NCBI GenBank assembly: GCA_902788575.1 | Contig: CADAKY010000001.1 | Location: 1-64,000 of the forward strand | Direction of reading: 5' to 3' | Source of the DNA: an uncultured bacterium | GTDB taxonomy: Bacteria; Cyanobacteriota; Vampirovibrionia; Gastranaerophilales; Gastranaerophilaceae | Length of the DNA stretch: 64,000 bases | Shown: one piece after another, positions 1 to 64,000 of the stretch | Layout of the letters: every line of letters starts with the position of its first letter | How positions within the stretch are numbered: position 1 is the first letter of the stretch | Made by a program: the position numbers and the translations under genes | Notes under the pieces: model-generated | Told to the model about the DNA's origin: nothing | The model's input: only the letters and a program-made list of their open reading frames with translations | Databases searched by the model: none

Positions 1-13
1 CTCTTTCTTTTTG

Positions 14-68
14 TTTCGTTTTTCTTTCTCTCTTTGCCTCCGAAACAAAGAGAGAAAGAAAAATGAAA
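14..68. repeat. Long inverted repeat / hairpin
   Basis: Positions 14-36 pair with 46-68 (23 pairs, one G-T) around a 9-base loop. The arms are pyrimidine-rich on one side and purine-rich on the other. No gene is visible at this edge, so it may be the terminator of a gene outside the window or a dispersed palindrome. The pairing is seen directly; the role is inferred. Confidence 0.6.
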
Positions 69-467
69 GTGCCAAATGAACAAAAAAACATTAAAAAATA
101 AAGGCTACAATGAAACAAAAAGAAGTATAAAAAGAACATAAAACCACAAAGATACAAAAATCAATTCAACAAAAGAGATATTTTGATGTATTCTGCTGAA
201 CTGTTATTTTTGTTTTAGTATGTAAAGTTTTGTAAAAAACAATGTCAAAACTAGCAAAAAATTTTTTGCAGGTGTTTTATACCAAATATAAAGCTCTCTC
301 TTCTTATTTAAACGGACAGGCCTTGGATTTATACAAGGTCTTTTTTTTTGTCTGAATTGAGTTATTTGAAATTTTCAGCAGCAGGAATTTCCCCAGTCGG
401 CTAATATACTGCAAAATATCAGCATTATTTAATAGAGGAGTAGAAATTAATAGGAGGATTTGAAAAA
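69..467. other. Intergenic region upstream of the NarL-type regulator
   Basis: About 400 bases without a credible gene. It is very AT-rich and has only tiny open frames without ribosome binding sites. The one clear signal is the terminator at 318-349. The last 30 bases carry the AGGAGG site for the gene starting at 468. A short RNA ending at the terminator is possible but I see no strong promoter for one. Confidence 0.5.
318..349 (+). terminator. Rho-independent terminator
   Basis: An 8-bp stem (318-325 with 334-341, one G-T pair) with an 8-base loop is followed by a run of T to 349. It points along plus and lies about 120 bases before the response-regulator start, so it ends an upstream transcript, a small RNA or an attenuated leader. 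Confidence 0.7.
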
Positions 468-1154
468 ATGGTTACAGCCCTGCAAACAGAAAAAGATACA
501 ATCAGTGTTATTATAATAGAAGATTTTAAACTAACAAGAGTAGGACTAAGGTGTGCGCTTAATGCAAATGAAGATATCAATGTTGTAGCAGAAAGCGATA
601 ATGCATCTGACGGGTTAAAACTAATAGAGAGACATAATCCGGATGTTGTACTTATGGATTTGGGGCTTGCCGGTATGAACGGAATTGAAGCTACTGAAAA
701 GGTTCGCGAAATGAATCCTAATATTATGGTTATAGCCTTGACTTCTCATGACAGGGAAGAAGAAGTTATAGCTTCACTTTCAGCGGGTGCTATGGCATAT
801 TGTCTCAAAGATATTGACCCAATCAAACTTGCTGATGTAATAAGAGATGTTAAAAACGGAGTCTGCTGGCTTGACCCTGTTGTTGCGAGAAAAGTCTTGG
901 ATGCTTTCCCAAAACAGGAAACTCTGGGAATTTTGAGAGATAAAAATTCTGAAGAAGGAAGAGTTCCTTTGACAGAAAGAGAATTTGAAGTTCTTAAACA
1001 TTTGGTTGATGGCAAAAGTAATACCGAAATTGCAAAAGAACTTATCGTAAGTGTTCATACAGCAAAAGCTCATGTCTGTTCAATTTTACAAAAAATGTGC
1101 GTGAATGACAGAGTTCAGGCTGCGGTAAAAGCTGTTAAAGAAGGACTTGTATAA
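468..1154 (+). CDS. NarL/FixJ-family response regulator
   Basis: A two-component transcription factor of 228 residues. The receiver domain (about 11-130) has the acidic pair E18-D19, the likely phosphoacceptor D64 in VVLMDLGLAGMNG, a conserved Thr near 92 and K114. A LuxR-type helix-turn-helix occupies about 166-225 (LTEREFEVLKHLVDGKSNTE). The start is supported by an AGGAGG site about 10 bases upstream. No histidine kinase lies nearby, so its partner must be encoded elsewhere. It is followed 64 bases later by tig on the same strand. Target genes cannot be read from the sequence. The family call is secure; the specific role is unknown. Confidence 0.93.
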   Translation: MVTALQTEKDTISVIIIEDFKLTRVGLRCALNANEDINVVAESDNASDGLKLIERHNPDVVLMDLGLAGMNGIEATEKVREMNPNIMVIALTSHDREEEVIASLSAGAMAYCLKDIDPIKLADVIRDVKNGVCWLDPVVARKVLDAFPKQETLGILRDKNSEEGRVPLTEREFEVLKHLVDGKSNTEIAKELIVSVHTAKAHVCSILQKMCVNDRVQAAVKAVKEGLV

Positions 1155-1218
1155 AGGTTTTCTTGCACATATCCTCTGTTTGTAGTACCTTTAAAGTATC
1201 ACAAAAGAAAAGAGGATT

Positions 1219-2514
1219 ATGATGGAAACAAAGATTGAAAAACAAGAAAACAATATCGTAAAAGTTGATATTGAAATTCCGGCCAAGGATGCAGTTAATT
1301 ATTACAACAATGCCGCTAAAAAATTGGCTCAATATGTAAACATTCCGGGGTTTAGAAAAGGAAAAGCTCCGCGTAATATTGTTGAACAAAATATCGGCGA
1401 AGAAAGAATCAAGCACGAAGCATTGGAAGATGCTCTGCCGAGAATTTTTTCACAGGTTATAAGAGAAAATAACTTTGACGTAGTAGCTCAACCATACGTT
1501 GAATCATACGATTTTAAAATCGGTGAAGCTTTAAAGATTTCCGCAAAAATCGAGTTGAGACCGGAAGTTACATTAGGCAAATATAAAGGTTTAACTGTAG
1601 ATGTTGAAGAATATAAGATTCCTGAGGATGCAATGCAAAAATCTTTGGATGCTCTTCTTCAGCAGCACGCAACAACCGTAGTTGTTACAGACAGAAAAAC
1701 TCTTAATACGGATACTATCGTATTTGATTTTGAAGGTTTTTCAAACGGTGAAAAAATTGAACACGGTGACGCTAAGAACTTTACTTTAGATTTGGCAAAT
1801 TCAAGCTTTATTCCGGGATTTGCGGAACAGCTTGCAGACAGACCTTTAGGTGAAGAATTTGAAATTAATGTGGAATTCCCGAAAGAATACCACGAAAAGA
1901 AACTTGCAGGCCAGCCGGCAACTTTCAAGTGCAAAATCAATGAAATTAAGACAAAAGTTCTTCCTGAATTAAATGATGAATTTGCTCAGAAAATCGGACC
2001 GTTCAAAACTGTTGATGATGTTAAAGCTGATATTCAAAAATATTTGGACAACCAAAAAGCTGATATTGACAGAGTAAATTCTGAAAAGGCAATTTTTGAC
2101 AAGGTTACATCCGAAGCAAAAGTTGATATTCAGCAATCTATGATTGACAGAGAAACTGATGAGCTTATTGAAGAATATAAACAGAAACTTGCTTCACAAG
2201 GCTTTACTTGGGAACAGGCAGTGGAGGCTCAAGGATATGATAATATTGTAAATCAGCTTAAGGAAGATGCTCAGGTAAGAGTTAAAAACTCTCTTGTAAT
2301 TGATAAGATTGCAAAAGAAGAAAAAATAGAAGTAACACAGGCTGACTTTAGTGCAAAACTTACAGAATTGAGCAGAGTTTATCAAATGGATCCTAACACA
2401 TTGATTAAACAGCTTTCTCAAACTCCGGGAGTGTTCAATGCACTTTCTCAGCAGGCATTGAATGAAAAAGTTACATTATTCCTTGCTGAAAATAATACAG
2501 TAAAAATGAAATAA
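1219..2514 (+). CDS. tig: Trigger factor
   Basis: Ribosome-associated chaperone and peptidyl-prolyl isomerase that meets nascent chains at the tunnel exit. Length 431 residues is normal. The ribosome-docking signature GFRKGKAP is at 44-51, an FKBP-type domain lies about 155-245, and a helical C-terminal domain fills the rest. The coding sequence opens ATGATG, so translation may begin at 1219 or 1222; a GAGG site precedes both. In many bacteria tig is followed by clpP-clpX, but here a perfect 12-bp terminator follows and no clp gene is present. Confidence 0.97.
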   Translation: MMETKIEKQENNIVKVDIEIPAKDAVNYYNNAAKKLAQYVNIPGFRKGKAPRNIVEQNIGEERIKHEALEDALPRIFSQVIRENNFDVVAQPYVESYDFKIGEALKISAKIELRPEVTLGKYKGLTVDVEEYKIPEDAMQKSLDALLQQHATTVVVTDRKTLNTDTIVFDFEGFSNGEKIEHGDAKNFTLDLANSSFIPGFAEQLADRPLGEEFEINVEFPKEYHEKKLAGQPATFKCKINEIKTKVLPELNDEFAQKIGPFKTVDDVKADIQKYLDNQKADIDRVNSEKAIFDKVTSEAKVDIQQSMIDRETDELIEEYKQKLASQGFTWEQAVEAQGYDNIVNQLKEDAQVRVKNSLVIDKIAKEEKIEVTQADFSAKLTELSRVYQMDPNTLIKQLSQTPGVFNALSQQALNEKVTLFLAENNTVKMK

Positions 2515-2534
2515 TGTACGATAAAATAAAGTTT

Positions 2535-2566
2535 AAAACAGGAAGGTATTTCTGCCTTCCTGTTTT
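2535..2566 (+). terminator. Terminator after tig
   Basis: A perfect 12-bp stem (2535-2546 with 2555-2566) with an 8-base loop; the 3' arm ends in TTTT. It lies 20 bases after the tig stop and separates tig from the next gene. Confidence 0.85.
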
Positions 2567-2633
2567 ACTATTCATGCAATATACTTTTGTTTTGGTTTGT
2601 GGTATATTCAAGAAATAGGGAAGAAGGTAAAAG

Positions 2634-3638
2634 ATGAGTTTAAATGTATATTTAGGTATAGATGTCGGATCTGTAACGACAAAATTGGCACTTGTAGACG
2701 AAAAAGGAAAGTATGTTGATTCATATATGCTTAAAACAGCAGGGAAACCTGTTGATGCGGTACAGGACGGTCTCAGACATATTGTTACGCAGGCTCTTTG
2801 CGAATATTCAGTGCAAGGTGTGGGAACAACCGGTTCGGGAAGAAATCTTGCCGGTGCATTAGTTGGCGCGGATGTTGTAAAAAATGAAATTACTGCACAT
2901 GCTGTTGCCGCAAGTACAAATATCCCCGGAGTTCAGACAATTTTAGAAATCGGCGGACAGGACAGCAAAATTATTATTCTGCGTGACGGAATTGTTACAG
3001 ATTTTGCGATGAATACCGTATGTGCGGCAGGAACGGGAAGTTTCCTTGACCATCAGGCGCAAAGGCTTAATGTTCCGATTGAAAAATTCGGTGAAACGGC
3101 GCTTAAATCAGAAAATCCTGCGCGTATTGCAGGAAGATGCGGTGTTTTTGCGGAGTCAGACCTTATACATAAGCAACAACTTGGTTATCCTGTAGAAGAC
3201 TTGCTATACGGGCTTTGTCAGGCTCTTGTACGAAATTATTTGAGCAATTTGGCTCTTGGTAAAGAACTTTTACCGACATTCTCTTTTCAGGGCGGTGTTG
3301 CGTCTAATACAGGTATGGTTAAAGCGTTTGAAGAAGCCTTAAATGCAAAAATTGTTGTTCCGGAACATCACCAGACAATGGGTGCGATTGGTGCAGCCCT
3401 TCTTGCTATGGAAAATCACCAGTATACCGAAACTTCAACTAAGTTTAAAGGCTGGGAAGTCGGAAATATGAATTTCCAATCCGTAACCTGCCAGTGTACA
3501 GGATGTTCAAACAACTGTGAAGTTATTACAATTCTTGAAGGCTCAGAGCCGGTTGGTCATGTTCAGAAAATCGGTGACATCAAAGGCAATATTATTGCAC
3601 GCTGGGGCGGAACCTGCGGAAGATGGGATATCGGTTAA
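2634..3638 (+). CDS. BadF/HgdC-type acyl-CoA dehydratase activator (ASKHA ATPase)
   Basis: 334 residues of the BadF/BadG/BcrA/BcrD family. Known members bind ATP in an actin-like fold, hold a [4Fe-4S] cluster between two subunits, and inject one electron into 2-hydroxyacyl-CoA dehydratases or benzoyl-CoA reductases. The phosphate-1 loop GIDVGSVTTK is at 8-17, EIGGQDSKI at 105-113, the cluster cysteines are probably C130 (NTVCAAGTGSF) and C169 (GRCGVFAESD), and FQGGVASNTG closes the nucleotide site. An unusual tail (286-334) adds five more cysteines, like the start of the partner region in large fused activases. No dehydratase subunit gene is adjacent. AGAAGG precedes the ATG. Confidence 0.9.
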   Translation: MSLNVYLGIDVGSVTTKLALVDEKGKYVDSYMLKTAGKPVDAVQDGLRHIVTQALCEYSVQGVGTTGSGRNLAGALVGADVVKNEITAHAVAASTNIPGVQTILEIGGQDSKIIILRDGIVTDFAMNTVCAAGTGSFLDHQAQRLNVPIEKFGETALKSENPARIAGRCGVFAESDLIHKQQLGYPVEDLLYGLCQALVRNYLSNLALGKELLPTFSFQGGVASNTGMVKAFEEALNAKIVVPEHHQTMGAIGAALLAMENHQYTETSTKFKGWEVGNMNFQSVTCQCTGCSNNCEVITILEGSEPVGHVQKIGDIKGNIIARWGGTCGRWDIG

Positions 3639-3724
3639 TAAAGTTAATAAGTAAACAAGAGAATGAGTGATTTAAAACTGTCAATAAAAACGTAACTCTT
3701 ATCAGAAAACAATAGGAATATAAT

Positions 3725-4537
3725 ATGAGCATAAAACTTAATGATTTTGTAATCGGCGAAGATAAATTAACTATTCTTGCAGGTCCGTGTGCTGTCGAAA
3801 CTCTTGATATTATGAGAGAAACGGCAGAAGGATTAAAAACAACCTGCGCTGAGCTCGGAATAAATTATGTTTTCAAATGTTCATACGACAAAGCTAACCG
3901 CTCATCAATAAATTCTTATCGCGGTTTAGGCATGGAAAAAGGTTTGGAATATTTGGCTCAGATAAAAAAAGAATTCGACGTTCCAATTGTTACTGATATT
4001 CATACCCCCGAGCAGGCTTCTGTTGCAGCAGAGGTTGCTGATATTTTACAGATTCCGGCATTTTTGTGCCGTCAGACCGATTTACTTGTAGCAGCTGCAA
4101 AAACAGGCAAAATTGTTAATATTAAAAAGGGACAATTTCTTGCACCTCAGCAAATGAAATCTCTTGTAAAGAAAGTTGAAGATAGCGGCAACAATAAAAT
4201 AATGCTTACAGATAGAGGAGTTTCTTTCGGATACAACAACCTTGTATCCGATTTCAGAGCTGTTCCTATTATGAAAGAATTTGGTTACCCTGTTGTTTTT
4301 GATGCAACTCACAGTGTACAAATGCCGGGGTCAAACGGAGATTCAACCGGCGGAGACAGAAGATTTGTTCCGACACTTGCAAAATGTGCTATGGCGGCAG
4401 GGGCAGATGTATTGTTCTTTGAGGTACACCCAAACCCTGATAAAGCACTTTGTGACGGCCCTAACATGCTATTCCTTAAAGATGCAAAATCTGTTTTTGA
4501 AAAGTGCAAAGAAATTTTTGACATTGTAAGAAGATAA
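3725..4537 (+). CDS. kdsA: 3-deoxy-8-phosphooctulonate synthase (KDO-8-P synthase)
   Basis: Condenses phosphoenolpyruvate with arabinose 5-phosphate to give KDO-8-phosphate, the precursor of the KDO core of LPS. Its presence implies a Gram-negative outer membrane. At 270 residues it is of normal length. AGPC at 19-22 places a cysteine (C22) where metal-dependent (Aquifex-type) enzymes have their metal ligand, and H196, E233 and D244 are candidates for the other ligands. This suggests the metal-dependent class, in contrast to the metal-free E. coli type. It pairs functionally with the MsbA-like exporter at 14719. Confidence 0.97.
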   Translation: MSIKLNDFVIGEDKLTILAGPCAVETLDIMRETAEGLKTTCAELGINYVFKCSYDKANRSSINSYRGLGMEKGLEYLAQIKKEFDVPIVTDIHTPEQASVAAEVADILQIPAFLCRQTDLLVAAAKTGKIVNIKKGQFLAPQQMKSLVKKVEDSGNNKIMLTDRGVSFGYNNLVSDFRAVPIMKEFGYPVVFDATHSVQMPGSNGDSTGGDRRFVPTLAKCAMAAGADVLFFEVHPNPDKALCDGPNMLFLKDAKSVFEKCKEIFDIVRR

Positions 4538-4715
4538 AATTTGTCCGTATTATCCGTTATTCTCTTGAACTTAGGGTAAAAATATGTTAAGATTTTTGTT
4601 ATAAATTAACGAATTGTAAATATTTGTAACATTTTAAAAATTTTTAGGCAATTTTTAATTTGATGAAACTTTATATAGATACAAAGTGTAGAAGAAAAGA
4701 CAAGTTGAGGTCAGT

Positions 4716-5012
4716 ATGTTTAATATGAAATTTCTGAAATCGTTAAAAGAAGCATTGGATCCAAAGGCGAATCTTGCGGCATTTTCTAATATGCAGTCAC
4801 AAGAGCGCGAGAACTTTATAAAATCATTATCAAGTAATGAGCTAAAAATAAAAGCTGACGAACAAAGGCTGGAAGCAATGGTCAGACAACAATTGAAGGA
4901 AGAATTCCCGAACATCGAGAAAAGTTCTTCCTACGACTTACTGGTTGATGCAGTCATCCATAATTACAAGTCAAAACAGCTTCAAGCCACTGATGATGCT
5001 GAAATAAAATAA
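4716..5012 (+). CDS. Small helical protein of unknown function
   Basis: 98 residues, charged, predicted mostly helical, without signal peptide or membrane segment. I do not recognise the family. GAGG lies 6 bases before the ATG and a terminator follows the stop (5041-5075), so it looks like an independent single-gene unit. Codon use resembles its neighbours. No function is assigned. Confidence 0.7.
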   Translation: MFNMKFLKSLKEALDPKANLAAFSNMQSQERENFIKSLSSNELKIKADEQRLEAMVRQQLKEEFPNIEKSSSYDLLVDAVIHNYKSKQLQATDDAEIK

Positions 5013-5040
5013 CATCATCACTCATTACAAAACAGAAAAC

Positions 5041-5075
5041 AAAGCGAGTACCAGAAAAACCAATACTCGTTTTTT
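5041..5075. terminator. Terminator between convergent genes
   Basis: A 10-bp stem (5041-5050 with 5064-5073, one G-T) with a 13-base loop and T-run to 5075 on plus. The complementary A-run on the other arm could also serve the lytic transglycosylase arriving from the minus strand. Confidence 0.75.
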
Positions 5076-5101
5076 GTTGTCTATATTATTTTTATTACAG
5101 T

Positions 5102-5707
5102 CTACAGAATTTCCATAACCGGTTCAGACTGCTTTGATTCCGGAATCTCGTTCAAGTGCGGGAGTTCAATCGGTTTAGGTGTACTTTTTACATCTGTTTT
5201 TGTTTTCGGCATAGGCGATTTTGCAGAAGTAACCTTTATAATTGCCGGATCCGGATTTGCTTTTTGCTTGTTATATTCAAGCATAATCTGGTTTACAAAT
5301 CGTTTTGTTTCTCTATAAGGCGGAACTGCACCGCCGAATTTTTTAACATTTCCGGGGCCTGCATTATATGCAGCAAGTGCAAGTTCTGTAGAACCAAACA
5401 TTTTGTACATTAATTTATAATAAGCAAGCCCTGCTTTTACATTTTCGCTTAAGTAATAAGGATTATAACCCATTCTTTTTGCGGTGGAAGGAAGCAGTTG
5501 AAATACTCCGACTGCACCGTGCGGGCTTTTTAATTCGTGCTTAAATCCGGATTCTTTTTTTGCAATACTCAACGCTAATGCCGGATCGACATTCATTTCT
5601 ATAGAATGTTTTACAATTGTTTCTTTGACTATGTTTTCAGTAGTTGCTGCCTGCACGTGTACGCATAACATCATCAACAATGCAATAGCGGCTGTTCTTC
5701 TAATCAT
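5102..5707 (-). CDS. Secreted lytic transglycosylase (SLT family)
   Basis: Cleaves the glycan strands of peptidoglycan in the periplasm. With the start at 5707 the protein has 201 residues and opens with a signal peptide (MIRRTAAIALLMMLCVHVQA). AAGAGG stands 8 bases before this ATG, while the longer frame to 5776 has only a GTG and a poor site and would hide the signal peptide. The SLT domain shows the catalytic Glu in KKESGF (E52), GVFQLLPSTAKR and AAYNAGPGNV. The C-terminal 50 residues are a Pro/Lys-rich tail. A long structured leader resembling a c-di-AMP riboswitch precedes it. Confidence 0.94.
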   Translation of the reverse strand: MIRRTAAIALLMMLCVHVQAATTENIVKETIVKHSIEMNVDPALALSIAKKESGFKHELKSPHGAVGVFQLLPSTAKRMGYNPYYLSENVKAGLAYYKLMYKMFGSTELALAAYNAGPGNVKKFGGAVPPYRETKRFVNQIMLEYNKQKANPDPAIIKVTSAKSPMPKTKTDVKSTPKPIELPHLNEIPESKQSEPVMEIL

Positions 5708-5734
5708 TGAAAATCCTCTTATTTTTGTAAATAG

Positions 5735-5889
5735 TATTCTGTATACTATTCTCAAAAATCCTCCCTGCGGTTTCACTTTGTTCTCGTTTGGATTTCATCT
5801 GAGCGTCTTTCCTAAATTCTTTTCTAACCAACGACCTAAGAACTTGTTAGGCGACTATCTGCAGGCTTCCTCCGCACTCCGGTTCGGAT
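5735..5889 (-). promoter_or_regulatory. Structured leader resembling the ydaO/yuaA (c-di-AMP) riboswitch
   Basis: The predicted 5' end of this transcript reads CCGAACC, then GTGCGGAGGAAGCC. These resemble the conserved 5' blocks of the ydaO class as I remember them (CCGAAUCC followed by CGGAGGAACC). A GTGAAACC block and a purine-rich 3' arm that can pair with ATCC near the 5' end follow. An 8-bp hairpin (AATAGTAT/ATACTATT) sits just before the ribosome binding site. Members of this class often control cell-wall hydrolases, which matches the gene. The central blocks fit poorly, so the class assignment is tentative. Confidence 0.42.
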
Positions 5890-5894
5890 AAATA

Positions 5895-5900
5895 ATTATA
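5895..5900 (-). promoter_or_regulatory. -10 box for the transglycosylase leader
   Basis: A perfect TATAAT on the minus strand, with only a weak -35. Initiation about 7 bases downstream would start the RNA exactly at the putative riboswitch 5' end and leave a leader of about 180 nt. Confidence 0.55.
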
Positions 5901-5970
5901 CAGAATTTATGTCAAACTTATAATAAAACAAACAAAAAAATTTTTCAAGCTTTTGTTGTAATTTTTACAC

Positions 5971-6315
5971 TTAATTAGCCAACCAGCTTAGTACTCTCAG
6001 ACGACGATTGAGAATTTGTCTTTTGTTTTCTGAAAAATCAAGTTCTGAAACGTATATTTTTAAAGCCTTATCAATATTCATCAATGTTATGAGGGCAAAT
6101 ATATCTGAATTTATATTAAATATGCCGATATTGTTGAATTTTATCAACTTGTTAAAAAAATCAGCAGAGCATTCTTTTACATATTTAAGGTCAAGACCTA
6201 TTTTTTGCGTATTTATGCTTGATATTTCGGCAGTAATTCTCTGAATTTCTCTTGAATCTATTTTGGGCGATAACGGGGTAATTATGCAGCTGTCGTTTGT
6301 TGTTATTATTTCCAT
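5971..6315 (-). CDS. STAS-like protein
   Basis: 114 residues with the alternating strand/helix pattern of a STAS (anti-anti-sigma) domain: IGLDLKYVKECSADFFNKL is where the phosphorylatable Ser of SpoIIAA-like proteins lies, followed by a hydrophobic strand and a helix ending ISLNIDKALK-like. No DNA-binding or kinase partner is adjacent. The remote fold assignment is my reading, not a motif match, so the role (partner switching or another scaffold function) is open. Confidence 0.55.
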   Translation of the reverse strand: MEIITTNDSCIITPLSPKIDSREIQRITAEISSINTQKIGLDLKYVKECSADFFNKLIKFNNIGIFNINSDIFALITLMNIDKALKIYVSELDFSENKRQILNRRLRVLSWLAN

Positions 6316-6387
6316 AATACAATTTTAAAAAATTTTTATCGGAATTATAATTATCCGAAAATATAAAAATTCTACGACTTTGGTTGT

Positions 6388-6418
6388 AAAAAAGTGCGGG
6401 ATAAATATTAACCCGCAC
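6388..6418 (-). terminator. Terminator after rubredoxin
   Basis: On minus, a perfect 7-bp GC-rich stem (GTGCGGG/CCCGCAC) with an 11-base loop is followed by six T. It ends the flavodiiron-rubredoxin transcript 15 bases after the rubredoxin stop. Confidence 0.88.
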
Positions 6419-6432
6419 CGTACAGTTTTTAT

Positions 6433-6594
6433 TTATGCTTGAGCTTCAAAAGAATCTTTGCCGACTCCGCAAAGAGGGCAGACCCAATCTTCCGGAATAT
6501 CTTCGAAAGCGGTTCCGGCAGCTATTCCGCTATCAGGATCTCCTGCAGCCGGATCATAAACATAACCGCAAATTGTGCATACGTATTTTTGCAT
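6433..6594 (-). CDS. Rubredoxin
   Basis: A 53-residue one-iron electron carrier. The two iron-binding loops are CTICG (C6, C9) and CPLCG (C39, C42), with the typical DPDSG and [10 protein letters not shown] stretches. AGGAGG precedes the ATG. It begins 15 bases after the flavodiiron gene on the same strand, so it is very probably the direct electron donor to that enzyme. It is shorter than common ORF cut-offs and easy to miss. Confidence 0.96.
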
Positions 6595-6609
6595 AATTTC
6601 CTCCTTTTT

Positions 6610-7815
6610 TTAGTTTTTTAAACTTTCCGCAATTTTATTTGCCAATGCATCTAATTCTGATAACTGTTCTTCTTTCAGTGCTGATTTGATACAAACAGAT
6701 TCATCAATAATTTCTGTATTTTTCCATGTCTCAATCAGCGTTTTCATCTGCCCTCCGCATGCAGGAGCCCAAGAACCGTTTTGTATCAGCGCAACTTTTT
6801 TATTCTGAACATTGTGGGCGCAAAGAGCGTGCAGAAGATTTTCCATTGATTCAAATATTCCCATATTATAAGTTGTTGTTGCAAAAACGATATGCGAATA
6901 TTTGAAAACATCTGATAATATGTATGAATAGTGAGTTTGAGAAACATCATACATTTTTATATTTTTAACTCCTTTATCTGCAAGCATTCCCGCAAGAATA
7001 TTTACCGCATTTTCGGTTCCGCCGTATACAGAAGTATAAGGTATAAGAACAGATTTTTCTTCGGCTTCATACTTAGACCACTTATCGTATTTTTCGATAA
7101 ACAAACCGATATTGTCTTTAATTATTAAGCCGTGCAGCGGATAAATAACTTTAATATCCAATGCGGCAGCTTTTTTTAGAAGCATTTGCACCTGAGGACC
7201 GTATTTGCCTACGATATTTGTATAATATCTTCTTGCCTCATCCAAATAATCTCGTTCCCAGTTTACATCGGTATCAAATAAATTACCGTTAATTGCCCCG
7301 AAAGAACCGAATGCATCCGCAGAATACAAAGCTTTATCAGTTTTGTCGTAACTAACCATAACTTCAGGCCAATGAACCATTGGTGCCATTGTGAAAACAA
7401 ATTCGTGTTTTCCTGTGTTTAGTGTGTCACCTTCTTTTACAACAACGGCTTTTGAATCAATATCAAAATCAAAGAATTGTTTAATCATACCGACAGTTTT
7501 CGCTGTGCATACAATTTTTGCGTTTTGATATTTTTTAGAAATATTCTGAAGCAAAGCACAGTGGTCAGGTTCCATGTGGTGAACAACAATGTAATCCAAA
7601 TCTTTTCCGGCAAGTCCGGCTTCGAGATTTTCAAAAAATTGTTCTGAACAGGATTTGTCTGCGGTATCAAAAAGAACGGTTTTCTCATCGTTCAAAAGAT
7701 AAGAATTGTATGAAATACCGTCCGGAATCGGATATGCGCTCTCAAACAAAGCCAAACGCCTGTCTGAACATCCGATATATGTTAAATCGTCTGTAATTTT
7801 TCTGATGTTATACAT
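6610..7815 (-). CDS. Flavodiiron protein (class A), oxygen/NO reductase
   Basis: 401 residues. The N-terminal beta-lactamase-like domain carries the diiron ligands H80-x-E82-x-D84-H85, H148, D167 and H228. The C-terminal flavodoxin domain (from about 255) binds FMN, with the phosphate loop TSVYGGTENA at 261-270. Such enzymes reduce O2 to water or NO to N2O in anaerobes, using rubredoxin. All diiron ligands are present, so it should be active. AAGGAG precedes the start and a TATAAT box lies 33 bases upstream. The adjacent rubredoxin makes a two-gene oxidative or nitrosative defence unit. Confidence 0.95.
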   Translation of the reverse strand: MYNIRKITDDLTYIGCSDRRLALFESAYPIPDGISYNSYLLNDEKTVLFDTADKSCSEQFFENLEAGLAGKDLDYIVVHHMEPDHCALLQNISKKYQNAKIVCTAKTVGMIKQFFDFDIDSKAVVVKEGDTLNTGKHEFVFTMAPMVHWPEVMVSYDKTDKALYSADAFGSFGAINGNLFDTDVNWERDYLDEARRYYTNIVGKYGPQVQMLLKKAAALDIKVIYPLHGLIIKDNIGLFIEKYDKWSKYEAEEKSVLIPYTSVYGGTENAVNILAGMLADKGVKNIKMYDVSQTHYSYILSDVFKYSHIVFATTTYNMGIFESMENLLHALCAHNVQNKKVALIQNGSWAPACGGQMKTLIETWKNTEIIDESVCIKSALKEEQLSELDALANKIAESLKN

Positions 7816-7847
7816 TACCTAAGCTCCTTAAATAAACTGATAAAACA

Positions 7848-7853
7848 ATTATA
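7848..7853 (-). promoter_or_regulatory. Promoter -10 of the flavodiiron operon
   Basis: TATAAT preceded by TG on minus, 33 bases before the ATG. The -35 is weak. It lies in the 88-base gap after the ZorB-like gene, so the two units are probably transcribed separately. Confidence 0.5.
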
Positions 7854-7903
7854 CAATAAACAAAAACGCCTTTTAAAAAATATAAAATCAGAGCTAAATT
7901 ATT

Positions 7904-8548
7904 TTATTTTTTCATAACAAGTTTAAGTTCAACTCTTCTGCTTTTGTTATAGTTTTCTTTTCCGTTTTCTATAATAGGATTTGAGTAGCTTGCGCCTTCA
8001 ACGGTTATCATTTTGTGAAGCTTATCGCCGTTTTGTTTGTTATAAGGGGTATTCATCATGTAGTCTGCTACCGTATAAGCACGTTTAAGGCTTAATTCCA
8101 TATTTTTCATATACTGTTCGTCTTTTGAATATTTACCCTTGTATGTTTGAGAATCAGTATGACCTTCAATTATAATTTTATCAATATTTTTGCTCATATA
8201 TTCATTGGAGAAAAGCGAATTTAAATAAGCGGGAGCAAATTTTGCCAAATAATCTTTTCCCTTTGGTGAAAGCTCCCAGCTGTTAAGTTCAAACAGTGAT
8301 AAATCCTGTATTTTTACGACCCCTGAAGATACAACGGCATCAATATTCTGCTCCTTTAAAGTTTCTTCAAGAGCTTCCGCTGCGCGTTTTTGTTCAAGTT
8401 TTTCCTGTATCTGCTCATAATAACTTGTCATATATGTATAGAAAAACAGAACCATAAATACCAGCACCAATGCAGTCATCAAATCTGTCATTGTAACCCA
8501 GAATATATTATTTTCGTTTCCGTCATCTTTTTTTGGTCTTATGCGCAT
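7904..8548 (-). CDS. ZorB/MotB-like protein with OmpA peptidoglycan-binding domain
   Basis: 214 residues. One membrane helix (about 16-37) begins MTDLMTALVLVF: D22 sits where MotB and ZorB have the proton-binding aspartate. A short coiled segment (40-65) leads to an OmpA/MotB domain with GHTDS at 129-133, a helix around 150-165 and NKSRRVEL at 201-208. The whole is the layout of a stator B subunit anchored to peptidoglycan. The start of the helix (TDLM rather than the ADFM of flagellar MotB) is closer to ZorB of Zorya anti-phage systems. It follows its A-type partner by 12 bases. No flagellar gene is in the window. Family call firm, Zorya link inferred. Confidence 0.85.
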   Translation of the reverse strand: MRIRPKKDDGNENNIFWVTMTDLMTALVLVFMVLFFYTYMTSYYEQIQEKLEQKRAAEALEETLKEQNIDAVVSSGVVKIQDLSLFELNSWELSPKGKDYLAKFAPAYLNSLFSNEYMSKNIDKIIIEGHTDSQTYKGKYSKDEQYMKNMELSLKRAYTVADYMMNTPYNKQNGDKLHKMITVEGASYSNPIIENGKENYNKSRRVELKLVMKK

Positions 8549-8560
8549 TTAAAACCTTTT

Positions 8561-9430
8561 CTAAAATAATTTGTCTACAATATCTCCGCCGTTATTTTTG
8601 CCAATGTTTTCATTAAGCTTGTTAAGACTGTACAAAATGTTTTCCATATAAGGTACTGTTGTTTTTGTAAGGCTTGACGCTACTGCATTAGCAAGGTCTT
8701 CGGGAAGAGTTTTTAGCAGTTTTTCATTTTTGATATTTTGTGTTTTTGATTCTGTTACAAGGTCAATAAGGAATTTTTCGCTCGTTACAACATCAAAAAT
8801 TCTTATGAATTCTTTTTGGATTGCAAGATAGTATTTTTTGCACATTCTGTTATATAGAGTTTTTTCGATTAGCATAAACAGAAGAGAAAAGCCTACTGCA
8901 AACACTGAGCATAGTGCAGCTATTTGAATATTTGCAATCAATTCATTCAGAGAGTTCCCGACTTCCGTATCAACAGCGAGATTGACTGCAGAAAAAGCAA
9001 CAGCCATTTTCATAAAAGTAAAAAACGGACCTAATCCTGTTAATATTGTAGGAATAATTTGTATAAATTTATGATTGATTTTTGAAAATATGAGCGTTTC
9101 TTCATTGAAAAAATATGACGCATCAACAGTCAGGCAAATATCGTTAGACTTTGCATTCTGAGCGGTTATATATAATTTTTCGGGATAAATCAGAGCTTTT
9201 TTAAAATCTTCCCATATTGTAGAAGTATAACTGTCGGAATTCATAAATTCATCGAGTTCATTAAATCGGTATGAAAGTTCTTTTTTGCTTATTCCTGCAA
9301 GAAAATCGAATACGGATTTAAGGTGTTGTTCAACTTTTGCATAATTTCTTACGACCAATAGTATAAAAAACAAGAAGCTTGCAGTAATAATTAATATTGC
9401 AGGTTCTAACAGTATTTTTGTAAAACTCAT
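8561..9430 (-). CDS. ZorA/MotA-like proton channel subunit, short tail
   Basis: 289 residues. One N-terminal membrane helix (about 10-28), a cytoplasmic segment, then two helices (about 123-148 and 165-188) with LTGLGPFFTFM, the MotA/ExbB-type channel motif as found in ZorA. The region after the last helix is only about 100 residues, whereas Zorya ZorA proteins carry a long helical tail of several hundred residues. AGGAGG precedes the ATG. It heads a two-gene unit with the ZorB-like gene and is divergent from the 1095-residue gene at 9489. Alternatives are an ExbB/TolQ-type energiser, but the MotB-like partner argues against that. Confidence 0.78.
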   Translation of the reverse strand: MSFTKILLEPAILIITASFLFFILLVVRNYAKVEQHLKSVFDFLAGISKKELSYRFNELDEFMNSDSYTSTIWEDFKKALIYPEKLYITAQNAKSNDICLTVDASYFFNEETLIFSKINHKFIQIIPTILTGLGPFFTFMKMAVAFSAVNLAVDTEVGNSLNELIANIQIAALCSVFAVGFSLLFMLIEKTLYNRMCKKYYLAIQKEFIRIFDVVTSEKFLIDLVTESKTQNIKNEKLLKTLPEDLANAVASSLTKTTVPYMENILYSLNKLNENIGKNNGGDIVDKLF

Positions 9431-9475
9431 CTTTTCCCCTCCTTATAAAGTATAGCATAATACTCCGTTTTAGAC

Positions 9476-9481
9476 TATAAT
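9476..9481 (+). promoter_or_regulatory. -10 box of a leaderless transcript
   Basis: TATAAT ends 7 bases before the ATG at 9489, and no Shine-Dalgarno sequence lies between. Transcription would start at or next to the ATG. The site lies in the 58-base space shared with the divergent ZorA-like gene. Confidence 0.55.
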
Positions 9482-9488
9482 TTTCTGT

Positions 9489-12400
9489 ATGGAATGTCCA
9501 AAATGCCATAAAATAATTGCTGATAATTTAACGGCGTGTCCGCACTGTCATAAGGTGCTTTCACTGGTGTGTCCTAATTGTCATACAATAGGTCAGAATC
9601 CTGTTTGTCAGAATTGCGGATATATCATTTTGGAAAAATGTTCAAAATGCGGAAAGACTGTTTCTACAAGCGTTCAGAATTGTAAATGCGGTTTTCCGAC
9701 TAAAACGAGTGTTGCATATAAAGAATGCGAGTCTGATGAATTTGCATCAATTTCAGTTACGGTAGCTTCTTTAAAAGCAATCCGCCGTCATCTTGCTTCT
9801 GCGGAATTGTTCGCAAAATTTAAGACAAAACTGAAAAACATGCTTTCCGCTCAATTCAGAAATATAGAAGGAAATATTATAACGTATGGTGACACTTACG
9901 TTATTAATATGAATAAAGAGCTTTCTTTTCCGACTTCTGCCGATAAAGCGGTCAGAATTGCGCTTAAGCTCGTGAATGCCTGTTCTGAATTAAACCTGAA
10001 AGTTCAGGAAGAATTGGGTACTCCGTTAAAGCTCACTATTAAAATTATAAAGAAAAATGCCGAGGAACTGCTTGAAAACAAAACATATCAAACAAATGTA
10101 AAACCTTTGACAATATCAAAAAATGAAAAAAAATATTTGAAGGGCAGTCAGATTATAATTGACGAATTTGTGCAGGATGCAATAGGCAAAGATTACAAAA
10201 CGGATTCGCTTTATACAGTGGAAGAAAACGGTTTATCTGTTGTTTTTTATGAGATTAAATTGGACAATTATATACTTCCTCCCGATAAAGAAGAAGATAT
10301 TCCGGTCGAAGAGCTTCCGGCTGCAGTTGAAAATAATGTTTCTGAAAAAAAGGAAGAGGAAGGACTTTACGATTTTAAGATATTTAATATTAATGCAAAA
10401 TGTAATTTTGAAAAAACTTCCAATATTTTATCAAAACTCGGAACAAATAAAATTCTTGCAATAAGAGCTGACAAAACACTTCAACCCAGAACCTCGGAAA
10501 TTGTTGATTTTTATAAAAAGCAAGACAAAAGAGTTATCAGAATTTTTTGTTCGGAAGAAACGGCATACAGACCTTGGAGTTTAATGTGTGAAATATATAG
10601 ACAGTATTTTGGTTTGTCATTCCATAATTCTCTGATACCAAAAGATTTTAAGCCAAAAGCATTTCCTGAGCTTGCAAAATTGATATTTAATAATGTTCGT
10701 CAATCTTCTACGCCTGAAGACGCAAGGTTTGCATATATGGATGATTTTGTAAGGTTTTTGTCTGTTTTAAAAGATGTTGTAATTATTATTGAAGGATTTG
10801 AATATATTGATGATACTTCGCTTCAAACAATCGAACTTTATTTTGACAATTACAAGAAAATAAATAACAACTTTATTTTTGTTACAGATGAAAATACCGC
10901 TGTCCATTCAAAGATTAAAACCCTTTTGAGAACGCCTGTTTATACGGAAATAAGACCGGAAAGAAACAAAATGGAGGATTTTGTTTCAGAGATAAAAGAA
11001 GATGCTTCTGATTTTATAACCTCTTTCTATTATGAAAAAATTAAAAGCAACTTTGGAGGTTCAAAAATATACTTTGATACTGCAATTGAGTATCTGAAAG
11101 AAAAAGATGTATTGATTTCTTTTGAAGGCAGGCTTCTTGTAAAAAATAATGATTCAGTATTTATTCCGGCTGAGATAGAAGACTTAATCAAAACAAGATT
11201 AAAATTGATGAGTAAAAATACAGATGCATCAATGATTCTCGCGTACTTAGCTCTGATTAATCCGCGCATGGATTATGAACTTTTGGAAAAACTTGAGGTT
11301 AAAGAGGTTCAGAAAAATGTAAATTATCTTGTTAATACCGGATTTGTATACAAAGAGAATAATTTTGTATACTTAAATAATCCTGATTTATTTAAGCCGG
11401 TAATTCTTTCCGGCATGAAGAAGAATGTAATTGAATTTTTAGCAAAAAATATTCTTGCTAAGATAGGAAAAGGATTAGACAGTACAACAACATTGCTTTT
11501 AATGGGCAAACTTGCACTTTATAAAGATGAATATCTTTTGCTATGGAAAAATTCGGAATTTGCAATAAGCACAGGTGACTATGACGCTTATTTAAAGAAT
11601 TCTTTCGGATTTATGACTTTGCTTGAATACATAAAAGGAAATATCAGTGAAGAAGATATAGAAGAACACAAAAAACAGGTTTATCACAATATTCTGATGT
11701 CCCTGTACGCGTATTCTCCGGAAAAAATATATGATATTGAGCAAATTCTGTTGAATGATGCTATCGAAAAAGAAGATAAAGAAAATACCGTAAAACTTTC
11801 TAATCTTATGCTTCAAGGTGCATTAATCAGCGGTAAATACGGAGATGCTTTGGGACTTTTGAATAATATACTGAGAAATATGCCAAATCCAAAGCTCATA
11901 GTGGATGGCGTTATTAATACAAAATTCCTGTTGTTATCTCTTGTAAATATAGAAATCCTTTTTAATGTCGGTGATTTCAAAACTTGTATTGATATATCGA
12001 ACGAACTCTTATCCGTTTTGTCTCCGGAAATTCTGGAAAAAATTAAGCCCGCAAGCTTCTCTATGAATCTTTTTGTCGGACACCTGACTGATACCCTCAG
12101 ACTTGGTGCAATCGGGTATATTCTGTCTCTTGATGACGGCTTGGATACATATCTGGATAAAATAAAAACCGCACTGGCGGAGGACTTGCCGGACAGAGAT
12201 ACTTTAATTTGCGTGAAAAACTTTTTATCGGGAGAAGATGTATCTTTGAAGGATGTTGAAAATCTGACACCGTTTTCAAAGATTTTATACCTTATTATAG
12301 AAGAATTCTCTGAGGAGAATATTAATTATGCTGATTTTGCTCAGAATATTTATCAGGCAAAATTACTTGCTTCCGATGTAAGTCAGCCGTTTTTGGAAAC

Positions 12401-12776
12401 TTTATGTGAATTATTTATTTCATACGCTTATCAAAAGGCAGGTGTATATAAGAAGGCAGAAAGTATTTATAAAGATATAAGAGAAAAAGCTGAAAATTCA
12501 TCAAACATAAATATAATGCTTCTTGCCAGATATTTTATGTCTGCTTTGAAAATTGAAAAAGGAGAAGTTGAGGGCGGAATGCTTATTATAAATGATACGC
12601 TTGCGTTCATAAGAGATAACGCAGAACAGGAAATTCTTGTTTCCGCTCTTTTGAAAAAGTTACTCATAGATACTGCAGAAAAAGAAAATCTGTCATTTAT
12701 AGATTTGGAAACAGAGAACCGGAGATTGCTTCAGCTTGCGCCGGACGGCAAACTTAAAAGATTCGGAATCGGCTGA
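9489..12776 (+). CDS. Zinc-ribbon / degenerate cyclase / degenerate STAND ATPase / helical repeat protein
   Basis: 1095 residues, cytoplasmic. Twelve cysteines in pairs (C3-C6, C17-C20, C28-C31, C40-C43, C51-C54, C65-C67) form about three zinc ribbons. Residues 85-190 follow the pattern of a class III nucleotide cyclase, with YGDTY at 133-137, but the first metal Asp is lost (TVASL at 91-95). Residues 300-480 look like a STAND-type ATPase: VVIIIEGFEYID (430-441) stands at Walker B, yet the expected P-loop near 320-335 lacks GxxxxGK(S/T). The rest is alpha-helical and TPR-like. Intact relatives are known as zinc ribbon-cyclase-AAA-TPR regulators. It is divergent from the ZorAB-like pair. Confidence 0.8.
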   Translation: MECPKCHKIIADNLTACPHCHKVLSLVCPNCHTIGQNPVCQNCGYIILEKCSKCGKTVSTSVQNCKCGFPTKTSVAYKECESDEFASISVTVASLKAIRRHLASAELFAKFKTKLKNMLSAQFRNIEGNIITYGDTYVINMNKELSFPTSADKAVRIALKLVNACSELNLKVQEELGTPLKLTIKIIKKNAEELLENKTYQTNVKPLTISKNEKKYLKGSQIIIDEFVQDAIGKDYKTDSLYTVEENGLSVVFYEIKLDNYILPPDKEEDIPVEELPAAVENNVSEKKEEEGLYDFKIFNINAKCNFEKTSNILSKLGTNKILAIRADKTLQPRTSEIVDFYKKQDKRVIRIFCSEETAYRPWSLMCEIYRQYFGLSFHNSLIPKDFKPKAFPELAKLIFNNVRQSSTPEDARFAYMDDFVRFLSVLKDVVIIIEGFEYIDDTSLQTIELYFDNYKKINNNFIFVTDENTAVHSKIKTLLRTPVYTEIRPERNKMEDFVSEIKEDASDFITSFYYEKIKSNFGGSKIYFDTAIEYLKEKDVLISFEGRLLVKNNDSVFIPAEIEDLIKTRLKLMSKNTDASMILAYLALINPRMDYELLEKLEVKEVQKNVNYLVNTGFVYKENNFVYLNNPDLFKPVILSGMKKNVIEFLAKNILAKIGKGLDSTTTLLLMGKLALYKDEYLLLWKNSEFAISTGDYDAYLKNSFGFMTLLEYIKGNISEEDIEEHKKQVYHNILMSLYAYSPEKIYDIEQILLNDAIEKEDKENTVKLSNLMLQGALISGKYGDALGLLNNILRNMPNPKLIVDGVINTKFLLLSLVNIEILFNVGDFKTCIDISNELLSVLSPEILEKIKPASFSMNLFVGHLTDTLRLGAIGYILSLDDGLDTYLDKIKTALAEDLPDRDTLICVKNFLSGEDVSLKDVENLTPFSKILYLIIEEFSEENINYADFAQNIYQAKLLASDVSQPFLETLCELFISYAYQKAGVYKKAESIYKDIREKAENSSNINIMLLARYFMSALKIEKGEVEGGMLIINDTLAFIRDNAEQEILVSALLKKLLIDTAEKENLSFIDLETENRRLLQLAPDGKLKRFGIG

Positions 12777-12779
12777 TTG

Positions 12780-14540
12780 TTATGCAGCTCTTTTTTCTTC
12801 CTGTCTTTTAACTTCTTCTTTTTGTTCTCTTGTTGCACCTGTATTTTCAAGGTCTTCGCTCTTTAAGAACTTTTTCTTTGCCAAAAATCTGATTACAGAA
12901 CCTGCAAGTCCTTTTTTAAAGATGTATTTTTGATAAGTTTTTGACATTGTTCCGAGTTTATCTGTTACCCATTGTTTTGCACTGCCGGATAAATCTTTGT
13001 ATTTTTTAAGAGCCATACATACGGCTTCCGTTGTAGATTTAAATACACCGGTTTTAATATCTTCTTCTATATCACCTGCGGTTTTACCTGCGAAAGAGAC
13101 ACTTTTTTCTTCTTTTGTTACAGATTTTTCTACTGTAAAAGTTTGTTTTTCTTCTGTACCGTATTGCTGGTATAATTCTTTTATAGCTGCTAAAGGATTT
13201 TCAACTAACCGAGATTGCTGGTTATTAGCTAATTCTGTTGGGTTAAGTCCAATTCCGTCACTTGATTGTGCTGTTTTTTCTTCTGCGTTTTGATAAGCTT
13301 CAGTGTTTCCGGAATACTCTCCTTTGGTAAGTTTGTCCATATATGAAGTTAAATCTTCCTGCGAGAGCTCTAATTCACTGTGATTTTGCAAATATTGCTC
13401 TAATCTTTTATGAATATCTGACAAAGAATAAGAATCAAATAATCTGTTGAAAAATTCTTCATTTTCTGCAGACATTGACTGTTTTGTAAGATTTCCCCCG
13501 ATTATCAAACCGCTAACCATTGTATGCAGATTGCTGAGTATATGGAATTTTTCAATTTCATCAGATGAAAGACCCAGTTCATTAGCAAGAACTTCATCCG
13601 TAATATCATTATCAGGGTTTTGCTGTTTATATTCCTGAATTTTTTTGAAAAGTTCACCGTATTGTGATTTTAATTCATCAACTTTTATCAATACGCCTTT
13701 AATAATATCCTGAAATTTTTCAGGATGATTCGTTATACAATCTTTTAAAGCTGTTGTAAATTCATCCAAATTAATACCAAGTTTATTTAAATCTTCTTTG
13801 GAAAGTTTATCAATAAATTCTTGTAATTTTTGCGGTGTAACATAACTTGTCAAAAATTCGGCTATAGCTTGTTGCACCATTTTATTTTCGGCAAGAACTT
13901 TTTTTACTGCATCCCAAACAACAGCTCTGTCCTCATCACTGGTTCCGGCTATTAATTGTTGTAAAATTTGTTCTTTTTCTTTGACATTAAGTCCTTCTTT
14001 TTTTATTTTATCTACAAAAGAAGTTACAAATTTTGTTACGGCATCTTCAAGAACTTTTGGGTCAATATCTTTAGCACATTTTGCATTTTTTAGGGCAGAT
14101 TCAGACAAGAAACCTTTTTGAACAAGCATAGCGATTAACCCTTTGTTCAAAAAGTTGTAAACATCAACTCCGTCTTTAATGCCGGCTTTAAGTTTTTCCA
14201 AATCTACTTTGCCGTCTACAACAGAAGCGTCCAGTTTTTCTTTTACAAATTTTACAAATTTTTGAATTTTTTCTTCTGTAAGTTCTTCTGTTTTTACTTT
14301 ATCCAGTTTTAATTCTTTCTGAATAGTCAGTAAATTCTCAAATGTTATACCTTCATATTTGTTCAGCAGAGCTTTTACTTCTGTTTCAAGTTTTTGATAT
14401 AAGCTCGCTTGCGCATCATTTTGCACAGGTGTTTTTCCTTCGGTAAAAATTGAAGTAGTGTTATTGTTCTTCTGTACTGCCTGAGCGCTGCTTACAGAAG
14501 GATTTATTCTTGTATTGTAATTATTTGATACTGATACCAT
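12780..14540 (-). CDS. Large helical protein of unknown family
   Basis: 586 residues, Lys/Glu/Leu-rich and predicted almost wholly helical, with no signal peptide. The Asn/Ser-rich N-terminus (NNYNTRINPSVSS) looks disordered. A basic helical segment near 530-560 is followed by a charged tail. I do not recognise a domain. The ATG follows an AGGTG site. It converges on the 9489 gene with only 3 bases between them and no terminator. Its style (disordered N-terminus, long helical body) recurs in the 764-residue gene at 28387, which hints at a lineage-specific class. Confidence 0.8.
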   Translation of the reverse strand: MVSVSNNYNTRINPSVSSAQAVQKNNNTTSIFTEGKTPVQNDAQASLYQKLETEVKALLNKYEGITFENLLTIQKELKLDKVKTEELTEEKIQKFVKFVKEKLDASVVDGKVDLEKLKAGIKDGVDVYNFLNKGLIAMLVQKGFLSESALKNAKCAKDIDPKVLEDAVTKFVTSFVDKIKKEGLNVKEKEQILQQLIAGTSDEDRAVVWDAVKKVLAENKMVQQAIAEFLTSYVTPQKLQEFIDKLSKEDLNKLGINLDEFTTALKDCITNHPEKFQDIIKGVLIKVDELKSQYGELFKKIQEYKQQNPDNDITDEVLANELGLSSDEIEKFHILSNLHTMVSGLIIGGNLTKQSMSAENEEFFNRLFDSYSLSDIHKRLEQYLQNHSELELSQEDLTSYMDKLTKGEYSGNTEAYQNAEEKTAQSSDGIGLNPTELANNQQSRLVENPLAAIKELYQQYGTEEKQTFTVEKSVTKEEKSVSFAGKTAGDIEEDIKTGVFKSTTEAVCMALKKYKDLSGSAKQWVTDKLGTMSKTYQKYIFKKGLAGSVIRFLAKKKFLKSEDLENTGATREQKEEVKRQEEKRAA

Positions 14541-14718
14541 CTTAACACCTCATGTTTATAAAGTTTTTCGACGTAATTCAATTTCAGTCAAATAAAAAAG
14601 TGTTACAAAACTTTACAAAGTTTCTGCAAACAATAATTTTTTGCTAATTATTAAATTTTTCTAAAGCCTTCTTTTTTATGATAAAATGAAATAAGGGTTT
14701 ACAGTAGAGGGAAATTGA

Positions 14719-16554
14719 ATGAAATTATCAAATACACAAGCAGAAAATTCTTTTAAATACGGATGGTTGTTATCAAGAGTTTGGCCATATATCAAACCAT
14801 ATCTTTTCAGAATATTTTTAGGTTTTATGATAGCGATTCCGCTGGGGCTGCTGGATGGTGTAACAGCGTTTGCACTAAAACCGTATATGGACTATGTTAT
14901 CGGTGGGAAGTCACTTGATTTCACTTTATTCCACCACGAATTTTCAATATCAAGTCTGCAAATGTCATTTATATTACCTATAGGTGTTGTATTATTTGCA
15001 GGTTTTCAGGGTGTATTAAGATATTTAAATTCATATATTTCAACATGGACAAGTCAAAGAATCACCAATGACATTAAAATAGATTTGTTCCACCGTTTAG
15101 TACATATGCATCCGCAATTTTTTGATGAAAATACTTCCGGTGTAATCATACAAAGGTACATGTCTGACCCCGGAACCGCTTCTGCCGGCATAGTAGACCA
15201 GATTAAAACAATTACAACCAGTGTATTTGGTGCATTAGGACTTATTGCAGTTATGTTATACAGTTCATGGCAATTGGCTGTAATTGGCGTTGTTGTTTTA
15301 TGTGTAGCATTTGTTCCGGTTGCACTAATAAGAAAACGCATAAAAGCCGCTTCCAACAAAAATATGGTAATAAGCGGTAATATTACCACTAACATAAATG
15401 AAACCTATTCCGGAAACAAAGTTATGGCAGCGTATCAACTTTGTGACAGACAAGAAAAAGATTTTACAAAGCAAACCTGGGATTCATTCAATGTTAATAT
15501 GTCGCTGACAAAACGTTCAGCATGGATGTCACCATTGATGTATTTAATAGCGTCATTCGGTATCGCAACAGTTCTGGGATACGGTACATATTTGATTAAT
15601 TCCGGTATGATGACCGCAGGTTCTTTTGCCTCATTTGTTACATCATTATTATTACTTTATAAACCGGTTAAAACATTAGGCAACACTCTTACCAGCATCC
15701 AGAACCTGTTTGTAGCTCTGGGACGTGTATTTGAATTATTTGACCTGAAATCGGAAATTGTAGACAAAAAAGATGCAATTGAATTAAAAAGTTTCAATAA
15801 TAATATAAGATTTGAAAATGTGAATTTTGAATATATTCCTGAGCATCCTGTATTAAAAAATTTAAACCTCACAGTTCCAAAGAATCAAACCTTAGCAATT
15901 GTAGGAAATTCAGGCGGCGGAAAATCAACTTTAGTCAATCTTTTACCGAGATTTTATGATATTCAGTCAGGTTCAATAAAAATTGATGATATTGATATAA
16001 GAGATTTAAAACTGGACTCATTAAGAAAAAATATTTCAATGGTTTTTCAGGACAATTTCCTTTATTCCGGCACCATTCGTGAAAATATTATGATGGGAAA
16101 TCCGAATGCTACAGAAGAAGAGCTCAGAAAAGCTATCGAATCGGCTCATTTGGAAGAAATGGTTGCTGATTTACCCAATGGTTTGGATACATACATAGGT
16201 GAAAGAGGTACAACTCTTTCCGGCGGACAAAGACAGCGTGTTGCTATTGCAAGGGCTATGCTTAGAAATGCGCCTATTGTAATTTTAGATGAAGCAACAT
16301 CCGCTTTGGACAACGAATCAGAAGCTATAGTACAAAAAGCTATGGATAACTTGATGATAAACAGAACTGTTTTTATCATTGCTCACAGATTATCAACAAT
16401 CAAAAATGCTGATAGAATTGCTGTAATTAATGAAGGTGAACTTGTAGAACTCGGTACACATGAAGAATTGATGCAAATTCAGGACGGACACTACAGAACA
16501 TTGTACGAAATGCAGTTTAAAAAACAAGAATCGCAAATGATGACAGCAATATAA
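14719..16554 (+). CDS. ABC exporter, MsbA-like (lipid A flippase candidate)
   Basis: 611 residues: an N-terminal membrane domain with about six helices (25-315) fused to an ATPase. Walker A GNSGGGKST is near 396, the signature LSGGQRQR near 500 and Walker B with ILDEATSAL near 523, followed by the H-loop AHRLSTI. All catalytic motifs are intact. Half-transporters of this form dimerise and flip lipid-linked cargo such as lipid A core. KdsA in the same window makes MsbA function likely, but lipid or drug export by related proteins cannot be excluded. AGAGGG precedes the start, and TGATAAAAT lies about 30 bases further up. Confidence 0.88.
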   Translation: MKLSNTQAENSFKYGWLLSRVWPYIKPYLFRIFLGFMIAIPLGLLDGVTAFALKPYMDYVIGGKSLDFTLFHHEFSISSLQMSFILPIGVVLFAGFQGVLRYLNSYISTWTSQRITNDIKIDLFHRLVHMHPQFFDENTSGVIIQRYMSDPGTASAGIVDQIKTITTSVFGALGLIAVMLYSSWQLAVIGVVVLCVAFVPVALIRKRIKAASNKNMVISGNITTNINETYSGNKVMAAYQLCDRQEKDFTKQTWDSFNVNMSLTKRSAWMSPLMYLIASFGIATVLGYGTYLINSGMMTAGSFASFVTSLLLLYKPVKTLGNTLTSIQNLFVALGRVFELFDLKSEIVDKKDAIELKSFNNNIRFENVNFEYIPEHPVLKNLNLTVPKNQTLAIVGNSGGGKSTLVNLLPRFYDIQSGSIKIDDIDIRDLKLDSLRKNISMVFQDNFLYSGTIRENIMMGNPNATEEELRKAIESAHLEEMVADLPNGLDTYIGERGTTLSGGQRQRVAIARAMLRNAPIVILDEATSALDNESEAIVQKAMDNLMINRTVFIIAHRLSTIKNADRIAVINEGELVELGTHEELMQIQDGHYRTLYEMQFKKQESQMMTAI

Positions 16555-16622
16555 TATTTACCCTTCTTCTTTTTGTGAGATAATGAGTGGGTAAAAAGAT
16601 TTTTTATGAAAGGAATATAAAT

Positions 16623-18098
16623 ATGTCAGAAGTAAGAGTAAGAATTGCGCCTTCTCCCAGCGGAAACCTTCACATCGGAACAGCAAGAACGGCGTTATTT
16701 AATTATTTATTTGCAAAGAAAAATAACGGTAAATTCGTTTTAAGAATAGAAGATACTGATGCGGAGAGAACATCACAAGAATACGTTGATAACATTTTCG
16801 ATTCTCTGAAAGCTTTAGGTTTAAATTGGGACGAAGGTCCTGATGTAGGCGGAAACTACGGTCCCTACACACAGTCACAACGTTTTGATATTTACCCGAG
16901 ATACGTTCAACAGCTTTTAGACAGCGGATACGCTTATGAATGCTTCTGTACTCCGGAAGAACTTGAAGCGGAAAAAGAAGAAGCAACCGCTCAAAAGAAA
17001 GCTTATGTATATTCTAAAAAATGCGAAAACTTAACAGAAGAAGAAAAAGCAAAATTAAGAGCAGAAGGCAGAAAACCCGCAATAAGATTTAATATTGCAA
17101 AAGCTCAAAAAGCTTTCCACGATTCTTCAATATTGGAATTTGACGATTTGGTAAAAGGCAAACTTCACGTTGATACAAACCTTATAGGTGATTTTGTAAT
17201 TATGAAATCAAATGGCGCACCGACATACAACTTTGCGGTTGTTATTGACGATGCTTTGATGAAAATTTCACACGTTATAAGAGGTGAAGACCACATCTCT
17301 AATACATATAAACAAATTCTTATTTTTGAAGCATTAGGTTTTGAAGTTCCGAGATTCGGTCACTTGGGTATGATTCTTGCACCGGACAGAAGCAAGCTTT
17401 CTAAAAGACACGGTGCAACAGCCGTTTCTGACTTTGTTAAGCAAGGTTATTTAACAGACGCTTTGATTAACTTTGTTGCACTTCTTGGATGGGCGCCGTC
17501 TGACGGACAAGAAATCAAGACAGTTGATGAGATCGCACAAGATTTCAGAATCGGCGAAATTTCTTCTTCAAACTCAATATTTGAATACGACAAGCTCAAA
17601 TGGATGAACGGTCACTACATCAAAATGCTTCCGATTGAAGAACTCAAAGAAAGATTAAAACCATACTTAACTCAATACAATCTTGATGAATTGGGTGATG
17701 AAAAATACACAAAAATGGTTGAACTTACACGTGAACCTTTGACACTTCTTTCAGATATAACTGATGCCGTTCCGTATTTCTTCGGAAAAGATGTCACAAT
17801 CGACCCTGAAGCTCAAACAGGAACTCTTGATACAGAAGTCGCACAAAAAGTTCTTGCTGATTTTGTAACAAAAGCAAAAGATTGGGATTGGACAGAAGAA
17901 AACCTTCATGAAAAGCTCGCTGATTTCCGTGCATACTGGAAAGAAACAGACGGAATCAAGCCTAAAGTAACAATGTGGGCTGTTCGTGCAGCAATTACAG
18001 GCAGAACATGCGGAGCTGACATGGTCGGTATATTGGATATTTTGGGTAAAGAAACTTCATTATACAGAGCAAATAAAGCTTTGAAGGTTGCTGTGTAA
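16623..18098 (+). CDS. gltX: Glutamyl-tRNA synthetase
   Basis: Class I synthetase charging tRNA-Glu. The start at 16623 is chosen because AAAGG precedes it and the protein then opens MSEVRVRIAPSPSGNLHIGT as in the family; the longer GTG frame from 16587 is unlikely. Length 491. The HIGH motif is HIGTA, the KMSKS-type motif is KLSKRHG, and a zinc site is formed by CFC with a downstream YSKKC. Whether it also charges tRNA-Gln (non-discriminating) cannot be told from this window. A strong terminator follows. Confidence 0.97.
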   Translation: MSEVRVRIAPSPSGNLHIGTARTALFNYLFAKKNNGKFVLRIEDTDAERTSQEYVDNIFDSLKALGLNWDEGPDVGGNYGPYTQSQRFDIYPRYVQQLLDSGYAYECFCTPEELEAEKEEATAQKKAYVYSKKCENLTEEEKAKLRAEGRKPAIRFNIAKAQKAFHDSSILEFDDLVKGKLHVDTNLIGDFVIMKSNGAPTYNFAVVIDDALMKISHVIRGEDHISNTYKQILIFEALGFEVPRFGHLGMILAPDRSKLSKRHGATAVSDFVKQGYLTDALINFVALLGWAPSDGQEIKTVDEIAQDFRIGEISSSNSIFEYDKLKWMNGHYIKMLPIEELKERLKPYLTQYNLDELGDEKYTKMVELTREPLTLLSDITDAVPYFFGKDVTIDPEAQTGTLDTEVAQKVLADFVTKAKDWDWTEENLHEKLADFRAYWKETDGIKPKVTMWAVRAAITGRTCGADMVGILDILGKETSLYRANKALKVAV

Positions 18099-18111
18099 GA
18101 TTATTACATAT

Positions 18112-18147
18112 AAAGGCGCGGTATTTTTATAAAAATACCGCGCCTTT
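18112..18147. terminator. Bidirectional terminator
   Basis: A 17-bp perfect stem (18112-18128 with 18131-18147) including GGCGCGG, flanked by T on one side and A on the other. It sits between convergent gltX and the minus-strand gene ending at 18159 and can serve both. Confidence 0.92.
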
Positions 18148-18158
18148 TGTTCTAATAA

Positions 18159-19430
18159 TTATACATTAATTAATTCCTTGAAAACATTTTGTTGCTTAAG
18201 TTCATCAATAATGACTTGAACATTCTTATCATTTCCGCCGTCTAAAGGCTTATATGCCCTTATACTGTTGTTAAAACCGCATTTGATATAGTATTTATGT
18301 CCGTCTGCCATTGTGATTTTAAGTTCTTTTGGAACGAGAGTATATTCGCGTCCGCTTTGTTCAATGCTACAAGTACCTTCCAATGATTTATAGGATTTTA
18401 AATGAACTTCTTTATCAGGATTAAAATTAGCCGTTAATGTATATTCTTCTATATCACCAAATTTATCTGTTTTTGATACTTTTCCTTTGATTTTACCTAA
18501 AGGCATTTCCAGAGTAGCTTCTCTGTTGTATGCATTACCTTCTTCATCATAAGCTAATTTTTTTGAATATTTTGCATAAACTTCGTCTGAATAAGGTGCT
18601 TTAATTACAGTTTCTTTAATATTTGCTCTGCCGTTTTGATATTTATAATGATCAACTTGTGATTTGTAACTTTCCTTTACTTCGTACATAAGTTCTAGTA
18701 ATTTGTCATCTTTATCAGTTTTTGTTATTCTTCCGCCGCCATTTTTATATTTTTCACTGACAACGGTTGTTCCATCATCAAAGGTTTCTGTTATTTTTTT
18801 ACCGTATTTATCAGTTTCAACTTTGCTCTGAATTAATTTCGGAAGCTTTGATTCTCCTTTAATAATTGATTCCGCATTTCCTGCAATATCATACATAACA
18901 GTATCGCCGTTAGCAGTTGTTGTAGAAACTCGTCTTTGGGTAATTTCATCAAAAGTTCCGCTTCTTTGAGCAGTTTCGTCTGCGGAAATAACTTTGTATC
19001 CTACTTTTCTGCCCTGAGGAGTTATTTCTGTCTGTAACTCGGTTCCGGTTGATTTTTTAAGTTCTCTTTTTAGAATGTTACTGTTATCAAGCGTTATATC
19101 AGGTTTTTTAATACGTTCTTTTGTTTTTGCAAGTCTCTTTTCTTGACTCTCAATAACGGTATTTGCCTTTTCTAAATCGGCTTTTACATAAGCAATTTCG
19201 ACATCTGCCGCTCTCAGTTTCTTGACAGCTTCTGCTGCTTCTTCACTCAATCTTGTTATTTGAGCGGCTTGATTTGATGCCAGATTTTCAAAATGCGTAA
19301 GTTTTTCTTCCGCAAAATTCGCAAAATCAGTAAATTTTCTTTGAGCGGCTGCTACTGCTTGTTTATTAAACATTCCTTTTGTTTTAAAAATTGCCGCATC
19401 TACTGCGCTAATTTCTCCTTTAAGAATCAT
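18159..19430 (-). CDS. Coiled-coil plus beta-repeat protein of unknown function
   Basis: 423 residues when started at 19430, where GGAG stands 5 bases upstream; the longer frame to 19544 has no such site. Residues 1-110 are Ala/Glu/Lys-rich and predicted coiled coil. Residues 115-380 are strand-rich with loosely repeated units such as DKYGKKITETFDDGTTVV and DKFGDIEEYTL, like YD or MORN-like repeats. No signal peptide or membrane segment. I cannot name the family. The similar repeat style of the 52952 protein is worth comparing. It lies where the second glycine dehydrogenase subunit might be expected, but is unrelated. Confidence 0.78.
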   Translation of the reverse strand: MILKGEISAVDAAIFKTKGMFNKQAVAAAQRKFTDFANFAEEKLTHFENLASNQAAQITRLSEEAAEAVKKLRAADVEIAYVKADLEKANTVIESQEKRLAKTKERIKKPDITLDNSNILKRELKKSTGTELQTEITPQGRKVGYKVISADETAQRSGTFDEITQRRVSTTTANGDTVMYDIAGNAESIIKGESKLPKLIQSKVETDKYGKKITETFDDGTTVVSEKYKNGGGRITKTDKDDKLLELMYEVKESYKSQVDHYKYQNGRANIKETVIKAPYSDEVYAKYSKKLAYDEEGNAYNREATLEMPLGKIKGKVSKTDKFGDIEEYTLTANFNPDKEVHLKSYKSLEGTCSIEQSGREYTLVPKELKITMADGHKYYIKCGFNNSIRAYKPLDGGNDKNVQVIIDELKQQNVFKELINV

Positions 19431-19577
19431 TTCGGCTCCTTTATCATTTTTGTATACTTCTATTTTAAAACCCGTAAAAATAAAATTTGCGCATGATTTT
19501 TTATTTAGAAATACAAAGACGATGACTATAAAAGTCAAAATCAACGAGATTTGACAATTTTTAAATTTACATAAGCC

Positions 19578-20816
19578 CTATATATTTGAAATATAATTTT
19601 CCAAATCTTCTTTTGTATTCATTTCTGTTGCACAAACTAGAATTCTTTTTTCATCCAGTCTGATTCCGCCCAAAATATTATTATCTTTTAATTTCTTAAG
19701 AAAAGCTTCTGAATCCTCAACTTCTATAACAAATTCATTATAAAAGTTTTTGTTCAAAGTTTTTATACCTTTTTCAAAAAGTTTCTCAGAAAGCTCATGC
19801 GCAAGATTTGCAGACATTATTCCTGTCTCACGAAATCCTTTTTCGCCCATCAAACTCAAATACAGAGTTGCAGAAAGCGCAATCAGCGATTGATTTGAAC
19901 AAATATTACTTGTTGCTTTTTCTCTTTTTATATGCTGTTCTCTGGTCTGAATAGTTAGAGTAAAAGCCTGTTTGCCATCCGCATCAACAGTTTTACCTAC
20001 CAATCTTCCGGGGAGTTGTCTCATATAAGCTTCTTTACAAGCCATATAACCGGCATGAGGCCCGCCAAAATTCATAGAAATACCGAGCGGTTGAATATCA
20101 CCAACCACGATATCTGCTTCCTTAGGCGGTTCAAGAATTGATAAAGCAGATAAATTTGCACATACAATTAACGTTGTATCCGGTTTTTTAATTTCACAGA
20201 TTTCACCGTAATAATCAGGATTCTGAACTAAAACACAACAATATTCCGCAGTATCGGACGGAATTTCATCAAACCATTCGACTTCAATATTCTGCGCCCA
20301 GCAATAGGTTTTAACAACTTCTTTGTATTCAGGATTAAGCCTGTTTGAGACAAGAGCTTTATTCTTTTTCCCTCTTGCAATTCTATATGCCATAATAACA
20401 GCTTCCGCGCATGCAGAACCTCCATCATACATAGATGCATTTGCAATATCCATGCCGGTCAGTCTTGAAATCATTGTCTGATATTCATAAATTATCTGCA
20501 AAGTTCCTTGAGAAATTTCAGGCTGATAAGGAGTATAAGCAGTCAAAAATTCAAACCTTGATGCAACATAATTTACGGCAGCTGGGATAAATTTATTGTA
20601 AACTCCGCCGCCAAGAAAAGAAGTATATTCTGTCTTATTCTTTTTAGCAATTGCCTTAATCCGCTTTTGTGTTTCCATCTCGCTTAAAGGATTGTCCATC
20701 CTGAATCCTTCAAAACGAACAGGAACTTGTTTATATAAATCTTCAAGAGAAGTGCAGTTTATTGATTTAAGCATTTCTTCTCTTATTTTATCGGTATGTG
20801 CTATAAAATTCTTCAT
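19578..20816 (-). CDS. gcvPA: Glycine dehydrogenase (decarboxylating) subunit 1, GcvPA
   Basis: N-terminal half of the split P-protein of the glycine cleavage system (412 residues). Motifs include SFLGGGVYNKFIPAAV, the YQPEISQGTLQ stretch and the NFGGPHAGYMACKE loop. The PLP lysine belongs to subunit 2, GcvPB, which is absent from the window. Its ATG overlaps the gcvH stop (TAATG), so T, H and PA are translated as one operon. The protein is slightly shorter than many family members. Activity requires a GcvPB encoded elsewhere. Confidence 0.94.
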   Translation of the reverse strand: MKNFIAHTDKIREEMLKSINCTSLEDLYKQVPVRFEGFRMDNPLSEMETQKRIKAIAKKNKTEYTSFLGGGVYNKFIPAAVNYVASRFEFLTAYTPYQPEISQGTLQIIYEYQTMISRLTGMDIANASMYDGGSACAEAVIMAYRIARGKKNKALVSNRLNPEYKEVVKTYCWAQNIEVEWFDEIPSDTAEYCCVLVQNPDYYGEICEIKKPDTTLIVCANLSALSILEPPKEADIVVGDIQPLGISMNFGGPHAGYMACKEAYMRQLPGRLVGKTVDADGKQAFTLTIQTREQHIKREKATSNICSNQSLIALSATLYLSLMGEKGFRETGIMSANLAHELSEKLFEKGIKTLNKNFYNEFVIEVEDSEAFLKKLKDNNILGGIRLDEKRILVCATEMNTKEDLENYISNI

Positions 20817-21190
20817 TATTCTATTTCTTCTTTATAATCAGAGTATTCCATCAAATCCGCAAATTCAACCTGATCTGCATTAGATTCAATTTTTACAAAC
20901 CATTTATCCGCATAACTTTCATCATTCAAAAGTTCAGGACTATTAACAATTTCTTCATTGATTTCTACAACTTTACCCGAAATCGGCATATAAATTTCAG
21001 AAGCTGCTTTTACGGATTCTATAGTTGCAAAAACTTCATTCTTACTAAATTCACTATCAACATCAGGAAGTTCAACAAAAACAATGTCTCCCAATTGTTC
21101 AATAGCATAATCAGTAATACCTACTTCATACTTTCCGTCTTTTTCAACCACATATTCGTGTGTTTTTGTACATAACATATTTTCTTCCAT
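20816..21190 (-). CDS. gcvH: Glycine cleavage system H protein
   Basis: Lipoyl carrier of 124 residues that shuttles the aminomethyl group from P- to T-protein. The lipoylation site is K61 in ESVKAASE. AGGAG lies 8 bases before the ATG at 21190; Met5 is a possible alternative. It lies 12 bases after gcvT and overlaps gcvPA by one base. Confidence 0.97.
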   Translation of the reverse strand: MEENMLCTKTHEYVVEKDGKYEVGITDYAIEQLGDIVFVELPDVDSEFSKNEVFATIESVKAASEIYMPISGKVVEINEEIVNSPELLNDESYADKWFVKIESNADQVEFADLMEYSDYKEEIE

Positions 21191-21202
21191 ATATTTATTC
21201 TC

Positions 21203-22303
21203 CTAATTTCCTTTATTACGTTTTTCCACAAACGGTCTTTTCACAATTTCCGCATCGTGCAGTTTTTCACGTATCATAATTTGAATTGTAGAGCCTACAG
21301 TCAAATTGTCAAGATTTTTTATGTATGCAAGCCCTATATTGTCTCCTCTTGTCGGAGAAACTCCTCCGCTTGTTACAGTACCAATCTTCTCTTTTTCATA
21401 ATACACGTCATATCCGTGACGCGCAATACTTTTATCAAGCATTTTAAACCCGACAAGTTTTTTTGTTACACCAAACTTAATCTGCGACATAATTTCTTTT
21501 TTGCCGTTATAATCATCTACTTTATCCTTCGGAATTGACCAGCTTAATCCTGCTTCAATCGGAGTTGTCTCTTCATCCAAGTCATTTCCGTACAAATGAA
21601 GCGCTGCCTCAAGTCTTAAAGTATCTCTTGCACCGAGACCAATCGGCTTGATACCAAACTCTTTTCCTTCCTGAAGAAGTTTATCCCACAAATATTCGGA
21701 AAATTCATTCTTAACCATGATTTCTACGCCGTCTTCTCCTGTATATCCGGTTCTTGAAATCCATACATTTATATTAAATATCTCACTTCTCTTTATTGAA
21801 AAGAACGGAGGCAACTCATCTACACCGAGTTTTTTCATCAAATCACATGCCTTTGGTCCCTGTAAAGCTAAAAGCGAATAATTATGTGACTCATTATCTA
21901 TAGTAACATCAAAACCAAGTTTGTTTCTTACCATCCAGTTTAAATCTTCATCTATTCTTGAAGCATTAACAATAACCAGATAAATTCCGTCTTCAAGTTT
22001 GTAAATGATTAAATCATCAACAATTCCACCTTTTTTGTTTGTCAATTGGCAGTAAACAGCTTTTCTGTCCGTTAGTTTCTGGATTTCCTGCGGAACAATT
22101 TTGTTCAAAAATGCGAGAGAATCTTTTCCGTAAACAAGAATTTCTCCCATGTGTGAAACATCAAAAAGTCCCACCGAATCTCTTACTGTTTTATGTTCTT
22201 CTATAATTGAAGAATATTGTACCGGCATATCCCATCCCGCAAAATCAACCATTTTTGCGCCAAGCGCTACATGTTTATCATGCAAAAAAGTTTGTTTAGT
22301 CAT
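21203..22303 (-). CDS. gcvT: Glycine cleavage system T protein (aminomethyltransferase)
   Basis: 366 residues; transfers the one-carbon unit from aminomethyl-lipoyl GcvH to tetrahydrofolate and releases ammonia. Recognisable blocks are DKHVALGAKMVDFAGW, SVGLFDVSHMGE and RTGYTGEDGVEI, with LGARDTLRLEAAL downstream. First gene of gcvT-gcvH-gcvPA. A GGGGG site precedes the ATG and a promoter with TTGCCA and TATAGA lies just upstream. No glycine riboswitch is visible in the leader, which is too short for one. Confidence 0.97.
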   Translation of the reverse strand: MTKQTFLHDKHVALGAKMVDFAGWDMPVQYSSIIEEHKTVRDSVGLFDVSHMGEILVYGKDSLAFLNKIVPQEIQKLTDRKAVYCQLTNKKGGIVDDLIIYKLEDGIYLVIVNASRIDEDLNWMVRNKLGFDVTIDNESHNYSLLALQGPKACDLMKKLGVDELPPFFSIKRSEIFNINVWISRTGYTGEDGVEIMVKNEFSEYLWDKLLQEGKEFGIKPIGLGARDTLRLEAALHLYGNDLDEETTPIEAGLSWSIPKDKVDDYNGKKEIMSQIKFGVTKKLVGFKMLDKSIARHGYDVYYEKEKIGTVTSGGVSPTRGDNIGLAYIKNLDNLTVGSTIQIMIREKLHDAEIVKRPFVEKRNKGN

Positions 22304-22326
22304 ATAACCCCCGTATCTTATTTTAT

Positions 22327-22354
22327 TCTATACTACATCCCGCATTCATGGCAA
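22327..22354 (-). promoter_or_regulatory. gcvT promoter
   Basis: On minus, TTGCCA (22349-22354) and TATAGA (22327-22332) are separated by 16 bases. The leader to the gcvT ATG is about 15 bases. The -35 directly abuts the G-run array at 22355-22425, so a protein or structure at that array would touch RNA polymerase. Confidence 0.55.
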
Positions 22355-22425
22355 GGGGGGGGTAAATAAAAAATAGCAAGAAGAGAGGGGGTAAATATAT
22401 GGGGGGTAAATATGCGGGGGTAAAT
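22355..22425. repeat. Four-fold G-run repeat (GGGGGTAAAT), possible operator or G-quadruplex
   Basis: Four runs of 8, 5, 6 and 5 G (22355-22362, 22387-22391, 22401-22406, 22416-22420), each followed by TAAAT. The last three are spaced 14-15 bases apart. In such AT-rich DNA this is striking. It lies between the gcvT promoter and the divergent matrixin gene. It satisfies the base rule for an intermolecular or long-loop G-quadruplex and also looks like an array of binding sites. Function is not known. Confidence 0.75.
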
Positions 22426-22496
22426 GTAAAATAATATATAATACATTGTACTTACCGTTTTCAAACAAAAATTTTAAACTTGAAGATATCAATTTA

Positions 22497-22505
22497 TGAT
22501 ACAAT
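22497..22505 (+). promoter_or_regulatory. Extended -10 of a leaderless transcript
   Basis: TGATACAAT (TG plus TACAAT) ends 6 bases before the ATG at 22512 and there is no Shine-Dalgarno sequence. Transcription should begin at the start codon. Confidence 0.6.
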
Positions 22506-22511
22506 GTTCTT

Positions 22512-23291
22512 ATGCCTTACACATATCTGAACGGAAGCGTTAAAAACGGAAATATCATGAGGTGGCCGGTTAATTCTTTAACCGTATATATTGCGCCGAT
22601 GAAATTTTATTCCAAACAAGGTGAAGACCATAAATTCAGAAAAATGGTTATGGACGCTTTTTCTGTATGGTCTGCAGCTACGGGCGGGAAACTGCATTTT
22701 AAGATTACAAGCAACCTCTATGACTCTCTGATTAATGTGGATTGGAAGAGAGTAGACAGGCATGCTTTGGGGCATTGCTATTTTAACTGGGATTCACAGG
22801 GCAGATTAGCCGGTGCGGAGGTTTCTATAGGACTTACTGACGGAAGAATTCACCAGCAGTATGATAGTGATGTGGAAGTTTATCACACCATTCTGCACGA
22901 AATAGGTCACGCACTCGGGCTTAATCATAGCCCTTATAAATCAGATATTATGTACACTCCTCACCAATACGGAATAGCATCACTTAGTGAAAATGACAAA
23001 TATTCAATTCAGTGGCTGTATCGTTTTCAGGCGGGTGCATCTGTTAAACAAATAGCTTCAAAATACGGGATTTCAACCTCAACGGATATAGATGCGGTCA
23101 TAAGGAAAATTGATTCCAAAAATAATGAAAACAACGCAACTACTCGGATGCAAATATCAACGAACAGGCGAGATTTATTACAGGAAGCTGAAAACATTGG
23201 TGATTTGAAAAAATATAATATGCTGCTCCAAAATATTTCAATTTCTCAAAATGTAAAAGATTATCTAAACAATAACAGAACTGAAAAATAA
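22512..23291 (+). CDS. Matrixin-like zinc metalloprotease
   Basis: 259 residues. The zinc site HEIGHALGLNH and a Met-turn SDIMY define a metzincin of the matrixin type. The catalytic fold spans about 15-175; the remaining 85 residues are helical and unknown. No signal peptide or pro-peptide with a cysteine switch is visible, which is unusual because matrixins normally act outside the cytoplasm. The gene appears leaderless. It is a single unit with its own terminator. Start choice is supported by the -10 position and the lack of an upstream in-frame ATG with a binding site. Confidence 0.9.
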   Translation: MPYTYLNGSVKNGNIMRWPVNSLTVYIAPMKFYSKQGEDHKFRKMVMDAFSVWSAATGGKLHFKITSNLYDSLINVDWKRVDRHALGHCYFNWDSQGRLAGAEVSIGLTDGRIHQQYDSDVEVYHTILHEIGHALGLNHSPYKSDIMYTPHQYGIASLSENDKYSIQWLYRFQAGASVKQIASKYGISTSTDIDAVIRKIDSKNNENNATTRMQISTNRRDLLQEAENIGDLKKYNMLLQNISISQNVKDYLNNNRTEK

Positions 23292-23330
23292 AAGAGGCTG
23301 TCCTTGTTTTTGGGGGACAACCTCTTTTTT
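23290..23330 (+). terminator. Terminator after the matrixin gene
   Basis: A 14-bp stem with one mismatch (23290-23303 with 23315-23328), loop of 11 bases, ending in a run of T. The A-rich 5' arm could also act for the minus-strand gene ending at 23352. Confidence 0.85.
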
Positions 23331-23351
23331 ATAAAACACTATTCTGACTTT

Positions 23352-23906
23352 TTATTTTTTATAGCAGCTTGTACCTTCTTTAAATGTGCTTGATTTTGTT
23401 GAATAATCCTCGTCTACGATTTGCCACAGGCAATCATCATTTGCTGCAGGGAACATGTATCCGAGTTCTGTAACAACATAACTAAATGTTTTCTGTACAG
23501 CTTTAGGCAGGCCTGTAACATTCGGGTCGAATAATATTATAAAAGCACCTTCACCAACTTTTGCTTTATTGATTAATTGCATTTTACTATTAGTAGTTGA
23601 TTTGTCAGCCCATTTAGCGGCATCAGAGTCCGCAGAAAGCGGAATAACAGTTACCTTTGTGTTATCGTTCATTACACCGACTAGATTTACGTTTACTTTT
23701 TTTCCTGTCGATTTGCCATCGGTACCTATTTCATTTTCAGGAACTCCTGCCAAACCAAGTTGTGTTTCGACAGAAGTAGAACCTATCAAGCCTGCATGCT
23801 TTGTTGTATCTAAAGTAGGACTTGTTGTAGGTTGCAATATTTCTTTATATATAAAAGCATCATTTATAAATCCGTTAATAATCGTTGCTTCATCTGATTT
23901 AAACAT
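23352..23906 (-). CDS. Secreted-type protein fragment, possibly truncated pilin-like
   Basis: From the internal Met at 23906 the frame gives 184 residues; the open frame runs on to 24011 but overlaps the XRE gene. It has Thr/Ser/Asn-rich stretches, two late cysteines (CLWQ and TSCYKK) and no signal peptide or prepilin leader. The C-terminal style resembles the globular part of type IV pilin-like proteins, but the N-terminal helix is missing. No Shine-Dalgarno sequence precedes the Met. It may be a 5'-truncated relic. Identification is weak. Confidence 0.5.
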   Translation of the reverse strand: MFKSDEATIINGFINDAFIYKEILQPTTSPTLDTTKHAGLIGSTSVETQLGLAGVPENEIGTDGKSTGKKVNVNLVGVMNDNTKVTVIPLSADSDAAKWADKSTTNSKMQLINKAKVGEGAFIILFDPNVTGLPKAVQKTFSYVVTELGYMFPAANDDCLWQIVDEDYSTKSSTFKEGTSCYKK

Positions 23907-23929
23907 TAAAAGAAAAATTCGGTCTTCGT

Positions 23930-24223
23930 TTGAAAGAGTTAAGAAAAAGTAAAGGCTTAACTCAGGAACAAGTTGCCGAGTTTGTAGGTATTGAACCTGT
24001 AAATGTTTCAAAAATAGAACGTGGAATGCATTTTCCGCAACCCGAAAAGATTGAAAAGTTTGCTATCATTCTGGGCGTTGCAACAAAGGATTTATTTGAT
24101 TTTGAACACATCAAAGACAAAAAAGAATTGATAAAAAATATAGAAATGTCTCTTAAAAATTTTGATTTAAAAGAATTAGAATTTGTTTATAAATTTGTTT
24201 CTGATTTAAAACTTTATAAATAA
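23930..24223 (+). CDS. XRE-family helix-turn-helix regulator, start unclear
   Basis: 97 residues from a TTG. The HTH is typical (LRKSKGLTQEQVAEFVGIEP, then NVSKIERGMHFP), followed by a helical tail. The frame stays open upstream to 23903 and reads TLKEKFGLRLKE, which is how many XRE proteins begin, but the codon where ATG would be expected is ACA. So either TTG at 23930 is used, without a good binding site, or the start has been lost. It overlaps, head to head, the minus-strand frame ending near 24011. Confidence 0.65.
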   Translation: MKELRKSKGLTQEQVAEFVGIEPVNVSKIERGMHFPQPEKIEKFAIILGVATKDLFDFEHIKDKKELIKNIEMSLKNFDLKELEFVYKFVSDLKLYK

Positions 24224-24267
24224 TAATTTTGGTGATATTATACTACAGGAAACGGAGATATAATATT

Positions 24268-24546
24268 ATGAAAATCAGAGCAAGTCATATTTTGGTAGAA
24301 ACAAAAGAACAAGCAGAAAATTTGTTAATTGATATAAATAACGGTGTTGCATTTGAAGATTTGGCAAGAGATTATTCTCTTTGCCCGTCAGGACGTGACG
24401 GCGGTGACCTCAGATGGTTCGGTAAAGGCATGATGGTTAAGCCGTTCGAGGATGCTGCTTTTGCTCTGGAAAAAGGACAAATTTCAGAACCTGTAGAGAC
24501 TGAGTTTGGCTGGCATTTGATTAAAGTTACGGATATTGATGAATAA
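24268..24546 (+). CDS. Parvulin-type peptidyl-prolyl isomerase
   Basis: A stand-alone 92-residue rotamase domain: ASHILVETKEQAE, the FGKGMMVKPFEDAAF block and FGWHLIKV are all present. There is no signal peptide, so it acts in the cytoplasm, like PpiC. GGAG precedes the ATG at 24268; the frame upstream to 24229 is not needed. Its last 8 bases overlap the start of the M24 peptidase, so the two are translationally coupled. Confidence 0.93.
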   Translation: MKIRASHILVETKEQAENLLIDINNGVAFEDLARDYSLCPSGRDGGDLRWFGKGMMVKPFEDAAFALEKGQISEPVETEFGWHLIKVTDIDE

Positions 24547-26011
24547 TATTTTAAAAGAGCTTGATATAGATTATCTTTTGGTAAATTCCACAAACAAGTA
24601 TCTTGTGGAATATCCTATGCTGAGCGAAAATGCAAGATATACCCTAACCGGATTTTCAGGTTCTACGGGTGACGCCTTAATTACGGAAGATAATATTTAT
24701 CTTTTTGTTGACGGAAGATACCACATTCAAGCCGATATGGAAGCAAAAGAAGGTGTAACTGTCATAAAACTTCAAATCAATGAAAGTCAGGATGAAGAAA
24801 TAAGAAAGCTTATCTCCAAAGACAAGATTTTGGGTATCGTTTCAAAAAAAGTTTCTCAAAAAAGGCTGGAAGGGTTTGACGGATATAAAATCAAATTATT
24901 AGATACAGATCCGATAAACGATTTTTCCGAAGCACATAATTCAGTACCGGACAAGGCTTTTGAACCAAAAGATATTAACATAGAGCCGACTTTTGTTTCT
25001 AATTTGGAAGAGGTTTCATACTTAACCGGTTTGAGGGATTTTTCAAAGGACTGCAGTTCAAAAATTTGGTCTAAACTGTTTATTGATAAGAATAAACGAA
25101 TTTTATTCAGCGATGACAAAGCTTGCGACGATTTTTTATCAAATTTCGAAGAAGAATTAGTTGTTGATAAAGGTTCAATTAGCGCCCATGATTATGCTTT
25201 AATAAAGAATCCGGTTTATAAACCTTCAAAAATAGCAAAGATGAAATCTGTAAAAACAAGCGATGAACTGGAAGCATACAGACAAGCCTTTGAGCGCACA
25301 GATAAAGCTGTTATGGCAATACGTGAGTTTATAGAATCCAATGAGAATCTTTCTGAATATGACATCTCGACCCAATTAAAAAAAGAGTTTTTAAAATACG
25401 GCGCTAAATCACTTAGTTTCAATTCTATAGTTGCAATAAATCAGAATTCTGCGCTGGCTCATTATGCGAAAAATGCAAAAAACGTATTTTTAAAAGACGG
25501 AGATTTGGTCTTAATAGATTGCGGTGCTTATTATGAAAGCGGTTTGGCGACTGATATTACAAGAGTTTTTGTAAAAGGAGCTCCGAATGATTTGCAGAAA
25601 AAAGTTTATACAACAGTGCTAAAATCCTTTTTAAACTGCTTTAACTCGGATTTTGTATCCGGACATGAGTACGATACTCTTGCGCATAAGCTTTTGGATA
25701 ATGCAATAAAAGGTTTCAAGTTTAATCACGGTCTCGGACACGGAATCGGCATAAATGTTCATGAAGCACCGCCTAACCTTTCGCAAAACCAAATTGCGCG
25801 GACACCTATTGAAGACGGAATGTGCTTTACAATAGAACCGGGGCTTTATAACCCGGAACATTTCGGAATCAGGCTGGAAAATTCTTGTTATAAACTAGAC
25901 GGTAAAATTCATTCGTTTGTAAAAATGGGATACGAAGATAAATTAATAAACTATGAAATGCTCATCCCGCAAGAACTTGAATGGCTGAAAAATTTTAATA
26001 TTCTAAAATAA
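24539..26011 (+). CDS. M24B metallopeptidase (Xaa-Pro aminopeptidase-like)
   Basis: 490 residues in the layout of two creatinase-type N-terminal regions followed by a pita-bread catalytic domain. Metal ligands are visible as the two Asp of LIDCGAYYESGLATDITR, His in NHGLGHGIGINVHE, Glu in CFTIEPGLY and Glu in GIRLENS. It removes N-terminal residues before proline. ATG at 24539 overlaps the PPIase stop (ATGAATAA). Both partners handle proline-containing peptides, which may be coincidence. It ends 1 base from the convergent aminotransferase. Confidence 0.93.
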   Translation: MNNILKELDIDYLLVNSTNKYLVEYPMLSENARYTLTGFSGSTGDALITEDNIYLFVDGRYHIQADMEAKEGVTVIKLQINESQDEEIRKLISKDKILGIVSKKVSQKRLEGFDGYKIKLLDTDPINDFSEAHNSVPDKAFEPKDINIEPTFVSNLEEVSYLTGLRDFSKDCSSKIWSKLFIDKNKRILFSDDKACDDFLSNFEEELVVDKGSISAHDYALIKNPVYKPSKIAKMKSVKTSDELEAYRQAFERTDKAVMAIREFIESNENLSEYDISTQLKKEFLKYGAKSLSFNSIVAINQNSALAHYAKNAKNVFLKDGDLVLIDCGAYYESGLATDITRVFVKGAPNDLQKKVYTTVLKSFLNCFNSDFVSGHEYDTLAHKLLDNAIKGFKFNHGLGHGIGINVHEAPPNLSQNQIARTPIEDGMCFTIEPGLYNPEHFGIRLENSCYKLDGKIHSFVKMGYEDKLINYEMLIPQELEWLKNFNILK

Positions 26012-26012
26012 A

Positions 26013-27176
26013 CTAACGGCTTATTTTTTCAATAAACTTTTTGAGCCTTTCCATTGCTAGCTTTAAGTTATCAAGAGAATAAGCGTAAGAAATTCTCACA
26101 AACCCTTCTCCGCTTTCTCCAAAAGCATTTCCGGGAACAAGGGCTACGCGTTCTTCCTGCAAAAATCTTGTTGCAAATTCTTCACTCGTCATTCCGAATT
26201 TTTTTACGGAAGGGAACACATAAAATGCACCAAACGGTTCGAAACATTCAAGCCCCATTTCTTTAAATGAATTCAGCAAAAATCTTCTGCGTCCGTCATA
26301 AGCTTCACGCATTTCTTCTATATCACTATCACCGTTTTTAATTGCTTCCACAGCAGCATACTGACTTGTAGTAGGAGCACACATTATAGAAAATTGGTGA
26401 ATCTTTGTCATTTGTTTAATTATTTTTTGCGGACCGCAAGCATATCCGAGTCTCCATCCTGTCATTGCATAAGCTTTTGAAAACCCGTTTATTAAAATTG
26501 TTCGTTCCTGCATCCCTTCACATTGCGCAATAGAGTAATGTTCGCCTTTATAAGTCAATGCACCATATATTTCATCAGACATTACATAAATATCATTTTC
26601 AACACAAATTTTAGCAATTTTTTCAAGGTCATCCTTTTCCATAATTGCACCCGTAGGATTGTTCGGAAAGGGCAGAATCAAAAGCTTTGTATTTTCAGTG
26701 ATTGCACTCTTGAGCTCATCCGGCATCAATTTAAAATTATTTTCAGCTTTTAAATTTATAATAACAGGTTTTGCACCGGCTAAAAGCGCACATGGATAAT
26801 ATGAAACGTATGCCGGCTGAGGAATAATAACTTCATCATCGGGATTGATTAATGCTCTCATCCCGATATCAATAGCCTCCGAACCACCGACCGTCACGAG
26901 AACTTCATTATTAGGATTGTATTCGATATTATGTTTTCGTTTTATATAATTGCAAATCTCACCCCTAAGTTCTTTCAGCCCTGCATTAGAAGTATAGAAC
27001 GTTTTTCCGCGCTCTAATGCATAAATTCCTTCATCTCTTACGTGCCAAGGTGTATCAAAATCAGGCTCACCTACACCAAGCGAAATTGCGTCTTTCATTT
27101 CATGCACTATATCAAAGAATTTTCTTATGCCTGATGGCTGAATTCCTTCAACTATTTTACTTAACGGTTTTGTCAT
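26013..27176 (-). CDS. Class I/II aminotransferase
   Basis: 387 residues, fold type I PLP enzyme. VTVGGSEAIDIG binds the cofactor phosphate, NNPTG lies at 172-176, SDEIYG has the cofactor Asp, and K234 in NGFSKAYAMTGWRLGY forms the Schiff base. The sequence fits the AspC/AlaT/PatA-like branch; the amino-acid substrate cannot be settled by eye. Its start overlaps the Lrp/AsnC gene by 4 bases, so it may be controlled by that regulator in response to the amino acid it handles. Confidence 0.92.
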   Translation of the reverse strand: MTKPLSKIVEGIQPSGIRKFFDIVHEMKDAISLGVGEPDFDTPWHVRDEGIYALERGKTFYTSNAGLKELRGEICNYIKRKHNIEYNPNNEVLVTVGGSEAIDIGMRALINPDDEVIIPQPAYVSYYPCALLAGAKPVIINLKAENNFKLMPDELKSAITENTKLLILPFPNNPTGAIMEKDDLEKIAKICVENDIYVMSDEIYGALTYKGEHYSIAQCEGMQERTILINGFSKAYAMTGWRLGYACGPQKIIKQMTKIHQFSIMCAPTTSQYAAVEAIKNGDSDIEEMREAYDGRRRFLLNSFKEMGLECFEPFGAFYVFPSVKKFGMTSEEFATRFLQEERVALVPGNAFGESGEGFVRISYAYSLDNLKLAMERLKKFIEKISR

Positions 27177-27655
27177 AGAGAAACAACTTCCCTCTCGTCT
27201 TCAATTTTTTCATCCACAATTGTACCGTGATCTTTATATTTTTTTAGAATAAAGTGCGTTCCGGTACTTAAAATACTTTCCATTGTTGAAAGTTTTTCGG
27301 AAACAAACATTGCAATGTCTTTAAGAGATTTTTCTTCCAAAGTTAAAAGCAAATCAAAACCGCCGGAAATCAAATATACATCACGGACTTCCGGATAATT
27401 GTATATTCTGGAAGCAATTCTGTCAAACCCTTGTCCTCTTTGCGGAGTAACTTTAACTTCTATAAGAGCTGTAACTTTTTCAATATCAGTCTTTTCCCAG
27501 TTTATAAGTGTATGATAACCGCAAATTACTCCCGTTTCTTCAAGCTTTTGAAGTTCGTTTGCAACTTCTATTTCTTCTTTATTAAGCATTACCGCCAAAT
27601 CTTTTAACCCGATTCTGCTGTTTTTTTCTATAATTGAAAGAAGTTTATCTCTCAT
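27173..27655 (-). CDS. Lrp/AsnC-family transcription regulator
   Basis: 160 residues: an N-terminal winged helix-turn-helix (about 5-60, ENSRIGLKDLAVMLNKEE) and a C-terminal ligand-binding RAM domain (65-150, with the ISGGFDLLLTLE stretch). Such proteins form octamers that sense amino acids. First gene of a two-gene unit with the aminotransferase. Local regulation is inferred from the overlap. Confidence 0.93.
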   Translation of the reverse strand: MRDKLLSIIEKNSRIGLKDLAVMLNKEEIEVANELQKLEETGVICGYHTLINWEKTDIEKVTALIEVKVTPQRGQGFDRIASRIYNYPEVRDVYLISGGFDLLLTLEEKSLKDIAMFVSEKLSTMESILSTGTHFILKKYKDHGTIVDEKIEDEREVVSL

Positions 27656-27667
27656 AAAAAACGCTCC

Positions 27668-28288
27668 TTATCTTATAAAATTAGTACGAATTTTTTCCTC
27701 TGCTTCGGGTTTTGTAATACCCATCTTTTTACCGGTTTCAATACATTTAAGAATCCATGCCATATTTTTTGCAAGGTTTCTCATTGTCTGCAGCCCTTCA
27801 CTATCTTGTTTTGCTTCTTCAGGAGTATTCCCGTGAATATTATTCCAATAATTTGATGTAATAATCGGCATATTATTTATTGAAAAATATTTATTTATAA
27901 CATCAAAACTTGCTGTTGTACCGGAACGTCTTGCAGAAGCTACCGCAGCCGCTGGTTTATATGCAAAAGCATTTGAGCCGGAATAAAAAGCCCTATCCAT
28001 AAAAGAGAGAAGTCTTCCCGCAGGATGAGCATAATATACCGGAGTCCCGAATACGAATCCGTCAAACCCTTTCGCTTTTTCGACAAAAGCATTAACTATA
28101 TCGTCATATACGCACTTGCCAATCTTTTTGCAAGCTTTGCATCCGGAGCAATCTCTTATTTCAGGATTCCCCAGCTGAAAAATTTCCGTATTTATACCTT
28201 CTTTATTTAAAGCAATAGAAATTTCTTCCAGAGCCGTATAAGTACATCCGTTTCTGTGTGAACTCCCGTTTATTAATAATACCTTCAT
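27668..28288 (-). CDS. Iron-sulfur flavoprotein-like NAD(P)H:FMN oxidoreductase
   Basis: 206 residues, flavodoxin-like fold. LLINGSSHRNGCT holds the FMN phosphate. C47, C50, C53 and C59 form C-x2-C-x2-C-x5-C, the compact motif of the Isf family that binds a [4Fe-4S] cluster next to FMN. FGTPVYYAHPAG is the second FMN loop. The start at 28288 has AAGGAG 8 bases upstream; the frame to 28336 is longer but unsupported. Electron donor and acceptor are unknown. It may work in oxygen or peroxide defence with the flavodiiron system, which is a guess. Confidence 0.88.
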   Translation of the reverse strand: MKVLLINGSSHRNGCTYTALEEISIALNKEGINTEIFQLGNPEIRDCSGCKACKKIGKCVYDDIVNAFVEKAKGFDGFVFGTPVYYAHPAGRLLSFMDRAFYSGSNAFAYKPAAAVASARRSGTTASFDVINKYFSINNMPIITSNYWNNIHGNTPEEAKQDSEGLQTMRNLAKNMAWILKCIETGKKMGITKPEAEEKIRTNFIR

Positions 28289-28386
28289 CTTTTTGCTCCT
28301 TCGTAAACTATTATACCGCAAAATAACCTTATACAACTGCTGGTATTTTTTTTATTTATGCTGTTTAATATATTATAGGGTATGTT

Positions 28387-30681
28387 ATGAAAATTTTACC
28401 GATTACACAAGCTGAAAACAAATATATCTATAATAAGAATAAAACAAATCTTTCTGCTCACAATATACAGCAAGATAATTTTAATATACCTTGTTATTAT
28501 CCGCTTAATTTCAAAGCTAAAAAAGTTAATATCGCATTAGAAAAAGAAAAACTTCTTAGGCAGCTAAACGAAATTCTGAAAAAAGATATTCCGGAAGAAA
28601 GCGAAGACGATATGATACTTCGCTTAACAGACGCCGTATCAAGATTTATTGCAAATAAATTTAAAAAACTGGAAAGAATAGATAGTCAAGCTAACATTAT
28701 ATACAACAGCACTTCTTTAACAGAAATTCAAAAATATGAATTTCTTAATAAACTAAAACGGGAATATTCAAGAATACAAAAACAGCTTCCGGATTATATG
28801 GAAAAACAAGCTGATGATGAAAAAACGGATTTTCTTTTAATAAACAAACTAAAATCTGCAATTCTCAACGGCAAGTATGATTTGAAAAAAGTTTTTATTT
28901 CTCATTATTCAAAATTAAATGATATATCAACAGCAGAAGAATTAAAATCAACATATCCCTATATACCGCTTCCGCAGCCGCCGGAGAAAGTAATTGCGGC
29001 AAAAATTGCAAAAAATCAAAATAAAGAATTTTATACTTTTTTTGATGAATGCAAAGAAAACGGCAACGTTGATTTATTAGAAGACTATTTGACTCAGGAA
29101 TTCCCTAAAATTCTATTATCGGCGTTCGCCAAAAATAAACCGACGGATACTGAGCTTATTGAACGACTTTATATGGCAATGGGTAAAGAAATGATAAAAC
29201 GATATGAATCAATCAAACAAAAAGATATGTTTGATTCTTTACCGATAAAAATTAAGCAAAAATCACCGATTATAACGGATGAAGAAATTAAACTTTTATC
29301 TCTTGATTATGACGATTATATTCTGAATGTTATAAGAGAAATTTATCTGAATCATAAAAAACCAAACGAAATTATATATTCTGACGGGAAAACAACCCTG
29401 AATTTATCCAAGATTCAGGATTCAGCATATAAATTCGAACGCTTTCCTGAAAAATATAAACAGTTTATAAAAATGGCTGAAAATATAAAACAAGCCGAAC
29501 GTACTTATGAAAATTTTTCAGAAGAAGAATTTAAGCAGAGAATGCTCTTTTATACTGATCTTATGGGTGAAAACGAAGAACTTTTAGAAAAAATGGTAGA
29601 ATTTGATTCCAGCATGTTTACCATAGAAGACAAAATTCAGCTTGCAAAAATGCTAAGAAAACTTGATATGGTATTTGATGAAGAAATGACTCTTAAAGAT
29701 GCCATTTTTGAAATTCATAAAGAGAACATAAAACCCACCGGAACAGTAAGAATAAATGAAACAAAAAGATCTGAAGCTATACAAAAATTCAAAGAAGAAC
29801 AAAAAACTGCCGCAAAATTGCGTGCTATACAGGAAGAATTTGATAATGCCATTAATTTCTTATACGAAAACAACCTGAATTATTCAGCAGAATTGGCATC
29901 ATTATATCGTCCCGTAACAATAGATAATGCCGGAGAAAATTACAAATTCATTATTGAAATTATTAAAAAATATTCCGGAAATAAAGATAATATTTCAAAT
30001 TTAAATAAAGAAATTGTATACTGGAATAAGTACATTGAAAGCAAAAAGAACAATTTAGATGGTGTCACAAAAGCAGAAGAATATGCAACACTGAAAGACG
30101 GAACAATAGATAAAATAAAAGCGGGAAAATATTTGTTTAATAAATCTCTCGTTGAATCCTATGATGACAACAAGAATTTACAAAGTAATGTCGGAAATAT
30201 GATTATGTCAATCGCTCAAGGTGATAAAGCAATAGAATATTTCTGCAAATATGATGATTACAAAATGACAGTTCAAAATAAAGGGAGCAGCATTAATACA
30301 CTATTAAACATATTTGATGAAAAATCAGATAAACAATTTTTAAAATATTTGATAATACAAGACTACATAAAAAATCCCACAACCGGAACAGTTACTCAAT
30401 CCGGAATGAAGCCTATTACTGCAAGCATAACACCTAAAGCAAAACAGGAGATTTATGATTATTATAGATTCCCTAAATGTATAGAACTCTTCTCCGCATT
30501 TGAAGATGCAATGAGCAAATTTGCAACAACAAAAGCCTCTTCAGGAATTAAAAAACTGGGCAGAAACAATGACTCCCTTTCAAATGTATATGAACTTAAA
30601 ATCATAGGCTACAAGGACCGCCTAATCTCTTATGACGGAACATACGTTTTTGATGAATTTTCACCGGTCGGAAGACACTAG
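28387..30681 (+). CDS. Large helical protein of unknown family
   Basis: 764 residues, Lys/Glu/Asn/Ile-rich and almost wholly helical. The N-terminus is disordered and ends in a short motif YYPLNFKAKK at about 38-47, after which the helical body begins. No signal peptide, membrane segment or known catalytic motif is visible. A TATTAT box lies 10 bases before the ATG and there is at most a weak AGGG site, so the transcript may be very short-leadered. I cannot assign a function. Tail to tail with ilvE. Confidence 0.8.
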   Translation: MKILPITQAENKYIYNKNKTNLSAHNIQQDNFNIPCYYPLNFKAKKVNIALEKEKLLRQLNEILKKDIPEESEDDMILRLTDAVSRFIANKFKKLERIDSQANIIYNSTSLTEIQKYEFLNKLKREYSRIQKQLPDYMEKQADDEKTDFLLINKLKSAILNGKYDLKKVFISHYSKLNDISTAEELKSTYPYIPLPQPPEKVIAAKIAKNQNKEFYTFFDECKENGNVDLLEDYLTQEFPKILLSAFAKNKPTDTELIERLYMAMGKEMIKRYESIKQKDMFDSLPIKIKQKSPIITDEEIKLLSLDYDDYILNVIREIYLNHKKPNEIIYSDGKTTLNLSKIQDSAYKFERFPEKYKQFIKMAENIKQAERTYENFSEEEFKQRMLFYTDLMGENEELLEKMVEFDSSMFTIEDKIQLAKMLRKLDMVFDEEMTLKDAIFEIHKENIKPTGTVRINETKRSEAIQKFKEEQKTAAKLRAIQEEFDNAINFLYENNLNYSAELASLYRPVTIDNAGENYKFIIEIIKKYSGNKDNISNLNKEIVYWNKYIESKKNNLDGVTKAEEYATLKDGTIDKIKAGKYLFNKSLVESYDDNKNLQSNVGNMIMSIAQGDKAIEYFCKYDDYKMTVQNKGSSINTLLNIFDEKSDKQFLKYLIIQDYIKNPTTGTVTQSGMKPITASITPKAKQEIYDYYRFPKCIELFSAFEDAMSKFATTKASSGIKKLGRNNDSLSNVYELKIIGYKDRLISYDGTYVFDEFSPVGRH

Positions 30682-30704
30682 TTACAAAAAATTTTTACGG
30701 ATAA

Positions 30705-31715
30705 TTATTTAATTTCCATAATCCAGCCTTCAGGTGCTTCAATTCTTCCCAACTGTATTCCGGTTAGTGTGTCATAAAGCTTTTGTGTAATTTCACCCGC
30801 CTTTTCCATGCCGGAAGGGAAAACAATCTCTTTTCCGTGGTCATTAACTTTTCCCACAGGAGAAAGTACTGCCGCCGTTCCGCAAAGTGCACATTCCTTC
30901 ATTTCATTCAATTCTTCTTTATAAATAATACGTTCTTCAACTTCAAGACCCAAATATTTTTGAGCTACATACATTAACGAACGTCTTGTTATTGAAGGTA
31001 AAATTGTAGAAGATTTTGGAGTTACAACTTTGTTATCCTTTGTTACAAATATAATATTTGCACCGCCTGTTTCTTCAATCTTTGTTCTTGTTGCGGAATC
31101 AAGATACATATTTTCGTTATACCCCTGTTTATGAGCATCAACAATTGCATGTAGGCTCATTGCATAATTCAAACCTGCCTTAACATGTCCGGTACCGAGA
31201 GGGGCGGCTCTGTCAAAATCAGGGATTCTAAGTGTAATAGGTTTAGCTCCGCCTTTAAAATACGGTCCCACCGGAGAAACAAAGATTCGGAACTGATATT
31301 CATCAGCCGGCTTTACACCCATTACAGGATTTGTCCCAAACATATAAGGACGAATGTACAGAGATGCTCCTGAACCATAAGGAGGAACTGATTCGATATT
31401 TTTTTTGACAACAGATTTAACAGCTTCCAAAAATCTTTCGGCAGGAAACGGAGGCATTTCAAGTCTTTGTGCTGATTGAATCATTCTTTGAGCGTTCAAA
31501 TCCGGTCTAAAACAAACTACTCTGCCGTCTACAGTTTTATATGCCTTTAATCCTTCAAAACAAGTTTGCGCATATTGCAAAACTCCGGCACTTTCATTTA
31601 ATACGACTTTTTCATCCGTAGTCAAAATTCCTTCATCCCACTTGCCGTCTTTATAATTTGAAACGTATCTATAATCAGTTTTTACATACCCGAAGCCTAA
31701 ATTCTTCCAATCCAT
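30705..31715 (-). CDS. ilvE: Branched-chain amino acid aminotransferase
   Basis: 336 residues, fold type IV PLP enzyme of the long BCAT form. YAQTCFEGLKAY, SLYIRPYMFGT, K179 in GTGHVKAGLNYA (Schiff base) and ECALCGTAAVLSP are diagnostic; the CALCGTA region is like the redox CxxC-type loop of some BCATs. It interconverts Leu, Ile and Val with their 2-oxo acids. A good SD (GGAGAAGAG) precedes the ATG. A terminator of the upstream rpsA gene separates the two units. Confidence 0.95.
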   Translation of the reverse strand: MDWKNLGFGYVKTDYRYVSNYKDGKWDEGILTTDEKVVLNESAGVLQYAQTCFEGLKAYKTVDGRVVCFRPDLNAQRMIQSAQRLEMPPFPAERFLEAVKSVVKKNIESVPPYGSGASLYIRPYMFGTNPVMGVKPADEYQFRIFVSPVGPYFKGGAKPITLRIPDFDRAAPLGTGHVKAGLNYAMSLHAIVDAHKQGYNENMYLDSATRTKIEETGGANIIFVTKDNKVVTPKSSTILPSITRRSLMYVAQKYLGLEVEERIIYKEELNEMKECALCGTAAVLSPVGKVNDHGKEIVFPSGMEKAGEITQKLYDTLTGIQLGRIEAPEGWIMEIK

Positions 31716-31744
31716 CTCTTCTCCTCCACATGTATAATTATAAC

Positions 31745-31771
31745 AAAAAAGAGAGCATAACTCTCTTTTTT
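31745..31771 (-). terminator. Terminator after the S1 gene
   Basis: An 11-bp perfect stem (31745-31755 with 31761-31771) around a 5-base loop, with T on the minus 3' side. It ends the S1 transcript 34 bases after the stop. Confidence 0.88.
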
Positions 31772-31804
31772 ATTATTAATATTTTATAAATTTATCTTTA
31801 TTTA

Positions 31805-32863
31805 CTAAACATCATCATCCGGCAAGCTTAGCGCTATACGTTTATCTTTAGCATTAAGTTTTATAATCTTTGTATCAATCTTTGCACCTGTCTCCAAAAC
31901 TTTTCCGCTGTTATTTTGATAAGCGATAACAGATGACTGAGGAAGAAGAGCTTCAACCCCCGGAAGTACTTCTACAAAAGCACCAAAAGGTTTTATTCTT
32001 GTTATCACACCCTCTTTAATATCACCTTCTTTTAATTCTTCTTCTGCTTTAATCCATGGATCAGGTTCTGTATTTTTAAGACTCAAGCTGATTCTTTGTT
32101 TTTTATAATCAATATCAATAATTTCTACATTGATTTCTTGCCCTACTTTAAGCAAATCTGTAGGATGCTCTACCCACTTCCAAGAAATTTGAGAAAGCGG
32201 AAGAAGGCAATCTACACCGCCTACATTTACAAAAGCGCCAAAATCCGTAATTCTTACAACCTCGCCTTTTACGACCTGACCGACTTCAATCTGGTCAAAT
32301 ACATTTTTGCGAACTTCCGCAAGATTTGTTTCAAATACCTTTTTATTTGAAAGTATCAAATTATTCTGAGTTTTGTCTAATGTTAAAATCTTAACTTCGA
32401 TTTTATCACCTGCATTACATACCGTTTCTCTTGCACACAATTGCCCTTGCGGAACAAAACCTTGTACACCGGATATATCAACAATAACACCGCCCTTAAC
32501 AACCTGAGTAACAACAGCAGCAATTGTTTCATCCGCTTCTTTGATTTTTTCCAGCTCTGCCCAGGTATGAGCGGCTGCTACTTTTTTGTATGAAAGAATA
32601 AACCTTCCGTTTTCATCACAATCTTGTGCAATTAAAAATTCATACTCTGTATTTTTTTCTAAAACTTCTTCAACCTTTGCTTTTTTATCCGAAGATACTT
32701 CATAAGGGGGAACAAATGCTGTACTTTTTGATCCGATATCTACAATCGCACCGTCTGCTTCATAAGCACATACAACACCTTTTACAATATCACCGCGTTT
32801 AAATTTATAATCATATTTTGTTAGTAGTGATTCGAACTCATCATCTGAATAATTGTCTGCCAT
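31805..32863 (-). CDS. rpsA: Ribosomal protein S1 (four S1 domains)
   Basis: 352 residues with four S1/OB repeats starting at about 20, 105, 190 and 275, marked by GDIVKGVV, ETIAAVVTQV, GQVVKGEVVRITDFGAFV and GDIKEGVITRIKPFGAFV. It is shorter than the six-repeat E. coli protein and closer to the compact forms of Cyanobacteria and Firmicutes. It delivers mRNA to the 30S subunit. An excellent promoter (TTGACC, 17 bases, TATAAT) lies 50-80 bases upstream. In a window where several genes lack Shine-Dalgarno sites, its domain content is relevant. Confidence 0.93.
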   Translation of the reverse strand: MADNYSDDEFESLLTKYDYKFKRGDIVKGVVCAYEADGAIVDIGSKSTAFVPPYEVSSDKKAKVEEVLEKNTEYEFLIAQDCDENGRFILSYKKVAAAHTWAELEKIKEADETIAAVVTQVVKGGVIVDISGVQGFVPQGQLCARETVCNAGDKIEVKILTLDKTQNNLILSNKKVFETNLAEVRKNVFDQIEVGQVVKGEVVRITDFGAFVNVGGVDCLLPLSQISWKWVEHPTDLLKVGQEINVEIIDIDYKKQRISLSLKNTEPDPWIKAEEELKEGDIKEGVITRIKPFGAFVEVLPGVEALLPQSSVIAYQNNSGKVLETGAKIDTKIIKLNAKDKRIALSLPDDDV

Positions 32864-32913
32864 TCTTAATATCCTTTACTGGTTATGAACATATTCGCTT
32901 GTCGCTATCCCAT

Positions 32914-32942
32914 ATTATAGCATGCTCATTGGGTTTGGTCAA
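32914..32942 (-). promoter_or_regulatory. rpsA promoter
   Basis: On minus, TTGACC (32937-32942) and a perfect TATAAT (32914-32919) separated by 17 bases. The transcript leader would be about 45 bases. Confidence 0.85.
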
Positions 32943-33017
32943 TCTGGGGGGAAAAGATATTGAAAAAGCAATCAATATTGTGACAAACTTGCACAATATT
33001 AGCTTTAATCGTGACAA

Positions 33018-33653
33018 TTATTTATTCACCGCTTGAAGAATTTCCATAATTGAGAAATAATGCGCCATTGCGCCAGCTATAACAAAAATGTGCCAGATTG
33101 TATGCATAAATTTTTTCTTTGAAAGATAGAAAACACATCCTGCAGAATAAAGAATTCCGCCTAACAAAAGCAGCCATACAGCAAAATGACTTGCATTATT
33201 CCAAATGGCATAAAACAAAAATAAAGACAGCCACCCCATCACCAAATATAGTCCTGTAGAAAGATATTTAAACTTTAAAGTAAGACATGAATATATAATA
33301 CCCGTTATTGCAAGATACCAAGTCATAGCAAGCAATGCGACAGAAAGCGGAAACGGAACAACAAGCAAAAGTATCGGTGTATAAGTTCCTGCAATCAACA
33401 TATATATTGCACTGTGGTCAATTTTCTGAAAAACTTTTTTTGCAGTTTCATTTACCATAGCATGATATAGCGTAGATGACTGAAACAATATAAACAAAGT
33501 TGCTCCGAAAATTGCAGTAGAAGCAGCTTCAATTGGTGATTTTGAATTCACTGCCAGCATTACAATAGCATATATTGACAACAACGCTCCGATAGAATGT
33601 GAAAACGCGTTTGCAAACTCTTCCGCCGGAGTGTACTTAACTTCATTACTCAT
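33018..33653 (-). CDS. trhA: Hemolysin III / TrhA family membrane protein
   Basis: 211 residues with seven membrane segments, the PAQR (adiponectin receptor-like) fold. Zinc-type histidines are seen in SSTLYH, DHSAIYMLIAGTYTP and the C-terminal HTIWH and MAHYF. Bacterial TrhA proteins have been linked to membrane lipid balance; the hemolysin name is historical. The start at 33653 is preceded by AAGGGG; the frame extends to 33674 without a better site. Confidence 0.93.
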   Translation of the reverse strand: MSNEVKYTPAEEFANAFSHSIGALLSIYAIVMLAVNSKSPIEAASTAIFGATLFILFQSSTLYHAMVNETAKKVFQKIDHSAIYMLIAGTYTPILLLVVPFPLSVALLAMTWYLAITGIIYSCLTLKFKYLSTGLYLVMGWLSLFLFYAIWNNASHFAVWLLLLGGILYSAGCVFYLSKKKFMHTIWHIFVIAGAMAHYFSIMEILQAVNK

Positions 33654-33727
33654 AGAATACCCCTTTTCATACAACGTATTTTACACATAATAATAACTTT
33701 ATTCAAGATTATTCTTAATATATTTTA

Positions 33728-34030
33728 TTAATTATTTTTCAACAAAATCGAAATAATTTCATATATTTGTTTTAATTGTTTTTTGTTACAATTTACAAGC
33801 AAAGAATTGATATTACCGAGCAATTTTTCATTCGAATCGGCTTTGGATGTAATAAGCTCAACCGGAGAAATATTAAAAGCTCTACAAATTCTGTCTATTG
33901 TTTTTGCCGTATGTTGATACCTGTTGCGCTCAATATTGGAAACTCCGTTTAAGCTTAGACCGATTTTTTCGGCAAAAGCTTCTTGAGTTAGATTATTTTT
34001 TAAACGCAGTTCTTTTATTAAAAAGCCGGA
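33728..34030 (-). pseudogene. XRE-family regulator remnant without a start codon
   Basis: The minus-strand frame reads LIKELRLKNNLTQEAFAEKI, then GLSLNGVSNIERNRYQ, a clear helix-turn-helix, and continues for a helical tail to a stop at 33728. The frame is closed upstream by TAA at 34031-34033 and contains no ATG, GTG or TTG before the HTH; it reads SGFLIKEL at the break. The HTH body is undamaged, so the loss is recent or a non-standard start is used. A promoter-like TTTACA and TTATTATT lie upstream. Confidence 0.65.
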
Positions 34031-34106
34031 TTACTTCGGGCTAATCGCCTTCGTAATAACAGAATAATAAAAAATGCTTTTATGTAAACATTCAACAAAC
34101 ATCAAA

Positions 34107-34137
34107 AGGCGGTTTGAGAAAATTTCTCAAACCGCCT
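34107..34137. terminator. Bidirectional palindromic terminator
   Basis: A 15-bp perfect inverted repeat (34107-34121 with 34123-34137) with GGCGG at its base and T-runs on both strands. It can end the acyl-CoA synthetase transcript arriving on minus, about 210 bases after its stop. Confidence 0.82.
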
Positions 34138-34345
34138 CTTTTACTTTATTCATTTTATACTGCGTCAACCCTCTTGAAGTCTTGCCATTGAGGCGGACAT
34201 ACAAGTCTTGAAATCTGTTTGCAATGCCGTTCAAGCAGCCGACCCAATATGAAAAGTTTTTCGCTTCCTTTTTTCAAAAAGGAAGAAAACCCTTTCTTTT
34301 ACCCCTACCCCTCTCCCTCAAGGGGTGAGGAGATGAGGTTATATT
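34138..34345. repeat. Gene-free spacer with two palindromes
   Basis: No gene is visible. Positions 34264-34285 are a 10-bp perfect hairpin (CTTCCTTTTT with its complement). Positions 34300-34335 are C-rich then G-rich (CCCCTCTCCC, then AAGGGGTGAGGAG), able to fold and unlike the base composition around it. This looks like a dispersed palindromic element. Confidence 0.5.
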
Positions 34346-36511
34346 TTAGTAACTGCAAGCGCAAACTCCGTCTTTGCAATGATATCCGAGAGCTTCTTGA
34401 GCTTCTGACATTCTTACTTTGATACGTCCGTCTACTGCAATACCTTCACCTGTTTTTTCAGAAATCAACAACGGGTTGATATCCAATTCATCGATGAATT
34501 TGAAATCAGAAACTAATTGAGAAAGTCTTAATAATGTTTCTTCAATTTGTTCCATTTGAGCTGGTGTTGTACCTCTTGCGCCTTCTAACAATTTGTATGC
34601 TTTAACTGATTTAATCATATCTTTAGCATCCATATCCGTTAAAGGTGCAATTCTGAATGTTACATCCTTCATAACTTCAATAAATACACCGCCCAAGCCG
34701 AACATCATCATCGGACCGTATTGAGGATCTGTTGCGATACCGCAAACCATTTCTCTGTTGCCTTTTACCATTTCTTGAATGATAACACCTTCAAGACCTT
34801 CAAGAAGACCTTTTTCTGTTAATTTTGCAATCAAGTCCTGATATTCTGCTCTCAATTGTTCAGCAGACTGAATGTTTACTCTAACTCCGCCTACATCAGT
34901 TTTGTGAGATGTTGTTTTTGATGTCATCTTCATTACAACAGGGTATCCGATAGAATCAGCTATTGAAACAGCTTCGTCTTCGGATTTTGCAAAACCTGAT
35001 TTGCAAACTCTGATTCCGTAAGCATCCAATACATCGATTGATTCACGTGTAGTCAATTGGTCTCTGCCTTCGTTAATTGATTTTGCAATAATATCTTGAG
35101 CGCGTTTATAATCAACATCATATTTAACGATTGTTCCTTCCGGTCTTTCAATCCATTTTCTTTGTTGATTCAATCTGTTGAATCCGTCAGCAGCTTCTTC
35201 TGCGTACATAAAGAACGGCATATTAACATCCATATCGGATAGAGCTGTGAAGAATTCAGATTTTGTCATAAATACACCGATTACAGGTTTGTGAGGATAT
35301 TGAGCCTTAATTTCCATAACGGCTTTAGCTACATCAATATCTTTCAAGCCCAAGAACGGCAAGTAAATAACCATAATCATATCTACGTTTTCATCAGCAA
35401 TAACTGTTTCAAGAGTTTGCTTGTAGTGTTCAATAGGAGCTGATGCAATCATATCAATCGGGTTCTTAACCGATGCTGCTGAAGGTAAGAAGCTTCTTAA
35501 TTTTTCTTTTGTAGCATCGGAAATCTTAGCCATTTGCATACCGTATTCGCAAACCGCGTCGGTTGCCATGATACCTGGGCCGCCTGAGTTTGTAATAATT
35601 GCAACTCTGTCACCTTTCGGAATCGGGCAGTTAGCAAAAACTTTTGCTGTTGCAAACAAGTTTTTCAATGAATATTCTCTGATTACACCTGATTGACCGA
35701 GTAAAGCATTAGCTGCTTTATCAGCACCGGCTAAAGAACCTGTGTGAGAAGATGCTGCAGAAGCACCTGCTGCTGAACGTCCTGCTTTAAGAGCCAAGAT
35801 TGGTTTCTTTTTAGAGATTCTTGATGCTAACTTACGGAAGTTTGCAGGGTTTTGAATTGATTCCATATAAAGTAAAATTTGTTCTACGTCAGAATCATTT
35901 TCCCAGTATTCCATTGCAGTTTCTGCGTTAACATCAGCTTGGTTACCGATTGAAATAAATTGTGCAAAACCTAAGTTTAAGTCTTTCAAAATATTCAAGA
36001 TACCGCCGCCTAGTGCACCTGATTGAGAAACAAAACCGATGTGTCCTCTTTCCGGTAAGCTTTCAGCAAAACATCCGTCCATAGAAACTTCAGGAAGAGT
36101 GTTTACAACGCCTAAGCAGTTAGGTCCAACACATCTCATGCCGTAAGCTTGAACTTTTTCCAATAATTGTTTTTCAAGTTCAGCACCTTCTTTACCTGTT
36201 TCTTTAAAGCCTGCTGTAATAACGCAAAGACCTTTGATTCCTTTTTCGTGGCATTGATCAATTGTTGCCAAAACAAATTTTGCGTTTACAACAATAATCG
36301 CCAAATCTATTTCTCCGGGGACTTCAAGAACTGATGTATATGCTTGAAGACCTTCTATAATTCCGCCTTTCGGGTTGATCGGGTAAATATTACCTTTGAA
36401 TTTGTATTCTTGTAATCTTTTCATGATGTCAGAGCCGATTGTGTGTTCTTTTGTAGAAGCACCTACAACGGCAATTGATTTAGGTTTCATGATTTTGTCT
36501 AAATTGCTCAT
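34346..36511 (-). CDS. Acyl-CoA synthetase, NDP-forming (acetate-CoA ligase, ADP-forming)
   Basis: 721 residues, alpha and beta parts fused. Order: CoA-binding Rossmann domain (SIAVVGASTKEHTIGSD), succinyl-CoA-synthetase-like domains with the phosphohistidine loops (VSQSGALGGG and SSHTGSLAGADKA), then an ATP-grasp domain (from about 500). It makes ATP from acetyl-CoA or other acyl-CoA, giving substrate-level phosphorylation in fermentation; protein acetylation enzymes share some domains but lack this arrangement. The start at 36511 has AAAGGA upstream. A cysteine-rich C-terminus (HCKDGVCACSY) is unusual. Confidence 0.93.
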   Translation of the reverse strand: MSNLDKIMKPKSIAVVGASTKEHTIGSDIMKRLQEYKFKGNIYPINPKGGIIEGLQAYTSVLEVPGEIDLAIIVVNAKFVLATIDQCHEKGIKGLCVITAGFKETGKEGAELEKQLLEKVQAYGMRCVGPNCLGVVNTLPEVSMDGCFAESLPERGHIGFVSQSGALGGGILNILKDLNLGFAQFISIGNQADVNAETAMEYWENDSDVEQILLYMESIQNPANFRKLASRISKKKPILALKAGRSAAGASAASSHTGSLAGADKAANALLGQSGVIREYSLKNLFATAKVFANCPIPKGDRVAIITNSGGPGIMATDAVCEYGMQMAKISDATKEKLRSFLPSAASVKNPIDMIASAPIEHYKQTLETVIADENVDMIMVIYLPFLGLKDIDVAKAVMEIKAQYPHKPVIGVFMTKSEFFTALSDMDVNMPFFMYAEEAADGFNRLNQQRKWIERPEGTIVKYDVDYKRAQDIIAKSINEGRDQLTTRESIDVLDAYGIRVCKSGFAKSEDEAVSIADSIGYPVVMKMTSKTTSHKTDVGGVRVNIQSAEQLRAEYQDLIAKLTEKGLLEGLEGVIIQEMVKGNREMVCGIATDPQYGPMMMFGLGGVFIEVMKDVTFRIAPLTDMDAKDMIKSVKAYKLLEGARGTTPAQMEQIEETLLRLSQLVSDFKFIDELDINPLLISEKTGEGIAVDGRIKVRMSEAQEALGYHCKDGVCACSY

Positions 36512-36759
36512 TTTCTCATCCTTTCTTTTTGTGACCACATGAAAAATTATAGTACAAACAAGCATTTTGTTTATAAAAATTTTATTTTTTTTAGCAAACG
36601 GGGTAAATGGGGCAAATCAATTTTTATTTGTTCTTTGTTAAATTTCATTGTTGTACACTTTCTATTTTTTCTAAAACCTCTTAAGCGAGATTTTTGATTT
36701 TTTTTTTTACAATATTAAGATTTGTTAAAAAACACTAACATTCGAAAGTCGTTTTTTTA

Positions 36760-36788
36760 TTGACACAAGTGCATGTTCATCATAATAT
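36760..36788 (+). promoter_or_regulatory. rpsL-rpsG promoter
   Basis: Perfect TTGACA (36760-36765), 17-base spacer, TAATAT (36783-36788). Ten bases after the -10 comes TAGTCGAAA, the same word at the same distance as after the rpsJ promoter. Confidence 0.88.
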
Positions 36789-37059
36789 TAAAGTACCCTA
36801 GTCGAAATTTTCTTGCCGGATTTGACGGCTCAGGGGACAGGGATAAATGAAGCTTCCACTGAATTAAAATTACAAACCCAGTATTTTAATGAGTGAACTG
36901 AATTTATCACCAAATGTTTTATTTGAACAAGAAATATAAATGAGCAAATGACAATTCAAGAATTTTAGCAAAACCAAAATTCACATAGTCACTTAATCAC
37001 ATATTCACTTATTCACTTGAAACAAATGTATTACTAAGGCAAAATAAAGGAGAACAAAC
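36789..37059 (+). promoter_or_regulatory. Long rpsL leader
   Basis: About 265 transcribed bases before rpsL. It has the TAGTCGAAA element (36799-36807), a GC-richer segment (36814-36842) able to form local hairpins, and near its end TCACTTAATCAC and related short repeats (36983-37018). AAAGGAG precedes the ATG. No leader peptide stands out. It may hold an autoregulatory site for S7 or S12, which is a guess. Confidence 0.5.
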
Positions 37060-37440
37060 ATGCCTACAATGAATCAGCTGGTTCGTCAAGAACGTAAAAG
37101 GCTGCACGACAAAACCAAATCGCCGGCTCTTATGGATTGTCCACAAAGACGCGGCGTATGCACAAGGGTTTACACAACAACCCCTAAAAAACCTAACTCA
37201 GCATTGAGAAAGGTTGCCAGAGTCAGACTTACTAACGGATTTGAAGTAACTTCTTACATTCCGGGTATCGGACACAACCTCCAAGAACACTCTGTTGTTC
37301 TTATAAGAGGCGGAAGGGTTAAAGACCTTCCTGGTGTAAGATATCACATTGTTCGTGGTACTTTAGATACAGCAGGTGTTGCAAACAGAACACAAAGCCG
37401 TTCTAAATACGGTGCAAAACGCGCTAAAGGAGGTAAATAA
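37060..37440 (+). CDS. rpsL: 30S ribosomal protein S12
   Basis: 126 residues, decoding-centre protein. [11 protein letters not shown] opens it; [15 protein letters not shown] and [13 protein letters not shown] are the classical streptomycin-related loops, with Lys at both common resistance positions, so it looks wild type. It shares one base with rpsG (TAATG). fusA and tufA, which usually follow, are absent. Confidence 0.99.
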
Positions 37441-37910
37441 TGTCTAGAAGATCTAAACCGGAAAGAAGAATACCTTCAGCAGACCCTGTTTACAACAGCG
37501 TTGATGTTTCTAAGTTTATTAACAGAGTTATGAGACGCGGTAAAAAGTCTCTTGCTGAAAAAATATTCTATGCAACTATTGCAAAAATTGAAGAAAGAAC
37601 AAGCGAAAAGGGTTTGGAAATTTTCCAAAAAGCTCTTACAAATGCAACTCCCCTTTTGGAAGTTAAAGCAAGACGTATCGGTGGTTCAACTTACCAAGTA
37701 CCGATTGACGTTAAGCCTGACAGAGGTTTTGCTCTTGCTTCTTCTTGGATTATTGCAGCTGCTAAAAACAGAAGCGGTAAATCTTTCACAGAAAAACTTA
37801 CAAACGAATTAATCGATGCTTCAAACGGCAACGGACAAGCTTGCAAGAAACGTGAAGATACCCACAAAATGGCAGAAGCTAACAAGGCATTTGCTCACTA
37901 CAGATATTAA
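37440..37910 (+). CDS. rpsG: 30S ribosomal protein S7
   Basis: 156 residues, head-organising 16S rRNA-binding protein. [10 protein letters not shown] at the N-terminus, FINRVMRRGKKSLAEK and RRIGGSTYQVPIDV are diagnostic. A strong terminator follows 18 bases after the stop, so the unit is only rpsL-rpsG. It converges on the minus-strand ribosomal cluster. Confidence 0.99.
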   Translation: MSRRSKPERRIPSADPVYNSVDVSKFINRVMRRGKKSLAEKIFYATIAKIEERTSEKGLEIFQKALTNATPLLEVKARRIGGSTYQVPIDVKPDRGFALASSWIIAAAKNRSGKSFTEKLTNELIDASNGNGQACKKREDTHKMAEANKAFAHYRY

Positions 37911-37927
37911 TAAATTTTATTAATAAC

Positions 37928-37960
37928 AAAAAACTGTCCCTGAATGGGGACAGTTTTTTT
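37928..37960 (+). terminator. Terminator after rpsG
   Basis: A 13-bp stem (AAAAAACTGTCCC with its complement) and 5-base loop followed by seven T. The mirror A-run could help stop minus-strand transcripts leaving rpsN. Confidence 0.92.
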
Positions 37961-38103
37961 ATTGGTTTTATTTTTATAATTATAACACACTACAAAGCGA
38001 CTTGATAAATCAAGCCGCTTTATAGTTTCTTAATCATTTTCAAAACAAGCAGACTCCTCTGATTTTTACATCATAAGGAAATCCGGCACTTATTTACCGG
38101 CAC

Positions 38104-38310
38104 CTACCAGCTTGCTTTTGTAACACCCGGAAGTAAACCTTGGTGAGCCATCTTTCTCAAACAGATTCTGCAAAGACCAAAATCTCTGTGGAAACCGTGA
38201 GGACGACCGCATTGAGAACATCTGTTATGTAATCTTACAGACGGATATTTTCCCTTTGCTGCCAAGATTCTTCTTGTTTCTTCTTTATTTATCATCGCTT
38301 TCTTAGCCAT
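38104..38310 (-). CDS. rpsN: 30S ribosomal protein S14, zinc-binding type
   Basis: 68 residues. The two pairs RCSQCG and LCRICL form a zinc knuckle, so this is the short zinc type. It is the last gene of the minus-strand ribosomal cluster here; S8, L6, L18, S5 and the rest of the spc operon do not follow. A good AGGAG site precedes it. Confidence 0.98.
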
Positions 38311-38353
38311 GATTGTATTCTCCTTTTTGTTTTCTGTTCTATTTTATAATATC

Positions 38354-38379
38354 GTTGGGTTAAAAACCCAACCTACTTT
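38354..38379. repeat. Dispersed hairpin repeat, copy 1
   Basis: GTTGGGTTAAAAACCCAACC followed by TACTTT, in the S14-L5 spacer. A near-identical copy with compensating changes in the arms lies at 39895-39920 in the L14-S17 spacer. Confidence 0.75.
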
Positions 38380-38394
38380 CTATTATTTTCTAAC

Positions 38395-38952
38395 TTATTT
38401 ATTCATCCCTTTAAAAGGCATACCCAATAATCTCAACAATTCTCTTGCTTCATCATCAGTTTCAGCTGTTGTGATAATTGATACGTTCATACCTTTTACC
38501 AAATCAACTTCTTCATAAGTGATTTCAGGGAACAAAGATTGTTCCTTTAAACCAAGAGTATAATTGCCTCTGCCGTCAAAACTTTTTGCTGATATACCAC
38601 GGAAGTCACGAATACGAGGAAGAACTACACTGATTAACTTTTGCAAGAAATCATACATTCTTTCACCACGCAATGTAACCATTGCACCTACCGGCATACC
38701 TTCTCTTAATTTATAAGAAGCTATTGATTTTTTAGCCTTTGTAACTACTGCGTGCTGACCTGCAATTTTTGTTAATTGAGCTTGTATTGCATCAGCTATT
38801 TTTGAGTTGTGAGAAGCTTCACCAACACCCATGTTTAACACGATTTTGTGAAGTTTCGGTATCATCATATCATTTTTATAACCGAATTTTTCTTTAAGTG
38901 CTGCTTTTACTTCTTCATTGTACTTTGCTTTTAAGCTTTTTGTTACTGTCAT
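38395..38952 (-). CDS. rplE: 50S ribosomal protein L5
   Basis: 185 residues, 5S rRNA-binding protein. Recognised by [33 protein letters not shown] and [20 protein letters not shown]. The spacers on both sides are long for a ribosomal cluster (84 and 117 bases) and carry hairpins. Confidence 0.99.
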
Positions 38953-39010
38953 TTTTCTTTTCCTTTTCTTTGAACACGGAAAGCTAAAGCATAGGAGCTA
39001 TTTTTGATTA

Positions 39011-39045
39011 GTAGGTCTAATGCAAAATTTTACATTTACTCCTAC
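39011..39045. repeat. Imperfect palindrome in the L24-L5 spacer
   Basis: GTAGG at 39011 pairs with CCTAC at 39045, and the inner arms (TAATG.AAAAT with ATTTT.CATTTA) pair with small interruptions, giving a hairpin of about 15 bp. No function is evident. Confidence 0.5.
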
Positions 39046-39069
39046 CCCGCTGCGTGTTTACTATTAGTA

Positions 39070-39405
39070 CTATACGTCTAACTGTTCGCCGCATTTTTTA
39101 CAAACGCGAACTTTTTTACCATCAACCACTTTATGAGCGATTCTGGTAGGCTTTTCACAGCTCGGGCAAACTATCATAACGTTTGATGAATCCAAAGGAG
39201 CTTCCTTTTTAATCAATCCGCCCTGAATACCGTATGCAGGATTAGCCTTTGTTGCTTTGGTAATCATATTTACACCTTCTACAACAACTTGTCCTTCAGA
39301 AGGTATAGATTTTTTTATGTTACCCATTTTTCCTTTATCTTTGCCTGCAGTAACGATAACTCTGTCACCGGTTTTTACATGCAAGCTTTTTCTTGAATTT
39401 GCCAT
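39070..39405 (-). CDS. rplX: 50S ribosomal protein L24
   Basis: 111 residues: a KOW domain (GDRVIVTAGKDKGKMGNI) and a C-terminal zinc ribbon (CPSC and CKKCGE). Assembly-initiator protein of the 50S subunit. The ribbon cysteines are all kept. Confidence 0.98.
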   Translation of the reverse strand: MANSRKSLHVKTGDRVIVTAGKDKGKMGNIKKSIPSEGQVVVEGVNMITKATKANPAYGIQGGLIKKEAPLDSSNVMIVCPSCEKPTRIAHKVVDGKKVRVCKKCGEQLDV

Positions 39406-39428
39406 TTCTATTTCTCCAATTATTAAAG

Positions 39429-39505
39429 TGAAAAGTTAAAAGTGGAAAGTGGAAAGTTTAATATCACCTTATCACTTAATCACTCTGTCACTTCATCACT
39501 CACTA
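39429..39505. repeat. Simple repeats in the L14-L24 spacer
   Basis: Tandem GTGGAAA units (about 39429-39457) are followed by TCACTTAATCAC (39472-39483) and variants such as GTCACTTCATCACTCAC. The same 12-mer occurs in the rpsL leader at 36989-37000. The two halves are roughly complementary and could form an imperfect hairpin. Confidence 0.65.
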
Positions 39506-39871
39506 TATTACTTCCGGTGCAAGCGAAACAATTTTCATGAAGTTTTTATCACGAAGTTCTCTTGCCACAGGTCCGAATACACGAGTTCCTCTCGGGTTTC
39601 CGTCTTTTGCGATGATTACTGCTGCATTTTCATCAAATCTGATAACAGAACCGTCTGCACGTTTGATATCGTGTTTTGTTCTTACGATAACTGCTTTTAC
39701 TACTTCAGATTTCTTAACTGTCATATTAGGAGTTGCATCCTTAACAGTTGCTACAACAACATCACCAACTGATGCAAATTTTTTGTTTGAGCTGCCCATT
39801 ACACGAATAACTAACAACTCTTTTGCACCTGTATTGTCTGCAACGACTAGTCTTGTTTCTTGTTGTATCAT
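39503..39871 (-). CDS. rplN: 50S ribosomal protein L14
   Basis: 122 residues with the signature [20 protein letters not shown] and the block [14 protein letters not shown]. Part of the interface with the 30S subunit. Normal length, no anomalies. Confidence 0.99.
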
Positions 39872-39894
39872 TTTTCTTTTCCTTTTTATTTTTT

Positions 39895-39920
39895 GTTGGG
39901 CTGAAAGCCCAACCTACTTT
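39895..39920. repeat. Dispersed hairpin repeat, copy 2
   Basis: GTTGGGCTGAAAGCCCAACC then TACTTT in the L14-S17 spacer. Compared with 38354-38379 the arm change T to C is matched by A to G on the other side, so pairing is preserved. Confidence 0.75.
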
Positions 39921-39989
39921 TCTCGGGTAATTATTCACCCCACAGCGCATTATTAAAATAAATAATGATGTTTTCAAAACGTTAAAAAG

Positions 39990-40235
39990 CTACTTAGCTT
40001 TTTCTACGATTGATTCTACAACCCATTTTTTGTCGCCTGAAATCGGTTTTGATTCGATAATTCTAACAATATCGCCAACTCCGCATTCATTCTTTTCATC
40101 ATGAGCTTTGTAGTTTTTATTTGATTCAATAATTTTCTTATATTTTGGGTGCGGTTCATAAGATGCAACTTTAACTACTACAGTTTTGTCCATCTTATCA
40201 GAAATTACTACACCTTGTTTTTCTTTCTTAGGCAT
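39990..40235 (-). CDS. rpsQ: 30S ribosomal protein S17
   Basis: 81 residues from the ATG at 40235, which has AAGGAGG upstream and gives the usual start; the frame upstream to 40316 is only read-through of the rpmC region. GVVISDKMDKTVVVKV and HPKYKKIIESNKNYKAHDE are typical. It overlaps rpmC by 8 bases (ATGCCTAA), so the two are translationally coupled. Confidence 0.98.
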   Translation of the reverse strand: MPKKEKQGVVISDKMDKTVVVKVASYEPHPKYKKIIESNKNYKAHDEKNECGVGDIVRIIESKPISGDKKWVVESIVEKAK

Positions 40236-40425
40236 TTGCTGCCTCCTTTTCTCTGATAATAGTCTTAGCTTGAGCAATCGCACGTTTTGTCTTTGAAATT
40301 TCTGCTGTATTTTCAAGTTTGTGCATAGAAAGTTTTATTCTTGAATCAAGAAGATTTTTCTTAGAATCAATTACGAATTGCTTAAGTTCTTCAACTGTTT
40401 TTTCACGCATTTCACTTAATTTCAT
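40228..40425 (-). CDS. rpmC: 50S ribosomal protein L29
   Basis: 65 residues, two-helix hairpin protein at the exit tunnel, with EMREKTVEELKQFVIDSKK and the NTAEISKTKRAIAQAKTI stretch. It docks the chaperone trigger factor in other bacteria. Coupled to rpsQ by overlap. Confidence 0.98.
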   Translation of the reverse strand: MKLSEMREKTVEELKQFVIDSKKNLLDSRIKLSMHKLENTAEISKTKRAIAQAKTIIREKEAANA

Positions 40426-40468
40426 TTTTTTATTTCCTTAATTTAATTTCTGGTTTCTATTGCGATAA

Positions 40469-40885
40469 CTACACCTGAGGTTCTTTCTCTATAACTTTAA
40501 CCTTGATAGGAAGTTTTTGTGCAGCAAGTTCCAGAGCGTGTACTGCGACTTCTCTGTCAAAATAATCAAGTTCGAAAAGAATTCTGTTCGGTTTTACAAC
40601 CGCTACCCAGTATTCTACGTTACCTTTTCCTGAACCCATACGAGTTTCAGCCGGTTTTGCCGTAATCGGTTTATCCGGAAATATCTTTATCCAAACGTTA
40701 CCGCCACGTTTGATTTCACGAGTCATTGCACGTCTTGCAGCTTCTATCTGACGGCTTGTAATCCAACCGGGTTCAAGAGCCTTAAGCGCATAACGACCGA
40801 ATTCGAAATCAACACCTCTTGTTTCGGTGCCTTTCATTCTACCTTTCATTTGTTTGCGGTATTTTGTCTTTTTTGGCATTAACAT
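40469..40885 (-). CDS. rplP: 50S ribosomal protein L16
   Basis: 138 residues, opening [19 protein letters not shown]. Blocks [14 protein letters not shown] and [16 protein letters not shown] are diagnostic. It positions the acceptor arm of A-site tRNA. Spacing to rpsC is 21 bases. Confidence 0.99.
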
Positions 40886-40906
40886 TTTTATTGTTCTCCT
40901 AATTTA

Positions 40907-41638
40907 CTATTTTGTTTCTACCGCTTTACGTTTGCCGCGTCTGCCTTGGAAACGTTCTCCGGCTGGTTCTTTTGAGTTTTTAGATTTAATGTTCATGTCT
41001 GCTTTTTCACCAGGCATCAAGTTGCCTTTGAAAATCCAAACCTTAACACCAATCTTACCCATAATCGTATCTGCTTCAGTAAAACCGTAATCAACATCAG
41101 CACGAAGGGTTTGAAGAGGAATTCTACCTTCTTTAGCCCATTCTGAACGAGCAATTTCCGCACCGCCTAAACGACCTGATACCATAATCTTGATACCTTG
41201 TGCGCCGGCTCTCATTGTTCTTTGCATTGCCTGTTTCATTGCACGTCTGAATGCGATACGTTTTTCAAGCTGTTGAGCCACAGATTCAGCAACTAAAAGT
41301 GCATCAACATCAATTCTTGCAACTTCTACTACATTGATTACAACCGGTTTTCCTAAGTAATTTGATACTTCTGTTTTAAGTTCATCAATACCTTGACCGC
41401 CTCTTCCTACAACAATACCCGGTTTTGCTGTAACAATAGTAATTGTTGTATTCTGAGATTTTCTGTCTATCAAGATATTAGCAACACCTGCTGCATATAA
41501 TTTTTTCTTAATAAATCTTCTGATTTTAGCATCTTCTGCTACAAAGCCTGCATAATCTTTAATCTTAGCGTACCAAGTGCTGTCCCAAGATCTGATTATA
41601 CCAACTCTAAATCCTTTTGGATGTGTTTTTTGTCCCAT
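40907..41638 (-). CDS. rpsC: 30S ribosomal protein S3
   Basis: 243 residues: N-terminal KH type 2 domain with the [14 protein letters not shown] loop and a C-terminal domain with [11 protein letters not shown] Lys/Arg-rich tail extends 15-20 residues beyond the core. Normal for the family. Confidence 0.99.
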
Positions 41639-41650
41639 TTCTATATTCCT

Positions 41651-41989
41651 CTATTTTGTTGCGTCACTTACTTTAACTGTGAGGTGAGATGTTCTTTTGA
41701 GTCTCTTGTATATACGACCTTGAGCTCTTGGCTTACCTCTTTTGTACGTTGCGCTTTCGTCTGCAAAAATTTCAGAAACTTTTAATGCTTCTGCTCTTAC
41801 TCCTGCTTTTTCAAAAGCATTTGCAGCAGCTGCTTTTACATTCTTTTCAACAACTTTTGCTGCGAAATAAGGCATAAAACGCAACATATCAAGAGCTTCA
41901 TTAACAGACTTACCTCTAACTTCGTTGATTACTCTGCGAAGTTTTCTTGCTGTCATTTTAATATCAGTTTGTCTTGATTTAGCTTCCAT
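41651..41989 (-). CDS. rplV: 50S ribosomal protein L22
   Basis: 112 residues. TARKLRRVINEVRGKSVNEA and the loop RAQGRIYKRLKRTSHLTVKV (lining the exit tunnel) identify it. 12 bases before rpsC. Confidence 0.99.
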   Translation of the reverse strand: MEAKSRQTDIKMTARKLRRVINEVRGKSVNEALDMLRFMPYFAAKVVEKNVKAAAANAFEKAGVRAEALKVSEIFADESATYKRGKPRAQGRIYKRLKRTSHLTVKVSDATK

Positions 41990-42034
41990 TTTTATTTTCC
42001 TTATATTAATTAGTATTAATTAACTGTTTGAGGA

Positions 42035-42316
42035 CTAACCTCTTTTTGCCGTTTTATCTGAACCGGCATGCCCTTTATACATTCTTGTAGGTGCAAATTC
42101 ACCTAATCTGTGTCCAATCATTTGCTCTGTTACGTATACAGGAACATGTGTCTTGCCGTTATGCACAGCGATTGTATGTCCCAACATATCAGGAATAATC
42201 ATGGATGCTCTTGACCAAGTTTTTACAACCTTTTTTTCTGAATTTTCATTCATCTTGTCAATTTTCTTTTGAAGAGCTTCTTCTACGTATGGGCCCTTTT
42301 TTAATGAACGTGCCAT
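42035..42316 (-). CDS. rpsS: 30S ribosomal protein S19
   Basis: 93 residues; [17 protein letters not shown], then [20 protein letters not shown] and [11 protein letters not shown]. Head protein near the A-site finger. The spacer to rplB (111 bases) holds a repeat. Confidence 0.99.
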
Positions 42317-42346
42317 TAATTTCTCCTTTTGTTTTTATTTACCGTG

Positions 42347-42420
42347 AGTCGTGAATTGTGACTCGTGAGCTGTTGTTTTAATTTTCGATTCACGATTCAC
42401 TGCTCACAAATCACGAATCT
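42347..42420. repeat. Ribosomal-spacer palindromic repeat, copy A
   Basis: Begins with a 23-base arm (42347-42369, AGTCGTGAATTGTGACTCGT plus GAG) and ends with TCACGATTCAC...ATCACGAATCT. The first arm is identical to that of copy B at 43305-43327; the two arms are partly complementary and can fold. Confidence 0.8.
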
Positions 42421-42427
42421 ATATTAT

Positions 42428-43255
42428 TTATTTTGTTCTTCTTCTAACTATAAGTTTATCTGAAGCTTTACCTTGTTTTCTTGTCTTATAACCAAGAGCA
42501 GGTTTACCCCAAGGTGTCTTAGGATGTCCGCCAGGACCTGTTTTACCTTCACCACCACCGTGAGGGTGATCACATGGGTTCATTGTAACACCGCGTACTG
42601 TAGGTCTTACACCCATATATCTTTTTCTGCCGGCTTTACCAATCTTCAAGTTCTTAAATTCTGAATTTCCAAGAGTTCCGATTGTTGCCATGCATTCTTT
42701 TCTAATCATTCTCATTTCGCCGGAAGGAAGTTTTACTGTTACATAGTTTCCTTCTTTTGCCATAACCTGTGCAAAATTACCTGCTGAACGAACAAGCTTT
42801 GCACCACGACCCGGAATCATTTCAATGTTGTGTACAATTGTACCGAGAGGTATCAATTCCAAAGGAAGTGCATTACCGTTCTGTACCGGTGCTTCCGGAC
42901 CTGAAACAATAACATCACCTACATTCAATCCATCCGGAGTCAAGATATATCTTTTTTCACCATCTGCATAGAATACCAATGAAATTCTTACGTTTCTGTT
43001 CGGATCGTATTCAATTGTTTTTACTGTTGCCGGAACACCGAATTTTTCTCTGCGAAAATCGATTATACGGTAAGCTTGTTTAACACCGCCACCTTTATGA
43101 CGACAAGTAATTCTGCCGGTATTGTTACGACCTGCAGTCTTTTTTATATTCATCAATAAAGATTTTTCAGGAGTTGTAGAAGTGATTTCTTGATAATCAC
43201 TCTTTGTCATACCTCTTTGTCCCGGAGATGTCGGATTAATTTTTCTGATTGCCAT
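42428..43255 (-). CDS. rplB: 50S ribosomal protein L2
   Basis: 275 residues, required for peptidyl-transferase assembly. The signature [12 protein letters not shown] and block [17 protein letters not shown] are present, with His in the active-centre loop kept. Flanked on both sides by copies of the same repeat. Confidence 0.99.
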
Positions 43256-43304
43256 TTTATTTTCTCCTATTTCTATCTTTTTGTTTGGCTTTTGTATATA
43301 CTTA

Positions 43305-43377
43305 AGTCGTGAATTGTGACTCGTGAGTCGTTATCTTAAATATCAATTCACGAATCCCGACTCACGATTCACGAATC
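43305..43377. repeat. Ribosomal-spacer palindromic repeat, copy B
   Basis: In the L2-L23 spacer. The 23-base left arm is identical to copy A. The segment GTGACTCGTGAGTCG pairs with CGACTCACGATTCAC (14 of 15) to form a hairpin with a loop of about 24 bases. It is transcribed as part of the operon. Confidence 0.8.
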
Positions 43378-43392
43378 TTTTTATTTTAACAA

Positions 43393-43686
43393 CTAGATAG
43401 CTGTCAATTCTTCGATTGGGTCACCTTCAACAGTAACAATTGCTTTCTTTGAAGAATCTGTTCTGCCGAACTTCATACCCATTCTTTTTTCATGTGAAGG
43501 CATATAAACTGTTTGTACCTTCTTTACTTTTCTGCCCGGAAAAGCAAGTTCAACAGCTTGAGCTATTTCTACTTTTGTCGCATTCTTTTGAACTTCAAAA
43601 GTATATTTTCCCTGTGCAGTAGCCATCATTGATTTTTCTGTAATGATAGGCTTTTTGATTACATCATATAATTTTTCTTTACTCAT
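43393..43686 (-). CDS. rplW: 50S ribosomal protein L23
   Basis: 97 residues from the ATG at 43686, which has AAAGGA at proper distance; an ATG two codons earlier (43692) is closer to the site and less likely. YDVIKKPIITEKSM and KVKKVQTVYMPSHEKR are typical. Exit-tunnel protein and docking site of trigger factor, whose gene is at 1219. Confidence 0.98.
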   Translation of the reverse strand: MSKEKLYDVIKKPIITEKSMMATAQGKYTFEVQKNATKVEIAQAVELAFPGRKVKKVQTVYMPSHEKRMGMKFGRTDSSKKAIVTVEGDPIEELTAI

Positions 43687-43701
43687 AATCATTTTCCTTT
43701 A

Positions 43702-44328
43702 CTATTGAAGTCTTTCTGTAACGTCATTTACAGCCTTTTCTGTCATTACGACAAAATCAGCTTCAAGCAAGTCTTTAACATTTAAGTTTGACGGTAATAA
43801 TAACTTAACTGAAGGAATATTACCGGCAGACAAGCTTAAATATTTATTTTCTTCCGCTGTAGTGTCAGCGATAACCAAAATTTTGCCGGTTAAATTAAGT
43901 GACTTAATAATACCTGCCATTAATTTTGTCTTTGGTTCTGTAATCGCTGAGAAATCTTTTACAACTATAAGCTGTTCTTCTCTTGCTGAAAGTGCAGATT
44001 TTAGAGCAAGCTTTCTTGCCTTTTGAGGCATATTAATTTCATAGCTTCTCGGTTTTGGTCCGAATACTACACCACCGCCTGCAAATAACGGTGAACGAAG
44101 TGAACCGGCTCTTGCACGACCTGTACCTTTTTGTTTCCAAGGTTTTTTACCGCCGCCGGATACTTCAGCTCTTGTTTTTGCACAAGCTGAACCTTGTCTT
44201 GCATTATTTAATTGTCTTCTTAATGCTAAATGCATTACGTGCAAATTAGGCTCAACTCCGAAAACTTCTTTCGCAAGTTTAATTTCACCTAATGCTTCGC
44301 CGTTTGTATTTAATAATTGTTTTGCCAT
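43702..44328 (-). CDS. rplD: 50S ribosomal protein L4
   Basis: 208 residues. The tunnel loop includes KKPWKQKGTGRARAGSLRSP, and GGGVVFGPKPRSY follows. In other bacteria L4 represses its own operon through the S10 leader. It lies 15 bases before rplW. Confidence 0.99.
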   Translation of the reverse strand: MAKQLLNTNGEALGEIKLAKEVFGVEPNLHVMHLALRRQLNNARQGSACAKTRAEVSGGGKKPWKQKGTGRARAGSLRSPLFAGGGVVFGPKPRSYEINMPQKARKLALKSALSAREEQLIVVKDFSAITEPKTKLMAGIIKSLNLTGKILVIADTTAEENKYLSLSAGNIPSVKLLLPSNLNVKDLLEADFVVMTEKAVNDVTERLQ

Positions 44329-44420
44329 TTTTCTTTTTCCTTTTGCTTTCCGTCTACCCCTTTCCCTTTCGGGTTTTATATGGCAGAAGCGGGTTTTGTA
44401 TTTTTTATTTATTGTCTGTT

Positions 44421-44501
44421 ACGAATTATTGCTTCACGCGACACTGTCATTTACTTTGTTCCGTGCTGCTTCAGCATTTCGTTCGCTTACGCAAAATTCG
44501 T
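44421..44501 (-). other. Structured spacer between L3 and L4
   Basis: On minus, ACGAATTTTGC right at the rplC stop pairs with GCAATAATTCGT about 60 bases later, enclosing a 5-bp hairpin TGCTG/CAGCA. The whole 172-base spacer is gene-free. It may be an inserted element or an intercistronic regulatory fold. Confidence 0.4.
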
Positions 44502-45136
44502 TAGTTCCATTTTGTTCTTGAAGGAACAATTGTTACCAATCTGCCTTCACATCCCGGAACTGAACCTTTTATCAAAACTAAACCGTTTTCTGAATCAACC
44601 TTAACAAGTTTTAGCTTTGTAATTGTAACTCTTTCGTTACCCATGTTACCTGCCATTCTTTTACCTTTGATAACACGTGAAGGAGTTGTACCTGCGCCGA
44701 TTGAACCTGGTTCTCTGTGATTCTTTGAACCGTGAGCCATAGGTCCTCTTCCAAAGTTCCATCTTTTTACTGTACCTTGGAAACCTTTACCAATTGATGT
44801 ACCTGTTACATCTACCTTTTGAACATCATTCAATACAGATAAATCAAGTTCTTGACCGACTTTATAGTCTGCAGGATTTTCTACTCTGAATTCTTGCAAA
44901 TGTCTAAAATTATCAAGACCGTTTTTCTTGAAGTGACCAATTTCAGCTTTTGTTAAGTGTTTTTCTTTTGCTTCAATTGTACCAACCTGTATAGCATTGT
45001 AACCGTCAGTTTCAACTGTCTTAACCTGTGTTACAACAGTTTTACCGATTTGAATTACAGTAACAGGAACTGCCAAACCTTCTGAATCAAAGATTTGAGT
45101 CATTCCAACTTTTTTACCTATTACACCTAATGTCAT
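44501..45136 (-). CDS. rplC: 50S ribosomal protein L3
   Basis: 211 residues from the ATG at 45136, preceded by GGAAAGGA; upstream frame to 45184 is not used. LGVIGKKVGMTQIFDSEG at the start and GKGFQGTVKRWNFGRGPMAHG are diagnostic. It is separated from rpsJ by about 200 bases that look like a leader with its own promoter. Confidence 0.98.
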   Translation of the reverse strand: MTLGVIGKKVGMTQIFDSEGLAVPVTVIQIGKTVVTQVKTVETDGYNAIQVGTIEAKEKHLTKAEIGHFKKNGLDNFRHLQEFRVENPADYKVGQELDLSVLNDVQKVDVTGTSIGKGFQGTVKRWNFGRGPMAHGSKNHREPGSIGAGTTPSRVIKGKRMAGNMGNERVTITKLKLVKVDSENGLVLIKGSVPGCEGRLVTIVPSRTKWN

Positions 45137-45284
45137 GTGTCTATCCTTTCCGACATAAATACGCACAGAAAACCTGCCGTACAATTATGCCTTTCATCTT
45201 GCGAGCGCTACCTAATAGTCTCTTTACCATCCCTTGAGGACTAATACCTCCACTCTGTTTTTGAGTGTTGTAGTTCACATTATA
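45137..45284 (-). promoter_or_regulatory. Possible internal promoter and structured leader of rplC
   Basis: A perfect TATAAT on minus (45279-45284) with TTGAAA 19 bases further up is followed by about 140 bases including GAGGTATTAGTCCTC (short hairpin) and TAGCGCTCGCAAG. In most bacteria rpsJ and rplC are nearly contiguous. This could be an L4-type control site moved behind rpsJ or a second start of transcription. Confidence 0.4.
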
Positions 45285-45334
45285 TGCATAATGCTTATTA
45301 AGTTTTCAAATTCTGATATAAATTTTAATTATGC

Positions 45335-45655
45335 TTACAGCTTAACTTCAATATCTACACCAGCAGGTAAGTCCAATCTACTCAATTCTTCCGTAGTTTG
45401 TTGAGTAGGTTCGTAAATATCGATAATGCGTTTATGAGTTCTAATCTCAAAGTGTTCACGTGATTTTTTATCAACATGTGGTGAACGCAATACGCAATAA
45501 ATACGTCTTTTGGTTGGCAAAGGAATAGGTCCGGCTACTTTAGCGTCTGTTCTTTTAGCAGTTTCTACGATTTTTTCAGCTGATACATCAACCAATTTGT
45601 GTTCGTAAGACTTCAAACAAACTCTAATTCTTTGTCTTTTTGAATCTGTTGCCAT
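45335..45655 (-). CDS. rpsJ: 30S ribosomal protein S10
   Basis: 106 residues; first gene of the minus-strand cluster. [15 protein letters not shown] and [20 protein letters not shown] identify it. It has a standard promoter 105-135 bases upstream and is not preceded by tuf. It also functions in NusB-S10 antitermination in other bacteria. Confidence 0.99.
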
Positions 45656-45759
45656 TTTTCATTCCTTTATTTTTGTATTAACATTCTAATCTTCACTATG
45701 AAGCCGGAAACCTTCCAACTGCATAAGATTAGGCTATTACTTTCGACTATAGCAAGAAT

Positions 45760-45788
45760 ATCGTAAATCAAACAAAATACAGTGTCAA
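45760..45788 (-). promoter_or_regulatory. rpsJ (S10 operon) promoter
   Basis: On minus, perfect TTGACA (45783-45788), 17-base spacer, TACGAT (45760-45765). Ten bases further comes TAGTCGAAA (45741-45749). The leader contains CTAATCTT/AAGATTAG, an 8-bp stem enclosing a GGAA/TTCC hairpin. Confidence 0.8.
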
Positions 45789-45938
45789 TAAGGGATTTTT
45801 AGTTTTGTCAAGATTTTACAAAAATTTACAAATAAATAATCAGGGCATAAACATATTAATACATTTTTATTAAGCATTATACCCCCTGCAATTCATTCTC
45901 ATATTCACTTGTTTCTTTTTTTATGTAATATTATATAT

Positions 45939-47660
45939 ATGAAAAATTTACTGAAATTTTTTACATATTTTGGGGAAAATAAACGTTCGTTTTATAAATA
46001 TTTTTTTCTGTCTTTAATAGTCGGTCTGCTGGAATTATTCGGCGTAGCATTAACATATCCTTTTGTACTCAAACTGCTCTCTGATTACAAAGGAATATAC
46101 ACATTGACTCTTGGCTTGCTAATAGTATTCTTATTTCTTTTAAAAAGCGCAGTAATGATTGTTTATTCTTATTATCAGGCTAGATTTACCAAAAACATTG
46201 AAAAAGAAATTCACCTAAAATTTGTAAAATATTTTTTAGCGACTAATTATTATGAATCATCAAGAATTTCACTTGCGCAAAAAGGGAATATTTTGTCATT
46301 TATTGTTCCAAACGTAATAAACAATTATATATTAAGAATACAGAACGTTATTGTGAATGTATTTATTTTTATGCTTATCACAGCTCTTCTTCTGGTAAAA
46401 TTTACAGAAGCTACTATTGTAACAATAATTTGTGCGATTTTATTGATATATGCACAAAATAAATTTTTCAAACCGCGTCTGCAAAAAATTTCAGAAAAAT
46501 TAACTTTAGCCTCCGAAAAACATAATCAGGCATTCAATGAATCTTTGATAAATTTAAAAGGAGTAAAAGTTTCAAATAATGAATATTATTTTTATGAAAA
46601 TTATAAAGAAAAACTCAAAGATTTATACAAAAATCAATACAAAATGATGTTTTTAAACATTGTTCCCCCTTATATTACAGAACCTTGTATAATTATATTA
46701 TTATTTGTCCTTCTGACAATAATTACACTCCAAAATTATTCTGACCCGCAAAGGCTGGTTGCATCTTTTGCAATTATTGTATCCGCTATCTTCAGGCTTG
46801 CACCTGCGATATCCCGCATTCAGGTAAATCTGAACGGCATCTCTTCTTCAAAGGTTTTGGTAGATAAACTTCTTACCCTATATGAAACAAACAGTATCGG
46901 AGCAGTTAAAGATATTCATAAAAAAGATTTCTGTACATTCAACAATTGTATAGAATTAAAGCAGATTTATTTTGAATATGAAAAAAATAAACCTGTATTA
47001 AATAATATAAATTTAAAAATTAAAAAAGGTGAGTTTCTCGGCATCGCTGGTTTATCCGGTGCCGGTAAAACTACTCTTATTGATATAATTTCAGGACTTT
47101 TATGCCAAACCGGAGGAGATTTTTTAATTGATGGCATTAAATCAAATAAACCGTTAAAAATCGGATATATACCTCAGGAAATTAGTACAATAAACGCTTC
47201 CATAAAAGAAAATGTTATTTTCGGTACTGACGGCAATTCTGATAATGAAAAAATTATTGACGTTTTAAAGAAAGTTCAATTGTATGATTTTATTTTAAAA
47301 AATTATTCTGATGGCATTAACGCAAATCCGTTTGTTGATTCAACAGGATTTTCACAAGGTCAAAAACAGCGTCTTGCTATTGCGCGTGCTTTATATTCAG
47401 AGCCGGATATTATTATTTTAGATGAAGCAACATCCTCGCTTGACTTAAAAACAGAAGATGAAATCTGTAATGTTTTAGAAAATTTAAAAGGTAAGAAGAC
47501 AATCATTGCCGTTGCCCACAGACTATCTACCATTAAATCAGCAGACAAAATCGCATTTCTTAATAACGGAACAATTGAAAATTGTTTACCTTTTAACGAA
47601 TTATATGAACAAAATCAAAGCTTTAAAGAATTGGTTGAACTTGCCTCAATAAAAGATTAA
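45939..47660 (+). CDS. ABC transporter, PglK-like oligosaccharide flippase
   Basis: 573 residues from the ATG at 45939; the longer frame begins at a TTG and has no binding site. Six membrane helices in 20-300, then an ATPase with AGLSGAGKTT (Walker A), a variant signature FSQGQKQRLA in place of LSGGQ, and IILDEATSSLD. The layout fits type IV exporters such as PglK that flip lipid-linked glycans. A TAATAT box lies 7 bases before the ATG, so the message appears leaderless. The GT-C-like proteins at 58846-62523 could supply related glycan chemistry, but they are 11 kb away. Confidence 0.87.
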   Translation: MKNLLKFFTYFGENKRSFYKYFFLSLIVGLLELFGVALTYPFVLKLLSDYKGIYTLTLGLLIVFLFLLKSAVMIVYSYYQARFTKNIEKEIHLKFVKYFLATNYYESSRISLAQKGNILSFIVPNVINNYILRIQNVIVNVFIFMLITALLLVKFTEATIVTIICAILLIYAQNKFFKPRLQKISEKLTLASEKHNQAFNESLINLKGVKVSNNEYYFYENYKEKLKDLYKNQYKMMFLNIVPPYITEPCIIILLFVLLTIITLQNYSDPQRLVASFAIIVSAIFRLAPAISRIQVNLNGISSSKVLVDKLLTLYETNSIGAVKDIHKKDFCTFNNCIELKQIYFEYEKNKPVLNNINLKIKKGEFLGIAGLSGAGKTTLIDIISGLLCQTGGDFLIDGIKSNKPLKIGYIPQEISTINASIKENVIFGTDGNSDNEKIIDVLKKVQLYDFILKNYSDGINANPFVDSTGFSQGQKQRLAIARALYSEPDIIILDEATSSLDLKTEDEICNVLENLKGKKTIIAVAHRLSTIKSADKIAFLNNGTIENCLPFNELYEQNQSFKELVELASIKD

Positions 47661-47809
47661 ATAACTCTTACCTGCGCCATTAATTTTGCAACTTTTTCTC
47701 TAAAAATAGGGTCAATCGGAGATGTTGTTAACCCTTCCAATTTTGCAGCTTCTTCTCTTGCTGTGAATTCCTTATCTAACATTGCTAACTTTCTTAATGC
47801 GATATTCAT
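47657..47809 (-). CDS. 50-residue protein of unknown function
   Basis: Opens MNIALRKLAMLDKEFTAREE and ends KVAKLMAQVRVI; amphipathic and probably helical. An excellent AGGAGG stands 5 bases upstream of the ATG. Its stop overlaps the convergent ABC transporter stop by 4 bases. Length, strong ribosome binding site and codon use argue that it is real. No family recognised. Confidence 0.65.
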   Translation of the reverse strand: MNIALRKLAMLDKEFTAREEAAKLEGLTTSPIDPIFREKVAKLMAQVRVI

Positions 47810-47849
47810 AAGAACCTCCTACATAAACTTCTTAACTACACATATATAT

Positions 47850-47879
47850 AAAGTCAATTTATATTAAAAAATTGACTTT
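47850..47879. other. Perfect 10-bp hairpin
   Basis: AAAGTCAATT pairs with AATTGACTTT across 10 bases, between the small gene at 47657-47809 and gloA on minus. Without a clean T-run it is a weak terminator at best; it may instead overlap the small gene's promoter (TTGACT on minus). Confidence 0.4.
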
Positions 47880-47911
47880 GTTGTTAAGAATTGTAAACAG
47901 GAAATTTTATA

Positions 47912-48295
47912 TTACCACACAACTTTTTCTATTAATTCTATTTCATATCCGTCAGGATCTTGTATAAATCCTATCATAGATCCTTTACCTGTTAAATCAA
48001 AAGGTTCATAGAGATATTCATATCCGAGGTCTTTCATTTTTTGAGAAAATTTTTCAAAAGAATCTACCGAAAATGCAAAATGCCCAAAAGCACTGCCGAT
48101 AGAATATCCTTCTTTTGGGGTTTCGTCATTATATGTGAGTTCAATCTGGCATGAATTTTCTTCGTCACTTAAAAAATACAGCCAGCAATCAGTCAATCTT
48201 CTTTTTTCAACAACTTTCATATTTAAAAGCTCTGTATAAAATTTTAATGATTTGTCAATATCTTTTACTCTTATCATTGAATGCAGTAATTTCAT
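47912..48295 (-). CDS. gloA: Glyoxalase I-like (VOC family)
   Basis: 127 residues, two beta-alpha-beta-beta-beta units. Candidate metal ligands are H5 (LLHSMIRV), Glu in QIELTYN, His in GHFAFSV and Glu in YEIELIEK, which matches lactoylglutathione lyase. It would detoxify methylglyoxal. Substrate thiol in this organism is unknown. Divergent from the thioesterase gene. Confidence 0.88.
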   Translation of the reverse strand: MKLLHSMIRVKDIDKSLKFYTELLNMKVVEKRRLTDCWLYFLSDEENSCQIELTYNDETPKEGYSIGSAFGHFAFSVDSFEKFSQKMKDLGYEYLYEPFDLTGKGSMIGFIQDPDGYEIELIEKVVW

Positions 48296-48322
48296 TAAAA
48301 ACTCCTTTCTTATTTTATCTCA

Positions 48323-48331
48323 TGATATAAT
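48323..48331 (+). promoter_or_regulatory. Extended -10 of a leaderless transcript
   Basis: TGATATAAT ends 9 bases before the ATG at 48341 with no Shine-Dalgarno sequence in between. Confidence 0.6.
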
Positions 48332-48340
48332 AATTCTATT

Positions 48341-48751
48341 ATGAAATATTTATTAAAACAAACAGCATATTATGCGGATACGGATTCTTACGGAGTAGTC
48401 TGGCACGGAACTTATCTTAGATGGATGGAACAGGCAAGGGTAGAATTATGCAGAGAACTCGGACTTAATCTTGTAGATTTACAGAATGCGGATATTGCAC
48501 TCCCTGTAACAAATATTAATATCAGATACAAAGCTTCAGCAAAAATTAATGAAAATGTATTTGTAGAAACTTGGGTATCAAAGATTTCACCGCTTACGGT
48601 TACTTTTACGCAAGAAATTAAGTCGGAAGATAAGTCTAAATTATATACTACTGCAACAGTTGAAGTTGTAGCGGTTCATAATGACGGAAAATTGTACAGA
48701 CGTCTTCCCGAAGTTTTAAAAGAAGCATGCGAAAAAGTCATAGAGGTATAA
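48341..48751 (+). CDS. Acyl-CoA thioesterase, YbgC/4HBT family
   Basis: 136 residues, hot-dog fold. D15 in YADTDSYGVVWHGTYLRWME is the catalytic acid. It hydrolyses short acyl-CoA or acyl-ACP. First gene of a run with RluB-like synthase (1-base gap) and coaE (8-base overlap). The message appears leaderless. Physiological substrate is unknown. Confidence 0.9.
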   Translation: MKYLLKQTAYYADTDSYGVVWHGTYLRWMEQARVELCRELGLNLVDLQNADIALPVTNINIRYKASAKINENVFVETWVSKISPLTVTFTQEIKSEDKSKLYTTATVEVVAVHNDGKLYRRLPEVLKEACEKVIEV

Positions 48752-48752
48752 G

Positions 48753-49496
48753 ATGCCAAGGCTTAATAAATATATAGCTTCAACCGGTATATGTTCCAGA
48801 AGAAAGGCAGATGAGCTTATTCTTGAGGGGAAAGTTGCGGTAAACGGGCAAATTATAAATGAGCTGGGTTTCCACGTCAGAGAAAAGGATAAAGTTTCTG
48901 TTGATGGCAAAAATGTTTATCCTAAAAAAATGGAATACTATAGGTTTTATAAACCGGCCGGATATATAACGACATTAGATGATGAAAAAGGAAGAAAAAC
49001 AATATATGACGTTATTCCTCCTGAACTTAAGCATCTAAAACCTGTAGGCAGACTGGATAAGGATTCAACAGGACTTTTGATAATGACAAATGACGGTGAT
49101 TTAATTAATTCTATGACTCACCCATCCATAAAAGTTCCTAAGGTTTATATGGTTACAATAAACGGACGTTTTACGGAATCCAATGCCGAAGAAATGCTTA
49201 ATGGTATTGAAATTGTAACGGACACAGGAGAAAAGAAAATTGCTTATGCAGAAACTCTGCCGATTGAAATCACAAACAAATCTTCAATAATTCAGGTAGT
49301 TTTGTATCAGGGAATTAACAGACAAATAAGAAAAATGTTTGCAAAATTGGGCTTTGAAGTTGAAGTTTTAAAAAGAATTCAGCATGCAACAATTACGCTT
49401 GAAGGGTTAAAAAAAGGACAGGTAAAACCTCTTAAACCAAAACAAGTTAAAGAACTTCAAAAATATATTGAAAAAATAATGAGGGAAAATGCTTAA
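48753..49496 (+). CDS. Ribosomal large-subunit pseudouridine synthase, RsuA/RluB family
   Basis: 247 residues: S4 RNA-binding domain (2-60) then the synthase domain with D102 in GRLDKDSTGLLIMTNDG as the catalytic nucleophile. The length and the YRFYKPAGYITTL block suit RluB (23S rRNA, position 2605 in E. coli), but RluE/F-like specificity cannot be excluded. Overlaps coaE by 8 bases. Confidence 0.92.
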   Translation: MPRLNKYIASTGICSRRKADELILEGKVAVNGQIINELGFHVREKDKVSVDGKNVYPKKMEYYRFYKPAGYITTLDDEKGRKTIYDVIPPELKHLKPVGRLDKDSTGLLIMTNDGDLINSMTHPSIKVPKVYMVTINGRFTESNAEEMLNGIEIVTDTGEKKIAYAETLPIEITNKSSIIQVVLYQGINRQIRKMFAKLGFEVEVLKRIQHATITLEGLKKGQVKPLKPKQVKELQKYIEKIMRENA

Positions 49497-50052
49497 AGTT
49501 GCAATAACCGGTAATATAGCGTCCGGAAAATCTCAAGTTGAGCAGTATTTATCTAAAATTTTTCCGGTTTATGATACAGATAAGATTGCGCATAAATTTC
49601 TGAATGAACTAAAAGATTTTTACGGATACGATGTTTTTACAGAAGGGAAAATTGACCGTAAAAAATTAGGAAAACTCGTTTTTTCTAATCCTGAGTTAAA
49701 GGAAAAACTGGAAGCAATTATTCATCCTCAGGTTAAAGAGACTCTTAATAATATTTTTGAGAAGCATAAAAATGACAAATTTATTTTTGTGTCTGTTCCG
49801 CTCCTTTTTGAAGCCGGATTTGACGGAATGTTTGATAAAATTATTCTTGTTACAACGGATGACAAAACCCGCTTGCAACGATTGATGAAACGAGATAATT
49901 TGACAGAAGAAGAAGCTTTAATAAGAATAAAATCTCAAATAAGCGAAAAAGAAAAAATCAAAAAATCAGATTTTATAATAAATAATAATTCAGATATTCA
50001 TAATCTTGAAATCCAAATAAACCAATTTCTTACTTTATCATTTCTTGATTAA
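49489..50052 (+). CDS. coaE: Dephospho-CoA kinase
   Basis: 187 residues; last step of coenzyme A synthesis, phosphorylating the 3'-OH of dephospho-CoA. P-loop GNIASGKS near 8-15, DTDKIAHKF follows, and the lid arginines lie in RLQRLMKRDN. CoA is used by the acyl-CoA enzymes in this window. Last gene of its run. Confidence 0.96.
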   Translation: MLKVAITGNIASGKSQVEQYLSKIFPVYDTDKIAHKFLNELKDFYGYDVFTEGKIDRKKLGKLVFSNPELKEKLEAIIHPQVKETLNNIFEKHKNDKFIFVSVPLLFEAGFDGMFDKIILVTTDDKTRLQRLMKRDNLTEEEALIRIKSQISEKEKIKKSDFIINNNSDIHNLEIQINQFLTLSFLD

Positions 50053-50141
50053 CTTCTGAATATAACTCCGAAATTAAATAATAAAATAACCTAATAAACT
50101 CATTAAAAAAAAATTAATTCCGTTCATTTTTAGTATAAATA

Positions 50142-50150
50142 TGCTATACT
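50142..50150 (+). promoter_or_regulatory. Extended -10 promoter
   Basis: TGCTATACT, about 28 bases before the ATG of the YccA-like gene. An ordinary leader with GGGAGG follows, in contrast to the leaderless genes. Confidence 0.55.
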
Positions 50151-50178
50151 AATGTTAAGAGAAAAGGGAGGTTAAGAA

Positions 50179-50904
50179 ATGGCAAACCCAATTTTAAATG
50201 AAAAATTTACAGATCAAGAAACAGTTCTTCAAGGAGAACCGATGACCATAAACGGGACAATACAAGTTACGGGATTCTTAGGTATGATACTCGTAGCTGC
50301 AGCAGCTTTTGTCTGGACAAGATTTACATCCGGATATACCGATTTAGCAATGATGCTCACAGGCGGCGGGGTTATTGTCGGATTTATATTAGCTTTAATA
50401 ATATCTTTTACAAGAAACAAATTGCTTATACCGATTTATGCGGCTTGCGAAGGTTTGGCTCTTGGAGGAATCTCTGCTTCTTTTGAGGCTTCATATCCCG
50501 GAATTGTTGTTCAGGCTGTAGCCGGAACTCTTGCTGCATTATTCACAATGCTTTTGTTATACAAATACGGAATCATAAAATGTACTGACAAATTCAGAAG
50601 CGTTATATTTATCACAACTGCATCTATTGCTGTTGTATATCTGGTAAACTTAATCGGAAGCTTTTTCGGGCTGCATGTTCCGCTCATTAATTCGGCATCA
50701 CCGGCAGGAATTCTGGTAAGCGTTGCAATAACAGCAGTTGCAGCATTAAACTTAATTATTGATTTTGATTTCATTGAACGAGGAGCAAACATGATGTTAC
50801 CAAAAGATATGGAATGGTACGGCGCTTTCGGTTTAATGGTTACAATCGTTTGGTTGTATTTGGAAATTTTAAGACTGCTTGCAAAAGCAAACAGCAGACG
50901 TTAA
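50179..50904 (+). CDS. Bax inhibitor-1/YccA-like membrane protein
   Basis: 241 residues, seven membrane helices after a 25-residue cytoplasmic N-terminus that opens ANPILNEKF, as in the COG4760-type branch. A late acidic pair (LIIDFDFIERG) matches the conserved aspartates of this superfamily, proposed to gate calcium or protons. Exact role unknown. GGGAGG precedes the ATG. Confidence 0.85.
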   Translation: MANPILNEKFTDQETVLQGEPMTINGTIQVTGFLGMILVAAAAFVWTRFTSGYTDLAMMLTGGGVIVGFILALIISFTRNKLLIPIYAACEGLALGGISASFEASYPGIVVQAVAGTLAALFTMLLLYKYGIIKCTDKFRSVIFITTASIAVVYLVNLIGSFFGLHVPLINSASPAGILVSVAITAVAALNLIIDFDFIERGANMMLPKDMEWYGAFGLMVTIVWLYLEILRLLAKANSRR

Positions 50905-50949
50905 TAGAATTATATTCCTCTCTATAAAAGAGAGAAATACGGGGATTTT

Positions 50950-52161
50950 ATGGAATTAATAATATTATCATTTATATTGGGAGCCGCATTATCAGCACTT
51001 GTTTGTTTTTTATTTTTTTCAAAGAAAGAAAGCTCTGCAAAAGAAGAACTTGTCAGGCTGCGTACAAAAATTGAGACATCACAAGATTTGCAAGAAATGA
51101 TTAAACGTGATTTTGTACAGCTTGCAAATGAAACAATAAAAAATGAACAGGAAGATTTGAGAAAACAAAACAGAGAAACTCTTGAAGAAAAAATTCTGCC
51201 TTTAACAAAAGAATTGGGCGAATTTAAAGCAAAAGTAGAAAGATTTAACCTATCAGGAGTTGAAAACACAACAAAAATCGTTGAACAAATCGGAAATTTG
51301 GAAAAGAATAATAAAATTATTGAACAAGAAGCTAAAAATCTTGTCGAAGCTCTTACAAAAAATCAGAATACAAAAGGTTCTTACGGTGAAGATTTATTAG
51401 ATACTATTTTACAATCCTGCGGAATGCAGGAAGGTATTCATTATACAAAACAATTTGTTACAACGTCTTCTAATCTTCGTGATGATGAAGAACATACAAT
51501 TAGACCGGATGTTGTCATAAATCTGCCAAATAACAGACATTTAATTATTGATTCCAAAGTTACTCTGACAAGTTATTTGGAATATATAAAAGATGCTGAT
51601 AAACTCAAAGAATTTAAAGCTGAAGTCAAAAAAAGGATTACTGATTTAGCAAATAAAAACTATCAAAATGCAGGCGATATTTCTCAGCCGGATTTTGTTT
51701 TGATGTATATGCCGATTGAAACTTCTGTAAATCTGCTATATGAAGATCAGGAGCTTATCAATAGTGCATACAAATCAAATGTCATAATTGTAGGAACTTC
51801 ATCATTACTCACTACAATAAGACTTGTAAATCAACTGCTTGCACAAAAGAAACAAAATGAAAGCGTACAGCAGATTGTGAATGCCGGAACAAATCTTTAT
51901 GAAACATTTGTTCAATTCTGCGAAGACCTTACTGATGTTCAAAAGAAATTTGAAGGATTAAGTTCGCAGCTTACAAAAACAATAAACAGATTTAAACGCG
52001 GTAACAAGAATAAACCAAGCCTGTTTTCTCAGGTTGAAGCCCTAAAAGATTTTGGTATTAGTACGATAAAAGAGATTCCTGCCGGACTTCTTGAACAGGT
52101 TGAAGATATTGAAGAACACAAAGAAGATGATTGTTTGGAAGGAGTTTTTTCAAATGACTAA
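50950..52161 (+). CDS. rmuC: DNA recombination protein RmuC homologue
   Basis: 403 residues: an N-terminal membrane helix, coiled coil (25-140), then a PD-(D/E)xK-like nuclease domain (GSYGEDLLDTILQSCG, RPDVVINLPN, HLIIDSKVTLTSY). In E. coli it limits DNA inversions; it also appears in anti-phage screens. Its last 8 bases overlap the following response-regulator start (ATGACTAA), an unusual pairing. Confidence 0.94.
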   Translation: MELIILSFILGAALSALVCFLFFSKKESSAKEELVRLRTKIETSQDLQEMIKRDFVQLANETIKNEQEDLRKQNRETLEEKILPLTKELGEFKAKVERFNLSGVENTTKIVEQIGNLEKNNKIIEQEAKNLVEALTKNQNTKGSYGEDLLDTILQSCGMQEGIHYTKQFVTTSSNLRDDEEHTIRPDVVINLPNNRHLIIDSKVTLTSYLEYIKDADKLKEFKAEVKKRITDLANKNYQNAGDISQPDFVLMYMPIETSVNLLYEDQELINSAYKSNVIIVGTSSLLTTIRLVNQLLAQKKQNESVQQIVNAGTNLYETFVQFCEDLTDVQKKFEGLSSQLTKTINRFKRGNKNKPSLFSQVEALKDFGISTIKEIPAGLLEQVEDIEEHKEDDCLEGVFSND

Positions 52162-52849
52162 AATACTTGTTGTTGATGACGATAAGGCAATTAATGAACT
52201 TATAAAAATAAATCTTGAGCTTCAGGGATACGAAGTGTCTCAGGCATTCAACGGGACAGAAGGGTTTGCTAAAGCAAAACAGGAAGAGCCGGCATTAATT
52301 GTATTGGATGTAATGATGCCTGAGGTTGATGGATACACTGTTGCCCAAAGAATCAGGCAAGCTGATGAAATTTCTGACACACCAATTATTATGCTCACTG
52401 CTTTGTCAGAACTAAATGATAAAGTAAACGGATTTAATATCGGTATTGATGATTATTTGACAAAACCGTTTGAAATTGATGAATTGATTGTCAGAGTTAG
52501 AGCGTTATTAAAACGGACAAAACAGATTCCAAAATCATCCGCGGTAAGAGAGCTATTAACCTACAAAGAAATTACACTGCTCCCTGAAACATACAGCGTT
52601 AAAATTAATGATAAAGTTCAAAAACTTACTCCTATTGAGTATGATATTTTTAATCTGTTATTCCAAAACCATGGCAATATGGTTTCCGGTGCAAAACTTT
52701 TAAAAGATATTTGGGGGTATGACCCCGATGACAATGTTGAAACAATTCGTGTTCACATAAGACATCTGCGCTCAAAGATTGATAAGATTTCTGACGGCAA
52801 ACAGTACATAGAAACCATATACGGCGGCGGTTACAAATTAAATGTATAG
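52154..52849 (+). CDS. OmpR/PhoB-family response regulator
   Basis: 231 residues from the ATG at 52154 (the frame extends upstream inside rmuC). Receiver domain with D8-D10, D52 phosphoacceptor in LIVLDVMMPEVDG, T82 and K104; winged-helix output domain with VETIRVHIRHLRSKIDK and YGGGYKLN. The form resembles RpaA/RpaB-type regulators of Cyanobacteria. No kinase gene is adjacent, so it is an orphan here. Confidence 0.94.
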   Translation: MTKILVVDDDKAINELIKINLELQGYEVSQAFNGTEGFAKAKQEEPALIVLDVMMPEVDGYTVAQRIRQADEISDTPIIMLTALSELNDKVNGFNIGIDDYLTKPFEIDELIVRVRALLKRTKQIPKSSAVRELLTYKEITLLPETYSVKINDKVQKLTPIEYDIFNLLFQNHGNMVSGAKLLKDIWGYDPDDNVETIRVHIRHLRSKIDKISDGKQYIETIYGGGYKLNV

Positions 52850-52951
52850 TTTTGTAACAAATTTTATAAACTTTGAAATTCAATCTTTTTTAAATACTTT
52901 ATATATATGAGATGAGGATATGGACACAACAGAATAAGATGGAGTATTTGA

Positions 52952-53863
52952 ATGAACGAATCAAATTTGTGCGTATCTATCCCTATGGAATTAAAAGTAT
53001 TTTGTAAAAAGACCGAACATGTATTTATTTCAAAAGTACCTAAAATGCAAAACAATTTCGGAATAAAACTGTTTAAAAAACCAAACGGCGAAATTGAATA
53101 TGCAGCTTACTATTCTGATAGCGGAGAACTTGTAAAAAAAGTATTTTATGACGGGTTCAAAATTATTACAATCGAACATTTCAGAAACGGAAAATTACAT
53201 TTAAAAGAGTATTTTAGTTCTGACAAACTTATACGAAAAATTAATTATGATAAAAATTTAAACATTACCTCTACTGTTGAATACAATTACAATAGACAAG
53301 ACAAAATCTCTTCTGTTAAAAAAACATTAGACAAAAACATATACTTGGTCGAGTACGGATATGATGAACTCGGACGTGTAAACAGCCGAAAAATTCACTT
53401 CAACGGTGAATGTATAAACGAACAGAAATATCGTTTTGATATCTTAGACAGAATTGTAAATTATTCTGACAACAACCAAAATGTAAATGTTTTACAAATA
53501 AGCCCCAAGAATGAGTTGATATATTACAAAATAATTGATAAAATGAATAATGAAATTAGTGTTATAAATCACTTTAATACAAACGGGTACCAAAATACAG
53601 ATATTTCTCTAAACGGTCATACAATCTCAATAACAGACAGGAGTTATGTAGATAATATCATGCTTAAAAAACCTTACACATCAGAAGACGATTTAGATTT
53701 GATAATATCAAAAATGTTAAATAATAATACGTCTGAATTTAAAACAACAAGAACAAAAACTGATTCTTTAGACGATATGATTAATTGCAGCATTCAAAGC
53801 AGAACTCTTCCGATATCTATAAGAAAAAGATTACTTTATAACATGTCTCTAAATGCGTCATAA
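52952..53863 (+). CDS. YD/MORN-like repeat protein of unknown function
   Basis: 303 residues. From about 45 to 200 it repeats short beta units such as YSDSGELVKKVFYDG, FRNGKLHLKEYF and YDELGRVNSRKIHFNG, like Rhs/YD or toxin-linked MORN-like repeats, but no toxin or secretion signal is visible. The C-terminal 80 residues are helical. GGAG stands before the ATG. I cannot assign a role. Confidence 0.78.
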   Translation: MNESNLCVSIPMELKVFCKKTEHVFISKVPKMQNNFGIKLFKKPNGEIEYAAYYSDSGELVKKVFYDGFKIITIEHFRNGKLHLKEYFSSDKLIRKINYDKNLNITSTVEYNYNRQDKISSVKKTLDKNIYLVEYGYDELGRVNSRKIHFNGECINEQKYRFDILDRIVNYSDNNQNVNVLQISPKNELIYYKIIDKMNNEISVINHFNTNGYQNTDISLNGHTISITDRSYVDNIMLKKPYTSEDDLDLIISKMLNNNTSEFKTTRTKTDSLDDMINCSIQSRTLPISIRKRLLYNMSLNAS

Positions 53864-53865
53864 CA

Positions 53866-53894
53866 TTTACAATAAACCTCTTTTATAGTATAAT
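53866..53894 (+). promoter_or_regulatory. Strong sigma70-type promoter
   Basis: TTTACA (53866-53871), 17-base spacer, TATAAT (53889-53894). It drives the 130-residue gene at 53934. Confidence 0.8.
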
Positions 53895-53933
53895 AAACCA
53901 TGGTTTTAGAGAGATTATTATCAGGAGGTTTTT

Positions 53934-54326
53934 ATGAAAGAAGAATTTACAACAAATGCAAGACGCTGGTACGACAAGGATCCTGTTTTATCTTCTGCGA
54001 TGAAAACTCTTGAAGAATCAGATGATGAAACACAGATTAAAGTTGCTATTAACTTGATTAAAATTATTACGGAACATCATTTGTCCAGTACTGAATATGA
54101 GTCAGTTGAAGATATTGTATCAGCTACAGAAGATGTTCTGGATGACTCAAAACACGGAAGATGGTACGACCTTGACGGAACTCTTAGAACCGCAATAAGT
54201 TTATTACAAAATTGTCCGGAATCAACTCGTCACATAATAGCTAAAGAAATGGCAAAAAACATCGTAGAAACAATCAAAAAAGAAGACGATGTCGATGATG
54301 TTGAAATAGAAATTCCGGAAGTCTAA
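53934..54326 (+). CDS. Protein with a duplicated RWYD motif, unknown function
   Basis: 130 residues built from two copies of one unit. Copy 1 starts RWYDKDPVLSSAMKTLE near 11, copy 2 RWYDLDGTLRTAISLLQ near 75; each is followed by an amphipathic helix. An acidic tail (EDDVDDVEIEIPEV) closes it. AGGAGG precedes the ATG and the promoter is strong, so it should be well expressed. Its stop overlaps csaB by 4 bases. Family not recognised. Confidence 0.82.
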   Translation: MKEEFTTNARRWYDKDPVLSSAMKTLEESDDETQIKVAINLIKIITEHHLSSTEYESVEDIVSATEDVLDDSKHGRWYDLDGTLRTAISLLQNCPESTRHIIAKEMAKNIVETIKKEDDVDDVEIEIPEV

Positions 54327-55249
54327 TCAGATACCAGTCTCTCAAACCCATAAGACAAATCTTCCTGATTCAAATTTATCATAGGAAGGTTATATTCTTC
54401 TGCCAGCTGCGCTACTTTTGGGTCATAATTTATTGCAAGAGTTTTTACTCCGGATTTTAATCCGGCAACGTTCGCATGAAATCTCATCGCAACGAGATAT
54501 TCCAAATTTGATACAGTGTTTATAACACCGTCCATATCAAGATTAAATTTTAATTTCGGAGCCAAGCCCTCTTGTCTTAAAAGCTCTGCAAAACGTGAAC
54601 ATACTTTGGCATCAATCTTGTCCTGTAAAGAAAAAACGATTATTTCTTTTTCACTAAAGTATGTTTTTATTTGTTTTGCCAAGCGAATCATAAATTCTTC
54701 GGTTAAAGTTTCAAAACCCCTTAACTGTACTCCTACACAGCCGGTTTTTTGCAATCGGGGAAACTCCATTTCTAAAACAGGGTCATTTACCGATTCAGAT
54801 TGAATTCCCCAACTCTTCAAAAGATTTTGAGATAATTTATCCCGAACAGAAATCTTTGAAGCATGTTTTAAAGCTGCTGCAGTCAAAAGTTGCCCAAACC
54901 TTGATTTTATCGGACCAATGCCTTGTGCAAATATTTCAACTTTTTTATTCAAAATCAAAGCTGCATATATTACTCCCAGATAATATATCAAACTTTTCAG
55001 GCTTGTAACGTCCTGAAGTAAACTCCCGCCTCCCGAAATCAAAACATCTGATTCGATAAGAGAAGGTAAAAAATTCAACATTCCGCAAGAAGCGACCCCA
55101 TGAATACGCATAGTTTTTTCAGGATTAGAGGAAATCAATGTAACTCTTTCCGCACCGGATTTTTTTAGTTTTTCACTCAAAACATGCGCTATAGCTTCAT
55201 CACCAAAGTTATCAAATCCTATATATCCGGAGACAATATACTTTGTCAT
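54323..55249 (-). CDS. csaB: CsaB-like polysaccharide pyruvyl transferase
   Basis: 308 residues. SGYIGFDNFGDEA at the start, ISGGGSLLQD and VAMRFHANVAG are the family marks. CsaB adds ketal-pyruvate to cell-wall polymers, which SLH-domain proteins bind, as in Bacillus and Cyanobacteria. Last of a three-gene unit after the aldolase and kinase (one-base overlap with the kinase). No SLH protein is encoded in the window. Confidence 0.9.
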   Translation of the reverse strand: MTKYIVSGYIGFDNFGDEAIAHVLSEKLKKSGAERVTLISSNPEKTMRIHGVASCGMLNFLPSLIESDVLISGGGSLLQDVTSLKSLIYYLGVIYAALILNKKVEIFAQGIGPIKSRFGQLLTAAALKHASKISVRDKLSQNLLKSWGIQSESVNDPVLEMEFPRLQKTGCVGVQLRGFETLTEEFMIRLAKQIKTYFSEKEIIVFSLQDKIDAKVCSRFAELLRQEGLAPKLKFNLDMDGVINTVSNLEYLVAMRFHANVAGLKSGVKTLAINYDPKVAQLAEEYNLPMINLNQEDLSYGFERLVSD

Positions 55250-56184
55250 TATTGAACATTCTCCATAACAGTTTTTATATAAGGAATCGCCTGTATTGCT
55301 CCATAATTCTGGGTCTGCAGACCTGATACAACAGATGCAAATTTTGTAGCATCATTAGGGGTATAACCATTTGTTATTGCATACAAAAATCCGCCGTTAA
55401 ACACATCACCGGATGCCGTTGTATCTATTGCTGTAGTTGTATTATAAAATTCTGTAAAACTGACTTCTCCTTTGTATCCCGTATAATACCCGTTATCAAT
55501 ATGTGATTTTATAACAACAATTTTTACACCTTTATCCCAAAAATATTTCATTATCATATCTACGGAATCCATTTCATAAAGTCTTAAGGAATCTTTTTTA
55601 AGACTTAAAAAGATTATGTCTGTGTAATCAACAATTTCTTCCAAAAATTCTTTTGTTTCACCGGAGTTCATAAAACAGGATGTATAATTAGGGTCATACG
55701 CAGTTAAAATATCATTTTTTTTTGCGAGTCTAAAACTTTCCCTAACAAGTTCTCTTGAGCTTGCGCTCAAAGACTGAACAACGCCTGTCGAATAAATAAG
55801 CTTTAATTTTTTAATCGTATCCTCCGTTAAATCTTCTATAGAAAGTTTCGTTGCTGCGGTTTTTCTTTTATAGTAAAGTATTTCTTTTTTATCCTGAGTT
55901 TTTGATACTATATACATGCCATTTTGTTCGTCATTCGTTTTAATAAGTGATGTATCAATATTTTCTTTTTGCAAACTGGAAATAATAAATTCGCTAAAGC
56001 CATCATTACCGACTTTTGTAATATAAGCCGGAGAACCGCCTAATCTTGCAATTGCAACAGCTGTTGTAACAGTATCTCCGCCAAAAAACTTATTTAAAGT
56101 AGAACTTTCCGCCAATGTTCCGTTTGAAGAAAGCTCTATCAAGCATTCACCAATTATACCTACATTTACTTTCTGTTGTTCCAT
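55249..56184 (-). CDS. PfkB-family sugar kinase, KdgK-like
   Basis: 311 residues. GECLIELS and FFGGDTVTTAVAIARLGG at the start and the catalytic loop DTTASGDVFNGGF near the end identify a ribokinase-type enzyme, closest to 2-keto-3-deoxygluconate kinases. It overlaps the aldolase-like gene by 19 bases. Together they suggest phosphorylation then cleavage of a keto-deoxy sugar acid. The true substrate is uncertain because the partner has changed residues. Confidence 0.85.
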   Translation of the reverse strand: MEQQKVNVGIIGECLIELSSNGTLAESSTLNKFFGGDTVTTAVAIARLGGSPAYITKVGNDGFSEFIISSLQKENIDTSLIKTNDEQNGMYIVSKTQDKKEILYYKRKTAATKLSIEDLTEDTIKKLKLIYSTGVVQSLSASSRELVRESFRLAKKNDILTAYDPNYTSCFMNSGETKEFLEEIVDYTDIIFLSLKKDSLRLYEMDSVDMIMKYFWDKGVKIVVIKSHIDNGYYTGYKGEVSFTEFYNTTTAIDTTASGDVFNGGFLYAITNGYTPNDATKFASVVSGLQTQNYGAIQAIPYIKTVMENVQ

Positions 56185-56798
56185 TTTGAATAATCCTTTA
56201 TTTCTTTCAGAATTTCACGTGTTCTAATAGTAATTTCTTTTGAAGAAAAACCCTGATAGAAATCACGTCCTACGCCGACAGCTGAGGCACCGGCTTTAAT
56301 ATATGTAACAACTTCATTAAGCTTTATGTTTCCCATCGGCATTAAGTCTAAAAACGGCATTTGTCTGAGAATATCATGCACATACTGAACACCGCCCATC
56401 GCTGCTGTCGGAAAAAGTTTAATTAACGGTATTCTGGATTTCCAGGCATTGTATGCTTCGTTTGCGGTTGTTGCACCTGCAATAAACGGGACATGTAAAT
56501 TCTTAGAAATCTTTATCAAACTCATTTGAAAAATCGGTGAAGAAAATAACTCCGCACCGGATTTAAATGCAGCATCTGCCTGCATTGAAGTAATGATACC
56601 ACCGGCGCAAACATGCATAAATTTTGAAACTTCGTTAATTGCACTGTATATTTCCGGATGTTCTATATTCATTTCTAATACTTTGATTCCGCCATCTGCC
56701 AATGCATGAGCAACCTCAATTGCCTGAGCAGGGTCCTTTGTTCTGATTATAGGATAAACTTTTGCCTTTTTTATTATTTCTATATAATTTTCACTCAT
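56166..56798 (-). CDS. KDPG-aldolase-like (Eda/KHG family) enzyme
   Basis: 210 residues, class I aldolase barrel. The Schiff-base Lys is K127 in PLIKLFPTAAMGG and the general acid/base Glu is E42 in VLEMNIEHP. Where Eda has the phosphate/substrate arginine (EVTLRT) this protein has E46-H47, and the SPG loop reads SPIF. So the fold is clear and the two core catalytic residues remain, but specificity probably differs from KDPG. First gene of aldolase-kinase-csaB. A proper GTG or ATG start is supported at 56798. Confidence 0.82.
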   Translation of the reverse strand: MSENYIEIIKKAKVYPIIRTKDPAQAIEVAHALADGGIKVLEMNIEHPEIYSAINEVSKFMHVCAGGIITSMQADAAFKSGAELFSSPIFQMSLIKISKNLHVPFIAGATTANEAYNAWKSRIPLIKLFPTAAMGGVQYVHDILRQMPFLDLMPMGNIKLNEVVTYIKAGASAVGVGRDFYQGFSSKEITIRTREILKEIKDYSKWNNRK

Positions 56799-56867
56799 TT
56801 GTATGTATCCTTTTTCCCCGCTTCATTATATCATAAATAATATGTAACTAAGAATAACGGGATTATT

Positions 56868-58859
56868 ATGAACAAAATTAAATATTTTTCTATTTCTATA
56901 ATTGTCTTACTTTTATTAAGTTTTGTCTACTTTGTTACATATAATTTTGTAGAACCGAAAACTTATGATTTTATGACAAAACATGTACTTACTGAAAAAC
57001 TATCCTTCGATAAAGAAAAAAATGTATACGGGCATGACGATATTATTCTGGTAGTTATTGATGATATAACAGCTCAAAAATACAGATGGCCCTGGAAAAG
57101 AGAATTATTTTGCAAAATATTTGACTACTTTTTAGATTATGCACACCCCAAAATAATAGTACATGACGCTCTTTTAGCAACTCTTGATACAGAAAATCCG
57201 GAGTCAGACAAAAAATTATTTAAAACTTTCGGCAGGTTTAATAATCTGGTTGAGGGTTTTATGTTAAATAATTACGAATGGGATGATGCTGAAAAAGGTA
57301 AGATTTATGATAAAAAATTCGAAAAGAAATTTGGTCTTAAGAATTATATTTCGGAAATTGAATTTAAATCAGATTGGCTTAATAGTCTGGTAGCTTTTCC
57401 TGATGAATATTTTAATACAATTAGTGATGTAGGTTCTGTTATTGTTGATTCCGGTTATATAAATAATTATGTATTCAAAGATGATGTAATAAGAACTTAC
57501 GATTACCTCGTATCATATAAAAACAGTCTATACCCTTCACTTGCTCTGCAAACATTTATTAAAATGAACAATTATCCGCAAATAATTGTAAAAAAAGATA
57601 CATTTGAATTTCCTGATTATAATTACAAAATAAAATTCAATAATAATAATTACAGAATAAACACTCCTATAAAATTTTATAAATTATCAAACAGCGTTTA
57701 TTCTCACCAAACAGTTTCTGCCCTGAGCGTCATGGATTGTTATGACAAATCGGTTCAAGCAAAAAAAGATGTATGTAACGGTGCGGATTTCTTTAAAGAT
57801 AAAATTGTAATAGTAGGCGCAAATGTAGCAGCCGGCGAAGGATTGTGGGATACTGCGAATACTTCTATGAGTGCACGACAGGCGGGAGTGGACATTCAGG
57901 CTACAGCAATTGATAACATTGTACATAATGATTTTCTGAAAATTTTACCTCAATGGTTAAATATACTAATCATGATAGTTATAATGCTCTTTATATATTA
58001 CACAATCAGAACACACGAACTATTCAAAGCAATAACTCTTACCCTTTCAACAATAATTTTGTACATACTCTCAAGTGCCGTTTGTTTTTATCATGCAATT
58101 ATCGTCAATATAGCAGCACCGACAGCGATGTTTATTGTTACAATGATTATTGCCTATGTACACAGATACACTATAGAAAATAAAAACAAGAAGAAAGTGG
58201 AAAACCTCTTAGGTAAATATATGTCAGAAGACGTTATGAAAAATTTAATCCAAGATATTGACAACCTCGGGCTGGGCGGGAAAAAAGCAATAGTTTCAGT
58301 CTTATTTTCTGATATAAGAGGATTTACTTCAATGTCGGAAAAAATGTCCGCAGAAGAAGTTATGACAAACCTGAACGAATATTTTTCGGCAATGGAGCCT
58401 ATTGTAAGAAAACATAACGGAATTATTAACAAATTTATCGGAGATGCCGTAATGGCAATATTCGGTGAACCTATCCATGATGAAAATCATGCACAAAATG
58501 CCGTCCTTTGCGGATTAGAAATGCTGCAGAAAGTTCAGGAGCTGAACAAACAATGGGAAGAAGAAGGAAAACAAAAAATTGAAATTGGTATAGGTATCAA
58601 TACCGGTGAAGTTTTTGTTGGCAATATTGGTTCTGAAAAAAGAATGGAATATACTGTTATCGGTGATACAGTAAATCTTGCAAGCAGACTGGAAAGCTAC
58701 AATAAAACATTCAACACAAAAATGTTAATAAGCGCATCTACGTTTGAAGAATCAAAAAATATTGTTGAAGCAAGAGAAATTACTGATGTTGAAATCAGAG
58801 GAAAAGCTAATAAAATAACTATTTATGATATAATAAAACTGCAAAATGAAGCTTATTAA
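56868..58859 (+). CDS. CHASE2-domain class III adenylate cyclase
   Basis: 663 residues. N-terminal membrane helix, extracytoplasmic CHASE2 sensor (about 40-350), three membrane helices (about 360-430), then a cyclase domain. Metal aspartates are D482 in LFSDIRGFTSMSE and D526 in NKFIGDAVMAIFG; the Lys of NKFIGD and Asp of TVIGDTVNLASR mark ATP rather than GTP as substrate. It should sense an outside signal and make cAMP. Its stop codon overlaps the next gene by 14 bases. Contrast with the decayed domain at 9489. Confidence 0.93.
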   Translation: MNKIKYFSISIIVLLLLSFVYFVTYNFVEPKTYDFMTKHVLTEKLSFDKEKNVYGHDDIILVVIDDITAQKYRWPWKRELFCKIFDYFLDYAHPKIIVHDALLATLDTENPESDKKLFKTFGRFNNLVEGFMLNNYEWDDAEKGKIYDKKFEKKFGLKNYISEIEFKSDWLNSLVAFPDEYFNTISDVGSVIVDSGYINNYVFKDDVIRTYDYLVSYKNSLYPSLALQTFIKMNNYPQIIVKKDTFEFPDYNYKIKFNNNNYRINTPIKFYKLSNSVYSHQTVSALSVMDCYDKSVQAKKDVCNGADFFKDKIVIVGANVAAGEGLWDTANTSMSARQAGVDIQATAIDNIVHNDFLKILPQWLNILIMIVIMLFIYYTIRTHELFKAITLTLSTIILYILSSAVCFYHAIIVNIAAPTAMFIVTMIIAYVHRYTIENKNKKKVENLLGKYMSEDVMKNLIQDIDNLGLGGKKAIVSVLFSDIRGFTSMSEKMSAEEVMTNLNEYFSAMEPIVRKHNGIINKFIGDAVMAIFGEPIHDENHAQNAVLCGLEMLQKVQELNKQWEEEGKQKIEIGIGINTGEVFVGNIGSEKRMEYTVIGDTVNLASRLESYNKTFNTKMLISASTFEESKNIVEAREITDVEIRGKANKITIYDIIKLQNEAY

Positions 58860-60693
58860 TTTTTTTAAAAATATAAATAAAATAGCTGTAATATTTTTAA
58901 TTTGTACGCTTATATGCGGAATTATAAACATTTTTTGTATATATCAAACTAACTGGGATTTTTTCAGCTACCACTTTTATAACGGATGGGCTTTTCTGAA
59001 TCACAGATATGATACTGATTTACTTCCCGCTATGTTTCGAACTTATTTTAATCCGCTTTTAGACGGAATTTTATTTCTTGCTATACAAAAATTGAATTTT
59101 CATCCGTTTGTTTTTCTTTTTATAACAGGTGCCGGCTATGGACTGCTATTTTTCTGCGCTTATCTTTTATTTGATTTTGTATTCATAAAAAAGAATCTTG
59201 AAAAAATTTTTATAATCACCATATTAATACTTCTGACTGTAATGTCTCCGATAATTCTGCTCTCAATGAATTTTGGCGCAAATGATATTTTTTTAAATAC
59301 GATAGGTTTATTTGCATTCTATGTATTCATAAAAAATCTTTTTGAAAATAATTCATTAAAAAGAAACATATTTTTAATGTTTTCCGGATTGCTTATCGGA
59401 AACATAATAGGACTAAAATATGCACTAATCACATATAGTACAGGAATTTTTGCATGCATAATTTTTAATTATAAAAGAATCGAAAAACCAATAAAAACAT
59501 CTCTGTTAATATATTTTAGTATGTTTTTGGGATTTATGCTGACTGGCGGCTGGTGGATGTGGCTGCTTTGGACAAAATTTCATAATCCAATGTTTCCGTA
59601 TTTTAACAATATTTTTCATTCTCCTTATGCCGATATCAATTCTGTCTACGGATATGAATTTGTACATCTGCGCCCGAAAAATATTTTACAATTTATTTTT
59701 TATCCTTTAAGAAACACTTTAAACGGTAACGTGGGAATTGAAAACTGTTTTTACGATATTAAAATACCTCTGACATTTATTTCATGCATTACTTATTTTG
59801 TCATACTTAAATTTAAAAAAATAACTTCTGAAACACTGCAAATAGTTAATCTTCCTGTTTTTAACACAATTGTCATTTTTACCGTTTCCATATACTATAC
59901 AAATCTTATTCTTTTTGGAAATTTAAGATATATTTTATCTGTATTTGCATTGTCTTCTATTATAATAACCGTCGTTTGTTATATTTTATGCAAAGAAGTA
60001 AATAACAAAAAAGAAGGACTATACGGATTTTTAATTATTATACTGACTTTAATAAATTTTATTGATTTGGAAAGCTTCGGTTTATTCAAATATATTTCAA
60101 TATTTACAGCCATTATAGCCGCATTATTGATATTATTGTTTTACACAAACTACGATAAATTAAAAAACATTTCAAAAAACTTTGCAACAGCATTACTTAT
60201 AATTTTAATTACAAGTTCTCTGACTATGAAGATGACAAATTCAACATTTTCAAATTTTTATTTTAAAGAAATTGTTACAATCAGAAAAGCAAAAATCAAA
60301 GACAATTCACTTGTATTATGCGGAACAATGCTTGCAAATTCTGTAATACCTGAACAAAATCCTAATGCAAAATATATCGGTATGCCTGTTCAAAAAGAAT
60401 TGGTAAAAAATGGTTTTTGGAATACAAAAACTGTTTATAAAAATATATATTTTTCTGATAAAACATTGGAAAAATATATAAAAGATTTATACCAAACAAA
60501 TAGTGACGTATATTTTATTTATGCTGAATGGGCGTTAGGTGAAAGAAAAGAAGATTTAAAAATCTACGAAAAAGCTTTGGCAAAATACACAAACGGAAAA
60601 GTAAAAAAAATAAATAATTGCAGCAGAATATCTTATTATATTTTTGACAGTAACCAAATATGGAATAACATTTTTATATGTAAAATTAAATAA
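58846..60693 (+). CDS. Multi-spanning GT-C-like membrane protein, copy 1
   Basis: 615 residues, about 12 membrane segments and a C-terminal soluble region. After helix 1 comes WDFFSYHFYNGWAFLNHR, which places an Asp in the first outer loop as in GT-C glycosyltransferases that use lipid-linked sugars. FRTYFNPLLDG and GLKYALITYS are also shared with the next gene. No exact family is recognised. It overlaps the cyclase by 14 bases, so the three genes are co-expressed. Confidence 0.83.
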   Translation: MKLINFFKNINKIAVIFLICTLICGIINIFCIYQTNWDFFSYHFYNGWAFLNHRYDTDLLPAMFRTYFNPLLDGILFLAIQKLNFHPFVFLFITGAGYGLLFFCAYLLFDFVFIKKNLEKIFIITILILLTVMSPIILLSMNFGANDIFLNTIGLFAFYVFIKNLFENNSLKRNIFLMFSGLLIGNIIGLKYALITYSTGIFACIIFNYKRIEKPIKTSLLIYFSMFLGFMLTGGWWMWLLWTKFHNPMFPYFNNIFHSPYADINSVYGYEFVHLRPKNILQFIFYPLRNTLNGNVGIENCFYDIKIPLTFISCITYFVILKFKKITSETLQIVNLPVFNTIVIFTVSIYYTNLILFGNLRYILSVFALSSIIITVVCYILCKEVNNKKEGLYGFLIIILTLINFIDLESFGLFKYISIFTAIIAALLILLFYTNYDKLKNISKNFATALLIILITSSLTMKMTNSTFSNFYFKEIVTIRKAKIKDNSLVLCGTMLANSVIPEQNPNAKYIGMPVQKELVKNGFWNTKTVYKNIYFSDKTLEKYIKDLYQTNSDVYFIYAEWALGERKEDLKIYEKALAKYTNGKVKKINNCSRISYYIFDSNQIWNNIFICKIK

Positions 60694-60705
60694 CAAAGGT
60701 AAGTA

Positions 60706-62523
60706 ATGAGAAAAAATATTTTTATATTAATGAATTGTTTGTTATTCGGAGGACTATTCGGAATAATCTTCCGAAACAATATCAGCTGGGATTTTTTAAG
60801 CTATCACTACTATAACGGCTGGGCTTTCCTTAATGACAGACTAAACACAGATTTTTTTCCGGCGATGTTCAGAACCTATTTTAATCCTGTTCTAGATTCT
60901 TGTTTATACTTTTTGATAACAAAACTCAATAACCATCCCTATTTGTTTTTATTCATCTCAGGTTTTAATTTAGGCATGTTCTTGTTTGTTTCATACAAAT
61001 TTTTTGAATTCATCTTTAATGAAAATAAAGAACAAAAAATATATATTCTCTTTGGTTTAATTTTGACTTTTATTTCGCCTCTGTTATTGATTTGTGTAGA
61101 TTTTTCTTATTTAGAAATTACACTGTCGATTTTGGCATTTTCCGCTTTATTAATATTTGCAAAAAACATTTTTAAAGAAATTTCTCCTGCAAGAAATCTT
61201 ATGCTGTTTTTCAGCGGACTCTTAACAGGTGCAACGGTTGGACTTAAATACACAATGTGCACATTTGGATTTGTAACAATTCTCACAATTATACTAAATT
61301 ATAAATCAATCACAAAACCTCTTAGAACTATGTTTCTGATATTAAGCGGCATGTTCATAGGTTTTCTGATAACTGACGGCTGGTGGATGTGGATTTTATG
61401 GAAACAATTTCATAATCCGCTATTCCCTTATTTTAACAATATTTTTCGTTCCGATTTGTGCGACATAAATGCTGTTATGTCTTATGAATTCGTACACATG
61501 AGACCTGATAACATTTTCTCTTTTGTTTTTGCGCCACTAATGAATTCCCTGAACGGATGCATCGGGTTTGAATGGTCATATTATGACTTAAAAATACCAT
61601 TGGCGTTTATTTCTGTATTAATATATTTTTACTTGGTAAAATATAAAAACATAAAAAAACATATAGAGAACATTACAAATTATAAAATATTTAATCTGTT
61701 TTTAGTTTTTACAATATTATGTTTTTACATAAATTTGGGAATTTTTGGAAATTATAGATATATAATATCTTTAATTCCGGTTATTTCTGCTGTTATAATC
61801 ATAATTTGCAGATTAATATATGAACATTTTGATAAGAATACAAATATAAATATTTTTACTTTTTGTCTATTCTTAATTCTCACGATTCCTCTGATTTTAT
61901 GCTCTCCTCCAAATATGATAAAAACGATTAAAATATTAACAGTACTCTTTTCATGCATTTTTGTACATTTTGCCGCAAAGAACCAAAACTTTTCCGATAT
62001 AACTAAAAAAACATTTACTGCATTGTCACTGATTCTTATACTGTGCGCTTCAAAAATGTTTTATCCGTTTAACACACTAAGCTTTAAAGACTTTTCTAAA
62101 ATACTGGAAATACAAAAAATCCAAATGTTAGATAATTCTACTGTAATTTCCGGAACAATGCTTGCAAATTACATAATACCCGCACAAAACAAAAACGTTA
62201 AATATATAGGATTTCCGCTTACAAATGAAGACGCTGATAAATGTTACTCAAATACAAATACAAAACCAAAAAACAGATATTTTATAGATTATACTGTCAG
62301 TAAAAAAATTGCAAAAATATTAAAAGAGGAAAAAAATATATATTTTATTTACGCGCAAGACGTAATGAGCGAAAACAGCAATGTTTTCAAACTGCATGAA
62401 AAAGCTCTTGAAAAATATTCCGGCGGGAAAATCAAACATATAACAAATTGTAAATCTGTTTCGTATACTATTTTGAATCAATATGAACCTTGGAAAGAAA
62501 TATTCGTTTGTAAAATTAAGTAA
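60706..62523 (+). CDS. Multi-spanning GT-C-like membrane protein, copy 2
   Basis: 605 residues and clearly paralogous to the upstream gene over its whole length: WDFLSYHYYNGWAFLNDR, MFRTYFNPVLDS, GLKYTMCTFG, WWMWILWKQFHNPLFPYFNN. The C-terminal blocks SGTMLANYIIPAQN and CKSVSYTI also match. It arose by tandem duplication and has diverged substantially. AAGG precedes the ATG. Likely a polyprenyl-phosphate-sugar-dependent glycosyltransferase, not proven. Confidence 0.83.
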   Translation: MRKNIFILMNCLLFGGLFGIIFRNNISWDFLSYHYYNGWAFLNDRLNTDFFPAMFRTYFNPVLDSCLYFLITKLNNHPYLFLFISGFNLGMFLFVSYKFFEFIFNENKEQKIYILFGLILTFISPLLLICVDFSYLEITLSILAFSALLIFAKNIFKEISPARNLMLFFSGLLTGATVGLKYTMCTFGFVTILTIILNYKSITKPLRTMFLILSGMFIGFLITDGWWMWILWKQFHNPLFPYFNNIFRSDLCDINAVMSYEFVHMRPDNIFSFVFAPLMNSLNGCIGFEWSYYDLKIPLAFISVLIYFYLVKYKNIKKHIENITNYKIFNLFLVFTILCFYINLGIFGNYRYIISLIPVISAVIIIICRLIYEHFDKNTNINIFTFCLFLILTIPLILCSPPNMIKTIKILTVLFSCIFVHFAAKNQNFSDITKKTFTALSLILILCASKMFYPFNTLSFKDFSKILEIQKIQMLDNSTVISGTMLANYIIPAQNKNVKYIGFPLTNEDADKCYSNTNTKPKNRYFIDYTVSKKIAKILKEEKNIYFIYAQDVMSENSNVFKLHEKALEKYSGGKIKHITNCKSVSYTILNQYEPWKEIFVCKIK

Positions 62524-62525
62524 TG

Positions 62526-62534
62526 TGATACAAT
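62526..62534 (+). promoter_or_regulatory. Extended -10 promoter
   Basis: TGATACAAT, about 33 bases before the ATG at 62568; identical to the motif before the matrixin gene but here at normal leader distance. Confidence 0.5.
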
Positions 62535-62567
62535 ATTTATAAGAGAAGAGAAAATTAGGTGGAAACT

Positions 62568-63200
62568 ATGAAAAATAAAATTATATTGCTTTTATTATCA
62601 ATGTTATTTATAATACCGGCTTTTGCAGATACTTTGCCATATTATACAAATAACATACCAGCCTCCTCTATCGGTATATTTCAGACAGGAGACAGTTTAA
62701 CAATTTACAAAGAGCCTGATGAAAATTCACACATTGTTAAACAATTCGACTTTAATTACAAACAAGAATCCATGCCGGACGGAGTTTTTTGTGTTCTTTT
62801 AAACGAAAAAAAACTCGGGCTTATGTACGTGACGGACATAGGAGATGACGGCTGGGTAGAACTTTTATATGATAAACATACAGGTGCAAAAGGCTGGGCA
62901 AAAACAGAAGACAGATTTCAATTCTTGCCTTGGCTGAGTTTTTACAACATGTACGGAAGAAAATACGGTTTAAGATTGCTTAAAGATGCTCCTGACTCAA
63001 TAGATGTTTTACACGCAAAGCCGGAAGATTTGGCACAAAATGTTGCAAAAATGCGATATGTAAAACAAATCAGATTAACTGCCGTAAGGGGAAACTGGGC
63101 ACTAGTATCCGTAGTCGATATTGATAAAACCCCAAAAACCGGTTACATGAAATGGCGGGACACAGACGGAAAGATATACGCATTCCCGAATATCAAATAA
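62568..63200 (+). CDS. Secreted SH3-like protein
   Basis: 210 residues from the ATG at 62568 (a GTG at 62559 lies within the AGGTGG binding site). Signal peptide MKNKIILLLLSMLFIIPAFA. The mature protein has two SH3b-like regions, the first around IYKEPDENSHIVKQF and the second around TAVRGNWALVSVVD ending in a WRDTDGKIYA strand. It could bind peptidoglycan or other wall polymers in the periplasm. Enzymatic residues are not evident. Confidence 0.82.
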   Translation: MKNKIILLLLSMLFIIPAFADTLPYYTNNIPASSIGIFQTGDSLTIYKEPDENSHIVKQFDFNYKQESMPDGVFCVLLNEKKLGLMYVTDIGDDGWVELLYDKHTGAKGWAKTEDRFQFLPWLSFYNMYGRKYGLRLLKDAPDSIDVLHAKPEDLAQNVAKMRYVKQIRLTAVRGNWALVSVVDIDKTPKTGYMKWRDTDGKIYAFPNIK

Positions 63201-63282
63201 ATAACTTTTCATACATTTAAACGTTGACTTTTCCGGATACAACATTAAACTAAAAGTGGAAACTAATAAGGAGACTCTGAAT

Positions 63283-63834
63283 ATGGGTAAACGCTTAGAC
63301 GGTTCATCACTTTTTACAGGTATTAACGCAGGTTTGACAAACTCATTCTCACTTTTGTCAAGCCAGTACAGTGACGGACTAACTTTAGAAAACTTGAATG
63401 CGGCATTAACAAATACTAATGTTACTAATACAGCTTATGGAGCAACTTTTGCTTCTTACCTGACATCAAACTTTAACGGTGTGGATTCAAATAAAGACGG
63501 CAAATTGACAGCTGATGAAGTACAAAAGCTTATGAATAATATTGCGACACAAGGTTTGACAAGAGAACAAATTATATCACTCGGTGCAAGCTCCGGTTTA
63601 ACAGGCTCACTGCAGGAAACTGTTTTGTCACACTTTGATGATATTGATACAAATCATGACGGAAAAGTGACAAATCAGGAAATTAGTGCTTACGGCGTGA
63701 ATTCTCAGTTTGAAAAACAAAAAATTGCTGACAAAAACCGCATAGTGAACAATATGTCTCTGTTTTACGGAAGCGATTCGGATAAGTATGAAGGAAGTTT
63801 GTTAGATTATCGTTATATGGATGATGAAAGTTAA
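63283..63834 (+). CDS. EF-hand calcium-binding protein
   Basis: 183 residues from the ATG at 63283 with AAGGAG 9 bases upstream; the longer frame starts at GTG. Two canonical EF-hand loops, DSNKDGKLTADE (about 74) and DTNHDGKVTNQE (about 126), both with Asp/Glu at all ligand positions. The N-terminal 60 residues are Ser/Thr/Asn-rich, without a standard signal peptide. Export by a non-classical route or a cytoplasmic calcium role are both possible. A terminator follows. Confidence 0.87.
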   Translation: MGKRLDGSSLFTGINAGLTNSFSLLSSQYSDGLTLENLNAALTNTNVTNTAYGATFASYLTSNFNGVDSNKDGKLTADEVQKLMNNIATQGLTREQIISLGASSGLTGSLQETVLSHFDDIDTNHDGKVTNQEISAYGVNSQFEKQKIADKNRIVNNMSLFYGSDSDKYEGSLLDYRYMDDES

Positions 63835-63864
63835 TATTGTGTGTGTAAAATATAAAAAGGGATA

Positions 63865-63889
63865 AAAAGAGACCTCATAGGTCTCTTTT
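63865..63889. terminator. Bidirectional terminator
   Basis: A perfect 10-bp stem (63865-63874 with 63880-63889) around a 5-base loop, T on one side and A on the other. It ends the EF-hand gene and may also stop the partial gene entering on minus. Confidence 0.85.
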
Positions 63890-63954
63890 ATTTTTACACA
63901 AACAAAAATACGTTTGACAAAACCAAACGCTATACAACATGATTTCTTTAAACC

Positions 63955-64000
63955 CTAATCAAGCAAATCGCTCAAAATTGCTGCATTTTCTTCAGCTTTT
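63955..64000 (-). CDS. C-terminus of a minus-strand gene (partial)
   Basis: The minus strand reads KAEENAAILSDLLD and a TAG stop at 63955-63957, in typical coding style, followed downstream by a terminator. The gene extends beyond the window and cannot be identified from 14 residues. Confidence 0.5.
   Translation of the reverse strand, partial: KAEENAAILSDLLD

What the first reader, a model, noticed from the sequence alone, without database searches (positions are those of the whole stretch)
7904..12776. Short-tailed ZorAB-like motor with a divergent multidomain partner and no known Zorya effectors
The minus-strand pair has the MotA/MotB-like layout of ZorA and ZorB, including LTGLGPFFTFM and a membrane Asp (D22) in TDLM, plus an OmpA peptidoglycan domain. 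No flagellar gene and no ZorC, ZorD or ZorE is near. ZorA-type tails are usually long; this one is about 100 residues. Divergent from it across 58 bases is a 1095-residue zinc-ribbon/cyclase-like/STAND-like/TPR protein. Conserved pairing would suggest an uncharacterised proton-driven signalling or defence system. The link is inference from position only.
Basis: partly seen in the sequence, partly recalled or inferred. Interest (0 to 1): 0.8.

Follow-up and report, generated by a model that had tools for sequence, protein, structure and literature searches.

The report
Short-tailed ZorAB motor plus pseudo-STAND partner
A gut-bacterial relative of the ion-driven motor used in Zorya anti-phage defence has lost its long tail and its known effectors, is inherited as an ordinary core gene, and is almost always kept together with one large cytoplasmic protein that looks like a signalling enzyme whose active sites have decayed.

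Summary
The genes are real and correctly placed. The pair at 8561-9430 and 7904-8548 (minus strand) belongs to the ZorAB motor family, not MotAB, TolQR or ExbBD: sequence profiles, solved structures, a predicted model and a tree agree. It is not a Zorya system: the ZorA tail is short (about 75-95 residues), no Zorya effector is at the locus, and the genes are a vertically inherited core feature of one bacterial order (Gastranaerophilales), found in 105 of 146 sampled genomes. The divergent 1095-residue protein is its partner in a stronger sense than position: a close homologue is in 104 of 105 motor-positive genomes and 0 of 41 motor-negative ones, even where the loci lie hundreds of kilobases apart, and the gene trees match. 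The one exception is probably an assembly gap. The partner has three zinc ribbons, a cyclase fold without conserved catalytic aspartates, a STAND-like NTPase fold without Walker A, and a TPR superhelix; most paralogues examined keep Walker A. Best reading: a housekeeping envelope-to-cytoplasm transducer built from a Zorya-type motor. Coupling is well supported; the mechanism is inferred; a resident defence role is not excluded. Novelty: new variant of a known kind.

The parts
7904..8548 (-). ZorB-like subunit, 214 aa: N-terminal membrane helix with Asp22, C-terminal OmpA-type peptidoglycan-binding domain
8483..8485 (-). codon of Asp22 (TDLM), the ion-binding aspartate equivalent; invariant in 21 homologues
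7946..8296 (-). OmpA-type peptidoglycan-binding domain (aa 85-201), with the GHTDS, NxxLSxxRA and SRRVE motifs invariant or nearly so
8561..9430 (-). ZorA-like subunit, 289 aa, short tail; predicted helices 10-45 (TM1), 120-148 (TM2), 154-211 (TM3), tail helices 217-241 and 244-276
8564..8797 (-). short cytoplasmic tail (aa 212-289)
   Evidence: compare tails of about 270-460 aa in Zorya ZorA (PMC11890865)
8564..8584 (-). C-terminal DIVDKLF motif (family consensus V/I-D-x-L/I-F at or near the C-terminus); candidate docking peptide
9431..9488 (.). 58-nt region between the divergent zorA-like and partner genes
9489..12776 (+). partner protein, 1095 aa
9489..9698 (+). three zinc ribbons (aa 1-70), 12 invariant cysteines
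9705..10274 (+). class III cyclase-fold domain (aa 73-262) without the conserved catalytic aspartates
   Evidence: (Z 16.9 to 3r5g, rmsd 2.8 over 167 residues)
10404..11516 (+). STAND-type NTPase-like and winged-helix/arm region (aa 306-676); Walker A lost
   Evidence: (MalT 8bob Z 15.1, rmsd 5.2 over 361 residues)
11517..12713 (+). TPR superhelix (aa 677-1075)

Best explanation
A three-protein, vertically inherited transducer derived from a ZorAB-type motor. Five ZorA-like and two ZorB-like subunits would form an ion-driven complex in the inner membrane, anchored to peptidoglycan by the ZorB OmpA domain. The state of that complex (ion flow, rotation, or peptidoglycan engagement) is passed through the short ZorA tail and its C-terminal VDxLF motif to the large cytoplasmic partner, most plausibly its TPR/STAND part. 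The partner has lost the cyclase and Walker A catalytic residues, so it would act as a switchable scaffold or adaptor rather than an enzyme, with zinc ribbons as a possible output end. The likely role is housekeeping: sensing or mechanically supporting the cell envelope. Shown here: family membership, short tail, absence of Zorya effectors from the locus, co-retention with the partner, vertical inheritance, loss of the partner's catalytic motifs. Inferred: 5:2 assembly, the direct ZorA-partner contact, the direction of signalling, and the role.
For: Motor family: PADLOC and NCBIfam hits; among solved structures the ZorA profile hits ZorA (E 6e-28) and no MotA, TolQ or ExbB at E up to 1; ZorB profile E 4e-23 to ZorB against 4e-8 to MotB; fold match to 8qyd E 6e-9 against TolQ 0.014; tree. 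Coupling: strong partner homologue in 104/105 motor-positive and 0/41 motor-negative genomes; in most genera the loci are unlinked (e.g. G001, about 890 kb apart), so linkage does not explain it; the exception G069 also lacks the main glgA, the partner's usual neighbour; divergent genus g41 keeps a divergent orthologue; zorA and partner trees share their deep order. Housekeeping: single copy, ZorAB tree shares 8 of 16 splits with a ribosomal tree against a random mean of 0.23; losses of both genes together in at least four f1 lineages if inheritance is vertical. Pseudoenzyme: no Walker A at the P-loop position in 84 unique orthologues, while 4 of 6 paralogues examined have one there; catalytic aspartates not conserved.
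Against: No direct evidence of physical contact or of any phenotype. The partner evolves fast (median 56% identity among close relatives against 78% for neighbouring genes), which would also fit an arms race. Joint losses are few (3 parsimony changes on the species tree), so lineage effects cannot be fully excluded. ZorA model confidence is moderate and the tail is low (mean pLDDT 74; tail blocks 42-66). The VDxLF motif is not always at the exact C-terminus and is missing in G005.
Confidence: 0.5

Rival explanations
1. A resident anti-phage system: a Zorya-like sensor that replaced ZorC/D or ZorE with a STAND-like effector, now fixed in the lineage.
For: Nearest relatives of the motor are Zorya proteins; the partner's fold resembles STAND proteins including Avs3 and Avs4; the partner evolves unusually fast.
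Against: Core, single-copy, vertically inherited, no Zorya effector or other defence operon recognised next to it in the window, no nuclease or other toxic domain recognised, Walker A lost. In one genome (G011) a canonical type I Zorya sits beside restriction-like genes while the short-tail set lies elsewhere. Deleting the long ZorA tail abolishes defence in real Zorya systems (PMC11890865).
Confidence: 0.25
2. The motor and the 1095-aa protein do not interact; they are merely co-inherited parts of a broader lineage-specific programme.
For: Only three parsimony changes of presence on the species tree; the partner is next to glgA rather than zorAB in most genera.
Against: Divergent adjacency in lineages as far apart as f4, f5, g19 and g1 and co-retention after the loci separated; matching gene trees; glgA is universal and does not share the pattern.
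Confidence: 0.2
3. The partner belongs to glycogen metabolism: in most other genera its gene overlaps or directly precedes glgA, and the motor would feed envelope or energy state into storage control.
For: Partner-glgA adjacency in loci of g2, g4, g6, g7, g11, g13, g19 and g21.
Against: glgA-type genes occur in all 146 genomes whether or not the motor is present; the window's genus and g14, g15 and g23 lack this adjacency.
Confidence: 0.08
4. The pair is a flagellar stator or a TolQR/ExbBD-type energiser.
For: Same 5:2 motor superfamily.
Against: Profiles and tree place it with ZorAB; the genome has its own flagellar MotAB and ExbBD; presence does not follow flagellar FlhA.
Confidence: 0.02

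Closest known systems
Zorya type I ZorAB (PDB 8qyd, 8vvn)
   Same: ZorA membrane core, ZorB aspartate and peptidoglycan-binding domain; ZorA profile E 6e-28, fold E 6e-9
   Different: Tail about 75-95 aa instead of about 460; no ZorC or ZorD at the locus; vertically inherited core gene; a different partner that stays even when unlinked
Zorya type II ZorAB (PDB 8vvi)
   Same: ZorB is the best solved-structure hit for the ZorB family (E 4e-23)
   Different: No ZorE hit at the locus; ZorA aligns over the type I N-terminal region from residue 23, unlike type II; short tail
STAND signalling ATPases with TPR sensors (6mfv), MalT (8bob), Avs3/Avs4
   Same: Order of NTPase-like, arm and TPR modules and overall fold
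   Different: Walker A missing in all orthologues; N-terminal zinc ribbons and cyclase-fold domain added
Class III nucleotidyl cyclases (e.g. P. aeruginosa CyaB 3r5g, S. platensis CyaC)
   Same: Fold of aa 73-262, Z 15-17
   Different: Metal-binding aspartates not conserved; the stretch where the catalytic Asn/Arg helix is expected is poorly ordered in the model
Zinc-ribbon/STAND/TPR paralogues in the same order (about 980-1195 aa)
   Same: Same general domain order, found in many genomes of the order
   Different: Independent of the motor; 4 of 6 examined keep a Walker A motif; separate clade

Membership tests
ZorAB motor family | ZorA and ZorB sequence/profile similarity exceeding that to MotAB, TolQR, ExbBD | tested here: met
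ZorAB motor family | ZorB membrane aspartate and C-terminal peptidoglycan-binding domain | tested here: met
   D22 invariant, OmpA domain E 1.7e-9
ZorAB motor family | A5B2 assembly and ion flow | not testable with these tools
   only monomer prediction available
Zorya defence system | long cytoplasmic ZorA tail (about 270-460 aa), required for defence | tested here: not met
   289-aa ZorA, tail 75-95 aa; open frames of 120 homologues 289-344 aa; literature
Zorya defence system | ZorC+ZorD, ZorE, or ZorF+ZorG encoded with ZorAB | tested here: not met
   no hit in the partner or in 9 other window proteins; ZorD genome-wide gives only a generic SNF2 helicase, present in all 146 genomes; true ZorD only in G011 beside a separate canonical ZorAB. 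ZorC, E, F, G not searched genome-wide
Zorya defence system | patchy, mobile, defence-island distribution | tested here: not met
   core in 105/146 genomes, tree congruent with ribosomal proteins
Zorya defence system | protects against phages | not testable with these tools
   needs plaque assays
Flagellar stator MotAB | MotA/MotB family match and flagellar association | tested here: not met
STAND NTPase | NTPase-arm-sensor fold | tested here: met
STAND NTPase | Walker A nucleotide-binding loop | tested here: not met
   absent at the P-loop position in all 84 unique orthologues
Class III nucleotidyl cyclase | cyclase fold | tested here: met
   Z 16.9 to 3r5g, rmsd 2.8 over 167 residues
Class III nucleotidyl cyclase | two metal-binding aspartates | tested here: not met
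   by sequence alignment in the expected strands, the first Asp is absent and the second is kept only in the window's own genus

The most novel reading that the evidence does not exclude
A ZorAB-type ion motor has been domesticated into a housekeeping envelope transducer in Gastranaerophilales, driving or reading a dedicated catalytically dead cyclase/STAND/TPR scaffold through a short docking tail: a kind of motor-based signalling distinct from Zorya defence, flagella, Ton/Tol and gliding.
Probability: 0.45. Interest if true: 0.8.

Novelty: new variant of a known kind. Interest (0 to 1): 0.62.

Why it matters
Zorya motors are known as phage defence. A stable, short-tailed, effector-less branch kept across a bacterial order, with its own co-retained partner, would show that the ZorAB motor can serve ordinary cell biology and would offer a natural test of what the long Zorya tail and effectors add. 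It would also give a context for a large family of zinc-ribbon/pseudo-cyclase/STAND proteins, and it warns that ZorAB profile hits alone should not be counted as defence systems.

Tried and rejected
Flagellar or TolQR/ExbBD identity: rejected by profiles, fold and tree. Canonical Zorya: rejected on tail, effectors and distribution. ZorD genome-wide hits: rejected as a generic SNF2 helicase, partial and present in all 146 genomes. Glycogen link through glgA: adjacency is real in many genera but glgA is universal, so no profile support. Flagellar FlhA as a correlate: motor-positive genomes occur with and without the flagellar type. Operon with DUF711: downstream of zorB in many other genera but absent in this genus. 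Promoter and terminator scan of the locus: no more sites than shuffles, uninformative. A scan with the full partner alignment found no usable pattern, so the zorA alignment was used. In the VIA-align results families that are not listed are not excluded. Literature searches found no description of this pair or of the partner family; the library lacks many subscription papers.

Full report
Observation. Close relatives recovered by name are Candidatus Gastranaerophilales and other Melainabacteria metagenome assemblies, so the window almost certainly comes from that order.

What the motor is. PADLOC models give ZorB E 3e-51 and ZorA E 3e-27; NCBIfam ZorA subfamily NF033915 scores 87.8 bits, just under its cut-off of 100. 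A profile of 21 homologues searched against all solved structures hits ZorA first (8qyd E 6e-28, 8vvn E 9e-20) with no MotA, TolQ or ExbB at E up to 1; the ZorB profile gives ZorB 4e-23 and 2e-19 against MotB 4e-8. A model of ZorA (mean pLDDT 74) matches type I ZorA (Foldseek E 6e-9; TolQ only 0.014). In a tree of the membrane core all short forms make one clade (support 96) next to long Zorya-type ZorA, away from the genome's own MotA and ExbB. D22 of ZorB and core Thr/Ser residues of ZorA are invariant.

What it lacks. ZorA is 289 aa; open frames of 120 homologues span 289-344 aa. After the last membrane helix there are two short helices and a conserved C-terminal V/I-D-x-L/I-F motif. Zorya ZorA tails run from about residue 237 to 696 (type I) or 100 to 378 (type II), and tail deletion abolishes defence (PMC11890865). 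No Zorya effector profile hits the partner or nine other window proteins. ZorD across 146 genomes gives only a generic SNF2-type match in every genome; the one true ZorD is in G011, beside a separate canonical ZorA (542 aa), ZorB and ZorC. That genome carries both systems, which shows they are distinct.

Distribution. The short ZorA is in 105 of 146 genomes of the order, single copy. In the class and phylum samples the short form appears only in this order; hits elsewhere are few and lie in long frames of about 454-746 aa. A ZorA+ZorB tree shares 8 of 16 splits with a ribosomal-protein tree (random labels: mean 0.23, maximum 3 in 2000 trials), including the early position of g14/g23. Vertical inheritance with losses is the simplest account. 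This is not how defence systems usually behave.

The partner link. Strong partner homologues (E below 1e-25) occur in 104 of 105 motor-positive and 0 of 41 motor-negative genomes (counts made from the printed tables). In close relatives (ZorA identity 62% or more) with enough upstream sequence, 52 of 56 loci have the partner divergent and adjacent, one has a single gene inserted, and three do not have it adjacent. Adjacency recurs in distant lineages (G097, G005, G011). In most other genera the loci are far apart, yet both stay. The exception, G069, also lacks the main glgA, which is the partner's neighbour in sister genomes, so a missing contig is likely. Genus g41 keeps a divergent orthologue without the zinc ribbons that groups with the orthologues, in the same place as g41 ZorA in the motor tree. 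On a 41-genome tree the pattern needs 3 changes under equal costs; if inheritance is vertical, at least four joint losses inside the family. That is good but not overwhelming replication.

The partner protein. The model is confident (mean pLDDT 84.8). Residues 1-70 are three zinc ribbons with 12 invariant cysteines. Residues 73-262 have a class III cyclase fold (Z 16.9 to CyaB, rmsd 2.8 over 167 residues), but the first catalytic aspartate is absent and the second is kept only in this genus. Residues 306-676 resemble a STAND NTPase and arm (MalT, 6mfv) without a Walker A motif: a pattern search of 84 unique orthologues found three chance matches near residue 570-600 and none at the P-loop position; basal members keep remnants such as GETNTGK, and four of six paralogues have an intact motif there. 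Residues 677-1075 are a TPR superhelix. The protein evolves fast: median identity 56% against 78% for neighbouring genes in the same set of locus pairs.

Rivals and limits. A defence role stays possible because the motor's nearest kin are Zorya proteins and the partner is fast-evolving with an Avs-like fold, but core vertical inheritance, the short tail and lost catalytic sites argue against it. A flagellar role is contradicted: the genome has its own MotAB and presence does not follow flagellar FlhA. The glgA adjacency in other genera is unexplained and could hint at a metabolic output, but glgA is universal. Nothing here shows a physical contact, an ion current or a phenotype; complexes could not be modelled with the tools.

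Verdict. A ZorAB-derived motor with a dedicated pseudo-enzyme partner, most likely a housekeeping envelope transducer. Family membership and absence of Zorya hallmarks at the locus: high confidence. Functional coupling of motor and partner: about 0.8. Specific mechanism: about 0.5 or lower.

Noticed in passing
L077 1-15086 (G011:C200): Canonical type I Zorya (ZorA 542 aa, ZorB, ZorC, ZorD 716 bits) beside restriction-modification-like genes, in a genome that also carries the short-tail system (L064).
   Followed up: yes
L207, L208, L209, L212, L213, L214, L217, L218, L219, L063: The partner gene directly precedes or overlaps glgA (glycogen synthase) in most other genera of the family.
   Followed up: partly
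L063, L066, L068-L072, L074-L076, L080, L081: A DUF711 (UPF0210) gene lies immediately downstream of zorB in many other genera, often followed by a small conserved ~110-aa protein with no Pfam match.
   Followed up: no
L220-L225: Paralogous zinc-ribbon proteins of about 980-1195 aa, four of six with Walker A at the expected place, independent of the motor.
   Followed up: partly
G000:C15:2314-4305 and G000:C19:646-2622: Two FlhA-type export proteins; the second, lower-scoring type (about 700-735 bits) is listed for most genomes of the order, including ones without the flagellar type, suggesting a separate export apparatus.
   Followed up: no
window 56868-58859: Membrane (CHASE2-like) protein with an apparently intact class III cyclase domain that scores against Pycsar cyclase models.
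   Followed up: no
L001 and L002: The same genome has flagellar MotAB and an ExbB with two ExbD-like proteins and a TonB-like protein: three kinds of ion-driven motor in one cell.
   Followed up: yes
L205:6728-9847 and L266: Genus g41 partner orthologue has lost the zinc ribbons, while its ZorA ends in SQLFE instead of VDxLF.
   Followed up: partly
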